Source: a virus. Taken from it: a DNA stretch of 64,000 bases. Below the pieces are notes generated by a model. That model had not been told where the DNA came from and did no database searches. It was given only the letters and a program-made list of their open reading frames with translations. This document shows, piece after piece, positions 1-64,000 of the stretch (position 1 is its first letter; each line of letters begins with the position of its first letter). The DNA is taken from positions 1 through 64,000 of IMG/VR virus record IMGVR_UViG_3300031857_000133, one strand, 5' to 3'. A program made the position numbers and the translations under genes.

Positions 1-514
1 TGTTCTCCATAATGCCCTGAACGAAAGCGCCAGGAGCAGAAGGATCAGCAACGATATCAGCAGCAGTTGCAAGTCGCAGGTCATCTTGTACTAGATTATA
101 ACCCTCTTTTGTCATAACGACGGAACCTAAAGCACGTGATGAAACGCCAAGGCCGACACCAGACTCGATTAGATTCTTAGCAATCAAACCATATGGTGTT
201 TCCATAATCAGTGCTTTACCGACAAATGTATTGCCATTCTCTACCAAACTTGTAATTTTATGTGACACACGTTCTAGATTCAGTGATGGTGTATCTGGAT
301 GTCCTAGTTCGCCAAGCGCACGATTTGTATCAATATATTCTTGTTTGTATCGTTCGACTTCACTACGAAGTGTGTCCATTTTGTACATACGGTTGTTGCG
401 ATTGACTGTATCACCAACCAAAAATATGCCTTCAATGTAAAGATTCTTTTTACCGTCTTCAGATTTTTCGGTAAGATATCTTACATTTTCAATATGTTCT
501 TTGATGAGTTTCAT
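1..514 (-). CDS. gp21: Prohead core protease, gp21-like (3' part cut by window edge)
   Basis: The reading frame starts at the ATG ending at 514 and runs off the left edge, so about 171 N-terminal residues are visible. T4 gp21 is the serine protease (peptidase family S80) that cleaves scaffold and head proteins during prohead maturation. The sequence shows the two expected active-site contexts: GELGHP with His72, and GVSSRALG with Ser125/Ser126. Position agrees with the T4 order portal, core proteins, protease. The start codon overlaps the stop of the preceding gene as TAATG, so translation is probably coupled. The third catalytic residue and the C-terminus lie outside the window. Confidence 0.9.
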   Translation of the reverse strand, partial: MKLIKEHIENVRYLTEKSEDGKKNLYIEGIFLVGDTVNRNNRMYKMDTLRSEVERYKQEYIDTNRALGELGHPDTPSLNLERVSHKITSLVENGNTFVGKALIMETPYGLIAKNLIESGVGLGVSSRALGSVVMTKEGYNLVQDDLRLATAADIVADPSAPGAFVQGIMEN

Positions 515-876
515 TATAGACTGACTCCTGTATATGGATCGACATTGTATGTTGCATACTTGGCAAGGTGTAAAATTACTGTACCGCCTGTATTGATTTC
601 AATTACAATGCTTGAGGTATTATTATTGGCAACTGAGTAACCATATGAATCAAAATCCATATCACCGCCATTTAGCAGTGCTAAGAGAGGCACTCCGTTT
701 CTTGTGATACGAACGCTGCCGTTTGTTGACCACAAAACATGTTTGATGTCAGCAGCAGTAACAGTTTCAGTTGTAGCATTCGCTCTTAAATTATTAAGAG
801 TGATAGTATATGTTCCTGCATCGACTGCACGAACAATCGATGAGCCTCTTAGAGTATTGGTAATTTCAAATGGCAT
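514..876 (-). CDS. Unknown small beta-rich protein in the head operon
   Basis: This gene encodes 120 residues, which I do not recognise as a named family. The protein has no signal peptide, membrane segment or cysteine. It reads as alternating short beta strands (TYTITLNNL, SVRITRNGVPLL, SSIVIEINTGGTVILHL) and ends in YNVDPYTGVSL. It lies between a basic core-type protein and the prohead protease and shares a TAATG overlap with the latter, so a minor head or decoration role is plausible. That role is inferred from position only. Confidence 0.75.
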   Translation of the reverse strand: MPFEITNTLRGSSIVRAVDAGTYTITLNNLRANATTETVTAADIKHVLWSTNGSVRITRNGVPLLALLNGGDMDFDSYGYSVANNNTSSIVIEINTGGTVILHLAKYATYNVDPYTGVSL

Positions 877-877
877 T

Positions 878-1339
878 TTATTTTAGTCCCATTGCTTGAC
901 GACGGCGCATTGACATCTTTCTTTTTAACAATGTGCGTCTTAGTTTACTTTTTCTTGTAGTTTTCCAAGAACGTTTTAACAAACGTGCTTTACGTAATCT
1001 TACTGTTGCTGGTATGCGTTTCACTGTATTACCAGAAATGCGATAACCTTTTAGTCCAGATTTTTTTACATTGCGTTGAACTATAATTTTACCTTTTTTA
1101 TTGCGACGAATACGACGGCGTACTTTTGTGATGCGTCCCATTTTTTGAATGTTTGGATTGCGTTTCTTAGCCGCTTCTTCCAACACTTCTTCGTCAACTT
1201 CAATCTCTTCAAACATTGCATCAACAATGTACGGCTTTGCTTCTTCCATGCGAACAGAAGCAATTTCGTTCAGACGTTCAAAGATTAACTCTTTGGCTTC
1301 GTCTAATTTATTTTGCAGAATTAAGTCTACAAAATTCAT
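878..1339 (-). CDS. Highly basic prohead-core-like protein
   Basis: The product has 153 residues from the ATG ending at 1339. A TTG five codons... upstream frame extension (to 1351) is possible, but the ATG has GGAAAAC just before it and is preferred. Residues ~1-60 are acidic and helical (NFVDLILQNKLDEAKELIF, then a Glu-rich stretch), resembling the short helical N-terminus of T4-type prohead core proteins. Residues ~65-153 are extremely rich in Arg and Lys (RRRIRRNKKGK, LKRKMSMRRR), typical of a nucleic-acid-binding tail. The start overlaps the end of the upstream gene by about 30 bases. I infer an internal head or core protein that may be processed by the gp21 protease; direct family assignment is uncertain. 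Confidence 0.7.
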   Translation of the reverse strand: MNFVDLILQNKLDEAKELIFERLNEIASVRMEEAKPYIVDAMFEEIEVDEEVLEEAAKKRNPNIQKMGRITKVRRRIRRNKKGKIIVQRNVKKSGLKGYRISGNTVKRIPATVRLRKARLLKRSWKTTRKSKLRRTLLKRKMSMRRRQAMGLK

Positions 1340-1976
1340 ATAGTTTTCCAAACGTTGCTACAGATTCAGTTAGTTGCTGCCAAAAAACTTCTTTGCTGTC
1401 TTCTTCTAACTGACCGTATGTGTTTATAATTTGTTGTTTTGTTTCTTCGTTTAGATTAATAATGTTACCATCATTCAGTAAAAGTTCTTCAGACTCAATC
1501 AATTCTTTGACGTATTCTTCCGCTTGTACAACTGGATCAACGGCAGGACCATACGGTAAACTAAAAACTCTTTTGAGTTTATCACTCCAGTACATTGCAA
1601 TTCGTGTACCATCTGGATACAGTCTTACCGCTTTACGTTTGATAACTAGCACAGCGGGTGGATCAGGTAATAATGGATAAGAACTACCGACGCTATCCAT
1701 TCTTGCTTCTTCTAAATCTTCACGAATGGCTTGTTTTGCTTTACCGTAAAGTTGTTTACTTGAAACTAAATCTACCATGCGATTGAAAAGATTACGCATG
1801 ATCTCACGATCGGCACTGTTAAACTGTGGGCGTTCTTCACCCATCTTATCTAAAATTTTGTGAATGCGTTGCAGTTGTGCTTTATTGGCTAAGCCCGCAC
1901 GAACAAGTGCATCGAACTTAGAGTAGTCCTGCTTTTCTTCTTCTACGATAGATTTAAATTCGAGTAAAGATTTCAT
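1308..1976 (-). CDS. Head-operon protein of unknown function
   Basis: This gene encodes 222 residues. The N-terminal half is helical and charged (a stretch starting MKSLLEFKSIVEEEKQDYSKF). The middle (~100-140) contains a beta-like section with PDPPAVLVIKRKAVRLYPDGT followed by YWSDKLKRVFSLPYGP. The C-terminal third is acidic and helical. It sits directly after the gp67-like gene, which it overlaps as ATGA, and before the basic core-like gene. T4 has gp68 at a comparable place, but this protein is longer and I cannot claim homology. A prohead core or assembly role is inferred from position. Confidence 0.7.
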   Translation of the reverse strand: MKSLLEFKSIVEEEKQDYSKFDALVRAGLANKAQLQRIHKILDKMGEERPQFNSADREIMRNLFNRMVDLVSSKQLYGKAKQAIREDLEEARMDSVGSSYPLLPDPPAVLVIKRKAVRLYPDGTRIAMYWSDKLKRVFSLPYGPAVDPVVQAEEYVKELIESEELLLNDGNIINLNEETKQQIINTYGQLEEDSKEVFWQQLTESVATFGKLYEFCRLNSAK

Positions 1977-2173
1977 TCTTGCTCTACGGCTTCTTCACTG
2001 TCGGTAACTTCTTCGTCGTTTTGCTCTTTCCCGCCAAATAAAGTAGAAGCGATTTCTTGCTTACGGCCCTGGAGCGCATCGAACGCTTTTGCGGATAAAA
2101 CATTTTCTATGCCTTCTTTTGCTGCTGCGCTATCACCAGCTGCAATATTGTTGATAATATCTTTTAATTCCAT
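1973..2173 (-). CDS. gp67: Prohead core protein, gp67-like
   Basis: This is a small acidic protein of 66 residues. The N-terminus (ELKDIINNIAAGDSAAAKEG) is a helical motif seen in short prohead core proteins of T4-like phages, and the C-terminus is Glu/Asp-rich (EEVTDSEEAVEQE). T4 gp67 (PIP) is likewise about 80 residues, acidic, and encoded right after the portal gene. The ribosome binding site AAAGG lies six bases before the ATG. An exact T4-type late promoter octamer lies 25 bases upstream inside the end of the portal gene, so this small core gene can be expressed on its own at high level. Confidence 0.75.
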   Translation of the reverse strand: MELKDIINNIAAGDSAAAKEGIENVLSAKAFDALQGRKQEIASTLFGGKEQNDEEVTDSEEAVEQE

Positions 2174-2184
2174 AATAACCTTTC

Positions 2185-3855
2185 TTATTTGCGTCTGTTA
2201 TTTATACTGACAACCGATTTACTCACTTCATCATCCAAACCAGGCGTCAACGATTCTTCCTGCTCTTCAGTATTTTCAATCGTATTGTCTTCTGGTTCTG
2301 CTTGTGGTGCAGCGCCTTGTGGCGGACCACCTAAAACAGGACCTTGCATGTCATCAGGCAACGTGTCTTTCTCTTTTTGTATTTCTGCTTGCATTGCCTC
2401 AATCTCTTCGTCCGTCATCATGAGAACTTTGTTCATTACATAATTATTAGAGAAATAACGACCAACAAATGGATCAACCAGACTTACCATTTGCAATCTG
2501 TTTTGTAATAATTCTGCTTCACGAAGTTCAGTAAAGTTATTATCTTTACGGAAGTCGTAGTAGATATCTTCTTTAAAATTATCCCACTCCTCACGTGTAC
2601 AAATACCTTTGAGTACCAATTGTACTTTAAGTGCTTCATCAAAAATTTGTGAGAATTTATTACGCAGACGTACAACAAACTTAGCAAACTTTAATTCATC
2701 ACGGGTAACTTCTTGTGAACGGCCAAGACCTGCTAAACCACCTTCTTGTGATTCAAGGCGTGAATAAGGTACGTTTAAAGATTGTAATAGTTTCTTTTGA
2801 AAATACTTGACATCTTCTAACTCACCTAAGTTTTGACCTGCAGGCAATGTGGTAATCTCTGTACCTTTACCACCTTCACGGCGTGGTAACCAGAAATCTT
2901 CCAGCATAGACATGTGCTTACGTTCGTCACGAATCTCACCGGTGTTGGCATCATACACCAACTTGTTACGATACTTGATCATGATGTCACGTAGGTATTG
3001 TTCTGCTTTACCACGTGGCAAGTTACCTACATCAATGTAAAAGATACGGCGTTCTGGCGCACGTGAAATGCGGTAGATAACAATCGCATCTTCAATCATT
3101 CTAAGTTGATTGAGTGGCTTGATTGCTTTGTGTAGATATGAGATAACAAATGTATTCTTAGCATCCATCAAGCCAGAGTTGACGTTGATGATTGCATCTG
3201 GTGCAATACGAATACCTTGACCTACATTTGAAGTAAATGTTTGAGTTGTTGTACCACGGTCATTATAGACATAGTATTCAGCAACCGATACAACAATCAT
3301 TGCTCCTGTTTTTGGATCACGATCTTTTTTAATCTCACGCACTTTACGGATCTTGCGTGGATCAATGTATCTAAGTTCTTGAATACCTTCTTTTGGATTC
3401 TTGTCGTTGACTACGATATGATAAAATACACGACCATCAATATACCAACGTTTAAAAACATCGTCAGCCAAATTACTAAAGTTCAACATCTTTAATACCG
3501 TGTTGAACTCTTCGATAATTTTTTTCTTGATTGTTTCTGGTTGTTTGAGATTGTCTAGAACAATATCAACAACTTTACCTTGATCGTCATGTGTGATGGC
3601 TTCATTGACGATTTCATCAATTGCCATTTGACACTCTGGATGATTTGACATCTCACGATAACGTGTGATGAGTTCTATTTCGTTTCGAACAGAACCTTCA
3701 AGATCAACATAGGTACCGTAGTAAGCATTTTGCGTAACGGTAACCGCACCATCATCTACGGTTGCGGAAGGCAGCGCAAAGGATGCCTGTTCAGGCTTTT
3801 CAGCCTTGACGACATCCTTCGAGCCTATTGTAAAGCCGAAAAGTTTAATTGCCAT
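2185..3855 (-). CDS. gp20: Portal vertex protein, gp20-like
   Basis: This gene encodes 556 residues; T4 gp20 has 524. The portal dodecamer forms the unique head vertex through which DNA is packaged and to which the neck attaches. Recognisable T4-portal segments include SNHPECQMAIDEIVNEAI (~residues 75-92), RWYIDGRVFYHI (~140), LRYIDPRKIRKVREI (~165), YRISRAPERRIFYIDVGNLP (~265-285) and EDFWLPRREGGKGTEI (~325-340). The C-terminus is acidic with a Pro/Gln-rich linker. It lies between the tail tube gene and the prohead core genes, as in T4. A hairpin with a T-rich tail separates it from the tail tube gene. Confidence 0.96.
   Translation of the reverse strand: MAIKLFGFTIGSKDVVKAEKPEQASFALPSATVDDGAVTVTQNAYYGTYVDLEGSVRNEIELITRYREMSNHPECQMAIDEIVNEAITHDDQGKVVDIVLDNLKQPETIKKKIIEEFNTVLKMLNFSNLADDVFKRWYIDGRVFYHIVVNDKNPKEGIQELRYIDPRKIRKVREIKKDRDPKTGAMIVVSVAEYYVYNDRGTTTQTFTSNVGQGIRIAPDAIINVNSGLMDAKNTFVISYLHKAIKPLNQLRMIEDAIVIYRISRAPERRIFYIDVGNLPRGKAEQYLRDIMIKYRNKLVYDANTGEIRDERKHMSMLEDFWLPRREGGKGTEITTLPAGQNLGELEDVKYFQKKLLQSLNVPYSRLESQEGGLAGLGRSQEVTRDELKFAKFVVRLRNKFSQIFDEALKVQLVLKGICTREEWDNFKEDIYYDFRKDNNFTELREAELLQNRLQMVSLVDPFVGRYFSNNYVMNKVLMMTDEEIEAMQAEIQKEKDTLPDDMQGPVLGGPPQGAAPQAEPEDNTIENTEEQEESLTPGLDDEVSKSVVSINNRRK
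2199..2206 (-). promoter_or_regulatory. T4-type late promoter octamer before gp67-like gene
   Basis: The minus strand reads TATAAATA, an exact match to the T4 late promoter -10 element. It ends 25 bases before the start codon at 2173, leaving room for a short leader with AAAGG. It lies within the last codons of the portal gene. Confidence 0.65.
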
Positions 3856-3876
3856 TAAGTATCATCCTGTAATAAA

Positions 3877-3896
3877 AGTAGGGCAAAAGCCCTACT
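3877..3896 (-). terminator. Hairpin between gp19 and gp20, probable (leaky) terminator
   Basis: An 8-bp perfect stem (AGTAGGGC/GCCCTACT) with a four-base loop is followed on the minus strand by TTTATTA. It begins two bases after the tail tube stop codon. I see no late promoter octamer between it and the portal start, so it may reduce rather than stop transcription into the portal gene, or act as an mRNA 3' end. Confidence 0.6.
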
Positions 3897-3897
3897 C

Positions 3898-4443
3898 TTA
3901 GACTACGCCGTTTTCAACTGATTCCCACCACTGATAGGTGAGAGTCACTGAAAACTCTTCAATAGTATCATTTGAACCCCAATCAACATCAATTGGAGTG
4001 ATGTCAGAAGGAAACAAACCAACAAATTTATATTTCTTGATTGAATTTCCCGACTTGCCAAATTGTGTAACTTCACCATCAACAGTGTATCCTAATGGTG
4101 TAGTCGCAACTGGGTTACGAATGTTCAGATTATGGCTATTGATGCCATTCATCCAACGTTCGAAAGCATTACGAACAATAAAGTCTTCGTCATTAATGAT
4201 TGTTACTGTCCAATCAGCAAATGTACGATTACCCACAAACTTTAATTCACGACCAAAGTATTGAACAGGCACAACGCCCAGAGTTGCTCCTGGAAGTTGT
4301 GCTGTCTTACACATGAACGTCATTTTTGTTTGTGCGTTTCCTGGTAATGAGAACGCAGGAAACGGCATACTTACCTCAAATAGATTTGGGCGGGCACCGT
4401 CACCTGTTAATTGTGAACGGAACTGATTTACGTTAAATGCCAT
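3898..4443 (-). CDS. gp19: Tail tube protein, gp19-like
   Basis: This gene encodes 181 residues (T4 gp19 has 163). Hexamers of this protein stack to form the inner tail tube that carries DNA and the tape measure. The conserved fold is visible as MTFMCKTAQLPGATLG (~residue 41), FGRELKFVGNRTFADWTVTI (~63-82), FIVRNAFERWMNGIN (~87-101) and the C-terminal TLTYQWWES. It follows the sheath gene and has its own CTAAATA promoter plus an AGGAG ribosome binding site. The related proteins at 55919-57241 and 58299-59030 share parts of this fold. Confidence 0.95.
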   Translation of the reverse strand: MAFNVNQFRSQLTGDGARPNLFEVSMPFPAFSLPGNAQTKMTFMCKTAQLPGATLGVVPVQYFGRELKFVGNRTFADWTVTIINDEDFIVRNAFERWMNGINSHNLNIRNPVATTPLGYTVDGEVTQFGKSGNSIKKYKFVGLFPSDITPIDVDWGSNDTIEEFSVTLTYQWWESVENGVV

Positions 4444-4465
4444 TTAATTTTCTCCTGTTTCTCTT

Positions 4466-4472
4466 TATTTAG
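4466..4472 (-). promoter_or_regulatory. Late promoter motif CTAAATA before gp19
   Basis: The minus strand reads CTAAATA, overlapping the sheath stop codon and ending 22 bases before the tail tube ATG. CTAAATA is the form of the T4-type late motif reported in cyanophages; here the same motif recurs before 6157, 18722 and 25150. Confidence 0.6.
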
Positions 4473-6157
4473 ACTGTACCTACCACTTCACTGAAACTTA
4501 CACCCGTACGTACTGCAACGAAGTTAAGTTGAATGAAGTTAATCGAACGAGCAGGTTTAATGTAAATGTCACCAACAAATTCATTACGATCAATAACTCC
4601 TGGTGTGTTGTTCGTGTCATCACAGACCACACGGAAGTCGGTAATACCACGACGACCTTGGACATCACGCAGGAATGGCTCTACTAAAGAAACAAATTGG
4701 GCACGTGTAAACTGATCATTAAACTCAAACAGAGAGAAACGTGCTGCACGTGAAATTGCTTTTTCAAGTGTGATGAACAAACGGCGAACATTGATACGAT
4801 CAAATGCGCTTGGCTTACTCAACATTGTCTTGTCACCATATAGAACTGTGCCTTCACCTGGGAACGAAACAACAGGATTAACACCTTTTTGATACAGTGT
4901 ATCACGTTCTGTTTTTGTTGGATTCCAAGCAAGTTTGATGATGTTTTTAATTACTCCACGATTCATACCACCAGGTGAGAACCATGGATCACGTTCTGTA
5001 TCGGTACGTACACATACGCCGGCAATGTCACCGTTAAGAGGAATCCAACGATAAACATCATTGTACTTATCGTACTGATATTTGTAGCCTGAATCGATTA
5101 CTGCATATGAAGATGATGTTAATGTATCACGATATGCCACAACATCCGTTGCTTCATTACCAGCATTATCAACACAGTCTGCTTTTTCTGGAGAAAGGAA
5201 TGCAACGCAGTCTTTACGTCCCTCAGCAATATTGCTAACAACATATGAAGCAACTGTGCTATTGCCTGTGCCAGTTACACATAAAGAGATTTCAACCGCT
5301 TCTGTATTTTTAAACAAATCCCATCCAGAATTAATTTGTGATGCGCCTACTACGCCGTCTGCACCATTTGACAGAGAGTATTCTACGTTTGCTGTGGTCG
5401 TTTTAAACGATGAAGCGTTGGCAGTAGAACCCCATGCTGTGCCAGCACTTAGATTTGCTGTTGCCGGATGTGCAGCCCACCATACATATTTTGATCTGTT
5501 TGAAATAACATTCTTGTAGTAATTGCTGTTGCCAGAATCATCTTTTGCATCCGATGCTTTTGAAACGAACGCATATTTTTCTAGAATTGTACCTGCTGTA
5601 CCTGTCCACAAGCCATCTTCATCAACAACGACGATGTGAACTTCATCGTTTGCGCCGCCTTTGTTTGCAACGTATTCCGATGTTCCAGTATTTGCGCTGA
5701 ATTGTGTGCGGTAAGGCCATGTTGCAAATGTTCCTAAATCTGCCATGGAAATTTTTAGTGAATTACCTAAAGCACCTGGCCAACGTGCTACCCATCCACC
5801 GTATGCGCCATCAGGATAATTGCTGTGATTGTCGTTCCAGTCATCCTCATTCTTAACGACAATTGCTCCGCCGTTTGCACTAGCGTTATTTGCGCCACTA
5901 GCAAGGGCACGAACGACTTTTAGATTGTTGCCATACGCCAGGAAATTCGCTGCGGAGAACCAATATTCATAATTATTGTTGTCTGGTTTACCAAACGTGT
6001 CCGCTAAACGAACCTCGTCGGCAATGGTTGTAACTACACTACATGGTCCCCAATTAAAAGGTCCTGAAAAAGCGCCAGCGGAAGTGACAACTGAAGGAAT
6101 AACTGTAGTCAGATCAATCTCTGATACATTCACTCCAGGTGATAATTGAAATGCCAT
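4469..6157 (-). CDS. gp18: Tail sheath protein, gp18-like
   Basis: This gene encodes 562 residues (T4 gp18 has 659). The protein is the contractile sheath subunit. The N-terminus (FQLSPGVNVSEIDLTT) is the standard sheath start, the middle holds the variable protruding domains, and the C-terminal core carries FITLEKAISRAARFSLFEFN, LRDVQGRRGITDFRVVCD, and the terminal strand GDIYIKPARSINFIQLNFVA that links neighbouring subunits. The gene follows terminase and precedes the tail tube gene. A CTAAATAC motif lies 43 bases upstream, with AGGAG before the ATG. Confidence 0.96.
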   Translation of the reverse strand: MAFQLSPGVNVSEIDLTTVIPSVVTSAGAFSGPFNWGPCSVVTTIADEVRLADTFGKPDNNNYEYWFSAANFLAYGNNLKVVRALASGANNASANGGAIVVKNEDDWNDNHSNYPDGAYGGWVARWPGALGNSLKISMADLGTFATWPYRTQFSANTGTSEYVANKGGANDEVHIVVVDEDGLWTGTAGTILEKYAFVSKASDAKDDSGNSNYYKNVISNRSKYVWWAAHPATANLSAGTAWGSTANASSFKTTTANVEYSLSNGADGVVGASQINSGWDLFKNTEAVEISLCVTGTGNSTVASYVVSNIAEGRKDCVAFLSPEKADCVDNAGNEATDVVAYRDTLTSSSYAVIDSGYKYQYDKYNDVYRWIPLNGDIAGVCVRTDTERDPWFSPGGMNRGVIKNIIKLAWNPTKTERDTLYQKGVNPVVSFPGEGTVLYGDKTMLSKPSAFDRINVRRLFITLEKAISRAARFSLFEFNDQFTRAQFVSLVEPFLRDVQGRRGITDFRVVCDDTNNTPGVIDRNEFVGDIYIKPARSINFIQLNFVAVRTGVSFSEVVGTV

Positions 6158-6200
6158 TGGATTTCTCCTTTTATTGTTGGGTCAATATTCTTTTTATGGT

Positions 6201-6208
6201 GTATTTAG
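6201..6208 (-). promoter_or_regulatory. Late promoter motif CTAAATAC before gp18
   Basis: The minus strand reads CTAAATAC in the 55-base gap between the terminase stop and the sheath start. It matches the cyanophage-type form of the T4 late promoter. Confidence 0.65.
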
Positions 6209-6212
6209 TTTT

Positions 6213-7847
<1,635 letters not shown>

Positions 7848-8282
7848 TTAACGTGTGAAACTCTTCAGCATCCAACCATGTTTCTGATGAGCATCAAGAA
7901 TATCTTGTAAGAAGTTGCCTACCGCAGGTTCGTCTGCCGCATCTGCAAGTGCAATACCTGTACGCAATTCCATGATATACTTGTCATTGTCTTGAGCAAG
8001 TTCAGACATCATGATAAGTGGTGAAGGTATGGCAACAATGTCTTGCACCTTTGACAGTTCCATCATTCGTGCAAGTGTTGTTGGTGCATATGAATTTAAC
8101 GCACGAATATGTTCGGCAATTGAATCGGTCTGATCAAACACTGCATCATAAAAGTCTCCTAAGAAACCATGATACTGTGCAAAGTCTGGACCCTCTACAT
8201 TCCAATGAAAGGTGTGTGCTTTGAAATACAAACCAAAGTTTGTACCTAAAATAACCTTCATCTGTTCGATTAGTTGTTCCAT
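7848..8282 (-). CDS. Dps-like ferritin (DNA-protection / iron-binding protein)
   Basis: This gene encodes 144 residues, close to the short Dps subfamily. Dps proteins form 12-mers that oxidise and store iron and can shield DNA. The N-terminal helix has the Dps signature HTFHWNVEGPDF; the second helix is DFYDAVFDQTDSIAEHIRAL followed by NSYAPTTL. The inter-subunit ferroxidase ligands are present with family spacing: His26, His38, Asp53 and Glu57. The fifth usual acidic ligand position (38+4) is Gly42, with Asp43 next to it. The C-terminal helix ends HQKHGWMLKSFTR, as in Dps. There is no long Lys-rich N-terminal tail, so direct DNA binding is uncertain. It lies between the terminase subunit genes, so it is expected to be expressed late with head and packaging genes. 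Confidence 0.9.
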   Translation of the reverse strand: MEQLIEQMKVILGTNFGLYFKAHTFHWNVEGPDFAQYHGFLGDFYDAVFDQTDSIAEHIRALNSYAPTTLARMMELSKVQDIVAIPSPLIMMSELAQDNDKYIMELRTGIALADAADEPAVGNFLQDILDAHQKHGWMLKSFTR

Positions 8283-8286
8283 AATT

Positions 8287-8688
8287 TTATTTATTTCCTT
8301 TAATCATTTTAAGTAATTCGTTAGTGGAGCCAACAAACACTGCCTTATCTATGTTGACTCCTTTACTAGTTTCAGATTGAGGTGCAAGCTCTTTTTTTCT
8401 TTTCTGTAACTCTAGTAAATCTTTGTTCATCTCAGCCAAATTCTTCATCATTGTGGCTAAGACTTCATATGCTCTTGGTGATTCTGATTGATTTGCAACT
8501 GATGCCAGTTCTGTCATTGCTCTGTTGCCATTATTAATTAGTTCACGCATATTTGTACGAGCAAATTCAGCATCAGCGTCAATTTGATTGTTGCTGTCAT
8601 TTACAACAGCAGGCAATGTTTCTATAGTTTTTTCTTCAATCGGTTCAACATCGAAGATTTCTGATAAGTTTTTATTTAATTTTTTCAT
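8287..8688 (-). CDS. gp16: Terminase small subunit, gp16-like
   Basis: This gene encodes 133 residues (T4 gp16 has 164). The small subunit forms a ring that regulates the large-subunit ATPase and recognises DNA to start packaging. The central segment (~45-100: ARTNMRELINNGNRAMTELA, then SESPRAYEVLATMMKNLAEM and LLELQKRKKEL) is the helical hairpin/coiled-coil core seen in gp16 of T4-like aquatic phages. Its start overlaps the gp15 stop... the gene overlaps the upstream gp15-like gene by ATGA. It is separated from the large subunit by the Dps-like gene, whereas in T4 the two subunits are adjacent. Confidence 0.85.
   Translation of the reverse strand: MKKLNKNLSEIFDVEPIEEKTIETLPAVVNDSNNQIDADAEFARTNMRELINNGNRAMTELASVANQSESPRAYEVLATMMKNLAEMNKDLLELQKRKKELAPQSETSKGVNIDKAVFVGSTNELLKMIKGNK
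8288..8294 (-). promoter_or_regulatory. ATAAATA motif 5 bases before the Dps-like start
   Basis: The minus strand reads ATAAATA, overlapping the gp16 stop codon. If it acts as a late promoter, transcription would begin at about the A of the ATG (8282). An AAGGA sits 13 bases upstream of the ATG, too far for an optimal ribosome binding site. It could instead be ordinary A+T-rich spacer. Confidence 0.3.
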
Positions 8689-9683
8689 AATGTATCAGGC
8701 CATTCTTTAATTGTTTCAATGAATCCAAAGTCCGAAGGTGGCGCAGCATTTGTAGGAGTAGGCTCAGTGATTATTGCAACTGCATTAATTGAATTGATGT
8801 CTGATGTTGAGACATTATATCTTGCGCCAGAATAATCACCCGTAAGAGTATATCCAGTTTCAATATACTTATTACCGCCAGTAATAACTAACGCTCCTAA
8901 TGATGTGTTGCTGAAGTATTCTACCGTGCCAAAGAAACCATTTGCAGAATCACGAATTGTTTCACCAGTGGTAAATACATTATTACCATTTGCGTAATCG
9001 ACGTAAACTTTTTGTACCAGTTTTGATGTTAAATCAATATTCAGATTCGAATTTGCAGCATGAATAATTTTGCCAGATTTGACAGGTGGCCAGATGAAAC
9101 TCTTAGCCGTAAACGTCAAATCCCACATAATTATTCTTGTTGTGCCATCACTCATTCCACCTTCATACTCAACTGTAGATGCTACAGAATTCAGTATAAT
9201 AGGCACAGTATATTTCTGACCCATCGATGGAATAAAATCTACAACAACACTAAAGTCTGGTGTGAAGAATGGTAAAATTTGTTCGAGTATCTGTGTGCCG
9301 TCTTCTGTATTGCGAACATAAATCGACAGACTGAACTCGAAATTATAAGGCACAGGAAGAAACTGTGTTGCAACACCGGTGTTTGTCGCAGCAGAAAAAT
9401 TTTGTAGTGTTGAAATTTGTTTACGGCTTGCATCATACTCAAGACTGTCAAGATTGAATGACATTCTTGGTATAACAGAATTAATTGACTTAACTAAATT
9501 TGGATCGGATGTAATCTGTGTCAGATATCTTTCTTTTGGTCCATAAGATAGTGGTACTTTAAGTTTTTCTTTTGGATTACCTGACTGTGTATAGCGAACA
9601 ATCTCAAGATCATTAAACAACGTGCCAAACACAACAACCATCTTACGAATGGTGCGGTGATAAAACTGAGCATTACCTAACAT
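8685..9683 (-). CDS. gp15: Tail sheath stabiliser / tail terminator, gp15-like
   Basis: This gene encodes 332 residues (T4 gp15 has 272). gp15 hexamers cap the finished tail and bind the neck. The N-terminus AQFYHRTIRKMVVVFGTLFNDLEI and the following KVPLSYGPKERYLTQI (~42-57) with PRMSFNLDSLEYDASRK (~71-87) are the expected gp15 features. Residues ~220-332 form a beta-rich extension with no T4 equivalent that I can place. It overlaps gp14 by TAATG and the gp16-like gene by ATGA, keeping the T4 order 13-14-15-16. Confidence 0.9.
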   Translation of the reverse strand: MLGNAQFYHRTIRKMVVVFGTLFNDLEIVRYTQSGNPKEKLKVPLSYGPKERYLTQITSDPNLVKSINSVIPRMSFNLDSLEYDASRKQISTLQNFSAATNTGVATQFLPVPYNFEFSLSIYVRNTEDGTQILEQILPFFTPDFSVVVDFIPSMGQKYTVPIILNSVASTVEYEGGMSDGTTRIIMWDLTFTAKSFIWPPVKSGKIIHAANSNLNIDLTSKLVQKVYVDYANGNNVFTTGETIRDSANGFFGTVEYFSNTSLGALVITGGNKYIETGYTLTGDYSGARYNVSTSDINSINAVAIITEPTPTNAAPPSDFGFIETIKEWPDTL

Positions 9684-10588
9684 TACGGTTCTCCAAACGG
9701 ATTAACTTCCGTAAAGTCGATGATGCCATCACTGGCTGCTTCAATACGTGCATTGTCGATAATGTCTTCAAACGCTGTGTTCTGAACTGGCGCATCCGTT
9801 GCAAGCGTTACTGTCCACTGTGCGCTGCTTGTGTTACCGTGTACATTGGCTGATGATGTAAAATCACCCTGCATACGATACACATCGATGTATGCATTTG
9901 GCTGAAAATCATAAACTAATGCTTGTGCTGTGGCTGAAGAAAGATTTGAACCTTGATAAACAATCTCATCATTAACGAATCTGCCCGAACCTGATCCTAA
10001 TGATATACGAAGTTTTGGATAGTAATTACGAATGTTACCATCAATCTCATCAATTCCAGTTTCGATAACCTCATTTGAGAAATAAAATTGTTTCATTTTC
10101 AAAGCATACACATACACATTACCACCACGACCACGGCCTAATGTGTAGAACATTGCTTGATCGTTCTCTGATTCTACGCTGGTAATCTCAAAGAAACTTG
10201 TAGTCATTGGTATGTAAATCAAATCACCTTCAAGTGGTCGTGTCAGACCATTGACCGCATATCTAAATCTCAATCTAGATACAAGCAACGTTGCTTCGTC
10301 ACGAATCTCTAAACCAAACTTAGATATAAAGTCTTGCTCACCATCAAACCCAGTTACATTTTCTAGGTACATTTCAATCGGATGTGCAGTACGATATTCT
10401 TTTAGAACATCTTCACCGAACAAATAATCTACTTGATCACGTGTTGTACGTGGTAGATAATAAACATCCAAGCCATAAATCTTGAGTGCTTCAATAACAA
10501 GATTTTCAACCAATAGTTGTTCTGGAGTGATAACATTACCACCTCCTAATCTACTGGGAAAATTATTGAAGTAAAAGTTTGTAGTCAT
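9683..10588 (-). CDS. gp14: Neck protein, gp14-like
   Basis: This gene encodes 301 residues (T4 gp14 has 256). gp13 and gp14 close the packaged head and join it to the tail. The N-terminus contains EQLLVENLVIEALKIYGLDV (~23-42), YYLPRTTRDQVDYLFGED (~43-60) and IEMYLENVTGFDGE (~72-85), all characteristic of gp14. The C-terminal region is beta-rich. It has TAATG overlaps with both neighbours (gp13 and gp15). Confidence 0.93.
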   Translation of the reverse strand: MTTNFYFNNFPSRLGGGNVITPEQLLVENLVIEALKIYGLDVYYLPRTTRDQVDYLFGEDVLKEYRTAHPIEMYLENVTGFDGEQDFISKFGLEIRDEATLLVSRLRFRYAVNGLTRPLEGDLIYIPMTTSFFEITSVESENDQAMFYTLGRGRGGNVYVYALKMKQFYFSNEVIETGIDEIDGNIRNYYPKLRISLGSGSGRFVNDEIVYQGSNLSSATAQALVYDFQPNAYIDVYRMQGDFTSSANVHGNTSSAQWTVTLATDAPVQNTAFEDIIDNARIEAASDGIIDFTEVNPFGEP

Positions 10589-11541
10589 TAGCCAGTAAAG
10601 ATTTCTGACGGCAGTGAACCCATCATATAAATCTGTTCTTCCATATCTTTTATTTCTTCCGATGCTTCATCATAAATCTTTTGACCATTTAATGTGACAC
10701 CGCCTGGCATTTGAATGCCCTCAAACTTTTTGAGATTGTTGCCCCATTGTTGTTTGATTTTTGCGGTAGCCAATTGTTTCAGAAAACGATCATTCCAAAT
10801 ATCCGTAGTGCCTTCAATTTGAATTGCGGAATTATTATGTGTTAATGTTGGTGGACCAATCAATGTTAGACTTGTAGGCGACTCAATATTACCAACTTGT
10901 TTTGATTCTCCACCAATAGAAATGAAGTCGAACGGTACAATTTCTTGATCAAACTTTGTACCATAACCCACAATTGTATTCGACGAAGGTGAACCACTCA
11001 CTGTGCCTGTCAATACAACAGTTTCTGGTTGAATTGCACGATAACACTCAACGACAATCCATTCACCAGGTTCAACATCTCTGGTCCAATCGATGTCTAA
11101 GAACACTTTGTTTTGGTGACGGTTGAAACGAAACTGTGGTGTACCAGAGAAAAGTAAATTCAGTGTACGTAGATGCTGCATCGTGATTTCATATGACACA
11201 TAAGATACCGACGTAAAGTCATAGAGATCGTGCAGACGCAACTGATAACGCAAGTCAAACATGTTGATTGACGCATTTGATTGGTCAAACGGAAAAATGC
11301 CTGTGACAAATTGTACGGCATCTGGACAATAAATCCATTTACGATTGATGTCTTCCTGCGTAATCTGATGTTTCATGAACAGTTTTTCTGTTCCATCATA
11401 ATGATAATCACGCCAAAAACCGAGCGCATCCTCAATGCGATCATCAACTTGATCATCATCTACGTTAATTTCAATGACTGGCCAGCCTAATCTACGTAGG
11501 CAGTAGTCTTTGAATTGTTGTCTTGTTCTTATAGTTGCCAT
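10588..11541 (-). CDS. gp13: Neck protein, gp13-like
   Basis: This gene encodes 317 residues (T4 gp13 has 309). Recognisable parts are RQQFKDYCLRRLGWPVIEIN (~8-27), DRIEDALGFWRDYHYDG (~35-51) and WIYCPDAVQFVTGIFPF (~68-84). There is a beta insertion with VVLTGTVSGSPSSNTIVGYG (~174-193). It starts the conserved 13-14-15-16 block. No Shine-Dalgarno is seen; an ATAAATA motif lies seven bases before the ATG. Confidence 0.94.
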   Translation of the reverse strand: MATIRTRQQFKDYCLRRLGWPVIEINVDDDQVDDRIEDALGFWRDYHYDGTEKLFMKHQITQEDINRKWIYCPDAVQFVTGIFPFDQSNASINMFDLRYQLRLHDLYDFTSVSYVSYEITMQHLRTLNLLFSGTPQFRFNRHQNKVFLDIDWTRDVEPGEWIVVECYRAIQPETVVLTGTVSGSPSSNTIVGYGTKFDQEIVPFDFISIGGESKQVGNIESPTSLTLIGPPTLTHNNSAIQIEGTTDIWNDRFLKQLATAKIKQQWGNNLKKFEGIQMPGGVTLNGQKIYDEASEEIKDMEEQIYMMGSLPSEIFTG

Positions 11542-11548
11542 AGTTGTT

Positions 11549-11555
11549 TATTTAT
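11549..11555 (-). promoter_or_regulatory. ATAAATA motif 7 bases before gp13
   Basis: The minus strand reads ATAAATA in the 15-base gap between the glycine-rich gene and gp13. If used as a late promoter it would give a leader of only about two bases. No ribosome binding site is visible in the gap. Confidence 0.3.
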
Positions 11556-11556
11556 T

Positions 11557-12471
11557 TTAGCCCCATTTGACAATAACGACACCTGAACCACCATTGGTTG
11601 TTGCACCGCCACCACCACCGCCACGATTAGATACAGCTGGAGTTCCTGCACTAGTGACACCTGCTGTACCACCATTCGCACCACCACAAATGAAATGTCC
11701 AAAACCACCTGAGCCTGCTGGCGTATCAATTGCACCTCCACCACCACCAGCAAAACCAGTATTTGAACCGGTAATTGTTGAAAATATTCCTATACCACCG
11801 TTTCCTGCAATGATAGGTCCACCCCAAAAATTCGTGCTACTACCACCACCTACTCCACCGGCACCACCTCCACCACCAACACCTTTGGTGCCAGTATTGA
11901 AAAAACCAGCACCGCCATCAAAACCTTCTGCTGGACTGTAAGCACCAGCATTTCCTAAGCCACCCGGTGAATTTGGACCCCAAGCACCAGGTTGATTTGA
12001 AACTCCTCCTCCACCTCCAGAACCGCCAGCAAATCCGCCACCTAAAAATGTATCATTTGCACCACCACCGCCGCCGGTTCCCCAAACTGCACCACCTCCA
12101 CTTGTCGTAACAAAAAAACCACTATTTGAACCTGATGCTGAACTTCCTCCAGCACCGACAGAAATCGTATAACTTGTTCCAGGAGACACTGAATGTGAGT
12201 TGCTGATTCTAACTCCTCCTCCACCACCGCCTCCACCAGCAACGCCACCACCGCCTCCACCAGCAACAATAAGATAACTGATAGTTGAAACGCCTGGTGG
12301 CACAATCCATGTATCGGATGATAAGAATATTCTAAAGGGAGGACCTATTGGTCCGAAACCCGGTGCTGTAAATCTCCTTAAACTGAATAAATTATCTTTG
12401 TAGTTACGAACGCCCGGCGTAGTAAATTTTTTTACACTGAATTTATTATTCGTATACCTACGAATCGACAT
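11557..12471 (-). CDS. Glycine-rich adhesin-like tail protein (one module)
   Basis: This gene encodes 304 residues. After an N-terminal basic section (MSIRRYTNNKFSVKKF, then LFSLRRFTAPG) comes one glycine-rich module from ~50 to the end. It opens with DTWIVPPGVSTISYLIVAGG and continues in GGGG runs with SYTISVGAGG and GIGIFSTITGSNTGFAGG, closing in SGVVIVKWG. Comparable modules occur in four other genes here. Glycine-rich lattices (polyglycine II) form receptor-binding tips in some T4-like adhesins such as phage S16 gp38; this fold is inferred, not shown. It is the last gene of the set 12810, 12471, 11557, duplicated at 34675, 34316, 33398. Confidence 0.85.
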   Translation of the reverse strand: MSIRRYTNNKFSVKKFTTPGVRNYKDNLFSLRRFTAPGFGPIGPPFRIFLSSDTWIVPPGVSTISYLIVAGGGGGGVAGGGGGGGGVRISNSHSVSPGTSYTISVGAGGSSASGSNSGFFVTTSGGGAVWGTGGGGGANDTFLGGGFAGGSGGGGGVSNQPGAWGPNSPGGLGNAGAYSPAEGFDGGAGFFNTGTKGVGGGGGAGGVGGGSSTNFWGGPIIAGNGGIGIFSTITGSNTGFAGGGGGAIDTPAGSGGFGHFICGGANGGTAGVTSAGTPAVSNRGGGGGGATTNGGSGVVIVKWG

Positions 12472-12800
12472 TAGTACATCTCCGTACCAAATGCACTAAA
12501 CGAAACTGTGGTTGTATTGGCGTTTACTGATATTTGCGACGAAGCATTTAAAGTAATACCTAAACTTAAAGAAATAGAATCATTACCCGGAATAGACACA
12601 CGCCACGCTAGATAGTTTGCATTTGCAGTCGCTACGCCAGATACATTTGCGGCCACACTAAACACGGCAGCGTTAGCATCCAAATTAGCAATATTAATTG
12701 ATGAAATGACAGCGGAATTTGCAGCAGGTACTTGATACAATCTTGTTAAAGTGTTTGCTGCTGGATTTTGTTGACCTAAAATGGTATAATTTCTTGGCAT
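12471..12800 (-). CDS. Small beta-structured tail protein (paralogue of 34316-34660)
   Basis: This gene encodes 109 residues. The sequence reads as a compact beta sandwich: YQVPAANSAVISSINIANL, NYLAWRVSIPGNDSISLSLG, and the end TVSFSAFGTEMY. The gene at 34316-34660 is a close paralogue, ending TFSAFGTEIY, and genes at 30645 and 35223 encode more distant relatives. It overlaps the glycine-rich gene by TAATG, so the two are probably made together; a fibre base, cap or chaperone role is possible but unproven. Confidence 0.8.
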   Translation of the reverse strand: MPRNYTILGQQNPAANTLTRLYQVPAANSAVISSINIANLDANAAVFSVAANVSGVATANANYLAWRVSIPGNDSISLSLGITLNASSQISVNANTTTVSFSAFGTEMY

Positions 12801-12809
12801 TATTTTTCC

Positions 12810-13130
12810 TTATGAGCCTAAACCAAATAAAAAATAATCTTCAAAGGCGTTAGGTTCAGATAACTTAGCGTTTGTGACTGCGCCATTCGCAATCAGATTT
12901 TCTGTGACTGAACTTGCAACAATATTATTTGTGCGAACAACATTTGATGACAACAAATTACCCGTAATAGAACCTGCAACAATATTGTTCGTTGCAATAA
13001 CATTTGACGGCAATAAATTACCGGTTATAGCACCAGTAACAATATTGTTTGTGCTGACAGAAGTAGGTCCTATGGTATTACCAATTACGGCACCACTTTG
13101 AATTATACTCGTTCTAACTCTTTGTATCAT
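12810..13130 (-). CDS. Repeat protein with NNIV/TGNLL motifs (tail fibre-like)
   Basis: This gene encodes 106 residues made mostly of a ~20-residue repeat (STNNIVTGAITGNLLPSNVI, ATNNIVAGSITGNLLSSNVV, RTNNIVASSVTENLI). Such repeats are typical of beta-solenoid or stacked-strand segments in phage fibres. The C-terminus is EDYFLFGLGS, similar to DDAFLFGGM at the end of the 34675-35223 product, suggesting a common attachment signal. It is upstream of the ~110-residue beta protein and the glycine-rich protein. Confidence 0.75.
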   Translation of the reverse strand: MIQRVRTSIIQSGAVIGNTIGPTSVSTNNIVTGAITGNLLPSNVIATNNIVAGSITGNLLSSNVVRTNNIVASSVTENLIANGAVTNAKLSEPNAFEDYFLFGLGS

Positions 13131-13138
13131 TCTAAACC

Positions 13139-13876
13139 TTAACTAATTTGTCCTTGAGCCAGTGCAAAATTGCTGTTTGATGCCAACACCGTGTATGTAT
13201 TTGCTGCTGTCTTTAAAATATTAAATGAATATAAATCGATTGATTCTTGTTGTGCTGTAGCAAAACCTGGTGCAGAATTGCCTAACCACCAAACAGTTTG
13301 TAAAACTCCATCTACATGTACATTTGCACGATATCTTATGGCGCCTTGCTTTAACAAAATTGCAGAACTAACTGATTGTCCTAAACCTAATTGAGAGTCT
13401 AAAGTATTTTGTGTATTTGCTCTAAAGTTGAATGTTACATTACCAGTGGTGTTTGACGAAAAGAAATATACAGTATTATTCAAAACATTAATAATCACAT
13501 TACCAGTAGCACCAGTAGTAAATACATTTGCAGTTTCAAAAACTCTAACTAAAGATAAAGATAGATTGGGTGTAAGTGTATTTGAGCCCACAGCCGATGC
13601 TGCAATCAGGTTACCTGTGACAGAACCAGCAACAATATTATTTGTACCAATGATGTTCGGATTTAAATGGTTACCAGATATTGATGCATTAACAATCAAA
13701 TTACCAGTAATAGAACCAGCAACAATATTATTTGTACCAATAATGTTCGGATTCAAATGATTGCCAGAAATCGCCGCTGCCGCTATTGAGTTACCTTGAA
13801 TAGCACCCGTGGCAATTTTGCCTGCAATGATGGCGGCTTCTGCTATACGACCCGATTCTACTTTTTGTTCTGACAT
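13139..13876 (-). CDS. Tail fibre-like protein with NNIV repeats and C-terminal beta domain
   Basis: This gene encodes 245 residues. Residues ~1-100 contain repeats such as NPNIIGTNNIVAGSITGNLI, twice almost identical. Residues ~105-245 form a beta domain (VYFFSSNTTGNVTFNFRAN, LDSQLGLGQSVSSAILL, then NVHVDGVLQTVWWLGNSAP and IDLYSFNILKTAANTYTVL). The same domain ends the products of 14991-15635 and 31973-32929. Repeats plus globular tip is the usual layout of a trimeric fibre. Function is inferred. Confidence 0.8.
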   Translation of the reverse strand: MSEQKVESGRIAEAAIIAGKIATGAIQGNSIAAAAISGNHLNPNIIGTNNIVAGSITGNLIVNASISGNHLNPNIIGTNNIVAGSVTGNLIAASAVGSNTLTPNLSLSLVRVFETANVFTTGATGNVIINVLNNTVYFFSSNTTGNVTFNFRANTQNTLDSQLGLGQSVSSAILLKQGAIRYRANVHVDGVLQTVWWLGNSAPGFATAQQESIDLYSFNILKTAANTYTVLASNSNFALAQGQIS

Positions 13877-13909
13877 TTTAAACCATTTTTAATTTTTAGA
13901 TAAACACAA

Positions 13910-14089
13910 TTATTTATTAAGTAATTCGCTCTCTGAATGCCAAAGTCCTATTGGGCAAGATTTATAAGCAAGTTTTACTTTCACTGGCATAAAACAATTA
14001 CATTTACTACAAAAATTTAACTTTGTATAAAACTCACATTGATTACAATGTGCGAGCCTTTGCTCTTGAATATTTTCTGAAACAAACAT
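13910..14089 (-). CDS. Small cysteine-rich protein, probable zinc-binding (DUF6171-like)
   Basis: This gene encodes 59 residues, starting at the ATG ending at 14089, which overlaps the stop of the fibrinogen-like gene as TAATG. It carries CNQC (15-18), CSKCNC (27-32) and a later CPIGLW (45-50): a CxxC...CxxCxC...C pattern typical of a small zinc ribbon. The motif order (HCxxC, FCxKCxCFM, CPxGxW) resembles small proteins common in marine T4-like phages, which I recall as DUF6171-like; this was not checked by search. It is the only clear cysteine cluster of this type in the fibre region. A role in fibre assembly is possible from position only. Confidence 0.75.
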   Translation of the reverse strand: MFVSENIQEQRLAHCNQCEFYTKLNFCSKCNCFMPVKVKLAYKSCPIGLWHSESELLNK

Positions 14090-14991
14090 TATCGTATGTA
14101 AACCTCAACTCTGGCTGATCTATTGATGCCATTTGAATCTTGACAACATCCGATTGCATCACCAGCACTATAATTACCAAAACCACTATCCATACCAATA
14201 CCACCACTCACATCGTCTGAACCGGAAAACGAACCTCCATTAGCAAGTGTTGCTGGTCCAGTATAGTTGCCCTCACCATTCTCATTCCATCCAAATCCCC
14301 AACGAACTTTAGCACTACCATTTCCGTATGAGGGATTAGGAAAGTTTTTAAAATTGAATCCATAAAAGTTAATAGCATTTTGAGATGAAAAAATACCATT
14401 ACCCCAATCAGGAGAACTTTTCGCCAATCCTATAAAATAACCACCATAATTGCCAGCAGTGTTTACCGTGCCAGTATTATATGTGCCTTGTGTATTAAAA
14501 AAGTTGACTAATGTGGTGGTACTTCCTGCAAAAAAATTATTTTGTAGCCAACTCCAACAACTGTAAGGATTTGTTCCAAGTCCTCCACCATTAGTTGTAA
14601 TATCAGGCCAAAGTGCCATAATATCTTTAGCCGCAAAATAATTCATAGTATCAAACTTAGCATCACCATCGTTTCTATTAGATGCCGTAGGATTTAAAGT
14701 GTTTATTGTATTCCAGTAGTTTGCACTATAATTAAAAGTTGTGCCTCTGGTCGCTTTCATTGCCATCATCCATCCACCACCATTGGCAGACGAATTCATT
14801 AAACAAAAAACTTGAGTGGGTCCAACTGTGGGTAAATCAATCCAATAAAGACCATCGGTATTTGTACCTGTTGCTGATTTAATAGCAGCAGCACTGACTG
14901 CTGCACTTGCAGCAGATAAACCATCTCTTACTCCAGTACCAAGACCATAACCTCTACCTGAAGCAGCACCAAATGTAGTTACTAAGGGCAT
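14089..14991 (-). CDS. Fibrinogen-like domain protein, probable adhesin
   Basis: This gene encodes 300 residues. From ~45 on, the protein matches fibrinogen C-terminal-like domains: DGLYWIDLPTVGPTQVFCLM, GGGWMMAMKATRGTTFNY, SANYWNTINTLNP, KVRWGFGWNENGEG and a late GIGMDSGFGNYSAGDAIGCC. Fibrinogen-related domains often bind acetylated sugars or glycans through a calcium-assisted site in the C-terminal part, so this is a candidate receptor-binding tip. The N-terminal 40 residues are Ala/Ser-rich and may be the fibre junction. TAATG overlaps connect it to both neighbours, suggesting stoichiometric coupled expression with the 214-residue beta protein. Confidence 0.85.
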   Translation of the reverse strand: MPLVTTFGAASGRGYGLGTGVRDGLSAASAAVSAAAIKSATGTNTDGLYWIDLPTVGPTQVFCLMNSSANGGGWMMAMKATRGTTFNYSANYWNTINTLNPTASNRNDGDAKFDTMNYFAAKDIMALWPDITTNGGGLGTNPYSCWSWLQNNFFAGSTTTLVNFFNTQGTYNTGTVNTAGNYGGYFIGLAKSSPDWGNGIFSSQNAINFYGFNFKNFPNPSYGNGSAKVRWGFGWNENGEGNYTGPATLANGGSFSGSDDVSGGIGMDSGFGNYSAGDAIGCCQDSNGINRSARVEVYIR

Positions 14992-15635
14992 TATCCAAAA
15001 CCATAAACTGTTCTTGAACCCAAAACCGAATAAGAATTGGCTCCTACTTTTATTGTTGTGAATGTATACACATCTAACTGCTGATTTGTGATTGTCGAAA
15101 TAAAAGTTGGTCTAGAATTTCCTGACCATCTTGTACTGTTTGCTTGATATCTACCATCAATAGAAAGATTTGCAGTAAACTGCGTATTGCCCTGTGTCAA
15201 TATAAATGCTGTTGTAATTGATTGACCATTACCTATCAAACTGTCAAGTGGCACTTCGGGACTTACACGAAGATCAAAAGTAAGATTGCCTGCTGTGTTA
15301 CCTGTCAAATAATAAACCGAACTGTCACCGACAAAAACACTTACATTACCGTTTGCAGAACCAGGTATTAAATACGCATTTTCTAGTATACGACTAATCG
15401 GACTAAACTTCGTTGATGGTAACGACGACTCAGCAATAGCCACACCATTGACAGTGTTTCTGGCAAGGTTTAAATTGACACCAATTGTAATGGTGTTAGA
15501 AGCAGGGTTGAAAGATATGTTTCGATTTACATACTCAACATCTGCTCTACCTGATAAACCAGGCTGCAAGTTGAAATAAAATTCTTTGTTTTCATTTACA
15601 ACTTGCAGTATTGGTAATGTAGTTACTGATAACAT
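14991..15635 (-). CDS. Tail fibre-like protein with shared C-terminal beta domain
   Basis: This gene encodes 214 residues. Residues ~70-214 form the same beta domain as the products of 13139 and 31973 (VYYLTGNTAGNLTFDLRVS, LDSLIGNGQSITTAFIL, LDVYTFTTIKVGANSYSVLG). The N-terminal part differs: EFYFNLQPGLSGRADVEYV followed by a short NxxxFNPASNTITIGVN segment, and it lacks the NNIV repeats. It lies between the fibrinogen-like protein and a large structural protein, overlapping or nearly overlapping both. Confidence 0.8.
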   Translation of the reverse strand: MLSVTTLPILQVVNENKEFYFNLQPGLSGRADVEYVNRNISFNPASNTITIGVNLNLARNTVNGVAIAESSLPSTKFSPISRILENAYLIPGSANGNVSVFVGDSSVYYLTGNTAGNLTFDLRVSPEVPLDSLIGNGQSITTAFILTQGNTQFTANLSIDGRYQANSTRWSGNSRPTFISTITNQQLDVYTFTTIKVGANSYSVLGSRTVYGFG

Positions 15636-18600
15636 TTATGCCTGTGCTTCTGTCCACGACAATCTAGAGAAGATAGATGCTGCTGCCGTACCAACGTTTC
15701 GGGCACAAACTGTAATAATATCAGGTCCATCTGGATAGAAGCCTCGGTTAGGATCAAGCGTTCCTCCACCTAAAATACTATTACCTAAGTCACGAACCAA
15801 GTTGAGTTCAACTGAAGTCGTTGTCAAGTTTGTAGAACCACCAGATGAGTTAGTGAAGAAGCCGTAAATAACTTCACCACCATCAATTCTTGTGTCAGCG
15901 GTGTGATTAACATATTGTACCAAACTTGAGCCACCAACCGAAGCCCATTGAGGTGCAGCGTTTGCTGTTGATGCATTCAGCAAAATTTCCATCAAGAACT
16001 GACCGCCAGAGAGAAGGTCTAACTGACGCAGAATCATTTGCATACGATTAATCACTTCACGATCACCAAGTCTTGAGCCAGGAACACCATTACTTACTGA
16101 TGGCGCAACACGGAAACTTTGCAGTGCCATACGTTGTCCAGGAGGCACACTTCTTGCTATTGACATGCCCTGTGTAAACACGAAAGATTTATCATCATCG
16201 TAACGACCATCCATAATTACAGAAGTACCCCAATGACTCAATCTAGGTGAATACCCTGGCGCATGAAGTTCAACAGAAGTTGGTGAGGTTGTTGAGAACG
16301 TAAACGTTTGTGCTGTGTTACCCATCGGAATAAATGTCACAAGACCCGTGCCACCAATTTGTGGTGCTTGTGAAAGTTGAATCGATACGCCAGGAGTAAC
16401 TGAAGTAATCACAGCGGTGCCAGGAATATTAGCATTGCTTACATACATCCCAGGTTGAATACCAGTTGTGGCTTGACCCGCAACCAAGTTCAACACCGTG
16501 CTTGTCGTAGACATCACGCAGTTGATTGTAGTACCGGGTTGACCACGTGTCAGATTGTTAAATGTCCAACCTGATGGTGAATTATTTGAGATGCCATTAT
16601 AGTTAATGAATTCACTTAAACCACCAGGTCCACCATATACCCACAATGTACCTGCTGTTGGGAACGCAGAAGCATTCGCCACATTCATGGTGCTATCACC
16701 AGAGTTCATCGTTGCTTGAAGTCTAGTTCTACGTGAGAATGTGTTGGTTTCATAACGTGCGGGCAAGTTACCTGAACGCATGTATGCTTCATAGTTGACA
16801 TTGTTATTAATTACTTTATGACAGTAAATAATATTACCGTCTGCACCACGGAATCCCCAACGAACAAAACCAGCACCGTACCACGAATAATCCAGATACA
16901 ACATTTGCATCCTACTCAAATCAATATTGTATCCTGATGGTCCTGTTCCATCGCAACGGTCAAGATTCCACGTGTTTTGTGGGTAACGATAATCAATCGT
17001 CTTATTTGCAACTGCTTGGAAAAGTGGCGTTTCACCACGATACGCAGGAGAAATGTGTAATCTTGTATCAGAATTAATTTCGATGACACGATATGACATG
17101 CCTTTGATAACGATATAATCACCAACTTCGAGTTCAGAAGAGAACTTGGTTGTTACACCGTTGACAGTAACGCCATCAATCTGCGTATTTGAAGTGTTTG
17201 CAGAAACGTAACCAGAGAGTTGACGAGTAGATGAGCGTCTAACGGCTGCTAATGTTGTACCATCATATTCAAAGAACAAACCGTTTTGATCATCAAACAT
17301 ACCAATACGGTTAATAGCACCGAACCAATTGTTTACAGTCACACGATATAATCCCGTTGCTGTAGAAGATGAAGGTGTGCTATTCGCAACATATGTAAAT
17401 GTATAAGGATCAATTGTTTCACGAACATTAAATATTCCGTTGTATGCCGTTTCTAAACAGTTGGCAACATTAATTGATACATTTGCATCTAAAAAGTGTG
17501 GTTCTTTTGTTCTGACTGTTACAACCACACCAGAACTTGTAATGCTATCAACACGCATCGCCGGCTTAATCAACGTACCAGTTGACATCTGAATACCTTT
17601 ACCAGACTGATAACGGAAATAACGGCGTGTTTGACGAATCAATTGATTATTATGACCTTCTGCTGCTGTGCCGAATTCAACACCACCATCATACGCACGA
17701 TGCACGATTGTTGAACGACCAGCAGAGAACAAGTTTGCAAGTGAAGATGTGATACCGCCAGAACTTACTGGTGCTACGTTAGCATCAATACGGAAAGTAG
17801 TATTAGAGTAAACACCAGTAATTGTGTAAGTACCGTTTGGTGTACCAGACGTTGCAGCAAATGCACCTTGAATAATAACTTCATTACCTAATGACAAACC
17901 ATGTGGTTGAGTTGTTGTTATCTGACCGTTTGCGAATGTACTGATGAAGTTAATATTTGCGATACCAATATTGGCACGTGAATATACTGAACCGTTTGCA
18001 ACAGCACTTACACCAGGAATATTAATATTAACGTTTGCTATGCCTGCTGCTGTGTTAATGTAACGTTGTTTTGTTGTGTAACGAATTGCATGACCTGGTG
18101 TTACTGAATCAACCATAAACGTTCCATCAGCAGGTCCCCATGCCGTATCTGTTACAAAAATTGGAGTGTTTACAGCAACAGTATTTGCGGTATAAACTGT
18201 GACCACACTTGAATTGGAGTTGACTGCAATGGCTGTCACACTAATTGGACCACCAGTTGAGAAAATGGTGTTCGCACTTGTGTTTTGATATGCATAAGGG
18301 CGATTATTAACCAGAGACAGAGATTCCCACTTAGTTGCTTGAGTGGAATATTCAAAGTCGGTATCGATTAAAGCCTGTGGTTGAGAAACACGGAATTTAT
18401 TTACTGGGTCAGTGTATAGTTCTGACGGTGTAAACTTCTCTTCATATTCATCGATGACAACTTGCAAATCGTCGGTTGCCGACATCGCAGTTGTATTATA
18501 CTGAAGAACGATACTTGTCGTTGCTATTCCAGTAGTGGTGTTTGTCGATGTTGAATATGAGGTAATTTTCAGATTCGGGTCTGAAAAATTGTAGATTACC

Positions 18601-18722
18601 TGATTCGTGTTCAGATTCGTAATGAGAACGAATCTCTCTCTTTGAATGATTTGATTAAATACAATCGTTCTGCTTGACGGGGTGAACGAATAGTATGTAT
18701 CAGATAATACTTTTCTAGCCAT
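15636..18722 (-). CDS. Large virion structural protein, tail-fibre or baseplate-associated
   Basis: This gene encodes 1028 residues. It resembles large structural proteins of T4-like cyanophages, with the N-terminal YSFTPSSRTIVF, RFVLITNLNTNQVIYNFSDP (~31-50) and VSQPQALIDTDFEYSTQ (~112-128). The middle contains repeated beta segments (NGQITTTQPHGLSLGNEVII, PNGTYTITGVYSNTTFRI) and an IDLSRMQMLYLDYSWYGAG region (~590). The C-terminal section reads LDLLSGGQFLMEILLN. No catalytic motif is seen. It has its own CTAAATA promoter, consistent with a structural protein made in quantity. The exact place in the virion is unknown. Confidence 0.8.
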   Translation of the reverse strand: MARKVLSDTYYSFTPSSRTIVFNQIIQRERFVLITNLNTNQVIYNFSDPNLKITSYSTSTNTTTGIATTSIVLQYNTTAMSATDDLQVVIDEYEEKFTPSELYTDPVNKFRVSQPQALIDTDFEYSTQATKWESLSLVNNRPYAYQNTSANTIFSTGGPISVTAIAVNSNSSVVTVYTANTVAVNTPIFVTDTAWGPADGTFMVDSVTPGHAIRYTTKQRYINTAAGIANVNINIPGVSAVANGSVYSRANIGIANINFISTFANGQITTTQPHGLSLGNEVIIQGAFAATSGTPNGTYTITGVYSNTTFRIDANVAPVSSGGITSSLANLFSAGRSTIVHRAYDGGVEFGTAAEGHNNQLIRQTRRYFRYQSGKGIQMSTGTLIKPAMRVDSITSSGVVVTVRTKEPHFLDANVSINVANCLETAYNGIFNVRETIDPYTFTYVANSTPSSSTATGLYRVTVNNWFGAINRIGMFDDQNGLFFEYDGTTLAAVRRSSTRQLSGYVSANTSNTQIDGVTVNGVTTKFSSELEVGDYIVIKGMSYRVIEINSDTRLHISPAYRGETPLFQAVANKTIDYRYPQNTWNLDRCDGTGPSGYNIDLSRMQMLYLDYSWYGAGFVRWGFRGADGNIIYCHKVINNNVNYEAYMRSGNLPARYETNTFSRRTRLQATMNSGDSTMNVANASAFPTAGTLWVYGGPGGLSEFINYNGISNNSPSGWTFNNLTRGQPGTTINCVMSTTSTVLNLVAGQATTGIQPGMYVSNANIPGTAVITSVTPGVSIQLSQAPQIGGTGLVTFIPMGNTAQTFTFSTTSPTSVELHAPGYSPRLSHWGTSVIMDGRYDDDKSFVFTQGMSIARSVPPGQRMALQSFRVAPSVSNGVPGSRLGDREVINRMQMILRQLDLLSGGQFLMEILLNASTANAAPQWASVGGSSLVQYVNHTADTRIDGGEVIYGFFTNSSGGSTNLTTTSVELNLVRDLGNSILGGGTLDPNRGFYPDGPDIITVCARNVGTAAASIFSRLSWTEAQA

Positions 18723-18770
18723 TTTAACTCCAAATAATTGGGTAATTGATTACTTTTTAAAAATCTCTAC

Positions 18771-18777
18771 TATTTAG
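18771..18777 (-). promoter_or_regulatory. Late promoter motif CTAAATA before 15636-18722
   Basis: The minus strand reads CTAAATA within the 59-base gap between two structural genes, 48 bases before the start codon. The rest of the gap shows no ORF. Confidence 0.6.
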
Positions 18778-18781
18778 TCTT

Positions 18782-19264
18782 TTAGTCTCCGACCATAATA
18801 TCAAGCGGTCGGTAAGGATAAGTTCTTTGAACTGTATTTGCAATGCCTGGTACCACTCTAATTTGAATCGTTGAGCCATTTGGCACTGGCTCAGAGAAGC
18901 GAATTGTACCATCACTGTCTAACATGTAGCCACCGTCCGGTGCATAGATGTTTGTTATCCAAGTGTTTGACCCATATGTATTAGCATAGGGTTTCTGTAT
19001 CGTTCCATTTACAATAACCATCAAACTTGACGGATCTCTGACAGACACATTTGATGTGTTATATCTTAATGGAAAATTTAACGTATTTCCATCTGCCAGA
19101 TATGACACATCATCCAAATCATAATTAGGTAAAGTATCCGCTGAGATATTTTCTACAGTGATGACAGCATTCGCAATTTTGGTATTCGTGACTGCAAAAT
19201 TTGCCAACTTGTCAGTTGTGATTGCATTGTTGGCTATTCTAGCGGAGCCTATTGTCTGTAACAT
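18782..19264 (-). CDS. Small fibre-associated protein with beta module
   Basis: This gene encodes 160 residues. The N-terminus (ARIANNAITTDKLANFAVTN) carries the short stacked-strand repeats common at fibre joints. Residues ~55-150 form a beta module (LMVIVNGTIQKPYAN, GTIRFSEPVPNGSTIQIRVV) related to the ones in 19268-24580, 31973-32929, 34675-35223 and 51656-52597. It ends YPYRPLDIMVGD. It starts three bases after the giant fibre gene ends, so the two are probably one transcript. Confidence 0.75.
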   Translation of the reverse strand: MLQTIGSARIANNAITTDKLANFAVTNTKIANAVITVENISADTLPNYDLDDVSYLADGNTLNFPLRYNTSNVSVRDPSSLMVIVNGTIQKPYANTYGSNTWITNIYAPDGGYMLDSDGTIRFSEPVPNGSTIQIRVVPGIANTVQRTYPYRPLDIMVGD

Positions 19265-19267
19265 TCG

Positions 19268-22200
19268 TTAACCTCCAAATACAATAGACATTGCTATTGC
19301 CTTACCTGTTGATGCTGCCGTATTTGCCTGAATGAACGCCGCATTTGCAGTATTGAATGCTGCATTGACCGTATTTGAAACTGTATTTAATGTAGCGTTA
19401 GCACTGGCTTCAACATTCGCAATTGCAAGATTCGCTGTATTAGAAATGTTATTTGCTACATTACTTGAGTTGTATATTAAATTATAAAGTTGGTCATCTA
19501 ACTTTGACAGTGTAATTGAACCGTCTGGTATGACAAAAGCATTTGCGGTTGTGTACATTGTAATGACACGAACCAATTCACCATTAGCCGGTGCAGCATC
19601 AAATGTAATTGTTTGTTGTGTGTTATTGACTTCATACGATGTAATTGGTTGAATTACGCCATCAACAGAAACAATTAATACTTCACGTGCTTGTGGTAAG
19701 AAACCAAGATTGAATGTTGTAAAGTTACCATTTGCAACAGTTTCAAATGTTGATACTGAAACATTTGAACTGACATATTGAATATAATATGGATTAATTT
19801 TATCGTAACCAACAACACGAATGTTTTCATTATTACCAGGTGCGGTAACGAATGTAATCGTGTTTGTTGATGGATTGACAGTATATGCATCTTCAGGTTG
19901 TAAAATACCACCAAGAGAAACAAAGATAGCATTACCAGATTCAGGTCTGAAACCTAAGTTAAAGCCTTGAGTCACACCATCACCGATGCCGTTATACGAA
20001 ACAACAACAGCGCCAGCGGAATTCGCAACGTCTAAAAAGTATGGATTAACATTATTAAATCCAGCAACACGAATCTTTTCACCTACTGGTGGAGGTTCAT
20101 TAAACGAAATAGAATTGTTTGTACGATCTACTAAGTAATCGTCATTTTCCAACTGAACAATACCACCAATCGAAACAATGACAGCACTATTGGACGCTGG
20201 CGTAAATCCTAAAGCGTAAGTAGAAACTGCACCATTTGAAGTTGTGGCAAATGTTCTTACTTCGGCATTTGCACCAGTATTCGCCTTATCAAAAGCAGCA
20301 TTGGCTTGAATGAAGGCGGCATTTGCTTGACCACGAACCCAAGGATCAGATGCATTATTTGCAGCATTAAATGCCGATTGAGCAATAATAGTTGCTGCGT
20401 TAGCCTGAATGAATGCTGCATTTGCCGTGTTAAATGCAGGTTGTACTTGTGGTGCTACATTGTTTGCTGAAGCAAAAGCCGCATTAGCATGGTCAAATGC
20501 TGCATTAGCCTGTGTTGATGTTGCATTGGCTACAATGAACGATGCATTCGCTTGATTGTATGATGCATTTGCTTGAATGAATCCGCTGTTTGAGTGGAAG
20601 AATGCAGAGTTTGCTTGTACGAATCCAGAGTTGGCGTGATCAAAAGAAGCATTTGCTTGAATTGTAGTAGCATTCGCAACAATAAATGCAGCATTCGCAT
20701 AGTTGCCTGCCGCCACTGCTTTTCCGTCGGAAGTATTTGCAGCATCATATCCGGCATTCGCATGATGGAAAGCTGATTGTGCATGAAGAATGCCAGCGTT
20801 CGCTTGAATAAATGCAGCATTAGCAGTATGAAAAGCTGGCTGCACTTGTGGGAACACATTGTTCGCAGCAGCAAAAGCAGCGTTAGCGTGAACATATGCG
20901 CCATTGGCATATACACCTGCCGACGATGCATTCGCTTCGGCATTGTTGGCTTTATCAAACGAAGCGTTCGCTTGAATAAATGCAGCATTGGCAGTGTTGA
21001 ACGCCGGTTGTATTTGTGGAGCTACATTGTTTGCAGCAGCAAATGCTGCATTCGCATATGCGCCAGCAGACAATGCATTTGCATCAGCATTATTTGCTTT
21101 ATCAAACGAAGCGTTCGCATGTATAAATGCTGAGTTAGCATGTATAAATGCTGAGTTAGCAGTATCGTATGCTGGTTGTACTTGTGGGAATACATTGTTT
21201 GCCGCTGCAAATGCTGCATTGGCATGATCAAACGATGCATTCGCTTGAATGAATGCAGAATTACCTGTATTAAACGCTGCATTAGCAGAAGCAAATGCGC
21301 CGTTGGCATTTGCAAAAGCGGCATTAGCCATTGCAAGACCGGCATTGGCATTCGCAAACGCCGCATTTGCATAGTTGCCAGTTGAGTTTTGGCTTATGTA
21401 AGCGGCATTCGCATGGTCAAACGCCGAGTTGACATGAATGTATCCACTATTGGCATGAATAAATGCACCGTTAGCAACCGTGAATGCTGCATTGGCATAT
21501 TGACCAGTTGCATTCTGTGATTGATATGCAGCATTCGCATGATCAAATGCAGAATTAACATGAACAAATGAAGCGTTTGCTTGTATGAACGCTGAGTTGG
21601 CATAAGATGCGGCCGATGCTATATTGGTGTTCTGTGTTAGATTTACACCATCAATATTATTCGCTGATGCAAATGCCGCATTGGCTTGAATAAATGAGGC
21701 ATTAGTGGTGTTGTATAGAACTTTAATTACATTTGCAGAAGTCAGATTTGCAAACGTTAGATTACCTGCGCCATCAGTTCTAATATAATCATCGTCAGAA
21801 CCACCAGTGATGTGAACGTTTGCAACTGCACCTAACAGAACACTCTTTGAGAGACTTGCATCTACATTGGCACGAATATTGATTGTATTACTTGAACCGA
21901 TAATACGCATCTGTTCATTTTCATTATTCATACCACCAGCAGCAAGCACAACATCATTCTGTGGTAAGAATGTGCCTAATACAAGATCACCACCACCTGT
22001 TGATGTATTGCCATGTGTATACAGATAACCATCATTAGGTCCGACTAACGTAAATTCCGGATCGGCATGTTGACTACTGCCGATGCCCATGTCAATGTAA
22101 GTATCATCTTCAGTGCCATTATCAGCAGTAGCAACATAATCTCCAGATGCATCAGGACCATTGTTAATGTTCTGAATGTTTATCTGAGAATAATTATTCT

Positions 22201-24580
22201 CATTTGTTGATGCTTGGAAAACTGTGTGAGGTTGAAAATCAAATCCAACAGGAATACCTGCATATAATGCGTTATGTCCATTAGATGCGTAACCGAAAAA
22301 CTGACCAGTATTACCAGTAATTAGTAAAGATGTAGCATTTCCTACAAATGTAACATTACCTAAAACTGTAAGATTGCTTTGAATTGTTACATTACCAGAA
22401 ATCGTACCACCAGCAGAATTAAACTTGGTGTTTGAATTATCAAACGCTGCTTGTGCTAATATTGTTCCAGTATTGGCTTGATTGTAACCTGCATTGGCGT
22501 GAGCAAACGCAGCATTAGCCTCAATGAAACTGCTATTGGCATGTATAAATGCAGCATTAGCATACTGACCAGTTGCATTCTGACTTATATAAGCGGCATT
22601 GGCATAATCAAATGCTGCATTGGCTTGTATAAATCCACTATTGGCATGTATGAATGCAGCATTAGACTGAATGAATCCACTATTAGCATGTATAAATGCG
22701 GCGTTTGCATATTGACCTGTAGCATTCTGTGATTCATACGCACTGTTTGCATGAATAAATGCTGCATTAGCGTATTGACCAGTTGCATTCTGAGATTCAT
22801 ATGCACTGTTGGCGTGTATGAATGCAGCGTTTGCTTGAGTAAATCCGGAATTTGAGTGATCAAATGCCGCATTAGTTTGTATGAATGCACTGTTCGCATG
22901 AATGAACGCAGCATTAGCATACTGACCTGTTGCATTCTGAGAAATATAAGCAGCATTCGCATGGTCAAACGAAGCATTTGTTTTTATAAATGCCGAGTTA
23001 GCTTGAATGTATGCAGCGTTAGCGGCGGCGAATGCACCGTTGGCATTCGCAAAGGCAGCATTGGCTCTAGCAAAAGCACCGTTAGCATTTGCGAAGGCGT
23101 ATGATGTGTAGACGTACAGGTCTACTGTACCGTTTGCACCAAAGAAGTAGTTTGAGAAGATAGCATTAGCACCTGTAATGCTACCGTTTGAACCTGTTGT
23201 TGTTAATGTATTTGATGTAAGATTACCAACAACGACGACATCACCAGTAACTTGACCACCAACATTGGCATTCAGTGAATTGTTTGCACGAATAAATCCG
23301 GCATTGGCATGATTGAATGCTGCATTCGCTTGAATAAAGCCACTGTTCGCATGTATAAATGCCGCATTCGCTTGAATGAATCCAGAATTTGCATGATTAT
23401 AACCAGCATTTGATTTTGCAAAGGCACCATTGGCATTCGCAAAAGCAGCATTAGCAGCAGCGAAAGCACCGTTGGCATTTGCAAAGGCAGCATTGGCATG
23501 GTCAAACGCTGAGTTTGTTTTTATGAAACCACTATTTGCATGAATGAATGCTGCATTTGTTTGTATGAATGCTGAATTGGCTTGAATATATGCAGCATTA
23601 GCAGCGGCAAATGCACCGTTAGCGTTGGCAAAACCAGCATTGGCGTGATGATACGCAGAGTTGGCTTGAATAAAACCAGAGTTTGCATAACTACCTGAAG
23701 CATTCTGAAACTGAAATGACGAATTGGCATGGATGAATGCTGCGTTGGCTTGCTCAAATGCCGAGTTCGCACGAATGCCACTTGTATTCTGACTTGTGTA
23801 TGCAGCATTCGCATGTAAGTATGCCGCATTTACATGAAAGAATGATGAATTAGCTTGAATGAATCCTGAGTTGGCATGAATATATGACGCATTGGCCATT
23901 GCAAGACCGGCATTTGCATTGGCAAAAGCAAAGTTAGCATGTAAGAATGCTGAGTTTGCTTGAATGAATCCTGAGTTGGCATGATTAAAAGAAAAATTAG
24001 CATGTAGAAATGCCGAATTTGCTTTTACAAATGCAGAGTTGGCGTATGATGCCGGTGCTGAACCACCCAAATCATCATAGTTTATACCGTCATTCGTAAA
24101 TGTCCATTTATTATCAGTTTCATTCCATAACAAATAAACATTTGGCTGTGCGCCACGATCAATTTCAATACCTGCATTTAATGTCGGTTCACCCGATGGA
24201 CTGATTGCGGTATTCAGCGAAATAATATTATCACCGATTAATACAACAGGCACGTTAGCACCAATCGAACCACCAATGATACTCAGATTACCTTGAATGG
24301 TAACATCACCAGTAATCAAACCACCAACGTTAGCGTCTAATGAATTGTTCGCACGAAGAGAAGATGCGTTTGCTGTGTGTGAGACAGCGTTTAATCTTTC
24401 ATATGCAGAAATACTACGGATGTAATTATCCCAACCACCGATAGGAATATAACCTGTTCCATCTTGTGAACCAATGAATAATGTATTACTAGTGTATGAA
24501 TACGCCGGTTCGCCGACATTTAATGATGTTGGTGCGCTCGACGTTAGCGAACGTTTTATTTGAATTGGTGTATTTGCCAT
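19268..24580 (-). CDS. Giant tail fibre protein with 7-residue repeat arrays
   Basis: This gene encodes 1770 residues, the second longest protein here. Layout: ~1-175 a unique N-terminus (TPIQIKRSLTSSAPTSLNVG, INGDV-like segments); ~176-430, ~490-715 and ~960-1435 three arrays of a heptad [A-N-A/S-A/G-F-I-Q/H]; ~717-960 a unique beta domain with IPVGFDFQPHTVFQAS and DTYIDMGIGSSQHADPEF; ~1437-1720 three ~90-residue beta modules (FNLGF, VSxGGIxQ, ITFxxAP); the end is GKAIAMSIVFGG. With Phe at position a and Ala at position d the heptad fits a thin coiled-coil shaft. It is probably the long fibre; proteins of this type are common in aquatic T4-like phages. Confidence 0.85.
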   Translation of the reverse strand: MANTPIQIKRSLTSSAPTSLNVGEPAYSYTSNTLFIGSQDGTGYIPIGGWDNYIRSISAYERLNAVSHTANASSLRANNSLDANVGGLITGDVTIQGNLSIIGGSIGANVPVVLIGDNIISLNTAISPSGEPTLNAGIEIDRGAQPNVYLLWNETDNKWTFTNDGINYDDLGGSAPASYANSAFVKANSAFLHANFSFNHANSGFIQANSAFLHANFAFANANAGLAMANASYIHANSGFIQANSSFFHVNAAYLHANAAYTSQNTSGIRANSAFEQANAAFIHANSSFQFQNASGSYANSGFIQANSAYHHANAGFANANGAFAAANAAYIQANSAFIQTNAAFIHANSGFIKTNSAFDHANAAFANANGAFAAANAAFANANGAFAKSNAGYNHANSGFIQANAAFIHANSGFIQANAAFNHANAGFIRANNSLNANVGGQVTGDVVVVGNLTSNTLTTTGSNGSITGANAIFSNYFFGANGTVDLYVYTSYAFANANGAFARANAAFANANGAFAAANAAYIQANSAFIKTNASFDHANAAYISQNATGQYANAAFIHANSAFIQTNAAFDHSNSGFTQANAAFIHANSAYESQNATGQYANAAFIHANSAYESQNATGQYANAAFIHANSGFIQSNAAFIHANSGFIQANAAFDYANAAYISQNATGQYANAAFIHANSSFIEANAAFAHANAGYNQANTGTILAQAAFDNSNTKFNSAGGTISGNVTIQSNLTVLGNVTFVGNATSLLITGNTGQFFGYASNGHNALYAGIPVGFDFQPHTVFQASTNENNYSQINIQNINNGPDASGDYVATADNGTEDDTYIDMGIGSSQHADPEFTLVGPNDGYLYTHGNTSTGGGDLVLGTFLPQNDVVLAAGGMNNENEQMRIIGSSNTINIRANVDASLSKSVLLGAVANVHITGGSDDDYIRTDGAGNLTFANLTSANVIKVLYNTTNASFIQANAAFASANNIDGVNLTQNTNIASAASYANSAFIQANASFVHVNSAFDHANAAYQSQNATGQYANAAFTVANGAFIHANSGYIHVNSAFDHANAAYISQNSTGNYANAAFANANAGLAMANAAFANANGAFASANAAFNTGNSAFIQANASFDHANAAFAAANNVFPQVQPAYDTANSAFIHANSAFIHANASFDKANNADANALSAGAYANAAFAAANNVAPQIQPAFNTANAAFIQANASFDKANNAEANASSAGVYANGAYVHANAAFAAANNVFPQVQPAFHTANAAFIQANAGILHAQSAFHHANAGYDAANTSDGKAVAAGNYANAAFIVANATTIQANASFDHANSGFVQANSAFFHSNSGFIQANASYNQANASFIVANATSTQANAAFDHANAAFASANNVAPQVQPAFNTANAAFIQANAATIIAQSAFNAANNASDPWVRGQANAAFIQANAAFDKANTGANAEVRTFATTSNGAVSTYALGFTPASNSAVIVSIGGIVQLENDDYLVDRTNNSISFNEPPPVGEKIRVAGFNNVNPYFLDVANSAGAVVVSYNGIGDGVTQGFNLGFRPESGNAIFVSLGGILQPEDAYTVNPSTNTITFVTAPGNNENIRVVGYDKINPYYIQYVSSNVSVSTFETVANGNFTTFNLGFLPQAREVLIVSVDGVIQPITSYEVNNTQQTITFDAAPANGELVRVITMYTTANAFVIPDGSITLSKLDDQLYNLIYNSSNVANNISNTANLAIANVEASANATLNTVSNTVNAAFNTANAAFIQANTAASTGKAIAMSIVFGG
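20290..21700 (-). repeat. 21-bp heptad-coding repeat array (C)
   Basis: The third array inside the giant fibre gene. The coding unit is seven codons (21 bases) for A-N-A-A-F-I-Q variants, degenerate at third positions. It is interrupted by longer spacers such as AAFAAANNVFPQVQPAF. Boundaries are approximate. Confidence 0.7.
22440..23110 (-). repeat. 21-bp heptad-coding repeat array (B)
   Basis: The second array inside the giant fibre gene, with a larger unit visible: ESQNATGQYANAAFIHANSA, repeated nearly unchanged at least twice. Boundaries are approximate. Confidence 0.7.
23290..24055 (-). repeat. 21-bp heptad-coding repeat array (A)
   Basis: The first array inside the giant fibre gene, with units such as HANSGFIQANSAFL. 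It is separated from array B by a unique beta segment of about 60 residues. Boundaries are approximate. Confidence 0.7.
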
Positions 24581-24589
24581 TTGTAATTC

Positions 24590-24811
24590 TTAGAATAAAC
24601 CGCCGTCAAGTTTTTCTAAAACGGAGGTAGCAATTTTCATTTCAAAACGATTATTGGCCGAATTATAAACTAAAGAAAAACCATTCTCAACACCTTCTGT
24701 AGATACATCATTAATTTCTGCTAATGATACATTTGGTTTTGGTTTATAATTGGGCGATACAAGTGTTGTTCTATTTGGTTGAAAAACCGTAACTTTACCT
24801 AAATCTGGCAT
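24590..24811 (-). CDS. Small conserved fibre-region protein
   Basis: This gene encodes 73 residues. The sequence contains TTLVSPNYKPKPNVSLAEI and SLVYNSANNRFEMKIATSVL and ends LDGGLF. I recall similar short proteins next to fibre genes in T4-like cyanophages, without known function. It starts three bases after the end of the upstream Ig-like gene and ends nine bases before the giant fibre gene, so it is in the same transcript. Confidence 0.7.
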   Translation of the reverse strand: MPDLGKVTVFQPNRTTLVSPNYKPKPNVSLAEINDVSTEGVENGFSLVYNSANNRFEMKIATSVLEKLDGGLF

Positions 24812-24814
24812 GAC

Positions 24815-25150
24815 TTACCTCGTAACTGATGGAAGTACAACAGCAGTGCCTTCTACTACACGTGTCACAGAGTTATCAATCGAATTTCTGATAATTAGAT
24901 CATAAACATAACGACCGGGAGTTAGATTTGCTGTATTTGCAGCGGTCATTGATAGTGTAATTTGACCGTTAGCGTTGCCAGTAATTATTGCTGATAATGT
25001 GTTTGCTGATGAAGAATAATATGATTTGCGTAATTGAGCAGATGCAGAATATGTAGTGAGATTTACAGAATCACCTTGTGTATCATTTACTGTAACAGTT
25101 GATGTTAGGTTTGCACCTTGCTCAATGGTAATTTCTACGTAAGCAGCCAA
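24815..25150 (-). CDS. Ig-like/BppU-type small tail protein with TTG start
   Basis: This gene encodes 111 residues. The fold reads as beta strands: YVEITIEQGANLTSTVTVND, VNLTTYSASAQLRKSYY, GQITLSMTAANTANLTPGRY, VYDLIIRNS, ending VVLPSVTR. This resembles the N-terminal domain of BppU-like baseplate/fibre proteins; that link is recalled, not searched. The start is TTG at 25150: AAGGAG lies six bases upstream of it and no in-frame ATG occurs nearby, so a non-ATG start is supported. A CTAAATAC promoter lies 20 bases upstream, making this the first gene of the giant-fibre transcript. Confidence 0.8.
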   Translation of the reverse strand: MAAYVEITIEQGANLTSTVTVNDTQGDSVNLTTYSASAQLRKSYYSSSANTLSAIITGNANGQITLSMTAANTANLTPGRYVYDLIIRNSIDNSVTRVVEGTAVVLPSVTR

Positions 25151-25170
25151 GACTATCTCCTTCTAATTGT

Positions 25171-25178
25171 GTATTTAG
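25171..25178 (-). promoter_or_regulatory. Late promoter motif CTAAATAC before the giant-fibre transcript
   Basis: The minus strand reads CTAAATAC, directly after a terminator hairpin and 20 bases before a TTG start that has a strong AAGGAG. The arrangement terminator-promoter-ribosome site marks a clear transcription unit boundary. Confidence 0.7.
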
Positions 25179-25198
25179 TCAATCTTGTACCGCTAATA

Positions 25199-25222
25199 AA
25201 AAACCCCGACAAGCGGGGTTTT
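25199..25222 (-). terminator. Rho-independent terminator
   Basis: A GC-rich stem (CCCCG/CGGGG, extended by AAAA/TTTT) with a five-base loop is followed by a T-run on the minus strand. It lies about 20 bases after the stop of the 25243 gene. The A-run on the other side means it could also work on the plus strand. Confidence 0.85.
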
Positions 25223-25242
25223 CTTTATAATGAATAACAATT

Positions 25243-25644
25243 TTAAACTGGCTCTTCAGATGGACCAGGAGGCAATTCTTGCCAAGAAGTAGTATCTTCA
25301 TCCCACATATACATTTTTTTACCTTCACCGACACCATAATCTTCTGGTCGTGGTACAGGTGGATCCCAGTTTGCATCTTCATTGTTCAACACCCACGAAG
25401 GATATGGTTTAGGTGGAACGAATGCATCAAGTTCTGCATTGTATGAATAACCGATGCCTGCATAACGCTTGCGGAAGTTGTGATTGTATGATGTTTGTTT
25501 CCAATTGCCACCGAACAATCTTTGGCAGAAACCAATACCCATTTCTTCACGTTCTTGACCACTAGCGTCAAGCAGTTCATTGTTAGACACAACAATGACT
25601 TGTGTTACTACATTGTTTTCATCAAGTTGTGCAAAATGTGCCAT
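25243..25644 (-). CDS. Conserved phage structural-region protein of unknown function
   Basis: This gene encodes 133 residues. The sequence has AHFAQLDENNVVTQVIVVSN, FCQRLFGGNWKQTSYNHNFR, KRYAGIGYSYNAELDAFVPP and a Pro-rich end. I recall this pattern as a widespread conserved protein of marine phages with no proven function, encoded near fibre genes; fibre assembly or virion decoration are both possible. It forms a one-gene transcript: an exact TATAAATA promoter lies 36 bases upstream, GGAG precedes the ATG, and a terminator follows the stop. Confidence 0.85.
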   Translation of the reverse strand: MAHFAQLDENNVVTQVIVVSNNELLDASGQEREEMGIGFCQRLFGGNWKQTSYNHNFRKRYAGIGYSYNAELDAFVPPKPYPSWVLNNEDANWDPPVPRPEDYGVGEGKKMYMWDEDTTSWQELPPGPSEEPV

Positions 25645-25680
25645 TTGTAAAACTCCCTCTTTGTTTAAAAAGTTACTTTG

Positions 25681-25688
25681 TATTTATA
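25681..25688 (-). promoter_or_regulatory. Late promoter TATAAATA before 25243-25644
   Basis: The minus strand reads TATAAATAC, an exact T4-type late promoter. A second CATAAATA lies a few bases upstream, overlapping the stop of the glycine-rich gene. Confidence 0.7.
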
Positions 25689-25695
25689 AATCTAT

Positions 25696-28200
25696 TTATG
25701 TCCATTTAAGGATGATTATACCAGAACCACCAGACGCACCAAAACCTCCTCCACCACCTGTGAAAGAAGAGCCATTAGCACCAACACCAAGACCATCAGA
25801 GTTTCCATTACCACCACCACCTAATCCACCGCCAGTCATGTAAACGGCTCCACCTCCAGGTCCACCGCCGGTTCTGCTACCTCCTCCTCCACCTCCAGAA
25901 TAAAATATAGGAGTTCCTGTAATTGATGATGCAAGACCTATGCCACCATTACCTCCTTGTGTGCCACTTGCTGCATTAGCCCCATTTGCGCCAGCACCAC
26001 CACCGCCACCTCCAGCACCTTGCCATGAACCACCAGCACCAGCACCAATGCCACCACCGGTTCCTTGTGCGGGTGAAACATTAGGAAGATTTCCTATTCC
26101 TCCTATTCCTGTTGCGAATGAATTGTTATCTCCACCACAACCTCCACCACCAGAACCGCCGCCGGCACCGTTATTGCCAATGGTGCCGGGTTCATATGAA
26201 ACTGAAGTGCCTCCCGCACCACCACCAGCAGACCACACTGATGAAGATACATTATAAATTCCTGAATTGGAGCCATTTGATTTTGCTGCGCCACCGGAAC
26301 CAACAATAACCGTATAAGATCCCGGTGAAACGGGATAAGATGTTGATGTACGATAACCACCAGCACCACCACCTCCACCATGCGTTCCACCACCACCACC
26401 TCCACCAGCAACAATCAAATACTCTATTGATGAAACTCCTGTTGGCACATTCCATGTGGCTGTGTTAGAGAAGACTGCAATCTTATTTTGTGTGTCAGAC
26501 ACTTTGATGACTGCAAAACCGGAACCACCTGGTGAACCAGATGTGTAATTACTAGTATACCCGCCACCGCCTCCGCCGCCACCAGTGTTTGTGCCGCCAG
26601 ATGTTGATACATAACTGTTGTTATTGCCTGCGCCGTTACCACCACCACCTTGTCCGCCATTGCCTGCACGTGAATTATTTGCGCCACCGCCACCGCCACC
26701 CGCATACGCCGTATTTGACCCAGTAATTGTAGAAAATATACCTACGCCACCATTGCCACTTTGTATTACAGCAGGATGTGGAGGTGCCGCCCCAACTGAA
26801 CCACCAACTGCACCTGCGCCACCACCTCCGCCACAAAAACCGGCAGGACTATTTCCACCGTTATTGCCTTGTCCAGGTGTACCACTTCCTCCACTGGGTC
26901 CTCCTTGACCACTACCGCCACCGGAACCACCAGCACCTCCATTTTTTTGCGGAGCATTGGTTGCGCCAGGAGCATCACCACCACCAAAACCACCACCCAA
27001 TGCTGTAAATAATACAGCATTAGCGGTATTACCAGCAGACAAAACTGTATTTGAACCGGCTGAACCAGGATTACTTCCGCCGCCACCGGCACCTCCACTA
27101 CCTAATCGAATTGTATAGATTTGATTAGGACCTACTGGATAACTAGTGCCCTGTAATAAACCACCAGCACCACCACCGCCACCTAAAGAGCCACCACCTC
27201 CGCCACCAGCAACTAGTAGATAATCAATTGATGTGATGCCATCAGGTACTGTAAATTGGCCCGTATTTGCAAAAACAAAAATTTGATTTGTAGAATTTCC
27301 AAATCGCCATCTAAGAATGACTAGACCGGAACCGCCAGCACCACCATTTCTAATAGGACTATCACTGCCGCCACCACCGCCACCGCCAGTATTCGTGATT
27401 CCATTCACCGCTGCTACTGGGAAAAGGCCGCCGTTACCACCGCCTCCACCTCCAGGATGAGCAGTCGATGTGTTACCACCTCCACCACCACCACGCACAA
27501 CGGTTTGACCGGAAAACGAAGAGGAAAGACCTGCTCCACCTATGCCGTTTCCAGTGCTTGTATTGTTCGGCGTGGGTTCACTGCCGCCAGCACCACCGGC
27601 GCCGCCACCGCCGCCACCGCCATAACCCCATGCTGGTTGTGGAGAGTTCGTTCCTATTCCGCCAGCATTTCCTTGACCGGGCGTTCCTGTTGCTACTGCT
27701 CCAGTTCCACCAGAACCTCTTCCTCCACCGGAACCACCGCTTCTACCTGGATTATTTCTTCCAGCGCCGCCAGCACCACCACCTATAGCAGTTAAATTTC
27801 CGAATACAGAGTTACTGCCATTGGCAGCATTATCATTCGTGTCTGTGCCTCCAGTGCCACCAGAACCAACAAGTATGGTATATGTTTGTGCGGGCGTTAC
27901 ACCATATCCAGTACCAATCAGATATCCACCAGCGCCTCCACCACCACCATAATATGCACCGCCGCCACCTCCACCTGCAACTAAAAGATAGTCAACTTGT
28001 GTTACACGATCAGGCACTACCCACGATGTACTTTCTGTAAAAATCTGAGTGCCTGTTTCACCAAGCGGAAAATCGATTGGCCAAATATTGCTCAATTTTG
28101 CAAGTTGAATTTCACCTGGTGTCCAAACACCAACTGTGCTATTTGGATTAGCAAGATTTCTACTGCCAATTATACCGCCGTTAAATCTTCTGATTGCCAT
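25696..28200 (-). CDS. Glycine-rich adhesin-like protein, three modules
   Basis: This gene encodes 834 residues. The N-terminus (NGGIIGSRNLANP, then VGVWTPGEIQLAKLSNIWP) is shared with the next gene and is probably the attachment part. Three glycine-rich modules follow at ~55-300, ~305-570 and ~575-834, each opening like TSWVVPDRVTQVDYLLVAGG, continuing in GGGG lattices with YTILVGSGG-type strands, and closing in SGLVILRW or SGIIILKW. The modules differ in the variable loops, as expected for receptor-binding tips. The plus-strand proline-rich frames in this region are shadows of the glycine code. Confidence 0.85.
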   Translation of the reverse strand: MAIRRFNGGIIGSRNLANPNSTVGVWTPGEIQLAKLSNIWPIDFPLGETGTQIFTESTSWVVPDRVTQVDYLLVAGGGGGGAYYGGGGGAGGYLIGTGYGVTPAQTYTILVGSGGTGGTDTNDNAANGSNSVFGNLTAIGGGAGGAGRNNPGRSGGSGGGRGSGGTGAVATGTPGQGNAGGIGTNSPQPAWGYGGGGGGGAGGAGGSEPTPNNTSTGNGIGGAGLSSSFSGQTVVRGGGGGGNTSTAHPGGGGGGNGGLFPVAAVNGITNTGGGGGGGSDSPIRNGGAGGSGLVILRWRFGNSTNQIFVFANTGQFTVPDGITSIDYLLVAGGGGGGSLGGGGGAGGLLQGTSYPVGPNQIYTIRLGSGGAGGGGSNPGSAGSNTVLSAGNTANAVLFTALGGGFGGGDAPGATNAPQKNGGAGGSGGGSGQGGPSGGSGTPGQGNNGGNSPAGFCGGGGGAGAVGGSVGAAPPHPAVIQSGNGGVGIFSTITGSNTAYAGGGGGGANNSRAGNGGQGGGGNGAGNNNSYVSTSGGTNTGGGGGGGGYTSNYTSGSPGGSGFAVIKVSDTQNKIAVFSNTATWNVPTGVSSIEYLIVAGGGGGGGTHGGGGGAGGYRTSTSYPVSPGSYTVIVGSGGAAKSNGSNSGIYNVSSSVWSAGGGAGGTSVSYEPGTIGNNGAGGGSGGGGCGGDNNSFATGIGGIGNLPNVSPAQGTGGGIGAGAGGSWQGAGGGGGGAGANGANAASGTQGGNGGIGLASSITGTPIFYSGGGGGGSRTGGGPGGGAVYMTGGGLGGGGNGNSDGLGVGANGSSFTGGGGGFGASGGSGIIILKWT

Positions 28201-28203
28201 TTA

Positions 28204-30645
28204 TTATGCCCATCTAAGAACAGCGATACCGGAACCTCCTGCCATACCGCCGCCGCCTCCACCACCAGTTGATGCAATTCCCATGACTCCCGAATTACCT
28301 CCGCCGTATAACCAATTGAATGTGCTGTTATCATTTCCAGCACCACTACCTGACGCAGTGCCACCTCCAGCATAACCTGTATTGGCACCAGTAATCGAAC
28401 TATAAATTCCTCTACCACCTGAACCACCGCCAGAGCCATAAAAACCACCATCTACACCAGCACTTGTAGCTCCACCTCCACCACCACCCACGGTGGCGCC
28501 ACCAGCTCCTATGCTAAAACCACTGGCGCCATTATTTCCTTGACCGGGCGTTCCTAAACCAAAACCACCGCCAAAATTTGAACCACCACCAGAACCACCA
28601 CTTGCAGCAGGACCATCATTGCCAGCTCCACGACCTCCACCCAATGCAATAACAGTAGATATGCCTGTTCCTGAAATACCAGTGTTTCCTCCATTCGCAC
28701 CAGCAGCACCACCAGCACCCACTGTCACTGTGTATGTTTCACCGGGAGTAACTGGAAATGATGGACTACTTAAAACGCCACCCGCACCACCACCACCGCC
28801 AGGATTTCCTGCACCTCCTCCACCGCCACCGCCAACAAATAAGTATTGAATTGAAGTTACTCCAGCAGGAACTTGCCAGGGAGTAGTGTTAGTAACATTC
28901 GCAAAGTTGTTTTGATTTACAGCAAGTCTAATTAGCACAAGACCTGAACCACCTGCTGCGATTCGTCCACCGCCACCTCCAGTATTTGTGTTTGCAGATG
29001 AACCGTTAGTTCCGCCACCAAAAGGTGTACCTAACCATGGTGCACCAGAAGAATACAATGCGTATCCTCCACCGCCATATCCACTAGTACCACCTCCGCC
29101 ACCACCATAAGCAACATTAGAGCCGCTAAATGTGGAAAATATTCCTATTCCACCGTTAGAAAGTCCGTTTCCGTTACCAACGCCTCCGGCACCACCGCCT
29201 CCACCGCCAATTTGAAACATTGGTGCACCTGAGCCTGGACCACCAGCAAAACCTTGTCCTGCTATACCTGCGCCTTGATTTGCTCCACCGCCATTGCCAC
29301 CGCCTCCAGAACCACCTGAAGAACCACCACCAGCGTCACCACCACCGCCACCACCACCGACCGCACAAAATAGAACATTTGCATCAACAGTATTTCCAAA
29401 AGAAATTAGTGTATTGCTTCCTCTTGTTCCAATTGCTGACGGTGCGGCAGCAGCCCCACCACCTCCAATCACGACTGTATATTTTTGTCGTGGAACCACA
29501 GGAAAACCAGTTCCTTGCAATACGCCACCAGCACCACCGCCTCCAGCAGAACCGCCACTACCACCTGAACCACCTCCTGCGATCATGAAGTAACTCATTA
29601 ATGAAAAACCTGTAGGTACTTCAAACTGTCCTGATGAATCAAAAACAAAGTAACGATTTTCACTTGGCGGTTGCGCCGCATAACGAAGAATTACAACGCC
29701 TGAGCCACCCGCACCTCCACCTCCTGCACCTCCAGTGCCGGAAAAACTAGAAGCACCTCCTCCACCACCCGTGAAGGTGTTACCAGAAGCAGCAAATCCA
29801 CCATTGACAGGTGAACCATTGCCACCACCGAAAGGTGTGCCTAACCATGGTGCACCCGTTGAATATAATGCATATCCACCGCCACCTTTGCCTTCAGTGG
29901 TACCACGATAATCTCCACAACCTCCACCACCGCCAGCGTATGCAACGTTTGCACCACTTATCGAAGAAAATATTCCTATGCCACCATTGCCCGATCTTGC
30001 TGGACTTGCTTGTCCGTTTGCTCCTGCGCCACCAGCACCACCGCCACCTCCTCCAGTACCAACAGTAGGAGTGGCCACTCCAAAAAAACCACCATTATTA
30101 CCCTGTCCTGGTGTGCCTAGTCCAACAGCAGGTCCTCCACCGCCACCAGAGCCACCAGAAAAACCAGGCAAATTATAAGCAGTGCCAGCACCACCACCAA
30201 TTGACCAAAGTGCAGGAAAAGATGACGATGACCAAATACCAGAGTTTGAACCATTAGCACCACTACCAGTGTACAACGGTGCTACCGGCAAACCACCAGC
30301 ACCACCGGCACCTACAACTATAGTATATGTCTGTCCCGGCACCACAGAAAGTCCTGTTCCTTGAAGAACTCCTCCTGCACCACCGCCGCCACTTGAATTA
30401 TGAGAACCTCCACCTCCACCACCCACAATAAAATATTCGACAGATCGAACATCTGTTGGAGCAGTCCAAGTTGTAGTCTGTGTGAATGTTTGAATGCTGG
30501 AAATATCAGCAGATAAATCAACTGGCCATAAATTAGCCAGTCTACTGATACTTATCTGATCAAGTGTCCAGACACCAGATACTTGACCTGCTCTTGTTGT
30601 TGAGTTTACTAGGCCAATGATGCCGCCATTCAAACCTAAAGGCAT
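28204..30645 (-). CDS. Glycine-rich adhesin-like protein, three modules (paralogue)
   Basis: This gene encodes 813 residues. The N-terminus (LNGGIIGLVNSTT, then VSGVWTLDQISISRLANLWP) matches the neighbouring 834-residue protein. Modules open at ~50 (TTTWTAPTDVRSVEYFIVGG), ~335 (GQFEVPTGFSLMSYFMIAGG) and ~585 (TPWQVPAGVTSIQYLFVGGG). Modules 1 and 2 share WLGTPFGGGNGS-type loops. It arose together with 25696-28200 by gene duplication, judging by domain order. A TAATG overlap couples it to the 127-residue beta protein upstream. Confidence 0.85.
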   Translation of the reverse strand: MPLGLNGGIIGLVNSTTRAGQVSGVWTLDQISISRLANLWPVDLSADISSIQTFTQTTTWTAPTDVRSVEYFIVGGGGGGSHNSSGGGGAGGVLQGTGLSVVPGQTYTIVVGAGGAGGLPVAPLYTGSGANGSNSGIWSSSSFPALWSIGGGAGTAYNLPGFSGGSGGGGGPAVGLGTPGQGNNGGFFGVATPTVGTGGGGGGAGGAGANGQASPARSGNGGIGIFSSISGANVAYAGGGGGCGDYRGTTEGKGGGGYALYSTGAPWLGTPFGGGNGSPVNGGFAASGNTFTGGGGGASSFSGTGGAGGGGAGGSGVVILRYAAQPPSENRYFVFDSSGQFEVPTGFSLMSYFMIAGGGSGGSGGSAGGGGAGGVLQGTGFPVVPRQKYTVVIGGGGAAAAPSAIGTRGSNTLISFGNTVDANVLFCAVGGGGGGGDAGGGSSGGSGGGGNGGGANQGAGIAGQGFAGGPGSGAPMFQIGGGGGGAGGVGNGNGLSNGGIGIFSTFSGSNVAYGGGGGGTSGYGGGGYALYSSGAPWLGTPFGGGTNGSSANTNTGGGGGRIAAGGSGLVLIRLAVNQNNFANVTNTTPWQVPAGVTSIQYLFVGGGGGGGAGNPGGGGGAGGVLSSPSFPVTPGETYTVTVGAGGAAGANGGNTGISGTGISTVIALGGGRGAGNDGPAASGGSGGGSNFGGGFGLGTPGQGNNGASGFSIGAGGATVGGGGGGATSAGVDGGFYGSGGGSGGRGIYSSITGANTGYAGGGTASGSGAGNDNSTFNWLYGGGNSGVMGIASTGGGGGGGMAGGSGIAVLRWA

Positions 30646-31028
30646 TAAGTAATCTCTTCAAACGATGAAATAAAGTGAAGACGGTTATTTGAATCTGCTC
30701 TTACTCTGATTTGGTCACCCTCTTCAAGATATAGAGTTTTTGAAAGAATGTCTAATGAAGACTTTGCTGGCACTGTGATAACATTTGCCAATGCATAAGT
30801 TGTGTTACCAAGACCCGTACTTGTATTTTGTGCGCCAAACTTAAACAAATCGATTGATACATTACCAGCATTTGTGCCGTCAACGTTTGAAACGATGATA
30901 GTATTAATTTTAAATACTTTATTTGAATTAACAGGATTTACAATCACAGACGAAAAAACAGTCGTCACATTAGCAACGTTACTTTTGCCTAAAATATTCG
31001 ATACGTTTACTATATTTGGCGCTGCCAT
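30645..31028 (-). CDS. Small beta-structured tail protein
   Basis: This gene encodes 127 residues. The strands SNKVFKINTIIVSNVDGT, YALANVITVPAKSSLDIL and KTLYLEEGDQIRVRAD follow the same layout as the products of 12471, 34316 and 35223: a boundary strand, an 'xIxVxNxDGT' strand, then 'LxxGDxIxV'. It is coupled by TAATG to the large glycine-rich gene. Function unknown; probably structural. Confidence 0.75.
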   Translation of the reverse strand: MAAPNIVNVSNILGKSNVANVTTVFSSVIVNPVNSNKVFKINTIIVSNVDGTNAGNVSIDLFKFGAQNTSTGLGNTTYALANVITVPAKSSLDILSKTLYLEEGDQIRVRADSNNRLHFISSFEEIT

Positions 31029-31041
31029 TTCTTTTCCTTAA

Positions 31042-31971
31042 TTAAGAAGAACGTATAAGTCTAACGATTACGATACCAGAACCTCCAGCACCAGCAACGG
31101 ATGGTCCGCCGCCACCGCCGCCACCGCCAGTATGTGCGACACCATTTTCACCTGGTGATAAATCTATACCACCACCTCTGCCCGCACCAAAAGGTGTGCC
31201 CACAAATGCTCCATGGGGAGGTAAAGTTGAACTTTCTGACCCATAATGACCCGGTAGTTTAGAGTTGCCACCACCAGCAAATCCTGTACCAGGATATCCA
31301 TAAATTCCATAATCACCACCAGCACCGGCACCTCCACCACCATATGCAGTATTAGCACCACTTATGCTAGAAAAAATTCCTCTGCCACCGTCTCCTGGTG
31401 TATCTAAGCCAGCACTTCCAGTACCTCCACCGCCACCTTGTCCAAGAAATCCAGCTCCGCCACCGTTATTGCCCTCTGAGGGGCTATATCCACCAACATT
31501 TCCAGAACCGCCTGCATGATACGACTGATTACCTCCACCTCCTGCACCACCACCCGAACCGCCAGGACCACCACCATTACCTGTGCCAGGACTATCATTA
31601 ATGCCCGCACCATAACCACCACCTGTTGACCAATATGCAGGAAATGGTGAAGCAGAAAATATACCCGAATTTGATCCTGAAGCTCCCAATACAGGACCAT
31701 TACTTCCACCACCGCCAACTTGAACTGTATATGATGTGCCAGGAGTTACTGATATGGATGTAATAGTTCTGACACCACCAGCTCCACCACCTCCTGAAGG
31801 GGCACGACTAGCAGCACCTCCACCTCCAGCGACAATTAAAACATCCATTGATGTAACTGTGGGTGGTATTACAAAAGTGCCACTGCTGGTAAATAATAAT
31901 CTTCCAGTTGACGGCCTTCTAGTCAAAAACGCCACAGATGCGGTTGATATTAGCGTGTTCAATCTAGGCAT
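31042..31971 (-). CDS. Glycine-rich adhesin-like protein, one module
   Basis: This gene encodes 309 residues. After a short N-terminus (PRLNTLISTASVAFLTRRPS) a single module opens with GTFVIPPTVTSMDVLIVAGG and closes with SGIVIVRLIRSS. It contains loops KLPGHYGSESSTLPPHGAF and AGRGGGIDLSPGENG not found in its paralogues. It follows the 318-residue fibre-like protein by one base. Confidence 0.83.
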   Translation of the reverse strand: MPRLNTLISTASVAFLTRRPSTGRLLFTSSGTFVIPPTVTSMDVLIVAGGGGAASRAPSGGGGAGGVRTITSISVTPGTSYTVQVGGGGSNGPVLGASGSNSGIFSASPFPAYWSTGGGYGAGINDSPGTGNGGGPGGSGGGAGGGGNQSYHAGGSGNVGGYSPSEGNNGGGAGFLGQGGGGGTGSAGLDTPGDGGRGIFSSISGANTAYGGGGAGAGGDYGIYGYPGTGFAGGGNSKLPGHYGSESSTLPPHGAFVGTPFGAGRGGGIDLSPGENGVAHTGGGGGGGGPSVAGAGGSGIVIVRLIRSS

Positions 31972-31972
31972 T

Positions 31973-32929
31973 TTAACCTATCTGTGCTGTTGTATTTGAC
32001 AATAATACGGTATAAGTGTTAGCGGCTCTTTTAACAACACTAATATTAAACATGTTCAATTCTACTCCTGTTCCAGGAATAGTAGCAGCGTATACTGGTG
32101 CCACGTTACCGACATAAAAAATATTATTTGCACCGGCCTGATCTGGATTCGAACGATTCGTTGCAATCAAACCACCATCAATGAAAACGTTGGCAGAATG
32201 TCTTCCTCCACTTGTTGTTGAATGGCGTAACATAATTGAAATTGTCATTGTTTCGCCAACTCGAATGACGGAATCAAAAGTATTAGTATTATTTGCTCGT
32301 AGATTAAATGTTACATTTGCGGAAGTATTCGACGTAAAATAGTAAAGCGTGTTATTGGCAACATCGATGTTTATATTTCCAGATGGAGCAGTAGAAAATA
32401 AGTTTGTAGTCTCGTTAGTTCTTGTTAATGTTAGAGTCAAATTTGGTGCCAACACATTTGATGTAATGCCACCGCCAGCAAAGTTATTTGCACTAACTGC
32501 ACCAACCCCAATATTGTTTCCAGAAATGGCACCGACACCAATATTATTTCCAGAAACAGCGCCAGTTCCTAATAAGTTACCAGTAATTTGACCAGCAACA
32601 ATATTATTAGCACGAATGATAACACCGGCTAATTTTCCAGGAGTAACAGAACCGTCAGCAGGAACTTGTGTTGCCATTACGCCGTCACCTAGATGATGAA
32701 CAACAATATTATTTGTTCCAGTAGCAGGTGGACTAGTGAAGAAAATAAAATTACTATCAAGAGTATAATCAACTCCAGGAGTTTTATAAACTCCTGAAAT
32801 AAAAACAGCGATAGACGCAACACTTGCAGGTGAGCGTACCATCGGACCAAATGCCGTTGTGACGTTATCACCATTAAATACGTCTATTACAAATGGTACT
32901 GAGGTTACTTGATTGCCAATATATGACAT
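31973..32929 (-). CDS. Tail fibre-like protein: beta module, NNI repeats, C-terminal beta domain
   Basis: This gene encodes 318 residues in three parts. Residues ~1-90 form a beta module (IAVFISGVYKTPGVDYTL, FIFFTSPPATGTNNIVVHHL). Residues ~95-165 are short repeats (ANNIVAGQITGNLLG, SGNNIGVGAISGNNIGVGAV). Residues ~175-318 are the C-terminal domain shared with 13139 and 14991 (LYYFTSNTSANVTFNLRAN, VELNMFNISVVKRAANTYTV). The N-terminal MSYIGNxxxxxxF is shared with 34675-35223. It looks like a complete small fibre: base, shaft and tip. Confidence 0.8.
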   Translation of the reverse strand: MSYIGNQVTSVPFVIDVFNGDNVTTAFGPMVRSPASVASIAVFISGVYKTPGVDYTLDSNFIFFTSPPATGTNNIVVHHLGDGVMATQVPADGSVTPGKLAGVIIRANNIVAGQITGNLLGTGAVSGNNIGVGAISGNNIGVGAVSANNFAGGGITSNVLAPNLTLTLTRTNETTNLFSTAPSGNINIDVANNTLYYFTSNTSANVTFNLRANNTNTFDSVIRVGETMTISIMLRHSTTSGGRHSANVFIDGGLIATNRSNPDQAGANNIFYVGNVAPVYAATIPGTGVELNMFNISVVKRAANTYTVLLSNTTAQIG

Positions 32930-32940
32930 TTAATTTCCTA

Positions 32941-33360
32941 TTATTCGTATGTGGGTCTTACTGGTGGCTCACCCGCTGGTCTAGGAAACTTATCGTTGAT
33001 TTCTTTGATTGATTCATAGAATCTTGTTCCTTTTCCTGGTATCTCACTAGCATCCATTGCTTGCCACAAACTATCAATTAAAACTACAATATCAGGATAG
33101 TTTGCCGCACGATCAACAAAGTGTTGCCAGTAGTCAATAAACTTATTCTGATATTCTAATTCTTTAAAAATTTCTTCTTTTGTAGGTGGTTTTGTATCCG
33201 CTTCATCTTCCCATCTTGTAAATTCAAAATGTCCACCCGATGCAGACATATCATATCTTGCTGTAGGTCTTAACGCTTTAATTGCAGTATCAATACCACA
33301 CACAAGTTTGTTGTTGTTACCAACCAAATATTGTGCATATGCGATTTGATCATTATTCAT
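32941..33360 (-). CDS. Small conserved protein, XkdW-like, possible fibre assembly factor
   Basis: This gene encodes 139 residues. The segment AIKALRPTARYDMSA followed by RWEDEADTKPPTKEEIFKEL resembles the short 'ALRPxA...W.D....PTxEEI' motif of XkdW-like phage proteins found near tail fibre genes. The C-terminal half is helical and charged with DSLWQAMDASEIPGKG. It begins a transcription unit: CATAAATA lies 25 bases upstream and AGGAG precedes the ATG. The assembly-factor role is inferred. Confidence 0.7.
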   Translation of the reverse strand: MNNDQIAYAQYLVGNNNKLVCGIDTAIKALRPTARYDMSASGGHFEFTRWEDEADTKPPTKEEIFKELEYQNKFIDYWQHFVDRAANYPDIVVLIDSLWQAMDASEIPGKGTRFYESIKEINDKFPRPAGEPPVRPTYE

Positions 33361-33385
33361 TCAATCACTCCTAATAAAATAAAAA

Positions 33386-33393
33386 TATTTATG
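33386..33393 (-). promoter_or_regulatory. Late promoter motif CATAAATA before 32941-33360
   Basis: The minus strand reads CATAAATA in the 37-base gap, 25 bases before the ATG, with AGGAG between. Confidence 0.6.
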
Positions 33394-33397
33394 ACAA

Positions 33398-34303
33398 TCA
33401 CCAAGTAATTAATATAATACCTGAACCACCAGAACCACTCAGTGCAGACATTGGTCCTGCACTACCACCTCCACCACCACCTCTATTTGCAATACCACTC
33501 TCGGCTAAGACTGGACCACCAGCGTTTGATGAACCAAATGAACCAGCATTACCGCCACCACCACCAAACCCCCATTTACTAGGATCGTGTGGAGCACCAC
33601 CACCTCCAGCGGCGTAGCCGACATTTGCTCCACTAATTGAAGAGAATATACCTACGCCGCCATTACCACCTTTAAATCCTGCAAATGGACCTGGTGTGCT
33701 TTCACCAACAGCACCAGCACCACCGCCTCCACCGCCTCCACCAGAAAATCCACCATCACGGTTTCCATTGCTTGACCCACCATTATTTCCTTCTGATGGA
33801 TTAAAACCTCCAAGATTCCCACCACCACCACCAGCACTTCTATTATCGCCTTGTTGTCCGCCGCCGCCAGAACCGCCGCTACGTCCACCAGTATTGAAAC
33901 CAGGATTTGTTATGCCACCGCCACCGCCACCGCCCGTTGCTGAGATTGCTGGAAATGGTGCAGGTCCAGTTATCGTTGATGCAGATCCATCAAAACCCTG
34001 ATTAAATGGACTACCATCGGTTCCAATTTTTCCACTTCCGCCAGCGCCAATCGTAAATGTATAAGTTGATCCCGGTACAACCGTAGCAATTCCCGATCTA
34101 ACTCCACCAGCGCCTCCACCAGCACCAAAATTTCCACCACCGCCTCCGCCGCCGGCCACAATTAGATAATTAATGCTTGATACTCCAGACGGTGCTTGCC
34201 AAACACCAGACGCATTAAAAGTGCCTAATCTTTGAAAAACTGCACCGGTTCTAGTAAATGAACTTCTAGAAACTAAACTATTTGAAATTCTTTTAATGGC
34301 CAT
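33398..34303 (-). CDS. Glycine-rich adhesin-like protein, one module (duplicated cassette)
   Basis: This gene encodes 301 residues. The N-terminus (IKRISNSLVSRSSFTRTGAV) leads into one module opening GVWQAPSGVSSINYLIVAGG and closing SGGSGIILITW. It is the counterpart of 11557-12471: both are downstream of a ~110-residue beta protein and an NNI-repeat protein in the same order. Loops differ (HDPSKWGFGGG, GPVLAESGIANRGG), as expected after duplication and divergence. Confidence 0.85.
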   Translation of the reverse strand: MAIKRISNSLVSRSSFTRTGAVFQRLGTFNASGVWQAPSGVSSINYLIVAGGGGGGGNFGAGGGAGGVRSGIATVVPGSTYTFTIGAGGSGKIGTDGSPFNQGFDGSASTITGPAPFPAISATGGGGGGGITNPGFNTGGRSGGSGGGGQQGDNRSAGGGGGNLGGFNPSEGNNGGSSNGNRDGGFSGGGGGGGGAGAVGESTPGPFAGFKGGNGGVGIFSSISGANVGYAAGGGGAPHDPSKWGFGGGGGNAGSFGSSNAGGPVLAESGIANRGGGGGGSAGPMSALSGSGGSGIILITW

Positions 34304-34315
34304 TCAAAATCCTAA

Positions 34316-34660
34316 TTAATATATTTCTGTACCGAAAGCGGAGAAAGTCAACAGCGAACTGTTTGCATTTACTGATATAATTGAACCTGCATTCATCGTG
34401 ATGCCGAGTGTTAGTGTGACTGAATCTTTAGCAGGACAGTTGACACGATAAGCAATGTAATTTGTATTTGAAACAGCAACACCACCTACATTTACTGCAA
34501 TACTAAATGAATTACCTATACCATCAAGCGTAGTATCATTTAAATTTGCAACCGTAATTGTCGAAATAATCGCTGAATTTCCAGATGGAACTGTGTATAG
34601 AGTTGCTAGTGTGTTCGCCGCTGGATTAGATTGACCCAAAATTCTATATGTTCTTGCCAT
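34316..34660 (-). CDS. Small beta-structured tail protein (paralogue of 12471-12800)
   Basis: This gene encodes 114 residues. It aligns by eye along its whole length with the 109-residue protein at 12471-12800: RTYRILGQSNPAANTLATLY, VPSGNSAIISTITVANL, then SVTLTLGITMNAGSIISVNA and the end TFSAFGTEIY. It has a four-residue insert (TLDGIGN region). It lies in the same gene order as its paralogue, which supports block duplication. Confidence 0.8.
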   Translation of the reverse strand: MARTYRILGQSNPAANTLATLYTVPSGNSAIISTITVANLNDTTLDGIGNSFSIAVNVGGVAVSNTNYIAYRVNCPAKDSVTLTLGITMNAGSIISVNANSSLLTFSAFGTEIY

Positions 34661-34674
34661 TTGTTATTTTCCTT

Positions 34675-35223
34675 TTACATTCCACCAAATAGAAAAGCAT
34701 CATCAAAGATGTCTGGTGGTGTTACAATCGCATTTCCTGTTATTGTGTTGTTTGCTATTAAGTTGCCAGTAATTTGTCCAGTTGCAATTAAATTTCCAGT
34801 AATTGTAGCAGCAACAATATTGTTACCACGAATAGCATTTGCTGGTATTTTACCACCCAAAACTGCACCATCCGCAATTTTTGTTGTTGTCACTGCACTC
34901 GTTGCCAGTTTTGTTTCCGTTACGGCGCCTGCCAAAATTTGTGATTCTGCAACTTGATTAAATGTAATTGCTACTGGCGCAAGATATCTGACTGTAATAT
35001 TGTTTGTTCCAGCAGAGGGTGCTTCATCAAATGTCATTAAACCATTTGTTACGGTGTAAGAAGTCGTGGGTGTTTGAACAACACCATTCACAACAACTTC
35101 AATTACTCTAGGGTCATCAATGTCTCTGGTTAAAGTAAACTCAGTACATGCACCTGTACCGTTAAAACTGTCAACGGTTATTGTAAAAGCATTTACTTCT
35201 GGTTCGTTGCCAATATATGACAT
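34675..35223 (-). CDS. Fibre-like protein: beta module plus NNI/TGNLI repeats
   Basis: This gene encodes 182 residues. Residues ~1-95 hold the beta module (VIEVVVNGVVQTPTTSYTV, LMTFDEAPSAGTNNITVRYL); ~100-170 are repeats (IRGNNIVAATITGNLIATGQ, ITGNLIANNTITGNAIV); the end is FDDAFLFGGM. It corresponds to 12810-13130 with an extra N-terminal module. It overlaps the next upstream gene by TAATG. Confidence 0.78.
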   Translation of the reverse strand: MSYIGNEPEVNAFTITVDSFNGTGACTEFTLTRDIDDPRVIEVVVNGVVQTPTTSYTVTNGLMTFDEAPSAGTNNITVRYLAPVAITFNQVAESQILAGAVTETKLATSAVTTTKIADGAVLGGKIPANAIRGNNIVAATITGNLIATGQITGNLIANNTITGNAIVTPPDIFDDAFLFGGM

Positions 35224-35558
35224 TAGGAAATCTCCAGAACTGAAGCAATAACATCAGCGGAAGATGCTACGGATGTATTTACTGCTAAGTAATCTCCTGC
35301 TTCCAACACAAGTTTTTGATCGCCACCAATAGGCACCAATGCACCACCAGGAGCAATCGTAGCATTCAGAACCAAATATACATTCGGTGCAGCAGCACCA
35401 GCGCACGTTAAAATAACGTTTGCCGCAATTGGTGAACCTGTAATGTTAGCGATTGTCATACCGATAACTGTGGCTTGCACACCAGCAGCAGCCGCATATA
35501 CGTTCTGAGCAGTCGTTCCTGCCGCTTTGAGAACATTGTTTTTAAAATTATTAGCCAT
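35223..35558 (-). CDS. Small beta-structured tail protein
   Basis: This gene encodes 111 residues. The pattern ATVIGMTIANITGSPIAANV, NVYLVLNATIAPGGALVPIG and KLVLEAGDYLAVNTSVA matches the general layout of the small beta family (12471, 30645, 34316), more distantly. It is the first gene after an ATAAATA promoter and has AGAGG before its ATG. Confidence 0.75.
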   Translation of the reverse strand: MANNFKNNVLKAAGTTAQNVYAAAAGVQATVIGMTIANITGSPIAANVILTCAGAAAPNVYLVLNATIAPGGALVPIGGDQKLVLEAGDYLAVNTSVASSADVIASVLEIS

Positions 35559-35580
35559 TAAATCCTCTGTTTTTCTTCAG

Positions 35581-35587
35581 TATTTAT
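35581..35587 (-). promoter_or_regulatory. Late promoter-like ATAAATA before 35223-35558
   Basis: The minus strand reads ATAAATACTG, 22 bases before the ATG with AGAGG in between. Confidence 0.55.
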
Positions 35588-36508
35588 TTAACCTAAGGCA
35601 ATCGCAAACGCAATCGATGAATCAATTGCCGCTGAAATGGTGCCGTAAATTGCAGTATTTGCTTGACCTACCAAAAGTGTAATATTACCTGTGCTTGTAT
35701 TTAAGTTGGCAGCATTAACAGAACCAGCGACACTTAAATCATCAAATCCAAGTGAGTCTAAAGTCGTATTACCCGAAATGGTCAGATTACCATAAATGAA
35801 TGCATCACCACCAATATAAGCATTGCTTGTGATATTTGCTACGGCAATATTACCACCAACAACTAAATTTCGAGTGATATTCGAAGTTGTGCCAGTTACA
35901 GTTAAATTTCCTGGTACGGAAAGTGAACTGGATGATAGATCGATATTTGCAATATTTGCTAATGGCGCAACGATGCTACTACCAACATTCAATGTTGTTG
36001 TGACATTTGCTCTTGTAATATTACCAGATATAGTTACATTTGAAGCAAACGTATTTCCAACAACAACTAAAGTTTGAGCAATATTAGCATTGCCTGCTAC
36101 AGCCAAATCGTTAAATCCAATGGCGTCTAAAGTAGTATTACCCGAAATAGTTAGATTGCCGTATAAGAAAGTATCGCCACCAACAAACAATCTACTTGTA
36201 ACGTTGGCTGAAATTATGTTCGCAATTACATTAGCATTACGTCCAATCGTCAAATCTCTAGGTACCGTTACATCATTATCTAAGAAAAGAACATTAGCAA
36301 GATTTGCTGTGTTTGCCCTTAACGTGTTGATGTTTGCTAGTGTACGAACATTTAGAGAAGCATCAGAACCTTCAATAAAAATTGAAGAGTTGGCATAAAA
36401 TCCACCACTCGTATTGTTGGTTAGATTATTGGCTACCGCCACTAAAGTGGAAGTGGTAGTTAGCCACTCTTCAAAAGTATTGGCTGTTGAAAGTTGATCT
36501 ATTGCCAT
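35588..36508 (-). CDS. Tail fibre-like protein with beta-helix repeats
   Basis: This gene encodes 306 residues. The N-terminus (QLSTANTFEEWLTTTSTLVA) resembles the start of fibre proteins in cyanophages. The body is built of ~20-residue strands such as GGDTFLYGNLTISGNTTLDA and, later, GGDAFIYGNLTISGNTTLDS: a near-identical internal duplication (~115-140 and ~235-260). The end (IDSSIAFAIALG) resembles the terminal AIAMSIVFGG of the giant fibre. Rich in Asn, Ile, Thr and Val, it is probably a beta-helical fibre. Confidence 0.8.
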   Translation of the reverse strand: MAIDQLSTANTFEEWLTTTSTLVAVANNLTNNTSGGFYANSSIFIEGSDASLNVRTLANINTLRANTANLANVLFLDNDVTVPRDLTIGRNANVIANIISANVTSRLFVGGDTFLYGNLTISGNTTLDAIGFNDLAVAGNANIAQTLVVVGNTFASNVTISGNITRANVTTTLNVGSSIVAPLANIANIDLSSSSLSVPGNLTVTGTTSNITRNLVVGGNIAVANITSNAYIGGDAFIYGNLTISGNTTLDSLGFDDLSVAGSVNAANLNTSTGNITLLVGQANTAIYGTISAAIDSSIAFAIALG

Positions 36509-36509
36509 C

Positions 36510-36731
36510 TTATGTTCTCGTTACAAGTTGTTGGAGAAGATTCTTGATTTCTGATATATCTTCTTCTAATTTATTTACTTTATTTTCCAAGTTCTGTTTC
36601 TCTTGTAGTTCTTTTATTTTTTGATCCCTCTCAGCATAATATGCTTGAAATTCTTCACGATCAGTATTCATTAAAACTCCACTTCTCGTATCACGAACTA
36701 AATTTTTCTTTTCTTTAATTTGTACAAACAT
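36510..36731 (-). CDS. Small coiled-coil protein
   Basis: This gene encodes 73 residues. The N-terminal MFVQIKEKKNLVRDTRSGVL is followed by a long charged helix (RDQKIKELQEKQNLENKVNK, LEEDISEIKNLLQQLV) that has clear heptads. I recall similar short proteins next to DUF4815 genes in T4-like aquatic phages, function unknown. It lies two bases after the DUF4815 gene and one base before the 306-residue fibre gene, so it is co-transcribed. Confidence 0.8.
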   Translation of the reverse strand: MFVQIKEKKNLVRDTRSGVLMNTDREEFQAYYAERDQKIKELQEKQNLENKVNKLEEDISEIKNLLQQLVTRT

Positions 36732-36733
36732 GA

Positions 36734-39700
36734 TTATGTCGTCGATAAAGTTGATGCTGGTAAAGCAATTACACGTAATTGCGAAAACTTAGGAACATTA
36801 ACTTTGTCTGTGCCATATAATACGACTTTGATCGCAAACAAAGAGAAGTCTCTATATGTTCCACCACTTGCTGATGTATAAGACAAGCGGTTATCAAAAA
36901 TTCCAGATCCATATGTACCAGGAGCAAACACTAATTCAGCATAATCATACTTATTCGCAGAGACAAAATTGTTCGTTGCTGATCCCTCTGTCATAAGAAC
37001 CCAGTTGTTGTCATCAAAACTTGCTGTATCTGAATCAGACAACACCTTGTAGTAAACAAGAATACCAGAACCAGCAGGACGATAAGCATCCATGTAAACA
37101 CGAAGATCGCCCGCTTCAAAACCAGGAACTAATTGAAGTTTTTTGGTAATGTAACGAACGTCTGAGTTGCCTCCCAATGCTCGATCTTCACCGTTGTAAA
37201 TTGCAGTAGCAGTTACACCGCCGCTGGAATTTAATGTAATAGTTGGAGATGCAATATATCCTGTTCCTGGATTGGTTAATTCAATTCTTGTTAATACACC
37301 ACCCGTAACGATACCAACAGCAGCAGCGCCAGAACCTTGAGCGGGACCTGGAGTTCCTGCTGGATAAGTGAACGTCACTGTGGCATTTCCAGTATATCCA
37401 GAACCACCATTTGTAATTACGAATCCAGTATTCTGTAGTGGGAGAGTATTAATTTTATTTTCAATCGTCAGAAGATTCAAACGAGTTAAATCAATCATCG
37501 GAGAAATATCAGGATTGGTACTTCTCAAAGTTGCTCTTAGCTGGAATGTTGTATTACCAGTTGTTGTACTCAGTATTCTTCTACCGAAGCCATCATCACA
37601 TTCATAGTCTTCATTCGGAACAATTGGTAACAATTGATGTTGGCCACCAGTTTCGACTTCAGACACAAAGTCATATAAAATAGATGTGTTAGCAACAACG
37701 GCATCTGTTGTCATTACTTGCATAACATCATACACCGAGTTAGCACTATATTCTGACATGTCTGCTTCAAAGAAGCCATATCCAACAGTTGAACTGAACA
37801 CACGCTTTTGAATACTAAACATAATATCACTTAACTGTTCCGCTGACCATGTTGAACCATTCTGTGACAAGAACAGTGAGCCTGTGTAGGGCTGTTCAGA
37901 AATCTTCACACTTGTGCGTAAATCTGTAGCGCCGATTTCTGCAATGAAACACTCATAACCATTACTGTTGGATACCAAAACAAATGAGTGTTCGCCCGGC
38001 AACAATAAAATAGGCACATCAAATTTAAATTCGGTATACTTATTCGAATCATTGAGATCGGGTATTGTTGTCAGATTTACCTGATCTGGTGTTAAAGTCT
38101 TTTCAGCATATGGATAAATTGTTGATGCTGATGGATAACCATTTACGACAGGACGAATTTGACAAACCACCGGTGCTGTAGAATCTTTTGTCTTGAAGCA
38201 CACACGAACCGAATCAATCACAATACCTTGTGCGTAAGTATTTGGGTTGATCAAGAATGTTTGTGCTAGGGGGTCATACCATCCAATAACAACGTTTCTT
38301 TGCACTTCAGTAGATGTCGTCGATTTGATCGAAGAAGTTGATGAGGAGAAAGACTCATTTACGGTACTTCTTGTTACAGTTGGCGTAAATACAGTTACCG
38401 CAGTTTCTTGTTTTGTATCAACAATACCTTGAGCATAGAAACTCACATCGCCATTTGTACGAGAATTTTCAATGTTATTAAACTCATCGTCAATTAAACG
38501 AAGAACTTTTTCGCCTGTACGGAAAGTATCTCCAGGTATTAAGAATACGCCAGCGCAAGCACCCTCTTCTGTCGTTTCCAACAAACCAATTGTATAAACA
38601 GAAGTTGTGTCTGGAGTTGTTGCCCATGATCCAGTAATCGTTGCGATTCTTGTACTTGAATCATACGCAGTGATTATGGAAGATTGACCCTTACCTGTAC
38701 CATTTACAATGTACATTCTTTGGCCAATATAATCAGCAGTTTCGGATGCACCGCCAGCACTGAATGCTAATGTAACTGTTGTTGACGTTGCCGCAGCAAC
38801 ACGACCTGTGCTATGATACCAGTTTGTTGCTCTGTAAGTCTCACCCGTCACATTACCTTTTACCCAGATACCATTCGTGGCACATTGATCCCATGAGCCA
38901 AATGATGCCGATGGATTCATATTTGAAATGAATGCATTATTGTTCGATGTGAGAGTTACACCACCAGTTCCAATTACTGTATCTGTGCTTTCTAAAGACG
39001 TAGTTGATGTTGCTTGATAAAAAGTAACTGTCTCAAAATTTGAAAACTGTGTCTGATATTTCAGATTGTTTTCGAACATTTTGAAACGATTTACCTTAGC
39101 AATCTTATCATCAACACTCACATTATCGAAAAAAGCATGTAACGTTGTGAACGGTTTAAACTTTTCAGCAGTAATAAGAACGTTCTTTTCTCTCATGTAA
39201 CTTACAATACTTAAATCAATCAGTCTGTCTCCAAACGACTGTGTAAGTGATTGAGGAACAATTTGAGCAAGAATACCAGTACGTGAAGCATTTAATGTTT
39301 GCGTTTCTCTCACAGTATTCAAGAAAGTTCTTTCTTGATCAGCCAACAATAAGTTACCTTGCCATCTTTGATTCGTATTTGTTACTCCTCCAATCTGAGG
39401 TCCACGGCTTAAAACTTCTTCGGTCGTTGTCCACTGAGTATTCCATGCGCCCCATGTTGTACTTTGGATTGATGACCATGCATCACGTGCCGCTTCTCCA
39501 CCGGAAAGATCGATGTTTTGCGCTTCTAAACGTGTTGTTGATTTCCAAACATCAGATGGCGGATCCAGTTTAATTGTACCAATGTAATTGACAATGTTAA
39601 ATGGATTGATGTTCATTGTCTTAGATGCTCTATTCTGCGACACAAAAGTTGTAGTCGAAGAAGCAAGCATCATTAGCGGACCATTCACCTCAACATTAAA

Positions 39701-42700
39701 GTTTGCTGTTGAATTATTTGAAAATACTCTTGTTGAAGCAATATTGTATGAACCACGGCAAGTACGAGTTACAATATCAATCGCAGCATTAAAATCTGTT
39801 GCTATGATATTTCCTCCATCTCTGTCAACAAACGAATCGACAAAGATGCCATTTTTAGGTCTAGATACGCCAACAGAGTCTCGAATTGTTTTATCACTCT
39901 TATTAATTGTGGCAAGTTCCGCAATTGACAATGAAGTATAAAGTTCTAGATTCTGAATACGTTTGTCTAGATTTCCAATGTCTCTCATCGTATAACGACG
40001 ATTACTGATTGACTGTATCGAAGTTGATGTTGCCGTCGCAAGATATGGAGTATACGACAAAATATACAGCGTCATACAATCATCTGGTTCAGTCGGAACA
40101 ACTGGAGTTAGTGAAGGTGTGCCCTGTAAAATTTGGAAATTTCTATTTTTATTCAGAACGATACGATCAATTCTTGGTAAGTAATATTGATAGTCCGTAA
40201 TAATATCTAATCCGGGTTCAGAAATTTTTGGACCAAGAACTGCTTCGTCCACATTCAAAATAAAATTGTTAGCGTAAGAAAGTAAAGTCGCATCACGACG
40301 AGTCGGTCTAAAATCAAAAAAGTCTTTTAAAAGAATTGTTGTTCCATCTTGTGCTGTAAACGACGGAATTTGTCCATAGTCGATTCCAGATCCACCATTT
40401 TCTTGTGAACCTAATCTTGTATACGAATCTACATCAAAATAACCTGAACCATTTGATGTGAATCGATTATAACGAACGAGCAAAGGACCTCTTGGAGCAT
40501 TTTGTCCGGGTTTTAAAACAATTGCAGACCAATCATAATAAGAATCTTTTTGTCCGGTGTTCAATGTATAACGAGATGTCACATTCGCAGAAGATCCTTC
40601 CGATTTATCAAGGGCATCATAATTCGTGGTGTTTATTGTTGTGCCATTAAAATCAAAAATTGCATTAATCGAATAAACATCGGTCACAAACAGATATTGT
40701 GGTACACCCGCTCTTCTCTGAATAAACGATTCTGCGATAATTGTTTGACCATCATTCGGCGCAATATAGACAGTCGTATTACCGGAACCACCTCCTGTGC
40801 CGAAAACGGACGTAGGTGGGTTACCAGATGTTGGATCAACGAGCTTTGTGTTTGCTTTAACAAATGTTTTTGTCTTTGAAGTTGGATTTGACGCATTTAC
40901 AACAGCATAAATGTTCGCTGTCATATTTGCCCCATCTGTTACTGAAATTGTTCTTGCCGCAGTATCTACAGTGAAGTTTTCAGCAGGAACAGTTCTTCCA
41001 ACTTGATACCAACTTGTTCCAGATGCTGTTGGAATAATTTGGTAATATCTTTGTTTAGCATCAGTAGTCGTAGCACTTTGTAACGATTCGCCAGTACCTA
41101 GGGAAAGTGTTTGTGACACACCCGCAGTAAACGTTACAGTCTGATATAGTCTCTTATATGAATATGAAAAATCAGATATAGTGTTATCTGCGATATTAAA
41201 TTCGCCAATTCTAATAAGAAGAGGCTCGGCTTTGGCTTCTTGTACGGTTACCGGCTGATACAAGCCACCAGTAGTAACGATAGATGTGGGTGGCGCACCA
41301 ACTGTTTCATTTTTAGAGAGTGGTGAAATATTCGCAGAAGCAACTCTATTTGCTCCTGATCTGACAAGCAATGCCTCTACCGAATCGAATCGTGTATCTA
41401 AAATAAAACGATGTCCTGTGCCCACTGCTGCTGAAAAGGGTCTATCAACAGTAGCAGTTCTTGTTGAGCCAACATAATCAGTAATAACTCTTGATACGTT
41501 ATCTCCCGGATTTCCGTTAGGCGCACCACCAACGATTCTTAGAGTTAAACCCTTGTAAATGTCATTGTTTGAACAGAAACCATCCGGGAATACAATAGTC
41601 GAAGTTGATCCACCGGTAGCATTAATACCATATCCACTATTTGAACCAATTGAAGTTGTGTTAATGTCTGTTAGATAAACTTTATAAATGTAGTTATTAC
41701 TTTCAGCGGTGTTACCCGATACACTATAGAATGTGGATAATTTAACTTTTGCGGTACCCATTGTAGTGTTCACAATGTTCGATAAATTCCCGCTGTAAAA
41801 CGCTATTAAACCAGCATTTAAAAGAGATAAATCAACTGTGCCGTACTGATTCGTGGCAAAATTGCCATACATGCCATTTGCGAAAACATAATAACCATAA
41901 TCTGTGCCGATTCTTCGGTTTGATACCGCTTCGGTCGTTCTAGGCTTTGCTATGGTAAAAATAGTAGGTGCAGCGGTCTGAAATTCGTATCCCTTAATGT
42001 ATGCTTTACCGGATGAAAGGCTGATATTAGCAAATGCAGAATTCGATGTGCTATCTGTAACCGCAATTGTAAAGTTTTTGATTACATAATCACCAGATTC
42101 ATCTGATGTTCTTCTTGCCAATTCATCACCAATAGCCGCATAAATTGGAGTCTGTACAACTTTTTGAGGAACACCATTATCAATAATGGCTAATTCAACA
42201 AATCTGGTCAAATCGATACTGTTTAATGGACGATTGTCCAGTGTCATTGTAATTTCATAACGATCTGCACCGGGTGCTTGGAAGTTGGAAGAGCCCTGTG
42301 CTGGATCAAGCAACGATGTATCTTCCGAATAATCAATTAAATCTTCCGAAACAGTGAAGCCGATAATTGAATTACCCTGACGAGTATACTTGTTTACTGC
42401 AACCGATTGTGGTTGTGTTTTAACAAAGAAGCCGTCATAGTAAAATACACCTTCGTTGACAGAAAACGCTTGGCAGTTGCCTGTAGGACTTGATGCTGCT
42501 ACGTTGGCGTAGTAAGTTATTGCCGATGGATCAGTATTTTGAGTGTAAATGGTTTCATCAGCGGAGAATGAATCACCATACAATTGATTGATGATGAATG
42601 TAATAGGCTCACCAGCGTTTGAATCTGCTGCGTAAGACTTTAAAACATATGCTCTTTTTGTATTGGCAGCATTACGGATAGTTTGTTTATCAAAATTAAT

Positions 42701-42967
42701 ATATGAAATATCTTGACTGGAATATGTCGAAGCGATATTGATATAAGCAGTATTTTGAATTACAATTTGACCGCCAGTTACAACTGAACCGGTTTGGAAG
42801 ATGTGGTCGCCAAATTTTTTAATTTGATCTTGAATTATTGTTTGAAGTTGTGTTAATTCACGTGCTTGAACCGCATTACCCGGCTTAAACAGTACACGAT
42901 AATAATTTTTGTCGTCATCAAAATCGTCGTAGTACGGATCAACATTAAAATTTGTAGTTAGTGCCAT
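36734..42967 (-). CDS. Giant structural protein with DUF4815 N-terminus
   Basis: This gene encodes 2077 residues, the longest protein in the window. The N-terminus (NVDPYYDDFDDDKNYYRVLF, KPGNAVQARELTQLQTIIQD) is the DUF4815 signature of large virion proteins in T4-like aquatic phages. Later segments include DFFDFRPTRRDATLL (~895) and QTFLINPNTYAQGIVIDSVR (~1575). At ~1845-1930 there is a GSGYTGN...GTGYIASPTI beta repeat also seen in gp6, gp7-like and gp8-like proteins. The gene follows the gp8-like wedge gene, so a baseplate periphery or fibre-attachment role is likely but not proven. No catalytic motif is seen. Confidence 0.88.
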   Translation of the reverse strand: MALTTNFNVDPYYDDFDDDKNYYRVLFKPGNAVQARELTQLQTIIQDQIKKFGDHIFQTGSVVTGGQIVIQNTAYINIASTYSSQDISYINFDKQTIRNAANTKRAYVLKSYAADSNAGEPITFIINQLYGDSFSADETIYTQNTDPSAITYYANVAASSPTGNCQAFSVNEGVFYYDGFFVKTQPQSVAVNKYTRQGNSIIGFTVSEDLIDYSEDTSLLDPAQGSSNFQAPGADRYEITMTLDNRPLNSIDLTRFVELAIIDNGVPQKVVQTPIYAAIGDELARRTSDESGDYVIKNFTIAVTDSTSNSAFANISLSSGKAYIKGYEFQTAAPTIFTIAKPRTTEAVSNRRIGTDYGYYVFANGMYGNFATNQYGTVDLSLLNAGLIAFYSGNLSNIVNTTMGTAKVKLSTFYSVSGNTAESNNYIYKVYLTDINTTSIGSNSGYGINATGGSTSTIVFPDGFCSNNDIYKGLTLRIVGGAPNGNPGDNVSRVITDYVGSTRTATVDRPFSAAVGTGHRFILDTRFDSVEALLVRSGANRVASANISPLSKNETVGAPPTSIVTTGGLYQPVTVQEAKAEPLLIRIGEFNIADNTISDFSYSYKRLYQTVTFTAGVSQTLSLGTGESLQSATTTDAKQRYYQIIPTASGTSWYQVGRTVPAENFTVDTAARTISVTDGANMTANIYAVVNASNPTSKTKTFVKANTKLVDPTSGNPPTSVFGTGGGSGNTTVYIAPNDGQTIIAESFIQRRAGVPQYLFVTDVYSINAIFDFNGTTINTTNYDALDKSEGSSANVTSRYTLNTGQKDSYYDWSAIVLKPGQNAPRGPLLVRYNRFTSNGSGYFDVDSYTRLGSQENGGSGIDYGQIPSFTAQDGTTILLKDFFDFRPTRRDATLLSYANNFILNVDEAVLGPKISEPGLDIITDYQYYLPRIDRIVLNKNRNFQILQGTPSLTPVVPTEPDDCMTLYILSYTPYLATATSTSIQSISNRRYTMRDIGNLDKRIQNLELYTSLSIAELATINKSDKTIRDSVGVSRPKNGIFVDSFVDRDGGNIIATDFNAAIDIVTRTCRGSYNIASTRVFSNNSTANFNVEVNGPLMMLASSTTTFVSQNRASKTMNINPFNIVNYIGTIKLDPPSDVWKSTTRLEAQNIDLSGGEAARDAWSSIQSTTWGAWNTQWTTTEEVLSRGPQIGGVTNTNQRWQGNLLLADQERTFLNTVRETQTLNASRTGILAQIVPQSLTQSFGDRLIDLSIVSYMREKNVLITAEKFKPFTTLHAFFDNVSVDDKIAKVNRFKMFENNLKYQTQFSNFETVTFYQATSTTSLESTDTVIGTGGVTLTSNNNAFISNMNPSASFGSWDQCATNGIWVKGNVTGETYRATNWYHSTGRVAAATSTTVTLAFSAGGASETADYIGQRMYIVNGTGKGQSSIITAYDSSTRIATITGSWATTPDTTSVYTIGLLETTEEGACAGVFLIPGDTFRTGEKVLRLIDDEFNNIENSRTNGDVSFYAQGIVDTKQETAVTVFTPTVTRSTVNESFSSSTSSIKSTTSTEVQRNVVIGWYDPLAQTFLINPNTYAQGIVIDSVRVCFKTKDSTAPVVCQIRPVVNGYPSASTIYPYAEKTLTPDQVNLTTIPDLNDSNKYTEFKFDVPILLLPGEHSFVLVSNSNGYECFIAEIGATDLRTSVKISEQPYTGSLFLSQNGSTWSAEQLSDIMFSIQKRVFSSTVGYGFFEADMSEYSANSVYDVMQVMTTDAVVANTSILYDFVSEVETGGQHQLLPIVPNEDYECDDGFGRRILSTTTGNTTFQLRATLRSTNPDISPMIDLTRLNLLTIENKINTLPLQNTGFVITNGGSGYTGNATVTFTYPAGTPGPAQGSGAAAVGIVTGGVLTRIELTNPGTGYIASPTITLNSSGGVTATAIYNGEDRALGGNSDVRYITKKLQLVPGFEAGDLRVYMDAYRPAGSGILVYYKVLSDSDTASFDDNNWVLMTEGSATNNFVSANKYDYAELVFAPGTYGSGIFDNRLSYTSASGGTYRDFSLFAIKVVLYGTDKVNVPKFSQLRVIALPASTLSTT

Positions 42968-42977
42968 TTATTAACCT

Positions 42978-44549
42978 TTAAAATCTAACAATAAGTTTGA
43001 TATTTTCAGCTTGACCTTCTGCTCTTGTCGTTTTTGTTGCGTTTTGTGTATAGAGAATATCACCAGAATATGGTTCAAATTCTGGATTTTGAACGGTAAC
43101 AACCAAACGATCCGAAACGCCAGAACTTGCGCCTCTTAAAGGAACACCAGTTCTAAACGTGCCCCTAACATTTGTAAGTCTGACTTGATCAAACGACTGA
43201 TCTAAAACTGAGCCGTGTGCAATTGTATTTGCTGCTGTAGTATCGTTTGGCAATCCTTGATATGCAAACTCATCGATTGAATAATTCGAACCAGCAGTTA
43301 TGGTTAGAACAGTTGCTTGCGAAACGACGGCACTAGCATTTACTGCCGATACGACGGTGTTTTCACCATATTTATGAGGATTCACGAAAATACCATATTG
43401 TCTAAAAGTTGTATTTGCTGGTATTTTTCCGTTTTCTGTCGAATCAATTTCACCAATTCTCGATACTACCATAACACTATTAGCACCAAGTTCTCTTGCT
43501 GGATTGTATGCGTGACCATATTTCATATCACGAATTACACGTACAGACGCATTTGAACCTGTGCCATAAACAAAAGCATTTGCTCTCGAATAATTGGTTC
43601 CGATTGTTGTTACTGTAACTTTAGTTAAAAATCCATTCGCATTAACTGTGGCTGCGGCAACGGCACCTGTCCCATCACCATCGATGTATATACGTGTCGT
43701 TAATGAAATTTGATTTGCTGTTGTATTACCACCACCTGCTGATGTAGTTGCTGTAGACAAGAAGATGTTATTATTTGGCACATCTAATCTTGAAATAAAT
43801 GTTCCTGGTGCAATACCTGTACCAGAAACAATCATGTTGGCAGCAACGTTTGTGGTATTTGCTAAAGTCAGTCTTGTGCATCCTGAAGAGAAAACAGGAA
43901 GAACTGCTACGTTATTTTCATAGAAGCCAGAACCTGTATTTTCAACAACGATTGTTGTAAGTTCGCCGTCAACAACTCCAATTAAATTTATTCCATAGTC
44001 CAATTGATTTGTGCTTGATGGCGCTGGAATCCAATCGTCTGCCAAAAATTTATTCGATGGCTTAACATTAAACATGTACTTCCAAATGTAACCATCAGAA
44101 GTGGCAATATTACCATTAGATGATGTATAATCACCCGTTGGCTCGACAGTAGAGTTGGCAGATGCGTTATTTGAAAGACATTTGTAAACGTTTCTTTGAG
44201 ATGTAAAAACATACATCGGTCTAACGTTGAGTGATGTGTTTCCTGTTAATAACTCATCCAAATCGATCAAGTCATCATACTGTTTGTATTTTGTATTTGA
44301 AGTCCAAGAAAATTTAGGTATGACAAGTTCAACGTCATTGCCAGTAATCTTCTTGGCAGCAATCATGTTTTCCCATGCAAGTTTCTCATCATTCACAGAA
44401 TCTACGATTGAATTTGGGACGTTTTCGTCAAAATAAGGTAAATGATTGCCAATAAAAACGTAGCCAATTTCTGGCGCAGGCTCATAGAAAGATTCTTTGA
44501 ACTGAACCGCAGAGATATATGGTATTTTTTTAGTTGTAACTGAAGTCAT
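42978..44549 (-). CDS. gp8: Baseplate wedge subunit, gp8-like
   Basis: This gene encodes 523 residues; T4 gp8 has 334. The N-terminus matches gp8: SAVQFKESFYEPAPEIGYVF, IGNHLPYFDENVP, WENMIAAKKITGNDVELVIP and VYKCLSNN (~125), with DGYIWKYMFNVKPSNKF (~153-169). Residues ~200-330 carry an insertion of shared beta repeats (VVENTGSGFYENNVAVLP, TVTTIGTNYSRANAFVYGTG) not in T4 gp8, explaining the length. It lies in T4 order after gp7. No Shine-Dalgarno is seen; an ATAAATA motif stands six bases before the ATG. Confidence 0.88.
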   Translation of the reverse strand: MTSVTTKKIPYISAVQFKESFYEPAPEIGYVFIGNHLPYFDENVPNSIVDSVNDEKLAWENMIAAKKITGNDVELVIPKFSWTSNTKYKQYDDLIDLDELLTGNTSLNVRPMYVFTSQRNVYKCLSNNASANSTVEPTGDYTSSNGNIATSDGYIWKYMFNVKPSNKFLADDWIPAPSSTNQLDYGINLIGVVDGELTTIVVENTGSGFYENNVAVLPVFSSGCTRLTLANTTNVAANMIVSGTGIAPGTFISRLDVPNNNIFLSTATTSAGGGNTTANQISLTTRIYIDGDGTGAVAAATVNANGFLTKVTVTTIGTNYSRANAFVYGTGSNASVRVIRDMKYGHAYNPARELGANSVMVVSRIGEIDSTENGKIPANTTFRQYGIFVNPHKYGENTVVSAVNASAVVSQATVLTITAGSNYSIDEFAYQGLPNDTTAANTIAHGSVLDQSFDQVRLTNVRGTFRTGVPLRGASSGVSDRLVVTVQNPEFEPYSGDILYTQNATKTTRAEGQAENIKLIVRF

Positions 44550-44555
44550 AAATTA

Positions 44556-44562
44556 TATTTAT
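44556..44562 (-). promoter_or_regulatory. ATAAATA motif 6 bases before gp8-like gene
   Basis: The minus strand reads ATAAATA overlapping the gp7-like start region's neighbour stop; it would place a late transcript start about one base before the ATG at 44549. No ribosome binding site is visible. Confidence 0.3.
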
Positions 44563-47500
44563 TGCTTAAATATGATTGCTGTCTGTGCATTTGATGTCTG
44601 ATACCACGACACTGGATTAAAGGTAATTTTAGCACCCGAACCAGCACTATTTGGAGTCACATCTGGTGTATAGTAATACTCTCCAACTCCTTGAAGCACA
44701 CTATTACTATTTAGTGTAACTTTACGGATGGCACCATTGCTCGGATAAACTTCAACAAGCGCATTGGCTGCGGTGTTTCTGCCAGTAAATCCAACAGTGA
44801 TTACAGCATTCGTTTGAACGTTCGCAACAGGAGTGATCGTAAACACAGCGTTTGTATATGAATTGCTGTTCGCCGTAAGTGTTACAGTAGCAGTTTGACC
44901 AACATTTGTGGTTGTTGTGAGTGTCAAATTAGCCACGTTTCTAGTGTTAGCATTGTATCCTATACCGAAAGAAGCCGCAGTTGTTGGCGTTTGCAATGTA
45001 GCAGTAGCAGGATTCAAAACACCTACGACGATAATATCTGCGCCATTAGCATATAGTCCAACATTACGCATAGTTGTTCTAACGATTGCGCCGAATGCGC
45101 CATTTACTTCTACTGTGCAGTTTGCCACAAGATTGGCGGTCGATTGTGTGGTCGAGAATACGATGTTGCCGTTCACATATCCTGAACCACCAATTAATGG
45201 ACGAACTTCTGTAATAGAAACTGGAGTAATATTTGGCGTAACATTTGAAGGTGGAATACGATACAAGCCCGCATCCACAATCAAAATAGAGTTCATGTTA
45301 ATTACACCATTTGATGGAAATACATTGTAAGTTGCTATGGCATCTCTTACAGCGATACCACCAGTGAATACGAATCTACCATTCGCAAGTGCAACACCAG
45401 CAAAAGTATTTGTAGCAGTATTGGATGTAATTGATATCACAGAGTTTGGCGAATTATTCATTACCGCCGTTGGTAAAGTGCCATTTGCATACAAGCCAGG
45501 ATCGACGATTGTAATTTTACGAATCTGACCATCCAGAGGTTTCATCTCTAATGTAAATGATGCATTACCAATATTCGCACGTGCAATCGGAGTTCCTTTG
45601 TACAAACCTTTATTGAATAGCGTGACGTTTTGTACGAGGCCTTCTGTTGTTACATAAATTCGTGCGTTTGCTGCAATGTTGTCATCTCCGCCACCTGTAA
45701 ATTGAATGAAACTATTAACTCCGTAAGCAAAGGCGTTAACGGCGATAGAATTTACTTGTGCAGAGTATTGTGGGAAAGTTTCAACACGAATTGTTGCTTG
45801 ACGACTTGGATCGCCTCCAGAAATTACAAGAACACCATTTGAGTGTCCGTTACCAGTGCTTGTTACAGTTACCGAAGAAATTACAACGTTTGCATTAGTA
45901 TTCGGTCTAGCCAATGGAGCTGATTGATATAATCCAGAGTCAATTACTTCAACAGTATTTACTACGGTATTTGGGTGTACAATTAATCTTACGTTTGCAT
46001 CTCTTAATGGTGAACCACCAGAGAATATCAGCCATCCATTTGAGTAACCTTGTCCACGAACATTTATTCTAATGCTATTCGCATCAATTACACGATGTGG
46101 GTTACTATCTGGTATTGCAATAGGTTTGTTGGCATACAAACCACCAGACACAAGTGTTAATGTTCGAATCGTACCATTTGAATTAAATACTTCTACGTTT
46201 GCAACTGCTGGTATTGCTTCATCTGTGCCAGAGAATGTCATCACGCCATTTTCGTAACCAGAACCACCAGCGGTGATTGTGAGGCTTGTGATTTGTCCAC
46301 CGCCATTCGAAAACACCAGATATCCATTTGAATATCCAGAACCAGCATTAGCAATTACAAGATTTGAGATATTTGATGTTGTAATTATAGAGGTGTTGCT
46401 AACAATTGTATTGATTTTTCTAATCTCACCATTAACGGCGATGAGAGAACCTAATGACAAAATGCCTCTTGTGTTTGCAATATTATATTTTGTACTATTG
46501 CCGGTAACAACTACTCTACCATTTCCGACATTAACTGTACCAGCAATCGTATTTGCGGTGAAACTTTGAACTGCCACATCAGTTAGTTCTACAAGATTTT
46601 CTTTGTTGTATAGTGCGTAGTTGACCATACCAACAGGATGCAACAACTGCTTCAGCATTGACTTATATTTGCTGAATTCTGTTTTTGAAGAAATCACATA
46701 TGAGTAATCAACATAGTAATCTTCACCTTGAATCTTTCTTTCAAAAGAAGAAATAATAGAATCTGATGTAGTCCAACGACCTGGTGCAGATGCATATGAA
46801 CGCTCAATCTCTGCTGTTGCTGTGGCGGTACCATCTCCACCAACGATACTTACGGTAGGATTGTATTCGTAACCAGAACCTGGATTAATAACTTGAATCG
46901 AAATAATTTGACCGTTAGCAGTAAAGCCAGTAGGAGTTAAGATTTCACCATCACCAGCCAACGAGTCGATTTGAATATTGGCGCCTAATCCTGTATTGGA
47001 ACTAACAGAAATTGTTGGAAAATTACCTTGCGTATAACCATAACCACCGAGTGGCCAACGATCATATACACCAATTTTTTTGTTTGATGCTGAATATGTA
47101 AATACTGATGAAACTGTGGCGATAGTGTCGCTTGTGATAGAAGAAACTATTCTCGATTCATTGTTAATATCTACAAGGTCGCCACCTTTCAAATCTTGTG
47201 TGAAGAAAGTTCCTGTTCCAGTAATTTCATTACATGCGGCTGAAACAGCACCCACACCACGGATACGAGAATTAGCAGAGTCGATTCTTTGAATTGCACC
47301 AGTAACAGATATTTTACCAACAACAGCGGCAGCCATTTGTCCATAAGTACCAGGCGGATTTGATCCAAAAATAACTTCATCACCGATTTGATAATTTGAA
47401 CCAGCATCAACGATTCGATAGCGACCAATTGATTTCAAACTCTTAGAGTATCGGAAAGGAGCTGATGCGTATTGTGCGCCAGCGGCATCTAAGAACGTCG

Positions 47501-48860
47501 AATTCTTTTCTGTTAACGGTACCGTAGAAGAAAGAATTTTAACATTACTAATTGGACCAACAGTGAGTGTGACATAGTTAATAGCATTAGCGATTGAGTT
47601 CGCAACGTTAATAAAAGGCCTTGCAAATGCTGAACCAAAGTTTGCGTTAGTTATGGCCGACTGTACATTTAAATTAGAGATTACATCAGGTGAAACTTTA
47701 AATGAGTTTGCTGCGTTGGCACCGGACGTATCAATATTATCAACAACAACAGTCATTGTTGTAAATGCGCTGTTGCCATATACGGAGATTGGGGATGCAT
47801 TTGTAAATACTGCACCGCCGTGTACAATACTTACAGTATCAATTTCACCAGTAATAACTCTCTCAACAGTGCCGAAAGCATTAACGGATGCGTTTCCACC
47901 AAATACGAAAACAGAATCGCCTACACTATAGTTGTTTCCTGCGTTTGTGATATTGAATTTTCTAACAATCGAAAATGTCGATGCTCGAATGTCAATTGAA
48001 ATATTATTTGTCTCATCATTAATTGGTATTGTAACGATCTCACCATTTAAAAAATTACCACTGAGAGATTTTAAATTGATTAGAAGTTCAATAGGTAAAC
48101 CAAGATTTAACGTATCTGAGACAATTCTTCGACTTGCAGTTTCAATAATTGCCGAAGCACGTGAAGTAATTCCTGTAACTTTACGATTGTTTAATAATGT
48201 AATATCAAAATTTTCGTAATTTACATTAATTATTGAGCCGTTGGCAGGAGCAACGACAAAATTCAGTTGACGATATTCTTTGTTAATAAAGTAATCAACA
48301 TTTGGAATTTTAATTACATTATTTACGTAAACACTTACTTCATCTTTTCCAGACTTTTGTGCAAGATAAAATGTCTTGTTTGTTCCATTTCCAACATAGC
48401 GGCTTGAAATATCAGGATTAACTCGTAAACGATTGTCTATTTGCCAGTTACTAGCCGATGCACGAAGAACATTATTTTTTGGTAAAATGATATCAATATC
48501 TTCACCAAATACCAATTGAAATAAAAGTTTGAAAGAGTTCTCTGAACCCTTTGTTTTATATAAAGGCAAAAGGTGTTTGAACAAAAGTGCTTTGTTCGAT
48601 TGTACTTCAAATGGTACTAAAGCGCCATATGTGTTGTAAAAATTGGCTTCGAATTGATCCAAAGAATCATCAACATCTCGAATATTTCTTAAAGTTTTTG
48701 CTGTTGTGACTAAATTATTTGAAGTGGGCGCAGTGTTGGCCTGAGTTTCTAAAAACTCATAATACGCTTCTAGGAACGAGATGAACTTCGGATATTCATC
48801 ACGGATAAATTCTGGTACCTGTTGATTAACAAGTATCGATGTTTTTAAATCTACGGACAT
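44559..48860 (-). CDS. gp7: Baseplate wedge protein, gp7-like, with long repeat C-terminus
   Basis: This gene encodes 1433 residues; T4 gp7 has 1032. The N-terminus (VPEFIRDEYPKFISFLEAYY, ALVPFEVQSNKALLFKHLLP, LYKTKGSENSFKLLFQLVFG) is typical of the large wedge protein between gp6 and gp8 in T4-like aquatic phages. Around 715-760 is DYSYVISSKTEFSKYKSMLK followed by LLHPVGMVNYALYN. From ~840 to ~1390 at least seven ~70-90-residue beta repeats occur (GYSNGYLVFSNGG, SGYENGVMTFSG, GYSNGWLIFSGG ... GLYANG). The gp7 name rests on position and size; sequence identity to T4 gp7 itself cannot be claimed. TAATG overlap with gp6. Confidence 0.8.
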   Translation of the reverse strand: MSVDLKTSILVNQQVPEFIRDEYPKFISFLEAYYEFLETQANTAPTSNNLVTTAKTLRNIRDVDDSLDQFEANFYNTYGALVPFEVQSNKALLFKHLLPLYKTKGSENSFKLLFQLVFGEDIDIILPKNNVLRASASNWQIDNRLRVNPDISSRYVGNGTNKTFYLAQKSGKDEVSVYVNNVIKIPNVDYFINKEYRQLNFVVAPANGSIINVNYENFDITLLNNRKVTGITSRASAIIETASRRIVSDTLNLGLPIELLINLKSLSGNFLNGEIVTIPINDETNNISIDIRASTFSIVRKFNITNAGNNYSVGDSVFVFGGNASVNAFGTVERVITGEIDTVSIVHGGAVFTNASPISVYGNSAFTTMTVVVDNIDTSGANAANSFKVSPDVISNLNVQSAITNANFGSAFARPFINVANSIANAINYVTLTVGPISNVKILSSTVPLTEKNSTFLDAAGAQYASAPFRYSKSLKSIGRYRIVDAGSNYQIGDEVIFGSNPPGTYGQMAAAVVGKISVTGAIQRIDSANSRIRGVGAVSAACNEITGTGTFFTQDLKGGDLVDINNESRIVSSITSDTIATVSSVFTYSASNKKIGVYDRWPLGGYGYTQGNFPTISVSSNTGLGANIQIDSLAGDGEILTPTGFTANGQIISIQVINPGSGYEYNPTVSIVGGDGTATATAEIERSYASAPGRWTTSDSIISSFERKIQGEDYYVDYSYVISSKTEFSKYKSMLKQLLHPVGMVNYALYNKENLVELTDVAVQSFTANTIAGTVNVGNGRVVVTGNSTKYNIANTRGILSLGSLIAVNGEIRKINTIVSNTSIITTSNISNLVIANAGSGYSNGYLVFSNGGGQITSLTITAGGSGYENGVMTFSGTDEAIPAVANVEVFNSNGTIRTLTLVSGGLYANKPIAIPDSNPHRVIDANSIRINVRGQGYSNGWLIFSGGSPLRDANVRLIVHPNTVVNTVEVIDSGLYQSAPLARPNTNANVVISSVTVTSTGNGHSNGVLVISGGDPSRQATIRVETFPQYSAQVNSIAVNAFAYGVNSFIQFTGGGDDNIAANARIYVTTEGLVQNVTLFNKGLYKGTPIARANIGNASFTLEMKPLDGQIRKITIVDPGLYANGTLPTAVMNNSPNSVISITSNTATNTFAGVALANGRFVFTGGIAVRDAIATYNVFPSNGVINMNSILIVDAGLYRIPPSNVTPNITPVSITEVRPLIGGSGYVNGNIVFSTTQSTANLVANCTVEVNGAFGAIVRTTMRNVGLYANGADIIVVGVLNPATATLQTPTTAASFGIGYNANTRNVANLTLTTTTNVGQTATVTLTANSNSYTNAVFTITPVANVQTNAVITVGFTGRNTAANALVEVYPSNGAIRKVTLNSNSVLQGVGEYYYTPDVTPNSAGSGAKITFNPVSWYQTSNAQTAIIFKQ

Positions 48861-50917
48861 TATACAGTTTCTAACGTTGTACTGATTGATGTTGGATCAT
48901 CTTGATCTATTGTAACTATTGTATTTTTTTCTGTACTTATAATGCCTTTTTCCGATTCAATCGTAACTCGAATATCACCCTCAACAGACTGTGTGCCTTT
49001 GATGTTAATGTTTGATATTTTAATTGAACCAACATCATAGTCAATTTCGCCAGCATTTTCATCTACAATTTGTCTCTGAGCAAAAGAATCGTAATAAACT
49101 GTGCGAATTGTACCGGTTCTTCCATCGATCACTGCTGAAGCAGTTGCGCCATAACCTCCACCACCAGTAATAGTAACAGTAGCACGTGTGTAGTCAATAC
49201 CACGATTGACCATTTCAATACTTTGGATTCTACCGTTCACGATTGTTGCTGAAGCATTTGCTCCTGTTCCATCGCCTTCAATTGTAATTGTGGGTTGAGA
49301 AGTGAAGCCTGCTCCAGGATTTATAACTTGAATCGAAGAAACACCGGAGAAAGATTGTGGAACTTCATCAAATTGTACTTCACGGTCAACTCCATTGGAG
49401 TCTGCTACTGTAAAAATTGTTGAAGTCAGTTTATTACCGATAGTACCTCTACGCAGAGGTGCATTAAAATTAATAGTATATGGCGTCGAGATGTTTAAAA
49501 TTGGAGTGAACCTTTTTTGTAAACGAACTGATACACTTGAACCAATAATCGCATTTGTATCCACAGAATCAATCGTATCTTGCACTTTAGATAGAATGAA
49601 TTGTGAACCAAACTTATCCAAATTTACGGTCTTGTAATTGAGAATGGCATTTCTAATTGCCGATTTAAGTTGTGTGTCACTGAGTTTAGTTTTTGTTGGA
49701 TTATATGTAACGTCAGAAGACACCAGTAAATACAGAAACTCTGGATCACGGAACACGGTGTTAATAGCAACAATTGCTCTAGGCTTAATTAGTTCGTCGA
49801 TAATTTTTTGTTTCTCAACATCCGAAAGAAAATAGTTTACCTTAGATTTGATAGCAATATAAACGATACCAAATTTTGGAGGTGACTCATCTTCTCCGCC
49901 CCAAACGGAAACAGAATCTACAAAAGGATAATTCTTTATAATATAAGATTCATAGTCTGGAAAAGTGACTAAACGATTCTGTGTTGTAAATTGTAGCGGT
50001 GCAGAAAATTTAATTTGATCAACAGACTCTCTTTCGGAACCACCCGAAGCCTCAGTTATTGGATCAATGATAAAATCTGTACGAGAATTGTTTAGTGAAT
50101 CTGTTAAAGAATCAGTTGAAATAAAATTATTGGCTTTGTTGGCCGCACTTCCATTCGTAACAAGATATTCAACAGTTACAACTGAGCCGTCTGGTATTTT
50201 TTTGCCTATGATATTGTCGCCAAAATAAATTGCATATTGCTGCGCTCTGTTTTCTTGTAAGTAAAATACTTCAGATTGTGTAGTTGTATTTGACGCATCA
50301 GTTGACAACGTATAAACTGAAAAATCTGTGTTTGCCGGCGATGGCTGCACAGTGACGTATAAAGTTGATGTGTCTACGTTCGGATCAGGAAGTATAAAGA
50401 GTTGTTTTGGATTTGAAGCGTTTTCTTGAACGAATGAATAAGATACAAGTTGGCCCTCATAGATGGGTAAATTCAAAAAAGAAAAATTAGTATTAGATTT
50501 CGTTACAGTATAATTCGAGAGTGTGACGAAATTATAAGAAGCACCATCAACCTCATTCGAAATAAATCTATGACCTTTTGGAATCGTAATTGTGGTGTCA
50601 TCTACTGTATTTGTTACCACGCTAAAGTTAATTACAGCACGTGCCGCTTTACGTGAATGTGGAATATATCCTAAAACTTTTGAGTGAGAAACGACAGAAT
50701 CACGAAGTAAAGCTGTGTCCATGAATGCTTCATTTGCAATCATGTTTAAGTAATATGCTTGATAGTGGGTGTTATATGCTAAAATATCCAAGAGAATATT
50801 TAAGCCCGAACCCTCAAAATCATAATCAGTAAACTCCGACTGTTGATTTAAAAACGTTTTTAAATTATTCTTGATTGAGTCAAAATCAAGTTCTGTTACG
50901 GTTAAACGATCTGCCAT
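48860..50917 (-). CDS. gp6: Baseplate wedge subunit, gp6-like
   Basis: This gene encodes 685 residues (T4 gp6 has 660). gp6 dimers make the inner ring of the baseplate. The N-terminus is characteristic: LTVTELDFDSIKNNLKTFLN, FEGSGLNILLDILAYNTHYQ, AYYLNMIANEAFMDTALLRD, KVLGYIPHSRKAA. The middle has the baseplate-J-like YLVTNGSAANKANNF and FPDYESYIIKNYPFVDSVSV. A shared beta repeat (VINPGAGFTSQPTITIEGDG) is inserted near ~525-600. It follows gp25 by two bases, as in T4-like baseplate operons. Confidence 0.94.
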   Translation of the reverse strand: MADRLTVTELDFDSIKNNLKTFLNQQSEFTDYDFEGSGLNILLDILAYNTHYQAYYLNMIANEAFMDTALLRDSVVSHSKVLGYIPHSRKAARAVINFSVVTNTVDDTTITIPKGHRFISNEVDGASYNFVTLSNYTVTKSNTNFSFLNLPIYEGQLVSYSFVQENASNPKQLFILPDPNVDTSTLYVTVQPSPANTDFSVYTLSTDASNTTTQSEVFYLQENRAQQYAIYFGDNIIGKKIPDGSVVTVEYLVTNGSAANKANNFISTDSLTDSLNNSRTDFIIDPITEASGGSERESVDQIKFSAPLQFTTQNRLVTFPDYESYIIKNYPFVDSVSVWGGEDESPPKFGIVYIAIKSKVNYFLSDVEKQKIIDELIKPRAIVAINTVFRDPEFLYLLVSSDVTYNPTKTKLSDTQLKSAIRNAILNYKTVNLDKFGSQFILSKVQDTIDSVDTNAIIGSSVSVRLQKRFTPILNISTPYTINFNAPLRRGTIGNKLTSTIFTVADSNGVDREVQFDEVPQSFSGVSSIQVINPGAGFTSQPTITIEGDGTGANASATIVNGRIQSIEMVNRGIDYTRATVTITGGGGYGATASAVIDGRTGTIRTVYYDSFAQRQIVDENAGEIDYDVGSIKISNINIKGTQSVEGDIRVTIESEKGIISTEKNTIVTIDQDDPTSISTTLETV

Positions 50918-50919
50918 TT

Positions 50920-51342
50920 TTATCTAATTCTCTCTAAGAAGAAATCAATGGTAATTGGATTAGGATTATTGATAATGAAAAATGTCATTGAAATATTGTA
51001 TCGATTTTCATCTGGATACGCTGTTGCTATTACTTCCGTAACATTAACTCTAGGTTCATAATTCAATATCGTTTCTATAATCGCTCTTTCTATTTGAGCA
51101 GAAATGATTGGATCGACATTCTCAAACAATAAACTTCTTAATCCGCTTCCAATTTCGGGTCTAAACGGGCGCTCATAAAAGTTAGTGGAGATTAAGTTTT
51201 TGACGGAGTTAATTACAGCATACTCATTTAGATGCTTCGCTATGTCCTTTTTGACAGGATGAACTGTAAATGCCAAATTTAAATCCCGATACGTTCTCTC
51301 TGAAGGTATTCTGGGATTATTGGATGTGATTGTGGTAGTCAT
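50920..51342 (-). CDS. gp25: Baseplate wedge subunit, gp25-like
   Basis: This gene encodes 140 residues (T4 gp25 has 132). gp25 belongs to the GPW/gp25 family with a lysozyme-like fold lacking enzyme activity; it ties the wedge to the sheath. Visible motifs: DLNLAFTVHPVKKDIAKHLN (~20-39), ISTNFYERPFRPEIGSGLRS (~51-70) and NYEPRVNV (~94-101), the family's EPR motif. No Shine-Dalgarno is seen; ATAAATA lies four bases before the ATG. Confidence 0.95.
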   Translation of the reverse strand: MTTTITSNNPRIPSERTYRDLNLAFTVHPVKKDIAKHLNEYAVINSVKNLISTNFYERPFRPEIGSGLRSLLFENVDPIISAQIERAIIETILNYEPRVNVTEVIATAYPDENRYNISMTFFIINNPNPITIDFFLERIR

Positions 51343-51346
51343 GTTT

Positions 51347-51353
51347 TATTTAT
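51347..51353 (-). promoter_or_regulatory. ATAAATA motif 4 bases before gp25
   Basis: The minus strand reads ATAAATA directly after the gp5.4 stop TGA. As a late promoter it would start the transcript at about the gp25 start codon. No ribosome binding site is visible. Confidence 0.3.
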
Positions 51354-51644
51354 TCAACCGGCAAAAACATTTGGTGAACCGGCAGCAACTGCCGTGCATC
51401 CACCAATTCCATCACCCACTCGACCAGCACCTCTACCATTCACTCTGACTGTGCTAGAGCCACCAGATATAGCACCAACATGCACGTAACAAGGCTTATC
51501 GCCTGGCACCAAATGAGGTGTATTAATATGTCCCTGACAACTCCAAGGTATGCCGTTCACAAAAACATTGGTTGAGCCTTGGGCCCTTATGGGAGTTGAG
51601 CAATGTGTAATATCTGTATCTCCAATTCTACATGCTGCTGGCAT
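51354..51644 (-). CDS. gp5.4: PAAR-repeat spike tip protein, gp5.4-like
   Basis: This gene encodes 96 residues from the ATG ending at 51644. This start is chosen because AAAGGAG lies six bases upstream; a TTG extension to 51665 is less likely. PAAR proteins cap the membrane-piercing spike and bind a metal ion. The sequence has the opening PAACRIGDTDITHC and later GSTNVFVNGIPW, PGDKPCYVHVGAISGGSSTV, RVNGRGAGRVGDGIGGC. Candidate metal ligands are among His14, His39, His44, His56 and the nearby cysteines. It lies between gp5-side genes and gp25 in the hub operon. Confidence 0.93.
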   Translation of the reverse strand: MPAACRIGDTDITHCSTPIRAQGSTNVFVNGIPWSCQGHINTPHLVPGDKPCYVHVGAISGGSSTVRVNGRGAGRVGDGIGGCTAVAAGSPNVFAG

Positions 51645-51655
51645 ATTTTTCTCCT

Positions 51656-52597
51656 TTAAGTCCAACCCGGTGGATTAGTAGTGTAACTGGGTGGTGTATC
51701 CACACCCTGTCCTTCAGATAACCATGCACCAGAGTCTTCTGTTGGATAAATTTTTATTGGTCCCGCTGGCGGCGGTGAAGTAAAAGTTATAAAATTTCCA
51801 TTTACGGTATACATCGAAGGTGTAACAACTATTGAACTGCCTTCAAAATAAACCGCAATATTATATTCCGTTGTACCGGGTTTGTATGAAGGAGTTCTCG
51901 ACAAAGGTCCAAATGTGGTCAAAACTCCATTACCCGTGAACGTATCCGCTTCAAATTGATACTGTTGAACAACTCTCGTTGGATCTTCTGGATTCTCTTC
52001 AACATATACACTATTAACTAACGAATTTAATCTTGTAAAATGTCTAGTCGGTATCAAATGTACATATTGAATAATACCAGAATTCGCACTAACTGTTCCT
52101 TGAAAATTAAAAACTGCCAATTTTTCTAAAGAATCATCTGGATAAAATTTTATAAGATGATTCCATCCAGTTTTAGAACTGTGTGTTGGTGCCCTATTTG
52201 CAATCAAAGTTGAATACGAATTATATGTTGTTACAACAAAATCCCCTTCGGGTTTTGAATCTGAGCCATAAAAACTTGGCTGATCTTCTATGTAATTATT
52301 TGAATTGATCACCTGATATATGTCTCTAGTTGCTAAATCTTCTCCATATTCACCAGTTAAAGTGAATGTCACTTGATATGTTTGTACAATTCCAGTGGTA
52401 ATGAGAATACAACTTGTGTTTACCATTGTGACGCCACTTATCACCGTTTCTGTGGCAAGCCCCTTATCAACAATTGCATTAACGTAAGTAATGTTTACTG
52501 GCTGTCCAGCATCAACATCCATTTTAGGATGTGTAAAAACTACAGTTTCTCCAGCAGGAACTGGAGTAAATTGTCTACCATATTCCGAAAGTGCCAT
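51656..52597 (-). CDS. Baseplate-operon structural protein of unknown function
   Basis: This gene encodes 313 residues. The protein is beta-rich: VVFTHPKMDVDAGQPVNITY near the N-terminus, a middle DDSLEKLAVFNFQGTV, then a beta module at ~220-295 (NIAVYFEGSSIVVTPSMYTV, FITFTSPPPAGPIKIYP) related to the modules in the fibre proteins. The C-terminus is Pro/Thr-rich (TPPSYTTNPPGWT). It lies between gp5.4 and a 65-residue protein and is coupled to the latter by TAATG. It may decorate the baseplate hub or hold fibres; this is inferred. Confidence 0.75.
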   Translation of the reverse strand: MALSEYGRQFTPVPAGETVVFTHPKMDVDAGQPVNITYVNAIVDKGLATETVISGVTMVNTSCILITTGIVQTYQVTFTLTGEYGEDLATRDIYQVINSNNYIEDQPSFYGSDSKPEGDFVVTTYNSYSTLIANRAPTHSSKTGWNHLIKFYPDDSLEKLAVFNFQGTVSANSGIIQYVHLIPTRHFTRLNSLVNSVYVEENPEDPTRVVQQYQFEADTFTGNGVLTTFGPLSRTPSYKPGTTEYNIAVYFEGSSIVVTPSMYTVNGNFITFTSPPPAGPIKIYPTEDSGAWLSEGQGVDTPPSYTTNPPGWT

Positions 52598-52794
52598 TAA
52601 AAACTACCTCTAGACATTAACTCTTTGAATCTAGGCATCCAGGATTCTATTTCATCATGATCTTCTTTCGAGTGTGGCGGTGGCGGCATGTACGGATTAA
52701 ATTTAATCACCGCATCAAACTTTTTAGGTATGTCTTCCCAACGATCATAAGTTTTAAGTTCACCTTCAAGCAAAATAATAAATTCATGTTTCAT
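52597..52794 (-). CDS. Small conserved protein next to gp5
   Basis: This gene encodes 65 residues. The sequence HEFIILLEGELKTYDRWEDI, PKKFDAVIKFNPYMPPPPHS and an acidic HxEIxxW-like helix resemble short proteins beside gp5 in T4-like aquatic phages, with no proven function. It starts one base after the gp5-like gene ends, so it is part of the hub transcript. Confidence 0.7.
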   Translation of the reverse strand: MKHEFIILLEGELKTYDRWEDIPKKFDAVIKFNPYMPPPPHSKEDHDEIESWMPRFKELMSRGSF

Positions 52795-52795
52795 T

Positions 52796-53896
52796 TTAAT
52801 TCAGCCTAATTATTGATCCTCTTATTGTCATGACACCACCCGATCTAATTGATGCCGATCCACTTGCTGATATATCTAAAGTCTGACACGTTGCTTTTAA
52901 TTGCTGTGATACTGTCAGCGTGGCATTTTTTCTAATTGTGCCACTCAAATTTCCATCAACCGTTGCAGTAACATCTCCCTTAACTGTAGCAGTAACATTT
53001 TTTCCTACAAGAGCAGTAACATTCTCATCAACTTTTACGAATGCATTTTTCTTCACATACACTTCAGCATCGCCCTGCACAGTCACAAAACATTTGCCCA
53101 TAATGTAAACACGATCATTACCCATAACTATTTCATAATTATCTTTCGTAACTTTTTCCACTTTGTCGCCAGCAGGAAACCATTCTTGAAATGATCCATT
53201 ACGGTGAGCAAGATGAATGCGTTCTTTGCCGACAGTATCATCGAACTCCATAATGTGTCCTGATTCAGTTTCCGTAACATTATTATATGGATATTTCGTT
53301 CCATATTTTGTTTCAGGTTCATTCCAAGTTCCATTGTATGTCGGCACAGATTTCACTACATTAGTTTTGCGTTCTTGAATAAATGTTTTTTGAATTGTGT
53401 CCGAATCATTTCGTGCGATTCTAGAAGTTGTTGGCTCATCTAAAATATTAGGATATAAAGATGCTTTACTTTCTTCTGTGATTTGTATTCCAGTTCCATC
53501 CGTCTTATACGTTTTTGATTTTGGTGGTCTTGGTGCAGAAGACAATTGTGCATCAGTTCTTGGATCATTAAACGGATCTTGATTGTTTGGTGCTTTTAAT
53601 GGTATACTAGGAAAAGAACCCAGCATTACAGGTTGTTGAGCATTTTCGGCATCAAGAAAGAAACCGAAAACCATATCTCCTTCATTTGGAGTATACACAT
53701 TAACAGAGTTTACAGGAATACTTGGAACAGCCCAAGGCAAACTATTGGTAGGTAATTCCATTTTATTAGCAGAATGCCAACCGACACAACGAACTCGACA
53801 ACGACCCAATTTTAATGGGTCTTGTCTGTCTTCTATTACTCCAGTCCACCAAATAAATCCATCTTTACCTGCAAAATTTTTTTTATTTTCTATCAT
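52796..53896 (-). CDS. gp5: Baseplate hub spike protein, gp5-like, without lysozyme domain
   Basis: This gene encodes 366 residues; T4 gp5 has 575. Residues ~12-110 form the OB-fold: WWTGVIEDRQDPLKLGRCRV, RCVGWHSANKME, SLPWAVPSIPV, GDMVFGFFLDAENAQQPVML. A linker (~110-230) follows, with no glycoside hydrolase motif. From ~250 to the end are VxGxxxxx-type octad repeats (VTATVKGDVTATVDGNLSGT) that form the triple-stranded beta-helix needle. So the cell-wall lysozyme that interrupts T4 gp5 is missing; a GH24 domain occurs instead in 59981-62413. It is followed by a small gene and precedes PAAR gp5.4. Confidence 0.92.
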   Translation of the reverse strand: MIENKKNFAGKDGFIWWTGVIEDRQDPLKLGRCRVRCVGWHSANKMELPTNSLPWAVPSIPVNSVNVYTPNEGDMVFGFFLDAENAQQPVMLGSFPSIPLKAPNNQDPFNDPRTDAQLSSAPRPPKSKTYKTDGTGIQITEESKASLYPNILDEPTTSRIARNDSDTIQKTFIQERKTNVVKSVPTYNGTWNEPETKYGTKYPYNNVTETESGHIMEFDDTVGKERIHLAHRNGSFQEWFPAGDKVEKVTKDNYEIVMGNDRVYIMGKCFVTVQGDAEVYVKKNAFVKVDENVTALVGKNVTATVKGDVTATVDGNLSGTIRKNATLTVSQQLKATCQTLDISASGSASIRSGGVMTIRGSIIRLN

Positions 53897-53899
53897 AGT

Positions 53900-55255
53900 T
53901 TAACCCGCACGTGTAATTTTATCATATGCTTTCAAAGCACTTTCTTGCGATTGTGTTGTTGAATACTTCTGTGTTTCATTTGTAGAATCTGTGGCAACTT
54001 CAATCACTGTGACATGGCGACGAAGACTTAGAATATGTCTAGTACCAACAATAATGTATTTTCCGGATATAGTTTTATCAAAGTCTTTCTCATCCGTTTT
54101 TGCCGCAGCACCAAAGCCAGGTGAAATTACGTTTACCATAAAACCAGAAGACAACTGAAAATTGCCTGGCATCACAATTCTCATTCTTCTTTCCATCAAT
54201 CTAGTCAATATAGCTTTTCTTTGTTGAAGGAATAATTCTTGAGTTTCTTCTTTTGAAATTGAAGAAGGATCATTCTTCTTCACATAGTTGCTGTTTTTTC
54301 TATTCGCTTGATTCGAACTCAAAACTTGATTGCCTTGATAATTATCTTTAACAGAAGTTCTATCTCTGTTGATTATTTCTGTGCCTGTTGCATTTTTATT
54401 TGCATGTGACATGCTGGCAAAAGTATCATCTCCATTTATTGTTTTTTCACCTATGCTTCTTGTAAGAGGATCAAAACCTATGAACACACCTGCATCAACA
54501 CCACTTTTAATTTTTGTTATCGTGTCTTCTTGTGAAACAATTTCAAAACCTCTTGCTCTTCCCATTTCAAGAATTGCTTCACCCGTATCTAAATTTTTTG
54601 GCGTAAACGTTATATCTAGAATAGGATTTTTTGATAAAAGTCTAGATAAAGAAGAAAAATTATATCCCGCAATGTTTGAATAAAAAACATAGTCAGGAAC
54701 ATTTTTGTCGTTTATAGCTCTTTTGGCACACCACTCCAAAGCATCAAGTGGAGGCAAATTAGGCACAGTGATTTTTCTTATGCCGTTTGTTGGTTCGATT
54801 TCCGATATCTTCTTTGTATCTAAACCAAATCCAATTCTACTGTCCGTCAATATCTTTCTTACCAAATCAGAATACTTACCGTCAAAACCAAAAGACAATT
54901 TCTTTTGCTCCGAATAAATTAGTTCATCAGACACAAAGTGGATAATATAAGATTCACTCGTATTGTTTACATTCTTTCGAGTTGATATGTGATAGATTCT
55001 GAAAATCTTAACAAAAGAAGCAAAATCATCATTAGGAGTTTTAGTTATATAAAACTGAATCGGATCACCATTCGGCGACACTCTTTCTTGAAGTTTGGCA
55101 GCATCAGTTATTAATACTTCGCCAGAACTGACGGGCAAAAAAAGATTGTCATAAAGATGAATCTCTTCAATCAAATCGGTTATGTTTAAAGCCCCACCCT
55201 TAGTTTGAATGGATACTTCTTTAACAATAAACTGTGTGGAATCAATTAAATTCAT
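53900..55255 (-). CDS. gp27: Baseplate hub subunit, gp27-like
   Basis: This gene encodes 451 residues (T4 gp27 has 391). gp27 trimers link the gp5 spike to the tail tube. Supporting segments: IEEIHLYDNLFLPVSSGEVL (~28-47), FRIYHISTRKNVNNTSESYI (~85-104), YSDLVRKILTDSRIGFG (~126-142), PPLDALEWCAKRAIN (~167-181), YVFYSNIAGYNFSSLSRLL (~188-206) and QLSSGFMVNVISPGFGAAA. A Lys/Ser-rich linker (~290-330) separates domains. Position between gp53 and gp5 in the hub operon agrees. TAATG overlap with gp53. Confidence 0.85.
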   Translation of the reverse strand: MNLIDSTQFIVKEVSIQTKGGALNITDLIEEIHLYDNLFLPVSSGEVLITDAAKLQERVSPNGDPIQFYITKTPNDDFASFVKIFRIYHISTRKNVNNTSESYIIHFVSDELIYSEQKKLSFGFDGKYSDLVRKILTDSRIGFGLDTKKISEIEPTNGIRKITVPNLPPLDALEWCAKRAINDKNVPDYVFYSNIAGYNFSSLSRLLSKNPILDITFTPKNLDTGEAILEMGRARGFEIVSQEDTITKIKSGVDAGVFIGFDPLTRSIGEKTINGDDTFASMSHANKNATGTEIINRDRTSVKDNYQGNQVLSSNQANRKNSNYVKKNDPSSISKEETQELFLQQRKAILTRLMERRMRIVMPGNFQLSSGFMVNVISPGFGAAAKTDEKDFDKTISGKYIIVGTRHILSLRRHVTVIEVATDSTNETQKYSTTQSQESALKAYDKITRAG

Positions 55256-55917
55256 TACGGATTCATCAACTGTTTAAACTCTTCCATGACCACAGTAACA
55301 TATTGTGGCTTTAAAAGACGGATTTCTCTTTTCGCTTCGTTCTCTTGCATTTCGTAGTCATAATAAGTTAATCGTTCTTTTGAAACAGTTTCTTTTATTT
55401 GTCTTCCATTCTGTAGAGTGTATGTGTTGGAAGTGACACTTACGTTTGCATATGTGTTCGCCGTGATTTGTATTTTTTCGGATATTGTTTTATCTTCGGG
55501 TCCACTCGACACAAAACTTCTAGTAACTACTTTATAATACGAGTGTATATTATTTCCATTTTGTGCCCAAGTTAAACCAGATTGTACAGTTGTATTCGAA
55601 GCACCATTCGCCGCATACTTCTGATTAACGTAATTAATAAAATTTGGATAATTTAATGGCCAATCATATTGCGGATCAATGATATCATTGAACAATAAAA
55701 CAATCCAATGTTTTTCTGAATCGTTATAATACTTAGATGCTATAATTTCTGGCGTGTCAGAGTCTTTGACTTCATATGGATAAAACGCCGAAGAATTTTC
55801 TTTTATCGAAGATAAAAAGCCAAATCGTGCCGTTATATTTGTAACAGTATCTAAACTACTATTATTATTTGCCGAAGCATAAAAAGTTAACGGAAAGTGT
55901 CTAAAAAAGTTTGCCAT
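55255..55917 (-). CDS. gp53: Baseplate wedge subunit, gp53-like
   Basis: This gene encodes 220 residues from the ATG ending at 55917 (MANFFRHFPLTFY); T4 gp53 has 196. A TTG extension by five codons is possible, but the ATG stands one base after the gp48 stop (TAAAATG) and is preferred. Key segments: DSDTPEIIASKYYNDSEKHW (~52-71), IVLLFNDIIDPQYDWPL and a C-terminal YDYEMQENEAKREIRLLKPQ. The first includes the LysM-like 'YGD...W.I...N...D' pattern of gp53. The protein connects wedges in the baseplate ring. Confidence 0.9.
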   Translation of the reverse strand: MANFFRHFPLTFYASANNNSSLDTVTNITARFGFLSSIKENSSAFYPYEVKDSDTPEIIASKYYNDSEKHWIVLLFNDIIDPQYDWPLNYPNFINYVNQKYAANGASNTTVQSGLTWAQNGNNIHSYYKVVTRSFVSSGPEDKTISEKIQITANTYANVSVTSNTYTLQNGRQIKETVSKERLTYYDYEMQENEAKREIRLLKPQYVTVVMEEFKQLMNP

Positions 55918-55918
55918 T

Positions 55919-57241
55919 TTATTTTCTTGCAAATATTCCTTGTTTCATACCTTCCACATTAGGTCTTTGTCCAGCACTAGATGCACTGGTTGCCATATCA
56001 AAATCTTCTTTTGTAATGTATGTGATTTCTCTAAATCTGAGCGACATTTGAATCGCCACTGGCATACCAGTTCTACCCAAAGCAGCACTGTTTTCGCCTA
56101 CGGATTCATATGCGGCAAAACCACGTGGCGCATAATTGATCTGAATGTTTTCTAAAACACAAGTGGCGATTGGCGGTATGTTTGGATTTTGTCTGCCGGC
56201 ATAAAAAAATCTAATGTCAAATTCAGAAGGAGGTATCAACAATCCAGTTTGATTGGCAACACCACCCATCAGTTCTGGTGCTTGATGAAAACGAAAACGT
56301 TCGATAATTTTTTGTACTTGAAACGCTTCTTGTTCACTTCTTGGAAAAAACATAAACTCAAATTGAAATGAACGAAATTCTGGTGCAGTGTATATCATTT
56401 CAAGCATTGGGTTTGTTACACCGCCAGTGGCAACGAACGCTCCTATGCGTGAGAGATTTTCTCCAACACCGGCATTTTCTGCAACTTTTCGAATCAACTG
56501 TGAACCAAGTCCTGATTTACCAACTGCCGCAACTGCGCCCTTTAAATCACCCGCTCTGACTCTTTCAATCAAATTCGGTGCTGCAACAAGTGCTTGACCC
56601 AACATTTCATCGCCTGGTCTAATTGTATCATAACTTGCATTCGAATCGAAATTCAAAGTGTCTGGCATGTACAGTGCAATGGCATCCGTTGTCAACTGCG
56701 TTCTTGTTAAGAATCCACCAGCAGCAGTGCCAGCGTTCTTATCAATGATTGATTTGACTGAAGTTTCGACTGTGCCTTGTCTATCGGTAAGTTGTCTTTG
56801 TGGCTGAGGACCTTTTACAAATCCATCAATCGCTCCAGCAATTTTACCCGCAACACCACCGGAGCCAAAGTTTTTAGTTAATGATGATGTGCCTTTTGAG
56901 ATCACATTAGTCAATGCCGAATTTATAGTATCCGCAAAAGTATTTCTACCAATGCCAAAACCACCGCCCGAAAAAGTAGAACTTCCTCTCAAGCCATCAA
57001 GTATTTGTCTTTCAGTTTCTTTTGAGAAGGTCTGTCCACCCCTAAGACCTACGGAGTATTGTGTATTTTTTTGTTCTCTTACAAAGAACACCATGTAGTG
57101 GCCTTTGTCGGCACTTCCAACGTCTAGTGGATATTTAAGTGTGCTTTTTTGATATGATGAACCCTCTAATGCCGCCAGTGCGCCAATTTTTCTTGGCTCA
57201 ATTTGATTGAATTTTATATCCGTAAGACCAAAAAATGCCAT
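55919..57241 (-). CDS. gp48: Baseplate tail tube cap, gp48-like
   Basis: This gene encodes 440 residues (T4 gp48 has 364). gp48 caps the hub and seeds tube assembly with gp54. The N-terminus (FFGLTDIKFNQIEPRKIGAL, AALEGSSYQKSTLKYPLDVG, DKGHYMVFFVREQ) and C-terminal FRSFQFEFMFFPRSEQEA, FRFHQAPELMGGVANQ, FYAGRQNPNIPPIATCVLEN, APRGFAAYESVGENSAALG match gp48 proteins of T4-like aquatic phages. The middle is Gly/Ser-rich. It leads the minus-strand block; a CATAAATA promoter overlaps the start codon of the divergent gp4 gene. Confidence 0.9.
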   Translation of the reverse strand: MAFFGLTDIKFNQIEPRKIGALAALEGSSYQKSTLKYPLDVGSADKGHYMVFFVREQKNTQYSVGLRGGQTFSKETERQILDGLRGSSTFSGGGFGIGRNTFADTINSALTNVISKGTSSLTKNFGSGGVAGKIAGAIDGFVKGPQPQRQLTDRQGTVETSVKSIIDKNAGTAAGGFLTRTQLTTDAIALYMPDTLNFDSNASYDTIRPGDEMLGQALVAAPNLIERVRAGDLKGAVAAVGKSGLGSQLIRKVAENAGVGENLSRIGAFVATGGVTNPMLEMIYTAPEFRSFQFEFMFFPRSEQEAFQVQKIIERFRFHQAPELMGGVANQTGLLIPPSEFDIRFFYAGRQNPNIPPIATCVLENIQINYAPRGFAAYESVGENSAALGRTGMPVAIQMSLRFREITYITKEDFDMATSASSAGQRPNVEGMKQGIFARK

Positions 57242-57270
57242 GTGAGTTCCTGTTTAGATTGACTAGATAG

Positions 57271-57278
57271 TATTTATG
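57271..57278 (-). promoter_or_regulatory. Late promoter CATAAATA for gp48, overlapping the gp4 start codon
   Basis: The minus strand reads CATAAATAC, 29 bases before the gp48 ATG, with AGGA in the leader. The plus-strand gp4 ATG at 57276 lies inside this octamer. No TAAATA motif is visible on the plus strand upstream of gp4. Confidence 0.6.
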
Positions 57279-57710
57279 TCAAATAAAGGAAGATTTAGAC
57301 CGAAAAACCCACAGAAATATAAGGGTGATGCAAACAATATCATCTATAGGTCTACGTGGGAGATAAAGGTAATGAATTATTTAGATGAGAATCCGAACGT
57401 CATTTGGTGGGGTTCGGAAGAACTTCCTATACCCTATTACAGTCCAGTCGATAGAAAAAAACATCGTTACTTTCCAGATTTTATCGCCAAGATGCGTAAA
57501 GCGGACGGCACAGTGATGACTTATGTTATAGAGGTTAAACCGGAAAAACAAACACAACCGCCAACACAAAAACGCAAGACAAAAACATATCTCCAAGAAG
57601 CCATCACTTACGAAATCAACAAAGCCAAATGGTATGCTGCCGAAGAATTTTGCAAAGATCACGGGTGGCAGTTTCAGATTTTGACTGAAAAGCATTTGGG
57701 TATCAGATAA
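57276..57710 (+). CDS. gp4: Head completion nuclease, gp4-like
   Basis: This gene encodes 144 residues (T4 gp4 has 150). gp4 completes the packaged head and has a TnsA/restriction-endonuclease-like fold. Motifs: YRSTWEIKVMNYLDENPNVI (~28-47), WGSEELPIPYYSPVDRKKHR, YFPDF with Asp68-type acidic residue, then VIEVKPEKQ (the E-x-K nuclease motif, ~91-99). These form the candidate active site. It is the first plus-strand gene, starting 34 bases from the gp48 start. No Shine-Dalgarno is seen before the ATG. Confidence 0.92.
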   Translation: MSNKGRFRPKNPQKYKGDANNIIYRSTWEIKVMNYLDENPNVIWWGSEELPIPYYSPVDRKKHRYFPDFIAKMRKADGTVMTYVIEVKPEKQTQPPTQKRKTKTYLQEAITYEINKAKWYAAEEFCKDHGWQFQILTEKHLGIR

Positions 57711-57713
57711 ATA
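57707..57713 (+). promoter_or_regulatory. ATAAATA motif 4 bases before 57718-58299
   Basis: The plus strand reads ATAAATA, containing the gp4 stop codon. It is the only plus-strand example of the motif placed immediately before a start codon. As a late promoter it would start the mRNA at about the ATG. Confidence 0.3.
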
Positions 57714-57717
57714 TAAG

Positions 57718-58299
57718 ATGGCGAAACGACTTATTGATAGAATTAAGGAATCCCTTGCAAAATCAGGATATGCTCCACGTTCACGTGAGGCACGTGCTTG
57801 GCTAAAGTCCAAAGTTCCGACACTCAGGCCCACTAAGGGTGATTTAATGCGTGATCGTGAACGATTAAAAAATCAGTCTATCATTGGTCGTATGTACTTT
57901 TACTATTATGATCCAAAGACGAAAGATTCGTTGCCATATTACGATAGGTTCCCATTGGTTATTCCAATAGAACGATACTCAGACGGCTTTTTAGGGTTGA
58001 ATTTACATTACATTCACCCAAAGCGACGAATCATTCTTCTCGACAAGTTAAGTACAATTTTGAATAACCGTGATTATGATGAAACCACAAGATTTAGAAT
58101 TAGTTACGACTTTTTGAAAAGAGCATCTAAAATCTATGAAGCGACTCCGTGTATCAAACGATACTTATCTGGACACGTTCAATCTAGATTTTTAGAAATA
58201 AATGCCGATGAATGGGACATCGCTGCTCTATTGCCTGTGGAATCTTTTGCAAAAGCAACGGCTAGCAAAGTCTGGTCAGACTCAGAGGACAAATTTTAA
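57718..58299 (+). CDS. Conserved T4-like phage protein, head/tail joining region
   Basis: This gene encodes 193 residues. The basic N-terminus (AKRLIDRIKESLAKSGYAPR) is followed by GRMYFYYYDPKTKDSLPYYD, RFPLVIPIERY, FLGLNLHYIHPKRRIILLDK and ACIKRYLSGHVQSRFLEINA-like C-terminal sequence. I recall the 'YYDPKTKD.LPYYD.FPL' pattern as widespread in T4-like aquatic phages. Position next to gp4 recalls T4 gene 2 (DNA end protector), but I cannot confirm homology. It shares a TAATG overlap with the next gene. Confidence 0.8.
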   Translation: MAKRLIDRIKESLAKSGYAPRSREARAWLKSKVPTLRPTKGDLMRDRERLKNQSIIGRMYFYYYDPKTKDSLPYYDRFPLVIPIERYSDGFLGLNLHYIHPKRRIILLDKLSTILNNRDYDETTRFRISYDFLKRASKIYEATPCIKRYLSGHVQSRFLEINADEWDIAALLPVESFAKATASKVWSDSEDKF

Positions 58300-59030
58300 T
58301 GGCATTTTCACCAAACTCATTTCTATCGAATGTCAACGCAAAGGGTGGACTGGCAAGACCTTCAAGGTTTCAGGTAATATTACCTATACCACCTTACATT
58401 GCACAATTCGTAAAGAACTCTTTGATAGAAAAAATTCTGAATTTGCCCAACTCAATTATGGCAGATGTTACCGATGCTATTAACAATGCAATCGGTTCTG
58501 GAACTGAAGCAAGCAGAAGTGCCAATCCTACGATGACACGTTATCTGGCATTGCAATGTGAATCGGCAGAATTGCCAGGCAAAAATTTTGTTACTGATGA
58601 TGTTAAAATTTATGGTCCTGTATTTAAAGTGCCTTATCAAGTTCAGTACGCAGAAACAACATTAACATTTATTTGTACAAACGATTTCTATGAGCGTAAA
58701 TTATTTGAACGTTGGATGGAAGCAATCATGCCAACCGACACAAACAATTTGCGTTTTCCTAAAGGCGAAAATTCAAAGTACATGACTGAGATAACAGTCA
58801 AACAATATAACGATGAAGTAACACAAATTTTTGGCGTCAAAATGATTGATGCATTTCCTATTAATATTGCTGCACAACAACTGAGTTGGGGTGATGATAG
58901 TTTCCATCGACTTTCTGTACAGTTTGCATATCAAAGATATGAACCGATTCTTGAGAGTCAAGTTAATGCTGGCGAAGCAATTACGAATCTTGCGGTTGGT
59001 GGTGGTAGAGCATTGTTTAGAACATTTTAA
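58299..59030 (+). CDS. Tail-tube-like protein, candidate gp54 (tube initiator)
   Basis: This gene encodes 243 residues. The tail tube fold is visible: RPSRFQVILPIP (~21), LALQCESAELPGKNFVTDDV (~84-103), VPYQVQYAETTLTFICTNDF, YERKLFERWMEAIMPTD (~129-145) and LSVQFAYQRYEP near the end. It is therefore a gp19-family member, related to 3898-4443. T4 gp54 is the tube initiator of the baseplate and belongs to the same superfamily, so this is the best guess; a specialised tail terminator or completion protein is the alternative. Confidence 0.8.
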   Translation: MAFSPNSFLSNVNAKGGLARPSRFQVILPIPPYIAQFVKNSLIEKILNLPNSIMADVTDAINNAIGSGTEASRSANPTMTRYLALQCESAELPGKNFVTDDVKIYGPVFKVPYQVQYAETTLTFICTNDFYERKLFERWMEAIMPTDTNNLRFPKGENSKYMTEITVKQYNDEVTQIFGVKMIDAFPINIAAQQLSWGDDSFHRLSVQFAYQRYEPILESQVNAGEAITNLAVGGGRALFRTF

Positions 59031-59048
59031 TTTTTTAATGAGGACATT

Positions 59049-59771
59049 ATGTTACCTAAAATAGATATACCGATTTATGAAACTCATTTGATTTCGAATG
59101 GAGAACTTGTCAGATTTAGACCATTTCTTGTCAAAGAACAAAAATTGTTTTTGATGGCAAATGAATCTGATGATCCTAAAGAGACAATCAACACAATCAA
59201 ACAAGTATTGAGAAATTGTATTTTGGATGATCTTGATGTTGATAATCTAGCCACATTTGACATTGAATATCTCTTTTTACAACTGAGAGCAAGATCGGTA
59301 GGTGAAATTGTTACCCTTAGATTCACTTGCAACAACGACATCACAGAAGAAAATAAATGTGGTAATGTTGTGAAGATTGATGTCAATGTTTTGGATATAA
59401 AGCCGACTGTAAACACCGAACACTCCAACAAGATTCAAATCAATGACAAGATTGGTATTGTTTTAAAATATCCAACTTTCGGCAGTGTGGATGTGGCATC
59501 TTTAGATACTGAAAATCTTGATCAGGTTCTTGATATTATTGTTGCTTGTATCGATTATGTTTATGATGAAGAGCAAATATATCCAGCAAAAGATAGTAGC
59601 AAAAAAGAACTCACAGAGTTTATTGAAAACTTGAAACAGACAGACTTGGAAAAAATCTCAGCATTCTTTAATAGTTTGCCCAAAATGAAAAAAGATGTGG
59701 ATTTTAAATGCGATAAATGTGGCTATCACGAAACACTACAACTTGAAGGAATCCAAAGTTTTTTCGTATAG
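59049..59771 (+). CDS. gp26: Baseplate hub assembly protein, gp26-like (frameshift donor)
   Basis: This gene encodes 240 residues by standard decoding (T4 gp26 has 208). It has the T4 baseplate hub chaperone layout: VRFRPFLVKEQKLFLMANES (~20-40), VLRNCILDDLDVDNLATFDI (~55-74), EYLFLQLRARSVGEIVTLRF, then a four-cysteine zinc-ribbon-type arrangement (CNNDITEENKCG and, near the end, KCDKCGYHETLQLEGIQSFF). AGGAC precedes the ATG. The final codons contain the slippery heptamer TTTTTTC; a -1 shift there would fuse 69 more residues to give 308 in total. This is the arrangement of tail assembly chaperones encoded just before the tape measure. Confidence 0.88.
   Translation: MLPKIDIPIYETHLISNGELVRFRPFLVKEQKLFLMANESDDPKETINTIKQVLRNCILDDLDVDNLATFDIEYLFLQLRARSVGEIVTLRFTCNNDITEENKCGNVVKIDVNVLDIKPTVNTEHSNKIQINDKIGIVLKYPTFGSVDVASLDTENLDQVLDIIVACIDYVYDEEQIYPAKDSSKKELTEFIENLKQTDLEKISAFFNSLPKMKKDVDFKCDKCGYHETLQLEGIQSFFV
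59759..59765 (+). promoter_or_regulatory. Probable -1 ribosomal frameshift slippery site TTTTTTC
   Basis: In the gp26 frame the codons read AGT TTT TTC GTA TAG, so the heptamer is T TTT TTC, a legal X XXY YYZ site two codons before the stop. After a -1 slip the new frame (CGT ATA GCT TTT AGT ...) is open without stop to 59974. Confidence 0.7.
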
Positions 59772-59974
59772 CTTTTAGTCATGATAATTTGTCCAATTAT
59801 TTTCAAACAAACTTTGCACTTATGCAGCATCACAAATATAGTTTGACTGAATTGGATAGTATGATACCTTGGGAAAAACAAGCATACATTGATTTATTAT
59901 TGCAGCACTTGGAAGAAGAGAGAGAAAGAATTAAAGACGAAAAAAACAGAGCATCAGCGGCAGGTAGAAGGTAA
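59765..59974 (+). CDS. gp51-like extension reached by -1 frameshift
   Basis: This frame gives 69 residues after the slip: RIAFSHDNLSNYFQTNFAL, MQHHKYSLTELDSMIPWEKQ, AYIDLLLQHLEEERERIKDE, ending ASAAGRR. No convincing independent start exists: the first in-frame candidates are a TTG at 59789 and an internal ATG, neither with a clear ribosome binding site. The sequence 'HHxYSLTELxxMxPWExxxYxxLL' is what I recall as the gp51 or T-type part of tail chaperones in aquatic T4-like phages. It is probably expressed mainly as a gp26-gp51 fusion. Confidence 0.75.
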   Translation, partial: RIAFSHDNLSNYFQTNFALMQHHKYSLTELDSMIPWEKQAYIDLLLQHLEEERERIKDEKNRASAAGRR

Positions 59975-59980
59975 AAATTA

Positions 59981-62413
59981 ATGGCAGACAATTCACCAGT
60001 TGGCATGATATGGAATGGACTTTTATGGGTTCCAACAGATCCAAAAAAAGCGTCATCTAAATCAAGTCGATACAAACCCACTAATATGAAATCCAAAATC
60101 GGATTGTCTAAAGCCGACCCTTTGGGTAAATTTTTACCAAACATCGCAAAAGACGTATCCTCAATTAAAGCAAGTCTTTTCTCTCTTGTAAAAATTCAAG
60201 ATCAAGAAAAAAAAGCAGCCGCTTTTGAGAAGACGAAAGAAAGGGCATTATCTTACGCCAGAAGGTACTTTAAAACTAAACCTACCAAGCAAGACAAAAA
60301 AGCGTTTGAGCCAAACAAAAAAAGTTTTTTGGAAACAATCAAAGATGGTTTAACTAACATCTTTAAATTTGCTTTGTTGGGTCTTGGTGCCATCGGCGCC
60401 AGTAAACTTTTAAGTTTACCCGGTGTAATGGAAGGCATTACTAATTTTGTAAAAAAAGTAATTGTGGGTATTGCCGATCTAATTCAAAAAGGTACCAAAT
60501 TTTTAACTGATCTGTTGAAAGATAATGAAGTTATAAACTCAATAGCGGGCGTTCTTAAAACCGTTCTTGGTGCAATTGCTAATGGTCTTTCGATAGCATC
60601 TGATTTTTTGAAAACCATTTTAGGTAACTCTGAAAACCAGAAGAGCATATCGAAAGTAATTTCTTCAGTAATTGGTGTAATCTTCAATGCACTGTTGGCA
60701 TCACTCACAGTTATTGGAAATGTTTTAAATGATAACAAAGATGCGATTGTCACTGGCGTAGTCAAACTATTCACAATTATTGCAAACGGAATTGCTGGTG
60801 GTTTAAGAATGCTTGGAGACATGATTAGTGATCCTGATTTCAAAAATGCTGTTCAGCAAATATACTTCGCACTCAAAGACTTCTTAACAACAATTTTAAA
60901 TGAACCAATTGCTGAATTGGGTGGTGTGAAAGTAAATCTTAAAATGGCTTTTGTTGGTCTTGCTGCTGTAATGGTAGGATTTGAACTTGCGATGGCAGGA
61001 TTCACAGCGTGGCTCGTAAGTAAATTCGTCACTGGCGGATTGAATTTACCTTCTAGAGGTGGTAGAGGAGGAGTAAAAACACCGACAACTGGAGGTTGGA
61101 CAAAACCCAGTGCTGAAGTTACTGAGTATATTAGTGGAACAACGGAAAAAGTTGGCGGCACTGCCGGTGGTGGTTTAGTATCAAAAGCAAAAGGAATGGC
61201 AAAAGGTGTCGGTGGCTTTGTTGCTGGTAATGCTGGAAATATAGCCATGGGTGCAGTGACTTTAGGTGGAGCATATATCGGAGCAAAAGAAGGATATGAT
61301 GCTTACAAAATGGCAAATGATCCAGAAGCACAAAGAAGAGCAAGAGAAGAAAGAGAATTAAGAAACGCACAAAATTTATCGCCGACAAGAGGCACCGAAG
61401 GACCCGCTTCAGAAAAACAAAGAACAGCGGCAACAACGGTAGCAAAATCTTTTTCAGGAAAATCGGCGGCAGAATTTATAGGATCAATGGAAGGTTTTGC
61501 TAAGAAAGCATATCTTGATCCTCCGGGTAACAATAAAAATCAATACTCAATCGGTTACGGTCATCTGATTCAACCGCATGAGATAAAACAAGGATTCATA
61601 AATCTGGGTGATGGTAAGAAAGTTGTTGTAAAGGGTCCTGGTGGAGCAGACACGACAATCAGTGAGTCTGAAGCAAAGACATTATTGAATTCTGATTTAC
61701 CAAAATATGAAAACATGGCAGTCAGATCAATTGGTTCTGATGCGTGGGAAAAACTTGGTCAAGACCAGAGAAATGCACTTACATCATTGGCTTATAACGG
61801 CGGCAAAGGTCAAATTGATTATCTGGTAAGATTTGGCCTAAGAAAAGCTATTATGGAAGGTAATAAAGAAGAGGCAGCAAAAATCATTTATGAAAAAGGT
61901 TGGAAAACATCTGGCGGAAAATATCTAGCGGGTCTTGAAACCCGCCGCTTAAAAGAAGCATCGTTATTCGGTGGCGGTGCAGCGGCTGAGCAACTTGCAA
62001 AAGCACCGACACCTGCACCAACACCAGAAGCAAGAATATCTGAACAAGCAGGTGCATTTAACATTGCACCAATTTCTTCTGCTGCGGCAGCAATCTCAGA
62101 TAAAAAAGTAGAAGTTCTAAAAAGAAGTCAAACTTTTGGACAAAGAGTAAGCCAGTTTGTGCAAGATACTCTGGTTTCTGGTTTGGAAAAAGGTGGCGAT
62201 TTCTTAAAAGGCCTAGACGAAATGACCGGTGGCAAACTTGGAATTGCATCGGGTGAATTAGCATCTGCACTTAGAACCAGAGGATTATTTGAAATGACTC
62301 CTGATGTCATTGATGGTTCTAGAAATATATCTTATGCAGACAGAGTGCAAACCAATGAGCCTATTCCAAGTGTATACGATCAAACCCTTTTGACTAAGTT
62401 GAGAATGGCATAA
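59981..62413 (+). CDS. Tape-measure-like tail protein with GH24 lysozyme domain
   Basis: This gene encodes 810 residues. Residues ~1-110 are basic and helical; ~115-350 are long hydrophobic helices (FKFALLGLGAIGASKLLSLP, GIADLIQKGTKFLTDLL, KISKVISSVIGVIFNALL-type) like a tape measure. Residues ~495-660 are a T4-lysozyme-type GH24 domain: SMEGFAKKAYLDP with Glu504 and Asp513 at the T4 spacing (E11, D20), then YSIGYGHL with Ser523 where T4 has Thr26, and TSLAYNGGKGQIDYL. It would cut peptidoglycan during infection. It follows the chaperone pair, the usual place of a tape measure, and is related in its N-terminal half to the next gene. Confidence 0.85.
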   Translation: MADNSPVGMIWNGLLWVPTDPKKASSKSSRYKPTNMKSKIGLSKADPLGKFLPNIAKDVSSIKASLFSLVKIQDQEKKAAAFEKTKERALSYARRYFKTKPTKQDKKAFEPNKKSFLETIKDGLTNIFKFALLGLGAIGASKLLSLPGVMEGITNFVKKVIVGIADLIQKGTKFLTDLLKDNEVINSIAGVLKTVLGAIANGLSIASDFLKTILGNSENQKSISKVISSVIGVIFNALLASLTVIGNVLNDNKDAIVTGVVKLFTIIANGIAGGLRMLGDMISDPDFKNAVQQIYFALKDFLTTILNEPIAELGGVKVNLKMAFVGLAAVMVGFELAMAGFTAWLVSKFVTGGLNLPSRGGRGGVKTPTTGGWTKPSAEVTEYISGTTEKVGGTAGGGLVSKAKGMAKGVGGFVAGNAGNIAMGAVTLGGAYIGAKEGYDAYKMANDPEAQRRAREERELRNAQNLSPTRGTEGPASEKQRTAATTVAKSFSGKSAAEFIGSMEGFAKKAYLDPPGNNKNQYSIGYGHLIQPHEIKQGFINLGDGKKVVVKGPGGADTTISESEAKTLLNSDLPKYENMAVRSIGSDAWEKLGQDQRNALTSLAYNGGKGQIDYLVRFGLRKAIMEGNKEEAAKIIYEKGWKTSGGKYLAGLETRRLKEASLFGGGAAAEQLAKAPTPAPTPEARISEQAGAFNIAPISSAAAAISDKKVEVLKRSQTFGQRVSQFVQDTLVSGLEKGGDFLKGLDEMTGGKLGIASGELASALRTRGLFEMTPDVIDGSRNISYADRVQTNEPIPSVYDQTLLTKLRMA

Positions 62414-64000
62414 TGGCAATTCCTACAATCACCACGCCAACGCCTGAGAAAAGTAATTTAGAAAAAGTATTAGTTAATGTTTCTAAAGATTTCGCTGCCA
62501 TAAGAAAAAGTTTTGCTAGACTTAATTTTGGAAAAAAACAAGAGACAGCGATTCGTTCATCACAACAATCTGATGTAAGGCGAACTGCGTATAAAGAAAA
62601 ATTCTCGAAAGTTGTTAAAACCGAAAACATTGATGACGGAAAACGAAATTTAAAAGATACAACAAAAAGTTTTTTTGATTCGTTAAGTTCAATCGGTGGA
62701 GTTTTAGGCACAGCGTTCGCTTACTTAGGTGTTGCAGGTATCGTAAAGATGTTACTTTCAGCAACAGGCACAGGCAAGTATGTGTCTGGATTTGTTACGA
62801 ATATTTTCACATCGATTACAGATTTAATTAAAAAAACTGCCAACTTCTTACTCTCAATATTTCAAGATTCACAAGTTCGTGCGGCATTCGTAAAAGCATT
62901 CTCATCGCTTTTTTCGTTTCTAGGTAGTTTACTTTATGCCAGTTTCTCTCTCATAAAAACTCTGCTCACCGACAACGAAGTTATACAAACTTTAGGTAGA
63001 ATTGTCAAATCGATTTTCACAGTCATTTTTGATGGCATTATTATACTAACTGAAATAATTAAAGACTTGTTCAACCAAAACGGTGCAGCGATTAAAGATG
63101 GTGTAGTACAATTCCTAACTGAAATACTACGAACGCTTACCGTTGCATTTGAAGTTGCGAAAGATGTTTTCACAACAGCGGTAAACAATCCAGAGTTCAT
63201 CGATTCGATGAAGAATGTCTTCAAAAATTTTTGGTATTTGATTGTAGAGGCATTTAAACAAGATTACAAAACAGCATCTGGAGAAACCACAAATATTTGG
63301 TTCGAAATAGGTGAGATCATAGGAAAAATGGCATTATTTTATGGTGCCCTTTTGTCCGCAAAAGTATTATTGATGAAGGCCGTTCGTGTTCTAAGTATGG
63401 CTAAATTTGATTTCTCAAAAGAGTGTGATTGTGGTATGGTAGGTCCTGACGATTTGGATAGAGATAAGAAAAAGCCAACTGGTAAAGGAAGAAAACCGTC
63501 AACGAAAAAAGGATCAGTTGGTGACAGATTAGGAAAATTTGGAAGTGACGTTGCAGAAGGTGCAAAAAATCTTTGGGGTAAAGTCAGTTCTTTTGGTGAG
63601 AACATTTACAACAAAGCCAAAGGCTTAGGTAAAGCAATCTATGGATATCTTGAAAATCGTATAAAGAGTTCTGCTCGTTATTTTCGTGCCATATTTGGCA
63701 ATCCATCTTTACGTAAAAAAGTTAATGGTATTATTTTGCAAAAACTTGGTCAAAAAGCCGCAGAGTATTTTGGCAAGTTAGCAACGAAAGCAACTGTAGC
63801 GGCCGCTGGAATCACAACTGGTGGTGTTATTACTGTATTGATGACTGCGTTAGCAGTGGCTGATACGGCGTTATTGCTCTACGCAATTTACGAACTTCTA
63901 TTTGTAACAACTGATGGTGAAAAAGAAGACGGTGGTTATTTTCCACAAATGGCAGCAGAGATAGAAAAATGGCTTAAAGAGAATCCAGAAACGACACCTC
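62413..64000 (+). CDS. Tape-measure-like protein, partial (cut by window edge)
   Basis: The frame starts at the ATG at 62413, overlapping the previous stop as TAATG, and stays open for at least 529 codons to the window end. The N-terminus (AIPTITTPTPEKSNLEKVLV) is followed by hydrophobic helices (GTAFAYLGVAGIVKMLLSAT, FSLIKTLLTDNEVIQTLGRI, GVVQFLTEILRTLTVAFEVA) similar in layout to the 810-residue protein. A CDCG at ~341 and a basic linker (KKKPTGKGRKPSTKKG) come before a Gly/Ala-rich membrane-like segment (AAAGITTGGVITVLMTALAV). It may be the main tape measure (gp29-like) or a hub partner. Confidence 0.8.
   Translation, partial: MAIPTITTPTPEKSNLEKVLVNVSKDFAAIRKSFARLNFGKKQETAIRSSQQSDVRRTAYKEKFSKVVKTENIDDGKRNLKDTTKSFFDSLSSIGGVLGTAFAYLGVAGIVKMLLSATGTGKYVSGFVTNIFTSITDLIKKTANFLLSIFQDSQVRAAFVKAFSSLFSFLGSLLYASFSLIKTLLTDNEVIQTLGRIVKSIFTVIFDGIIILTEIIKDLFNQNGAAIKDGVVQFLTEILRTLTVAFEVAKDVFTTAVNNPEFIDSMKNVFKNFWYLIVEAFKQDYKTASGETTNIWFEIGEIIGKMALFYGALLSAKVLLMKAVRVLSMAKFDFSKECDCGMVGPDDLDRDKKKPTGKGRKPSTKKGSVGDRLGKFGSDVAEGAKNLWGKVSSFGENIYNKAKGLGKAIYGYLENRIKSSARYFRAIFGNPSLRKKVNGIILQKLGQKAAEYFGKLATKATVAAAGITTGGVITVLMTALAVADTALLLYAIYELLFVTTDGEKEDGGYFPQMAAEIEKWLKENPETTP

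Follow-up and report, generated by a model that had tools for sequence, protein, structure and literature searches.

Bacterial proteins of the Dps family provide the closest described systems for the phage protein studied here. Nearest in sequence among the solved Dps chains (1.3e-19) is PA0962 of Pseudomonas aeruginosa, which uses H2O2 and not O2, whose deletion sensitises P. aeruginosa to H2O2, and which lacks basic tails and cuts DNA in vitro when divalent ions are present (PMC10002758). PA0962 (PDB 8ff9) resembles the phage protein in fold (TM 0.93, 33% identity), in the equal spacing of four direct iron ligands and in being tail-less, but it is encoded by a bacterial chromosomal gene and carries Glu at the fifth position of the iron centre, where the phage protein has Gly42. 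Bacillus brevis Dps (1n1q), the best Foldseek match of our model (TM 0.94), and B. anthracis Dlp-1 and Dlp-2 are also tail-less mini-ferritins of a length similar to that of the phage protein, but they are bacterial and only about 28% identical to it.

Phage Dps is known as well, from 45 isolate records. The phage family phrog_3636, to which the protein described here belongs, includes proteins of Salmonella phage 7-11, Aeromonas phage LAh_8 and Synechococcus phages S-SRM01 and S-EIVl; these differ in that they are 27-33% identical to it and are encoded away from the terminase pair, in nucleotide-metabolism or other regions. A position between TerS and TerL was seen in none of the five isolate neighbourhoods examined out of those 45 records. 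A freshwater phage ferritin, together with other genes, has been proposed to serve as a ROS defence of infected cells (Kavagutti et al. 2019, PMC6802176); the searched text of that paper mentions neither Dps nor a terminase-linked position. Searches of the open-access literature on phage or viral Dps or ferritin and on terminase links gave no report of Dps fixed between the small (TerS) and large (TerL) terminase subunit genes. Phage ferritin-like genes are usually viewed as scattered extras, whereas here one occupies a fixed position in the packaging block.

A Dps gene lies between the terminase genes

The window, i.e., the whole 64,000-nt stretch of DNA that was analysed, contains the following genes around the locus:

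4469..6157, minus strand: tail sheath, gp18 type, downstream of TerL (phrog_23, 1e-135)
6213..7844, minus strand: TerL, T4 gp17-type terminase large subunit, 543 aa (PF03237, 1.3e-30; PF17289, 7e-17)
7848..8282, minus strand: Dps-family mini-ferritin, tail-less, ATG start, 144 aa (PF00210, phrog_3636, structure model, Foldseek, ligands H26/H38/D53/E57)
8287..8688, minus strand: TerS, T4 gp16-type terminase small subunit, 133 aa (PF11053, 1.2e-10; phrog_445, 4e-33)
8685..9683, minus strand: gp15-type tail sheath stabiliser, overlapping TerS by 4 bp (PF16724, 1.8e-63)

In the direction of transcription the order is gp15, TerS, Dps, TerL, sheath and tube, which is T4-like, with the gp15-type gene as the first one upstream of TerS. 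Both families of the T4-type gp16-gp17 packaging module are thus matched within a single late-type gene block, and the window TerL is about 54% identical to the closest isolate TerLs (those of S-PM2 and pelagiphage Mosig). Four bases separate the TerS stop from Dps and three separate Dps from the TerL start, so the coordinates agree with the gaps given in a first-pass annotation made from the sequence alone. The same annotation expected the protein to be made together with the packaging proteins. Since only 3-4 bp separate the Dps gene from its neighbours within a block of head, packaging and tail genes, co-production with terminase is indeed to be expected and seems probable from the gene context. 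A T4-type late promoter motif, TATAAATA, was not enriched in the window (2 matches vs 4.6 expected), and a scan of the window for sigma-70 promoters gave results at chance level. Late timing is therefore read from the gene context.

The protein is predicted to be a tail-less, acidic mini-ferritin

The first-pass annotation had recognised a Dps-like ferritin gene between the terminase genes and had proposed a profile search as a check. That search matched the Ferritin and Dps families: Pfam Ferritin (PF00210) at 1.1e-20, with 74.4 bits against a cutoff of 24.5, and phrog_3636 at 4e-31, while solved Dps chains were matched to 1e-19. The NCBIfam Dps equivalogs gave matches below cutoff only. Judged by sequence, the Dps match of the 7848-8282 ORF is far above chance. 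An AlphaFold2 model of the monomer, built on an alignment of 22 sequences (window and IMG/VR), reached a pLDDT of 95.4 and a pTM of 0.91, and its top PDB matches in Foldseek were Dps proteins without exception (TM 0.93-0.96). The model helices (2-28, 34-49, 52-61, 70-76, 88-115 and 119-143) form a ferritin-type four-helix bundle with a short BC helix. As only the monomer was modelled, a 12-subunit shell is proposed as the most likely assembly. The motifs HTFHWNVEG and HGWML are both present in the 144-aa protein, as had been claimed for HTFHWNVEG and GWML along with ligands H26, H38, D53 and E57.

The phage protein has neither an N- nor a C-terminal tail; the median N-terminal extension is 13 residues in the bacterial homologues and 0 in the phage proteins. 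No basic tail of the kind carried by E. coli-type DNA-binding Dps was found at either terminus, and the proteins are acidic (about 10 K/R vs 16-21 D/E). For these two reasons, DNA coating in the manner of E. coli Dps is unlikely.

The direct iron ligands are invariant

Each of the 132 distinct sequences whose alignment spans the relevant columns has H26, H38, D53 and E57 (two partial rows stop short of the ligand columns and so fall outside the 132). Their spacings of 12, 15 and 4 are identical to those of H37, H49, D64 and E68 of PA0962, which are direct diiron ligands. The fifth acidic position of the canonical centre (position 67 in E. coli) is occupied in the window protein by Gly42 and is thus not acidic; across the family it is not conserved (G in 81, N in 33, D in 12). 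The neighbouring Asp43 is kept in just 35 of the 132 and is therefore unlikely to act as a substitute ligand. In published structures the fifth position binds iron through water or is dispensable: residue 67 of E. coli is water-mediated, and Dps4 of Nostoc punctiforme, with Asn67 at the position of Gly42, nonetheless oxidises iron with O2 (PMC6675082). Dps4, which has a His-type ferroxidase centre, differs in that His78 replaces the A-site Asp and an extra His164 is present, whereas the phage protein retains Asp53. Thus, Gly42 is compatible with activity. The B site is perhaps weak, and both B-site binding and the choice of oxidant may be altered. The doubt about activity that had been raised over Gly42 and Asp43, two residues correctly described at first pass, is largely answered by these structures, though not by Asp43.

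Because the direct ligands are invariant and the closest solved relatives are H2O2-using Dps proteins, iron/peroxide chemistry of the phage protein is likely. The earlier suggestion that it protects phage DNA from iron-driven oxidation can be retained for this chemistry, but hardly in the sense of classical DNA coating, given a tail-less and acidic protein.

The TerS-Dps-TerL order is a lineage trait

Searching IMG/VR with the Dps sequence as query yielded 80 loci, with identity down to 65%, and in all 80 TerS and/or TerL adjoins Dps. IMG/VR was also scanned independently with TerL, which removes the bias of a Dps-based search. Among the 75 loci found in this way (TerL 76-98% identical, at least 450 bases upstream of TerL), Dps lies directly upstream of TerL in 74; the exception is L138, in which TerS and TerL are almost adjacent, without Dps. 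When the loci found with either protein were pooled, 205 of 214 had the order TerS-Dps-TerL, 7 were cut by a contig end, and in the remaining 2 (L129, L134) TerL stands beside Dps and TerS was not detected; by hand count the 214 loci represent more than 150 different contigs, some contigs having been fetched twice. Dps still occupies the slot in L053-L057, though TerL there is only about 43% identical. Median dN/dS was 0.067 for Dps, 0.044 for TerL and 0.086 for TerS, and this nearness of the Dps value to those of the terminase genes argues that retention of Dps is selected. The TerS-Dps-TerL order is thus a lineage trait of a large uncultured phage group.

The terminase junction is a cargo slot

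The limits of this trait became visible among more distant relatives. In the second TerL lineage (the L053 type), Dps is present at 32 loci and absent from 42, a split that closely tracks TerL similarity, and around the pelagiphage Mosig-type TerL none of 72 informative loci has Dps at the junction. The junction is empty in L432, is occupied by an SNase gene in L450 (1185-1613), L457 and L477, and holds a 2OG-Fe(II) oxygenase gene plus one further ORF in L500. A GIY-YIG/NUMOD homing-endonuclease-like gene stands between Dps and TerL in L021 and L039. Since relatives hold the junction empty or filled with such different genes, we regard it as a cargo slot, one worth mining across T4-like phages, and Dps as cargo retained by one large phage group. 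Neither this slot nor the fixed gene order across the lineage had been described in the first-pass annotation.

Proposed function and alternative explanations

We consider it probable, with real room for doubt, that the protein is a late-made mini-ferritin which clears Fe2+ and H2O2 in the infected cell during DNA packaging and whose gene was acquired by insertion into the slot. The gene would have entered the TerS-TerL cargo slot and then been kept for a long time by purifying selection. The protein would be synthesised with terminase late in infection, when host control of peroxide and iron may be failing and phage DNA is concentrated and is being cut and packaged. Twelve subunits would form a shell with diiron centres between them, at which Fe2+ would be oxidised, probably by H2O2, with the iron stored inside. 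Hydroxyl-radical damage would thereby be limited and both DNA and packaging proteins protected, by a protein that is probably soluble in the infected cell and does not coat DNA. A peroxide role is supported by rubrerythrin, a member of a peroxide-reducing family, which is also encoded by the relatives G001 and G005 (2 of 15 records searched, mostly fragments). A fixed and strongly selected Dps in the packaging block suggests that iron or peroxide control matters during DNA packaging in these phages, and oxidative or iron stress at packaging may constrain them.

The variety of genes at the junction could also mean that the slot simply tolerates insertions, and that Dps, an ordinary auxiliary gene, sits there without any meaning for packaging. 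The empty junctions of L138 and L432, the SNase, oxygenase and homing-endonuclease-like genes, the Dps-like genes located elsewhere in isolate phages and the 0 of 72 pelagiphage-type relatives with Dps at the junction all fit this reading. Yet near-universal retention in two TerL lineages about 43% identical, under strong purifying selection, speaks against it. It accounts for place and not for function, being compatible with the mini-ferritin proposal, and as a complete explanation we regard it as rather unlikely. We give similarly tentative standing to a stronger claim, that in a large group of uncultured aquatic phages Dps is a working component of the packaging machinery, located where DNA is packaged or inside the head, and would there control iron and radicals or process DNA during translocation. 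If true, this would amount to a module for oxidative protection linked to terminase, of a kind that has not been described in cultured T4-like phages. A narrower variant, in which the shell acts on DNA by binding or cutting it, or attaches to TerS or TerL, so as to degrade host DNA or prepare the genome, is quite improbable. DNA processing is kept in consideration because the tail-less PA0962 cleaves DNA in vitro, and some relatives have a nuclease gene (SNase) in the TerS-TerL slot. T4 TerS and TerL, however, package without Dps, and close relatives have both subunits without it. TerS itself weakly matches phrog_3636 (0.0015), a match of helical regions that probably reflects helical composition and was set aside as weak.

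Carriage in the virion had been raised at first pass, and would place Dps in or on the capsid, where it would protect DNA while the particle is free or as ejection proceeds. The gene indeed has head, packaging and tail genes as its neighbours and is almost never lost, and Dps genes of other aquatic phages stand near virion-type genes, e.g., that of a phrog_1645 virion structural protein by L227. In addition, long proteins of uncultured Caudovirales that are named 'Prohead protease' in BFVD (A0A6J7WPK9, A0A6J7XDU5 and A0A6J7WIS1) have models in which structure comparison recognises a Dps fold; fusion of Dps to a head protein, if true of these entries, would be notable. Against this, none of 78 related ORFs shows a fusion, and no capsid-targeting segment is visible in the tail-less protein of 144 residues, so we find virion carriage unsupported and unlikely. 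The genes neighbouring Dps gave no prohead-protease match either, and a Dps-prohead protease fusion was set aside, to be kept as a lead. The Dps fold can store iron, and the protein might accordingly bear iron on the particle for uptake or adsorption, or hoard it to starve the host or competitors; beyond the fold, nothing specific in our data points this way. The Ferrojan horse idea, invoked at first pass, reportedly concerns iron in phage tails that is recognised by siderophore receptors. Here no tail domain is attached to Dps, and we regard such a role as very unlikely.

Origin of the gene and the probable host

Phage Dps proteins, i.e., those of the terminase-slot lineage and of a second aquatic phage set, group in a clade of their own, separate from the bacterial proteins (SH-aLRT 100). 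Terminase-slot Dps falls in three places of the tree, but a single-clade constraint gave a p-AU of 0.4, so that one clade also fits. Dps distances correlate weakly with those of TerL (0.16) and more strongly with those of TerS (0.42), probably because TerL or Dps was exchanged in some lineages; we make no claim of strict vertical linkage between Dps and terminase. A bacterial donor was considered and rejected, as the closest bacterial Dps proteins are just 33-41% identical and belong to the separate clade. The 49% match, L227, comes from a phage-like MAG contig and hence indicates no bacterial donor. This contig (CAIWHI010000271.1, 132 kb) is labelled Bacteroidetes and has the look of a phage that was placed in a bacterial bin. 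It belongs to the second large aquatic phage group (L227, L317-L394). Dps in that group is about 49% identical and is part of different, likewise tight operons, with a cytidylyltransferase gene (phrog_3041) nearby and, at some of the loci, genes for virion structural proteins.

The close relative G001 (133 kb, the contig of L007) has 26 tRNA genes together with a permuted tmRNA (L311, L312, L313). The tmRNA (L313:7171-7567) matches the betaproteobacterial family RF01850 over its full length and has the tag ANDAFYGEERLAA. The rubrerythrin genes (PF02915, 5e-25) lie at C1:110733-111161 in G001 (L312:10733-11161) and at C1:91178-91612 in G005, and their products are 70-76% identical to Burkholderiales proteins. 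From the tmRNA match to RF01850 and the Burkholderiales-like rubrerythrin, the host of G001 is probably a betaproteobacterium; by extension, the window phage itself may have such a host. G001 and G005 thus each encode a second ferritin-superfamily peroxide protein beside Dps in one phage.

Two further observations concern the window. A gene for a protein with a TnsA-like endonuclease N-terminal domain (57276-57710; PF08722, 1e-23) marks the switch from minus- to plus-strand transcription in the structural region, and two glycine-rich proteins (PF21722), possibly tail-fibre related, are encoded on the same strand at 31042-31971 and 33398-34303.
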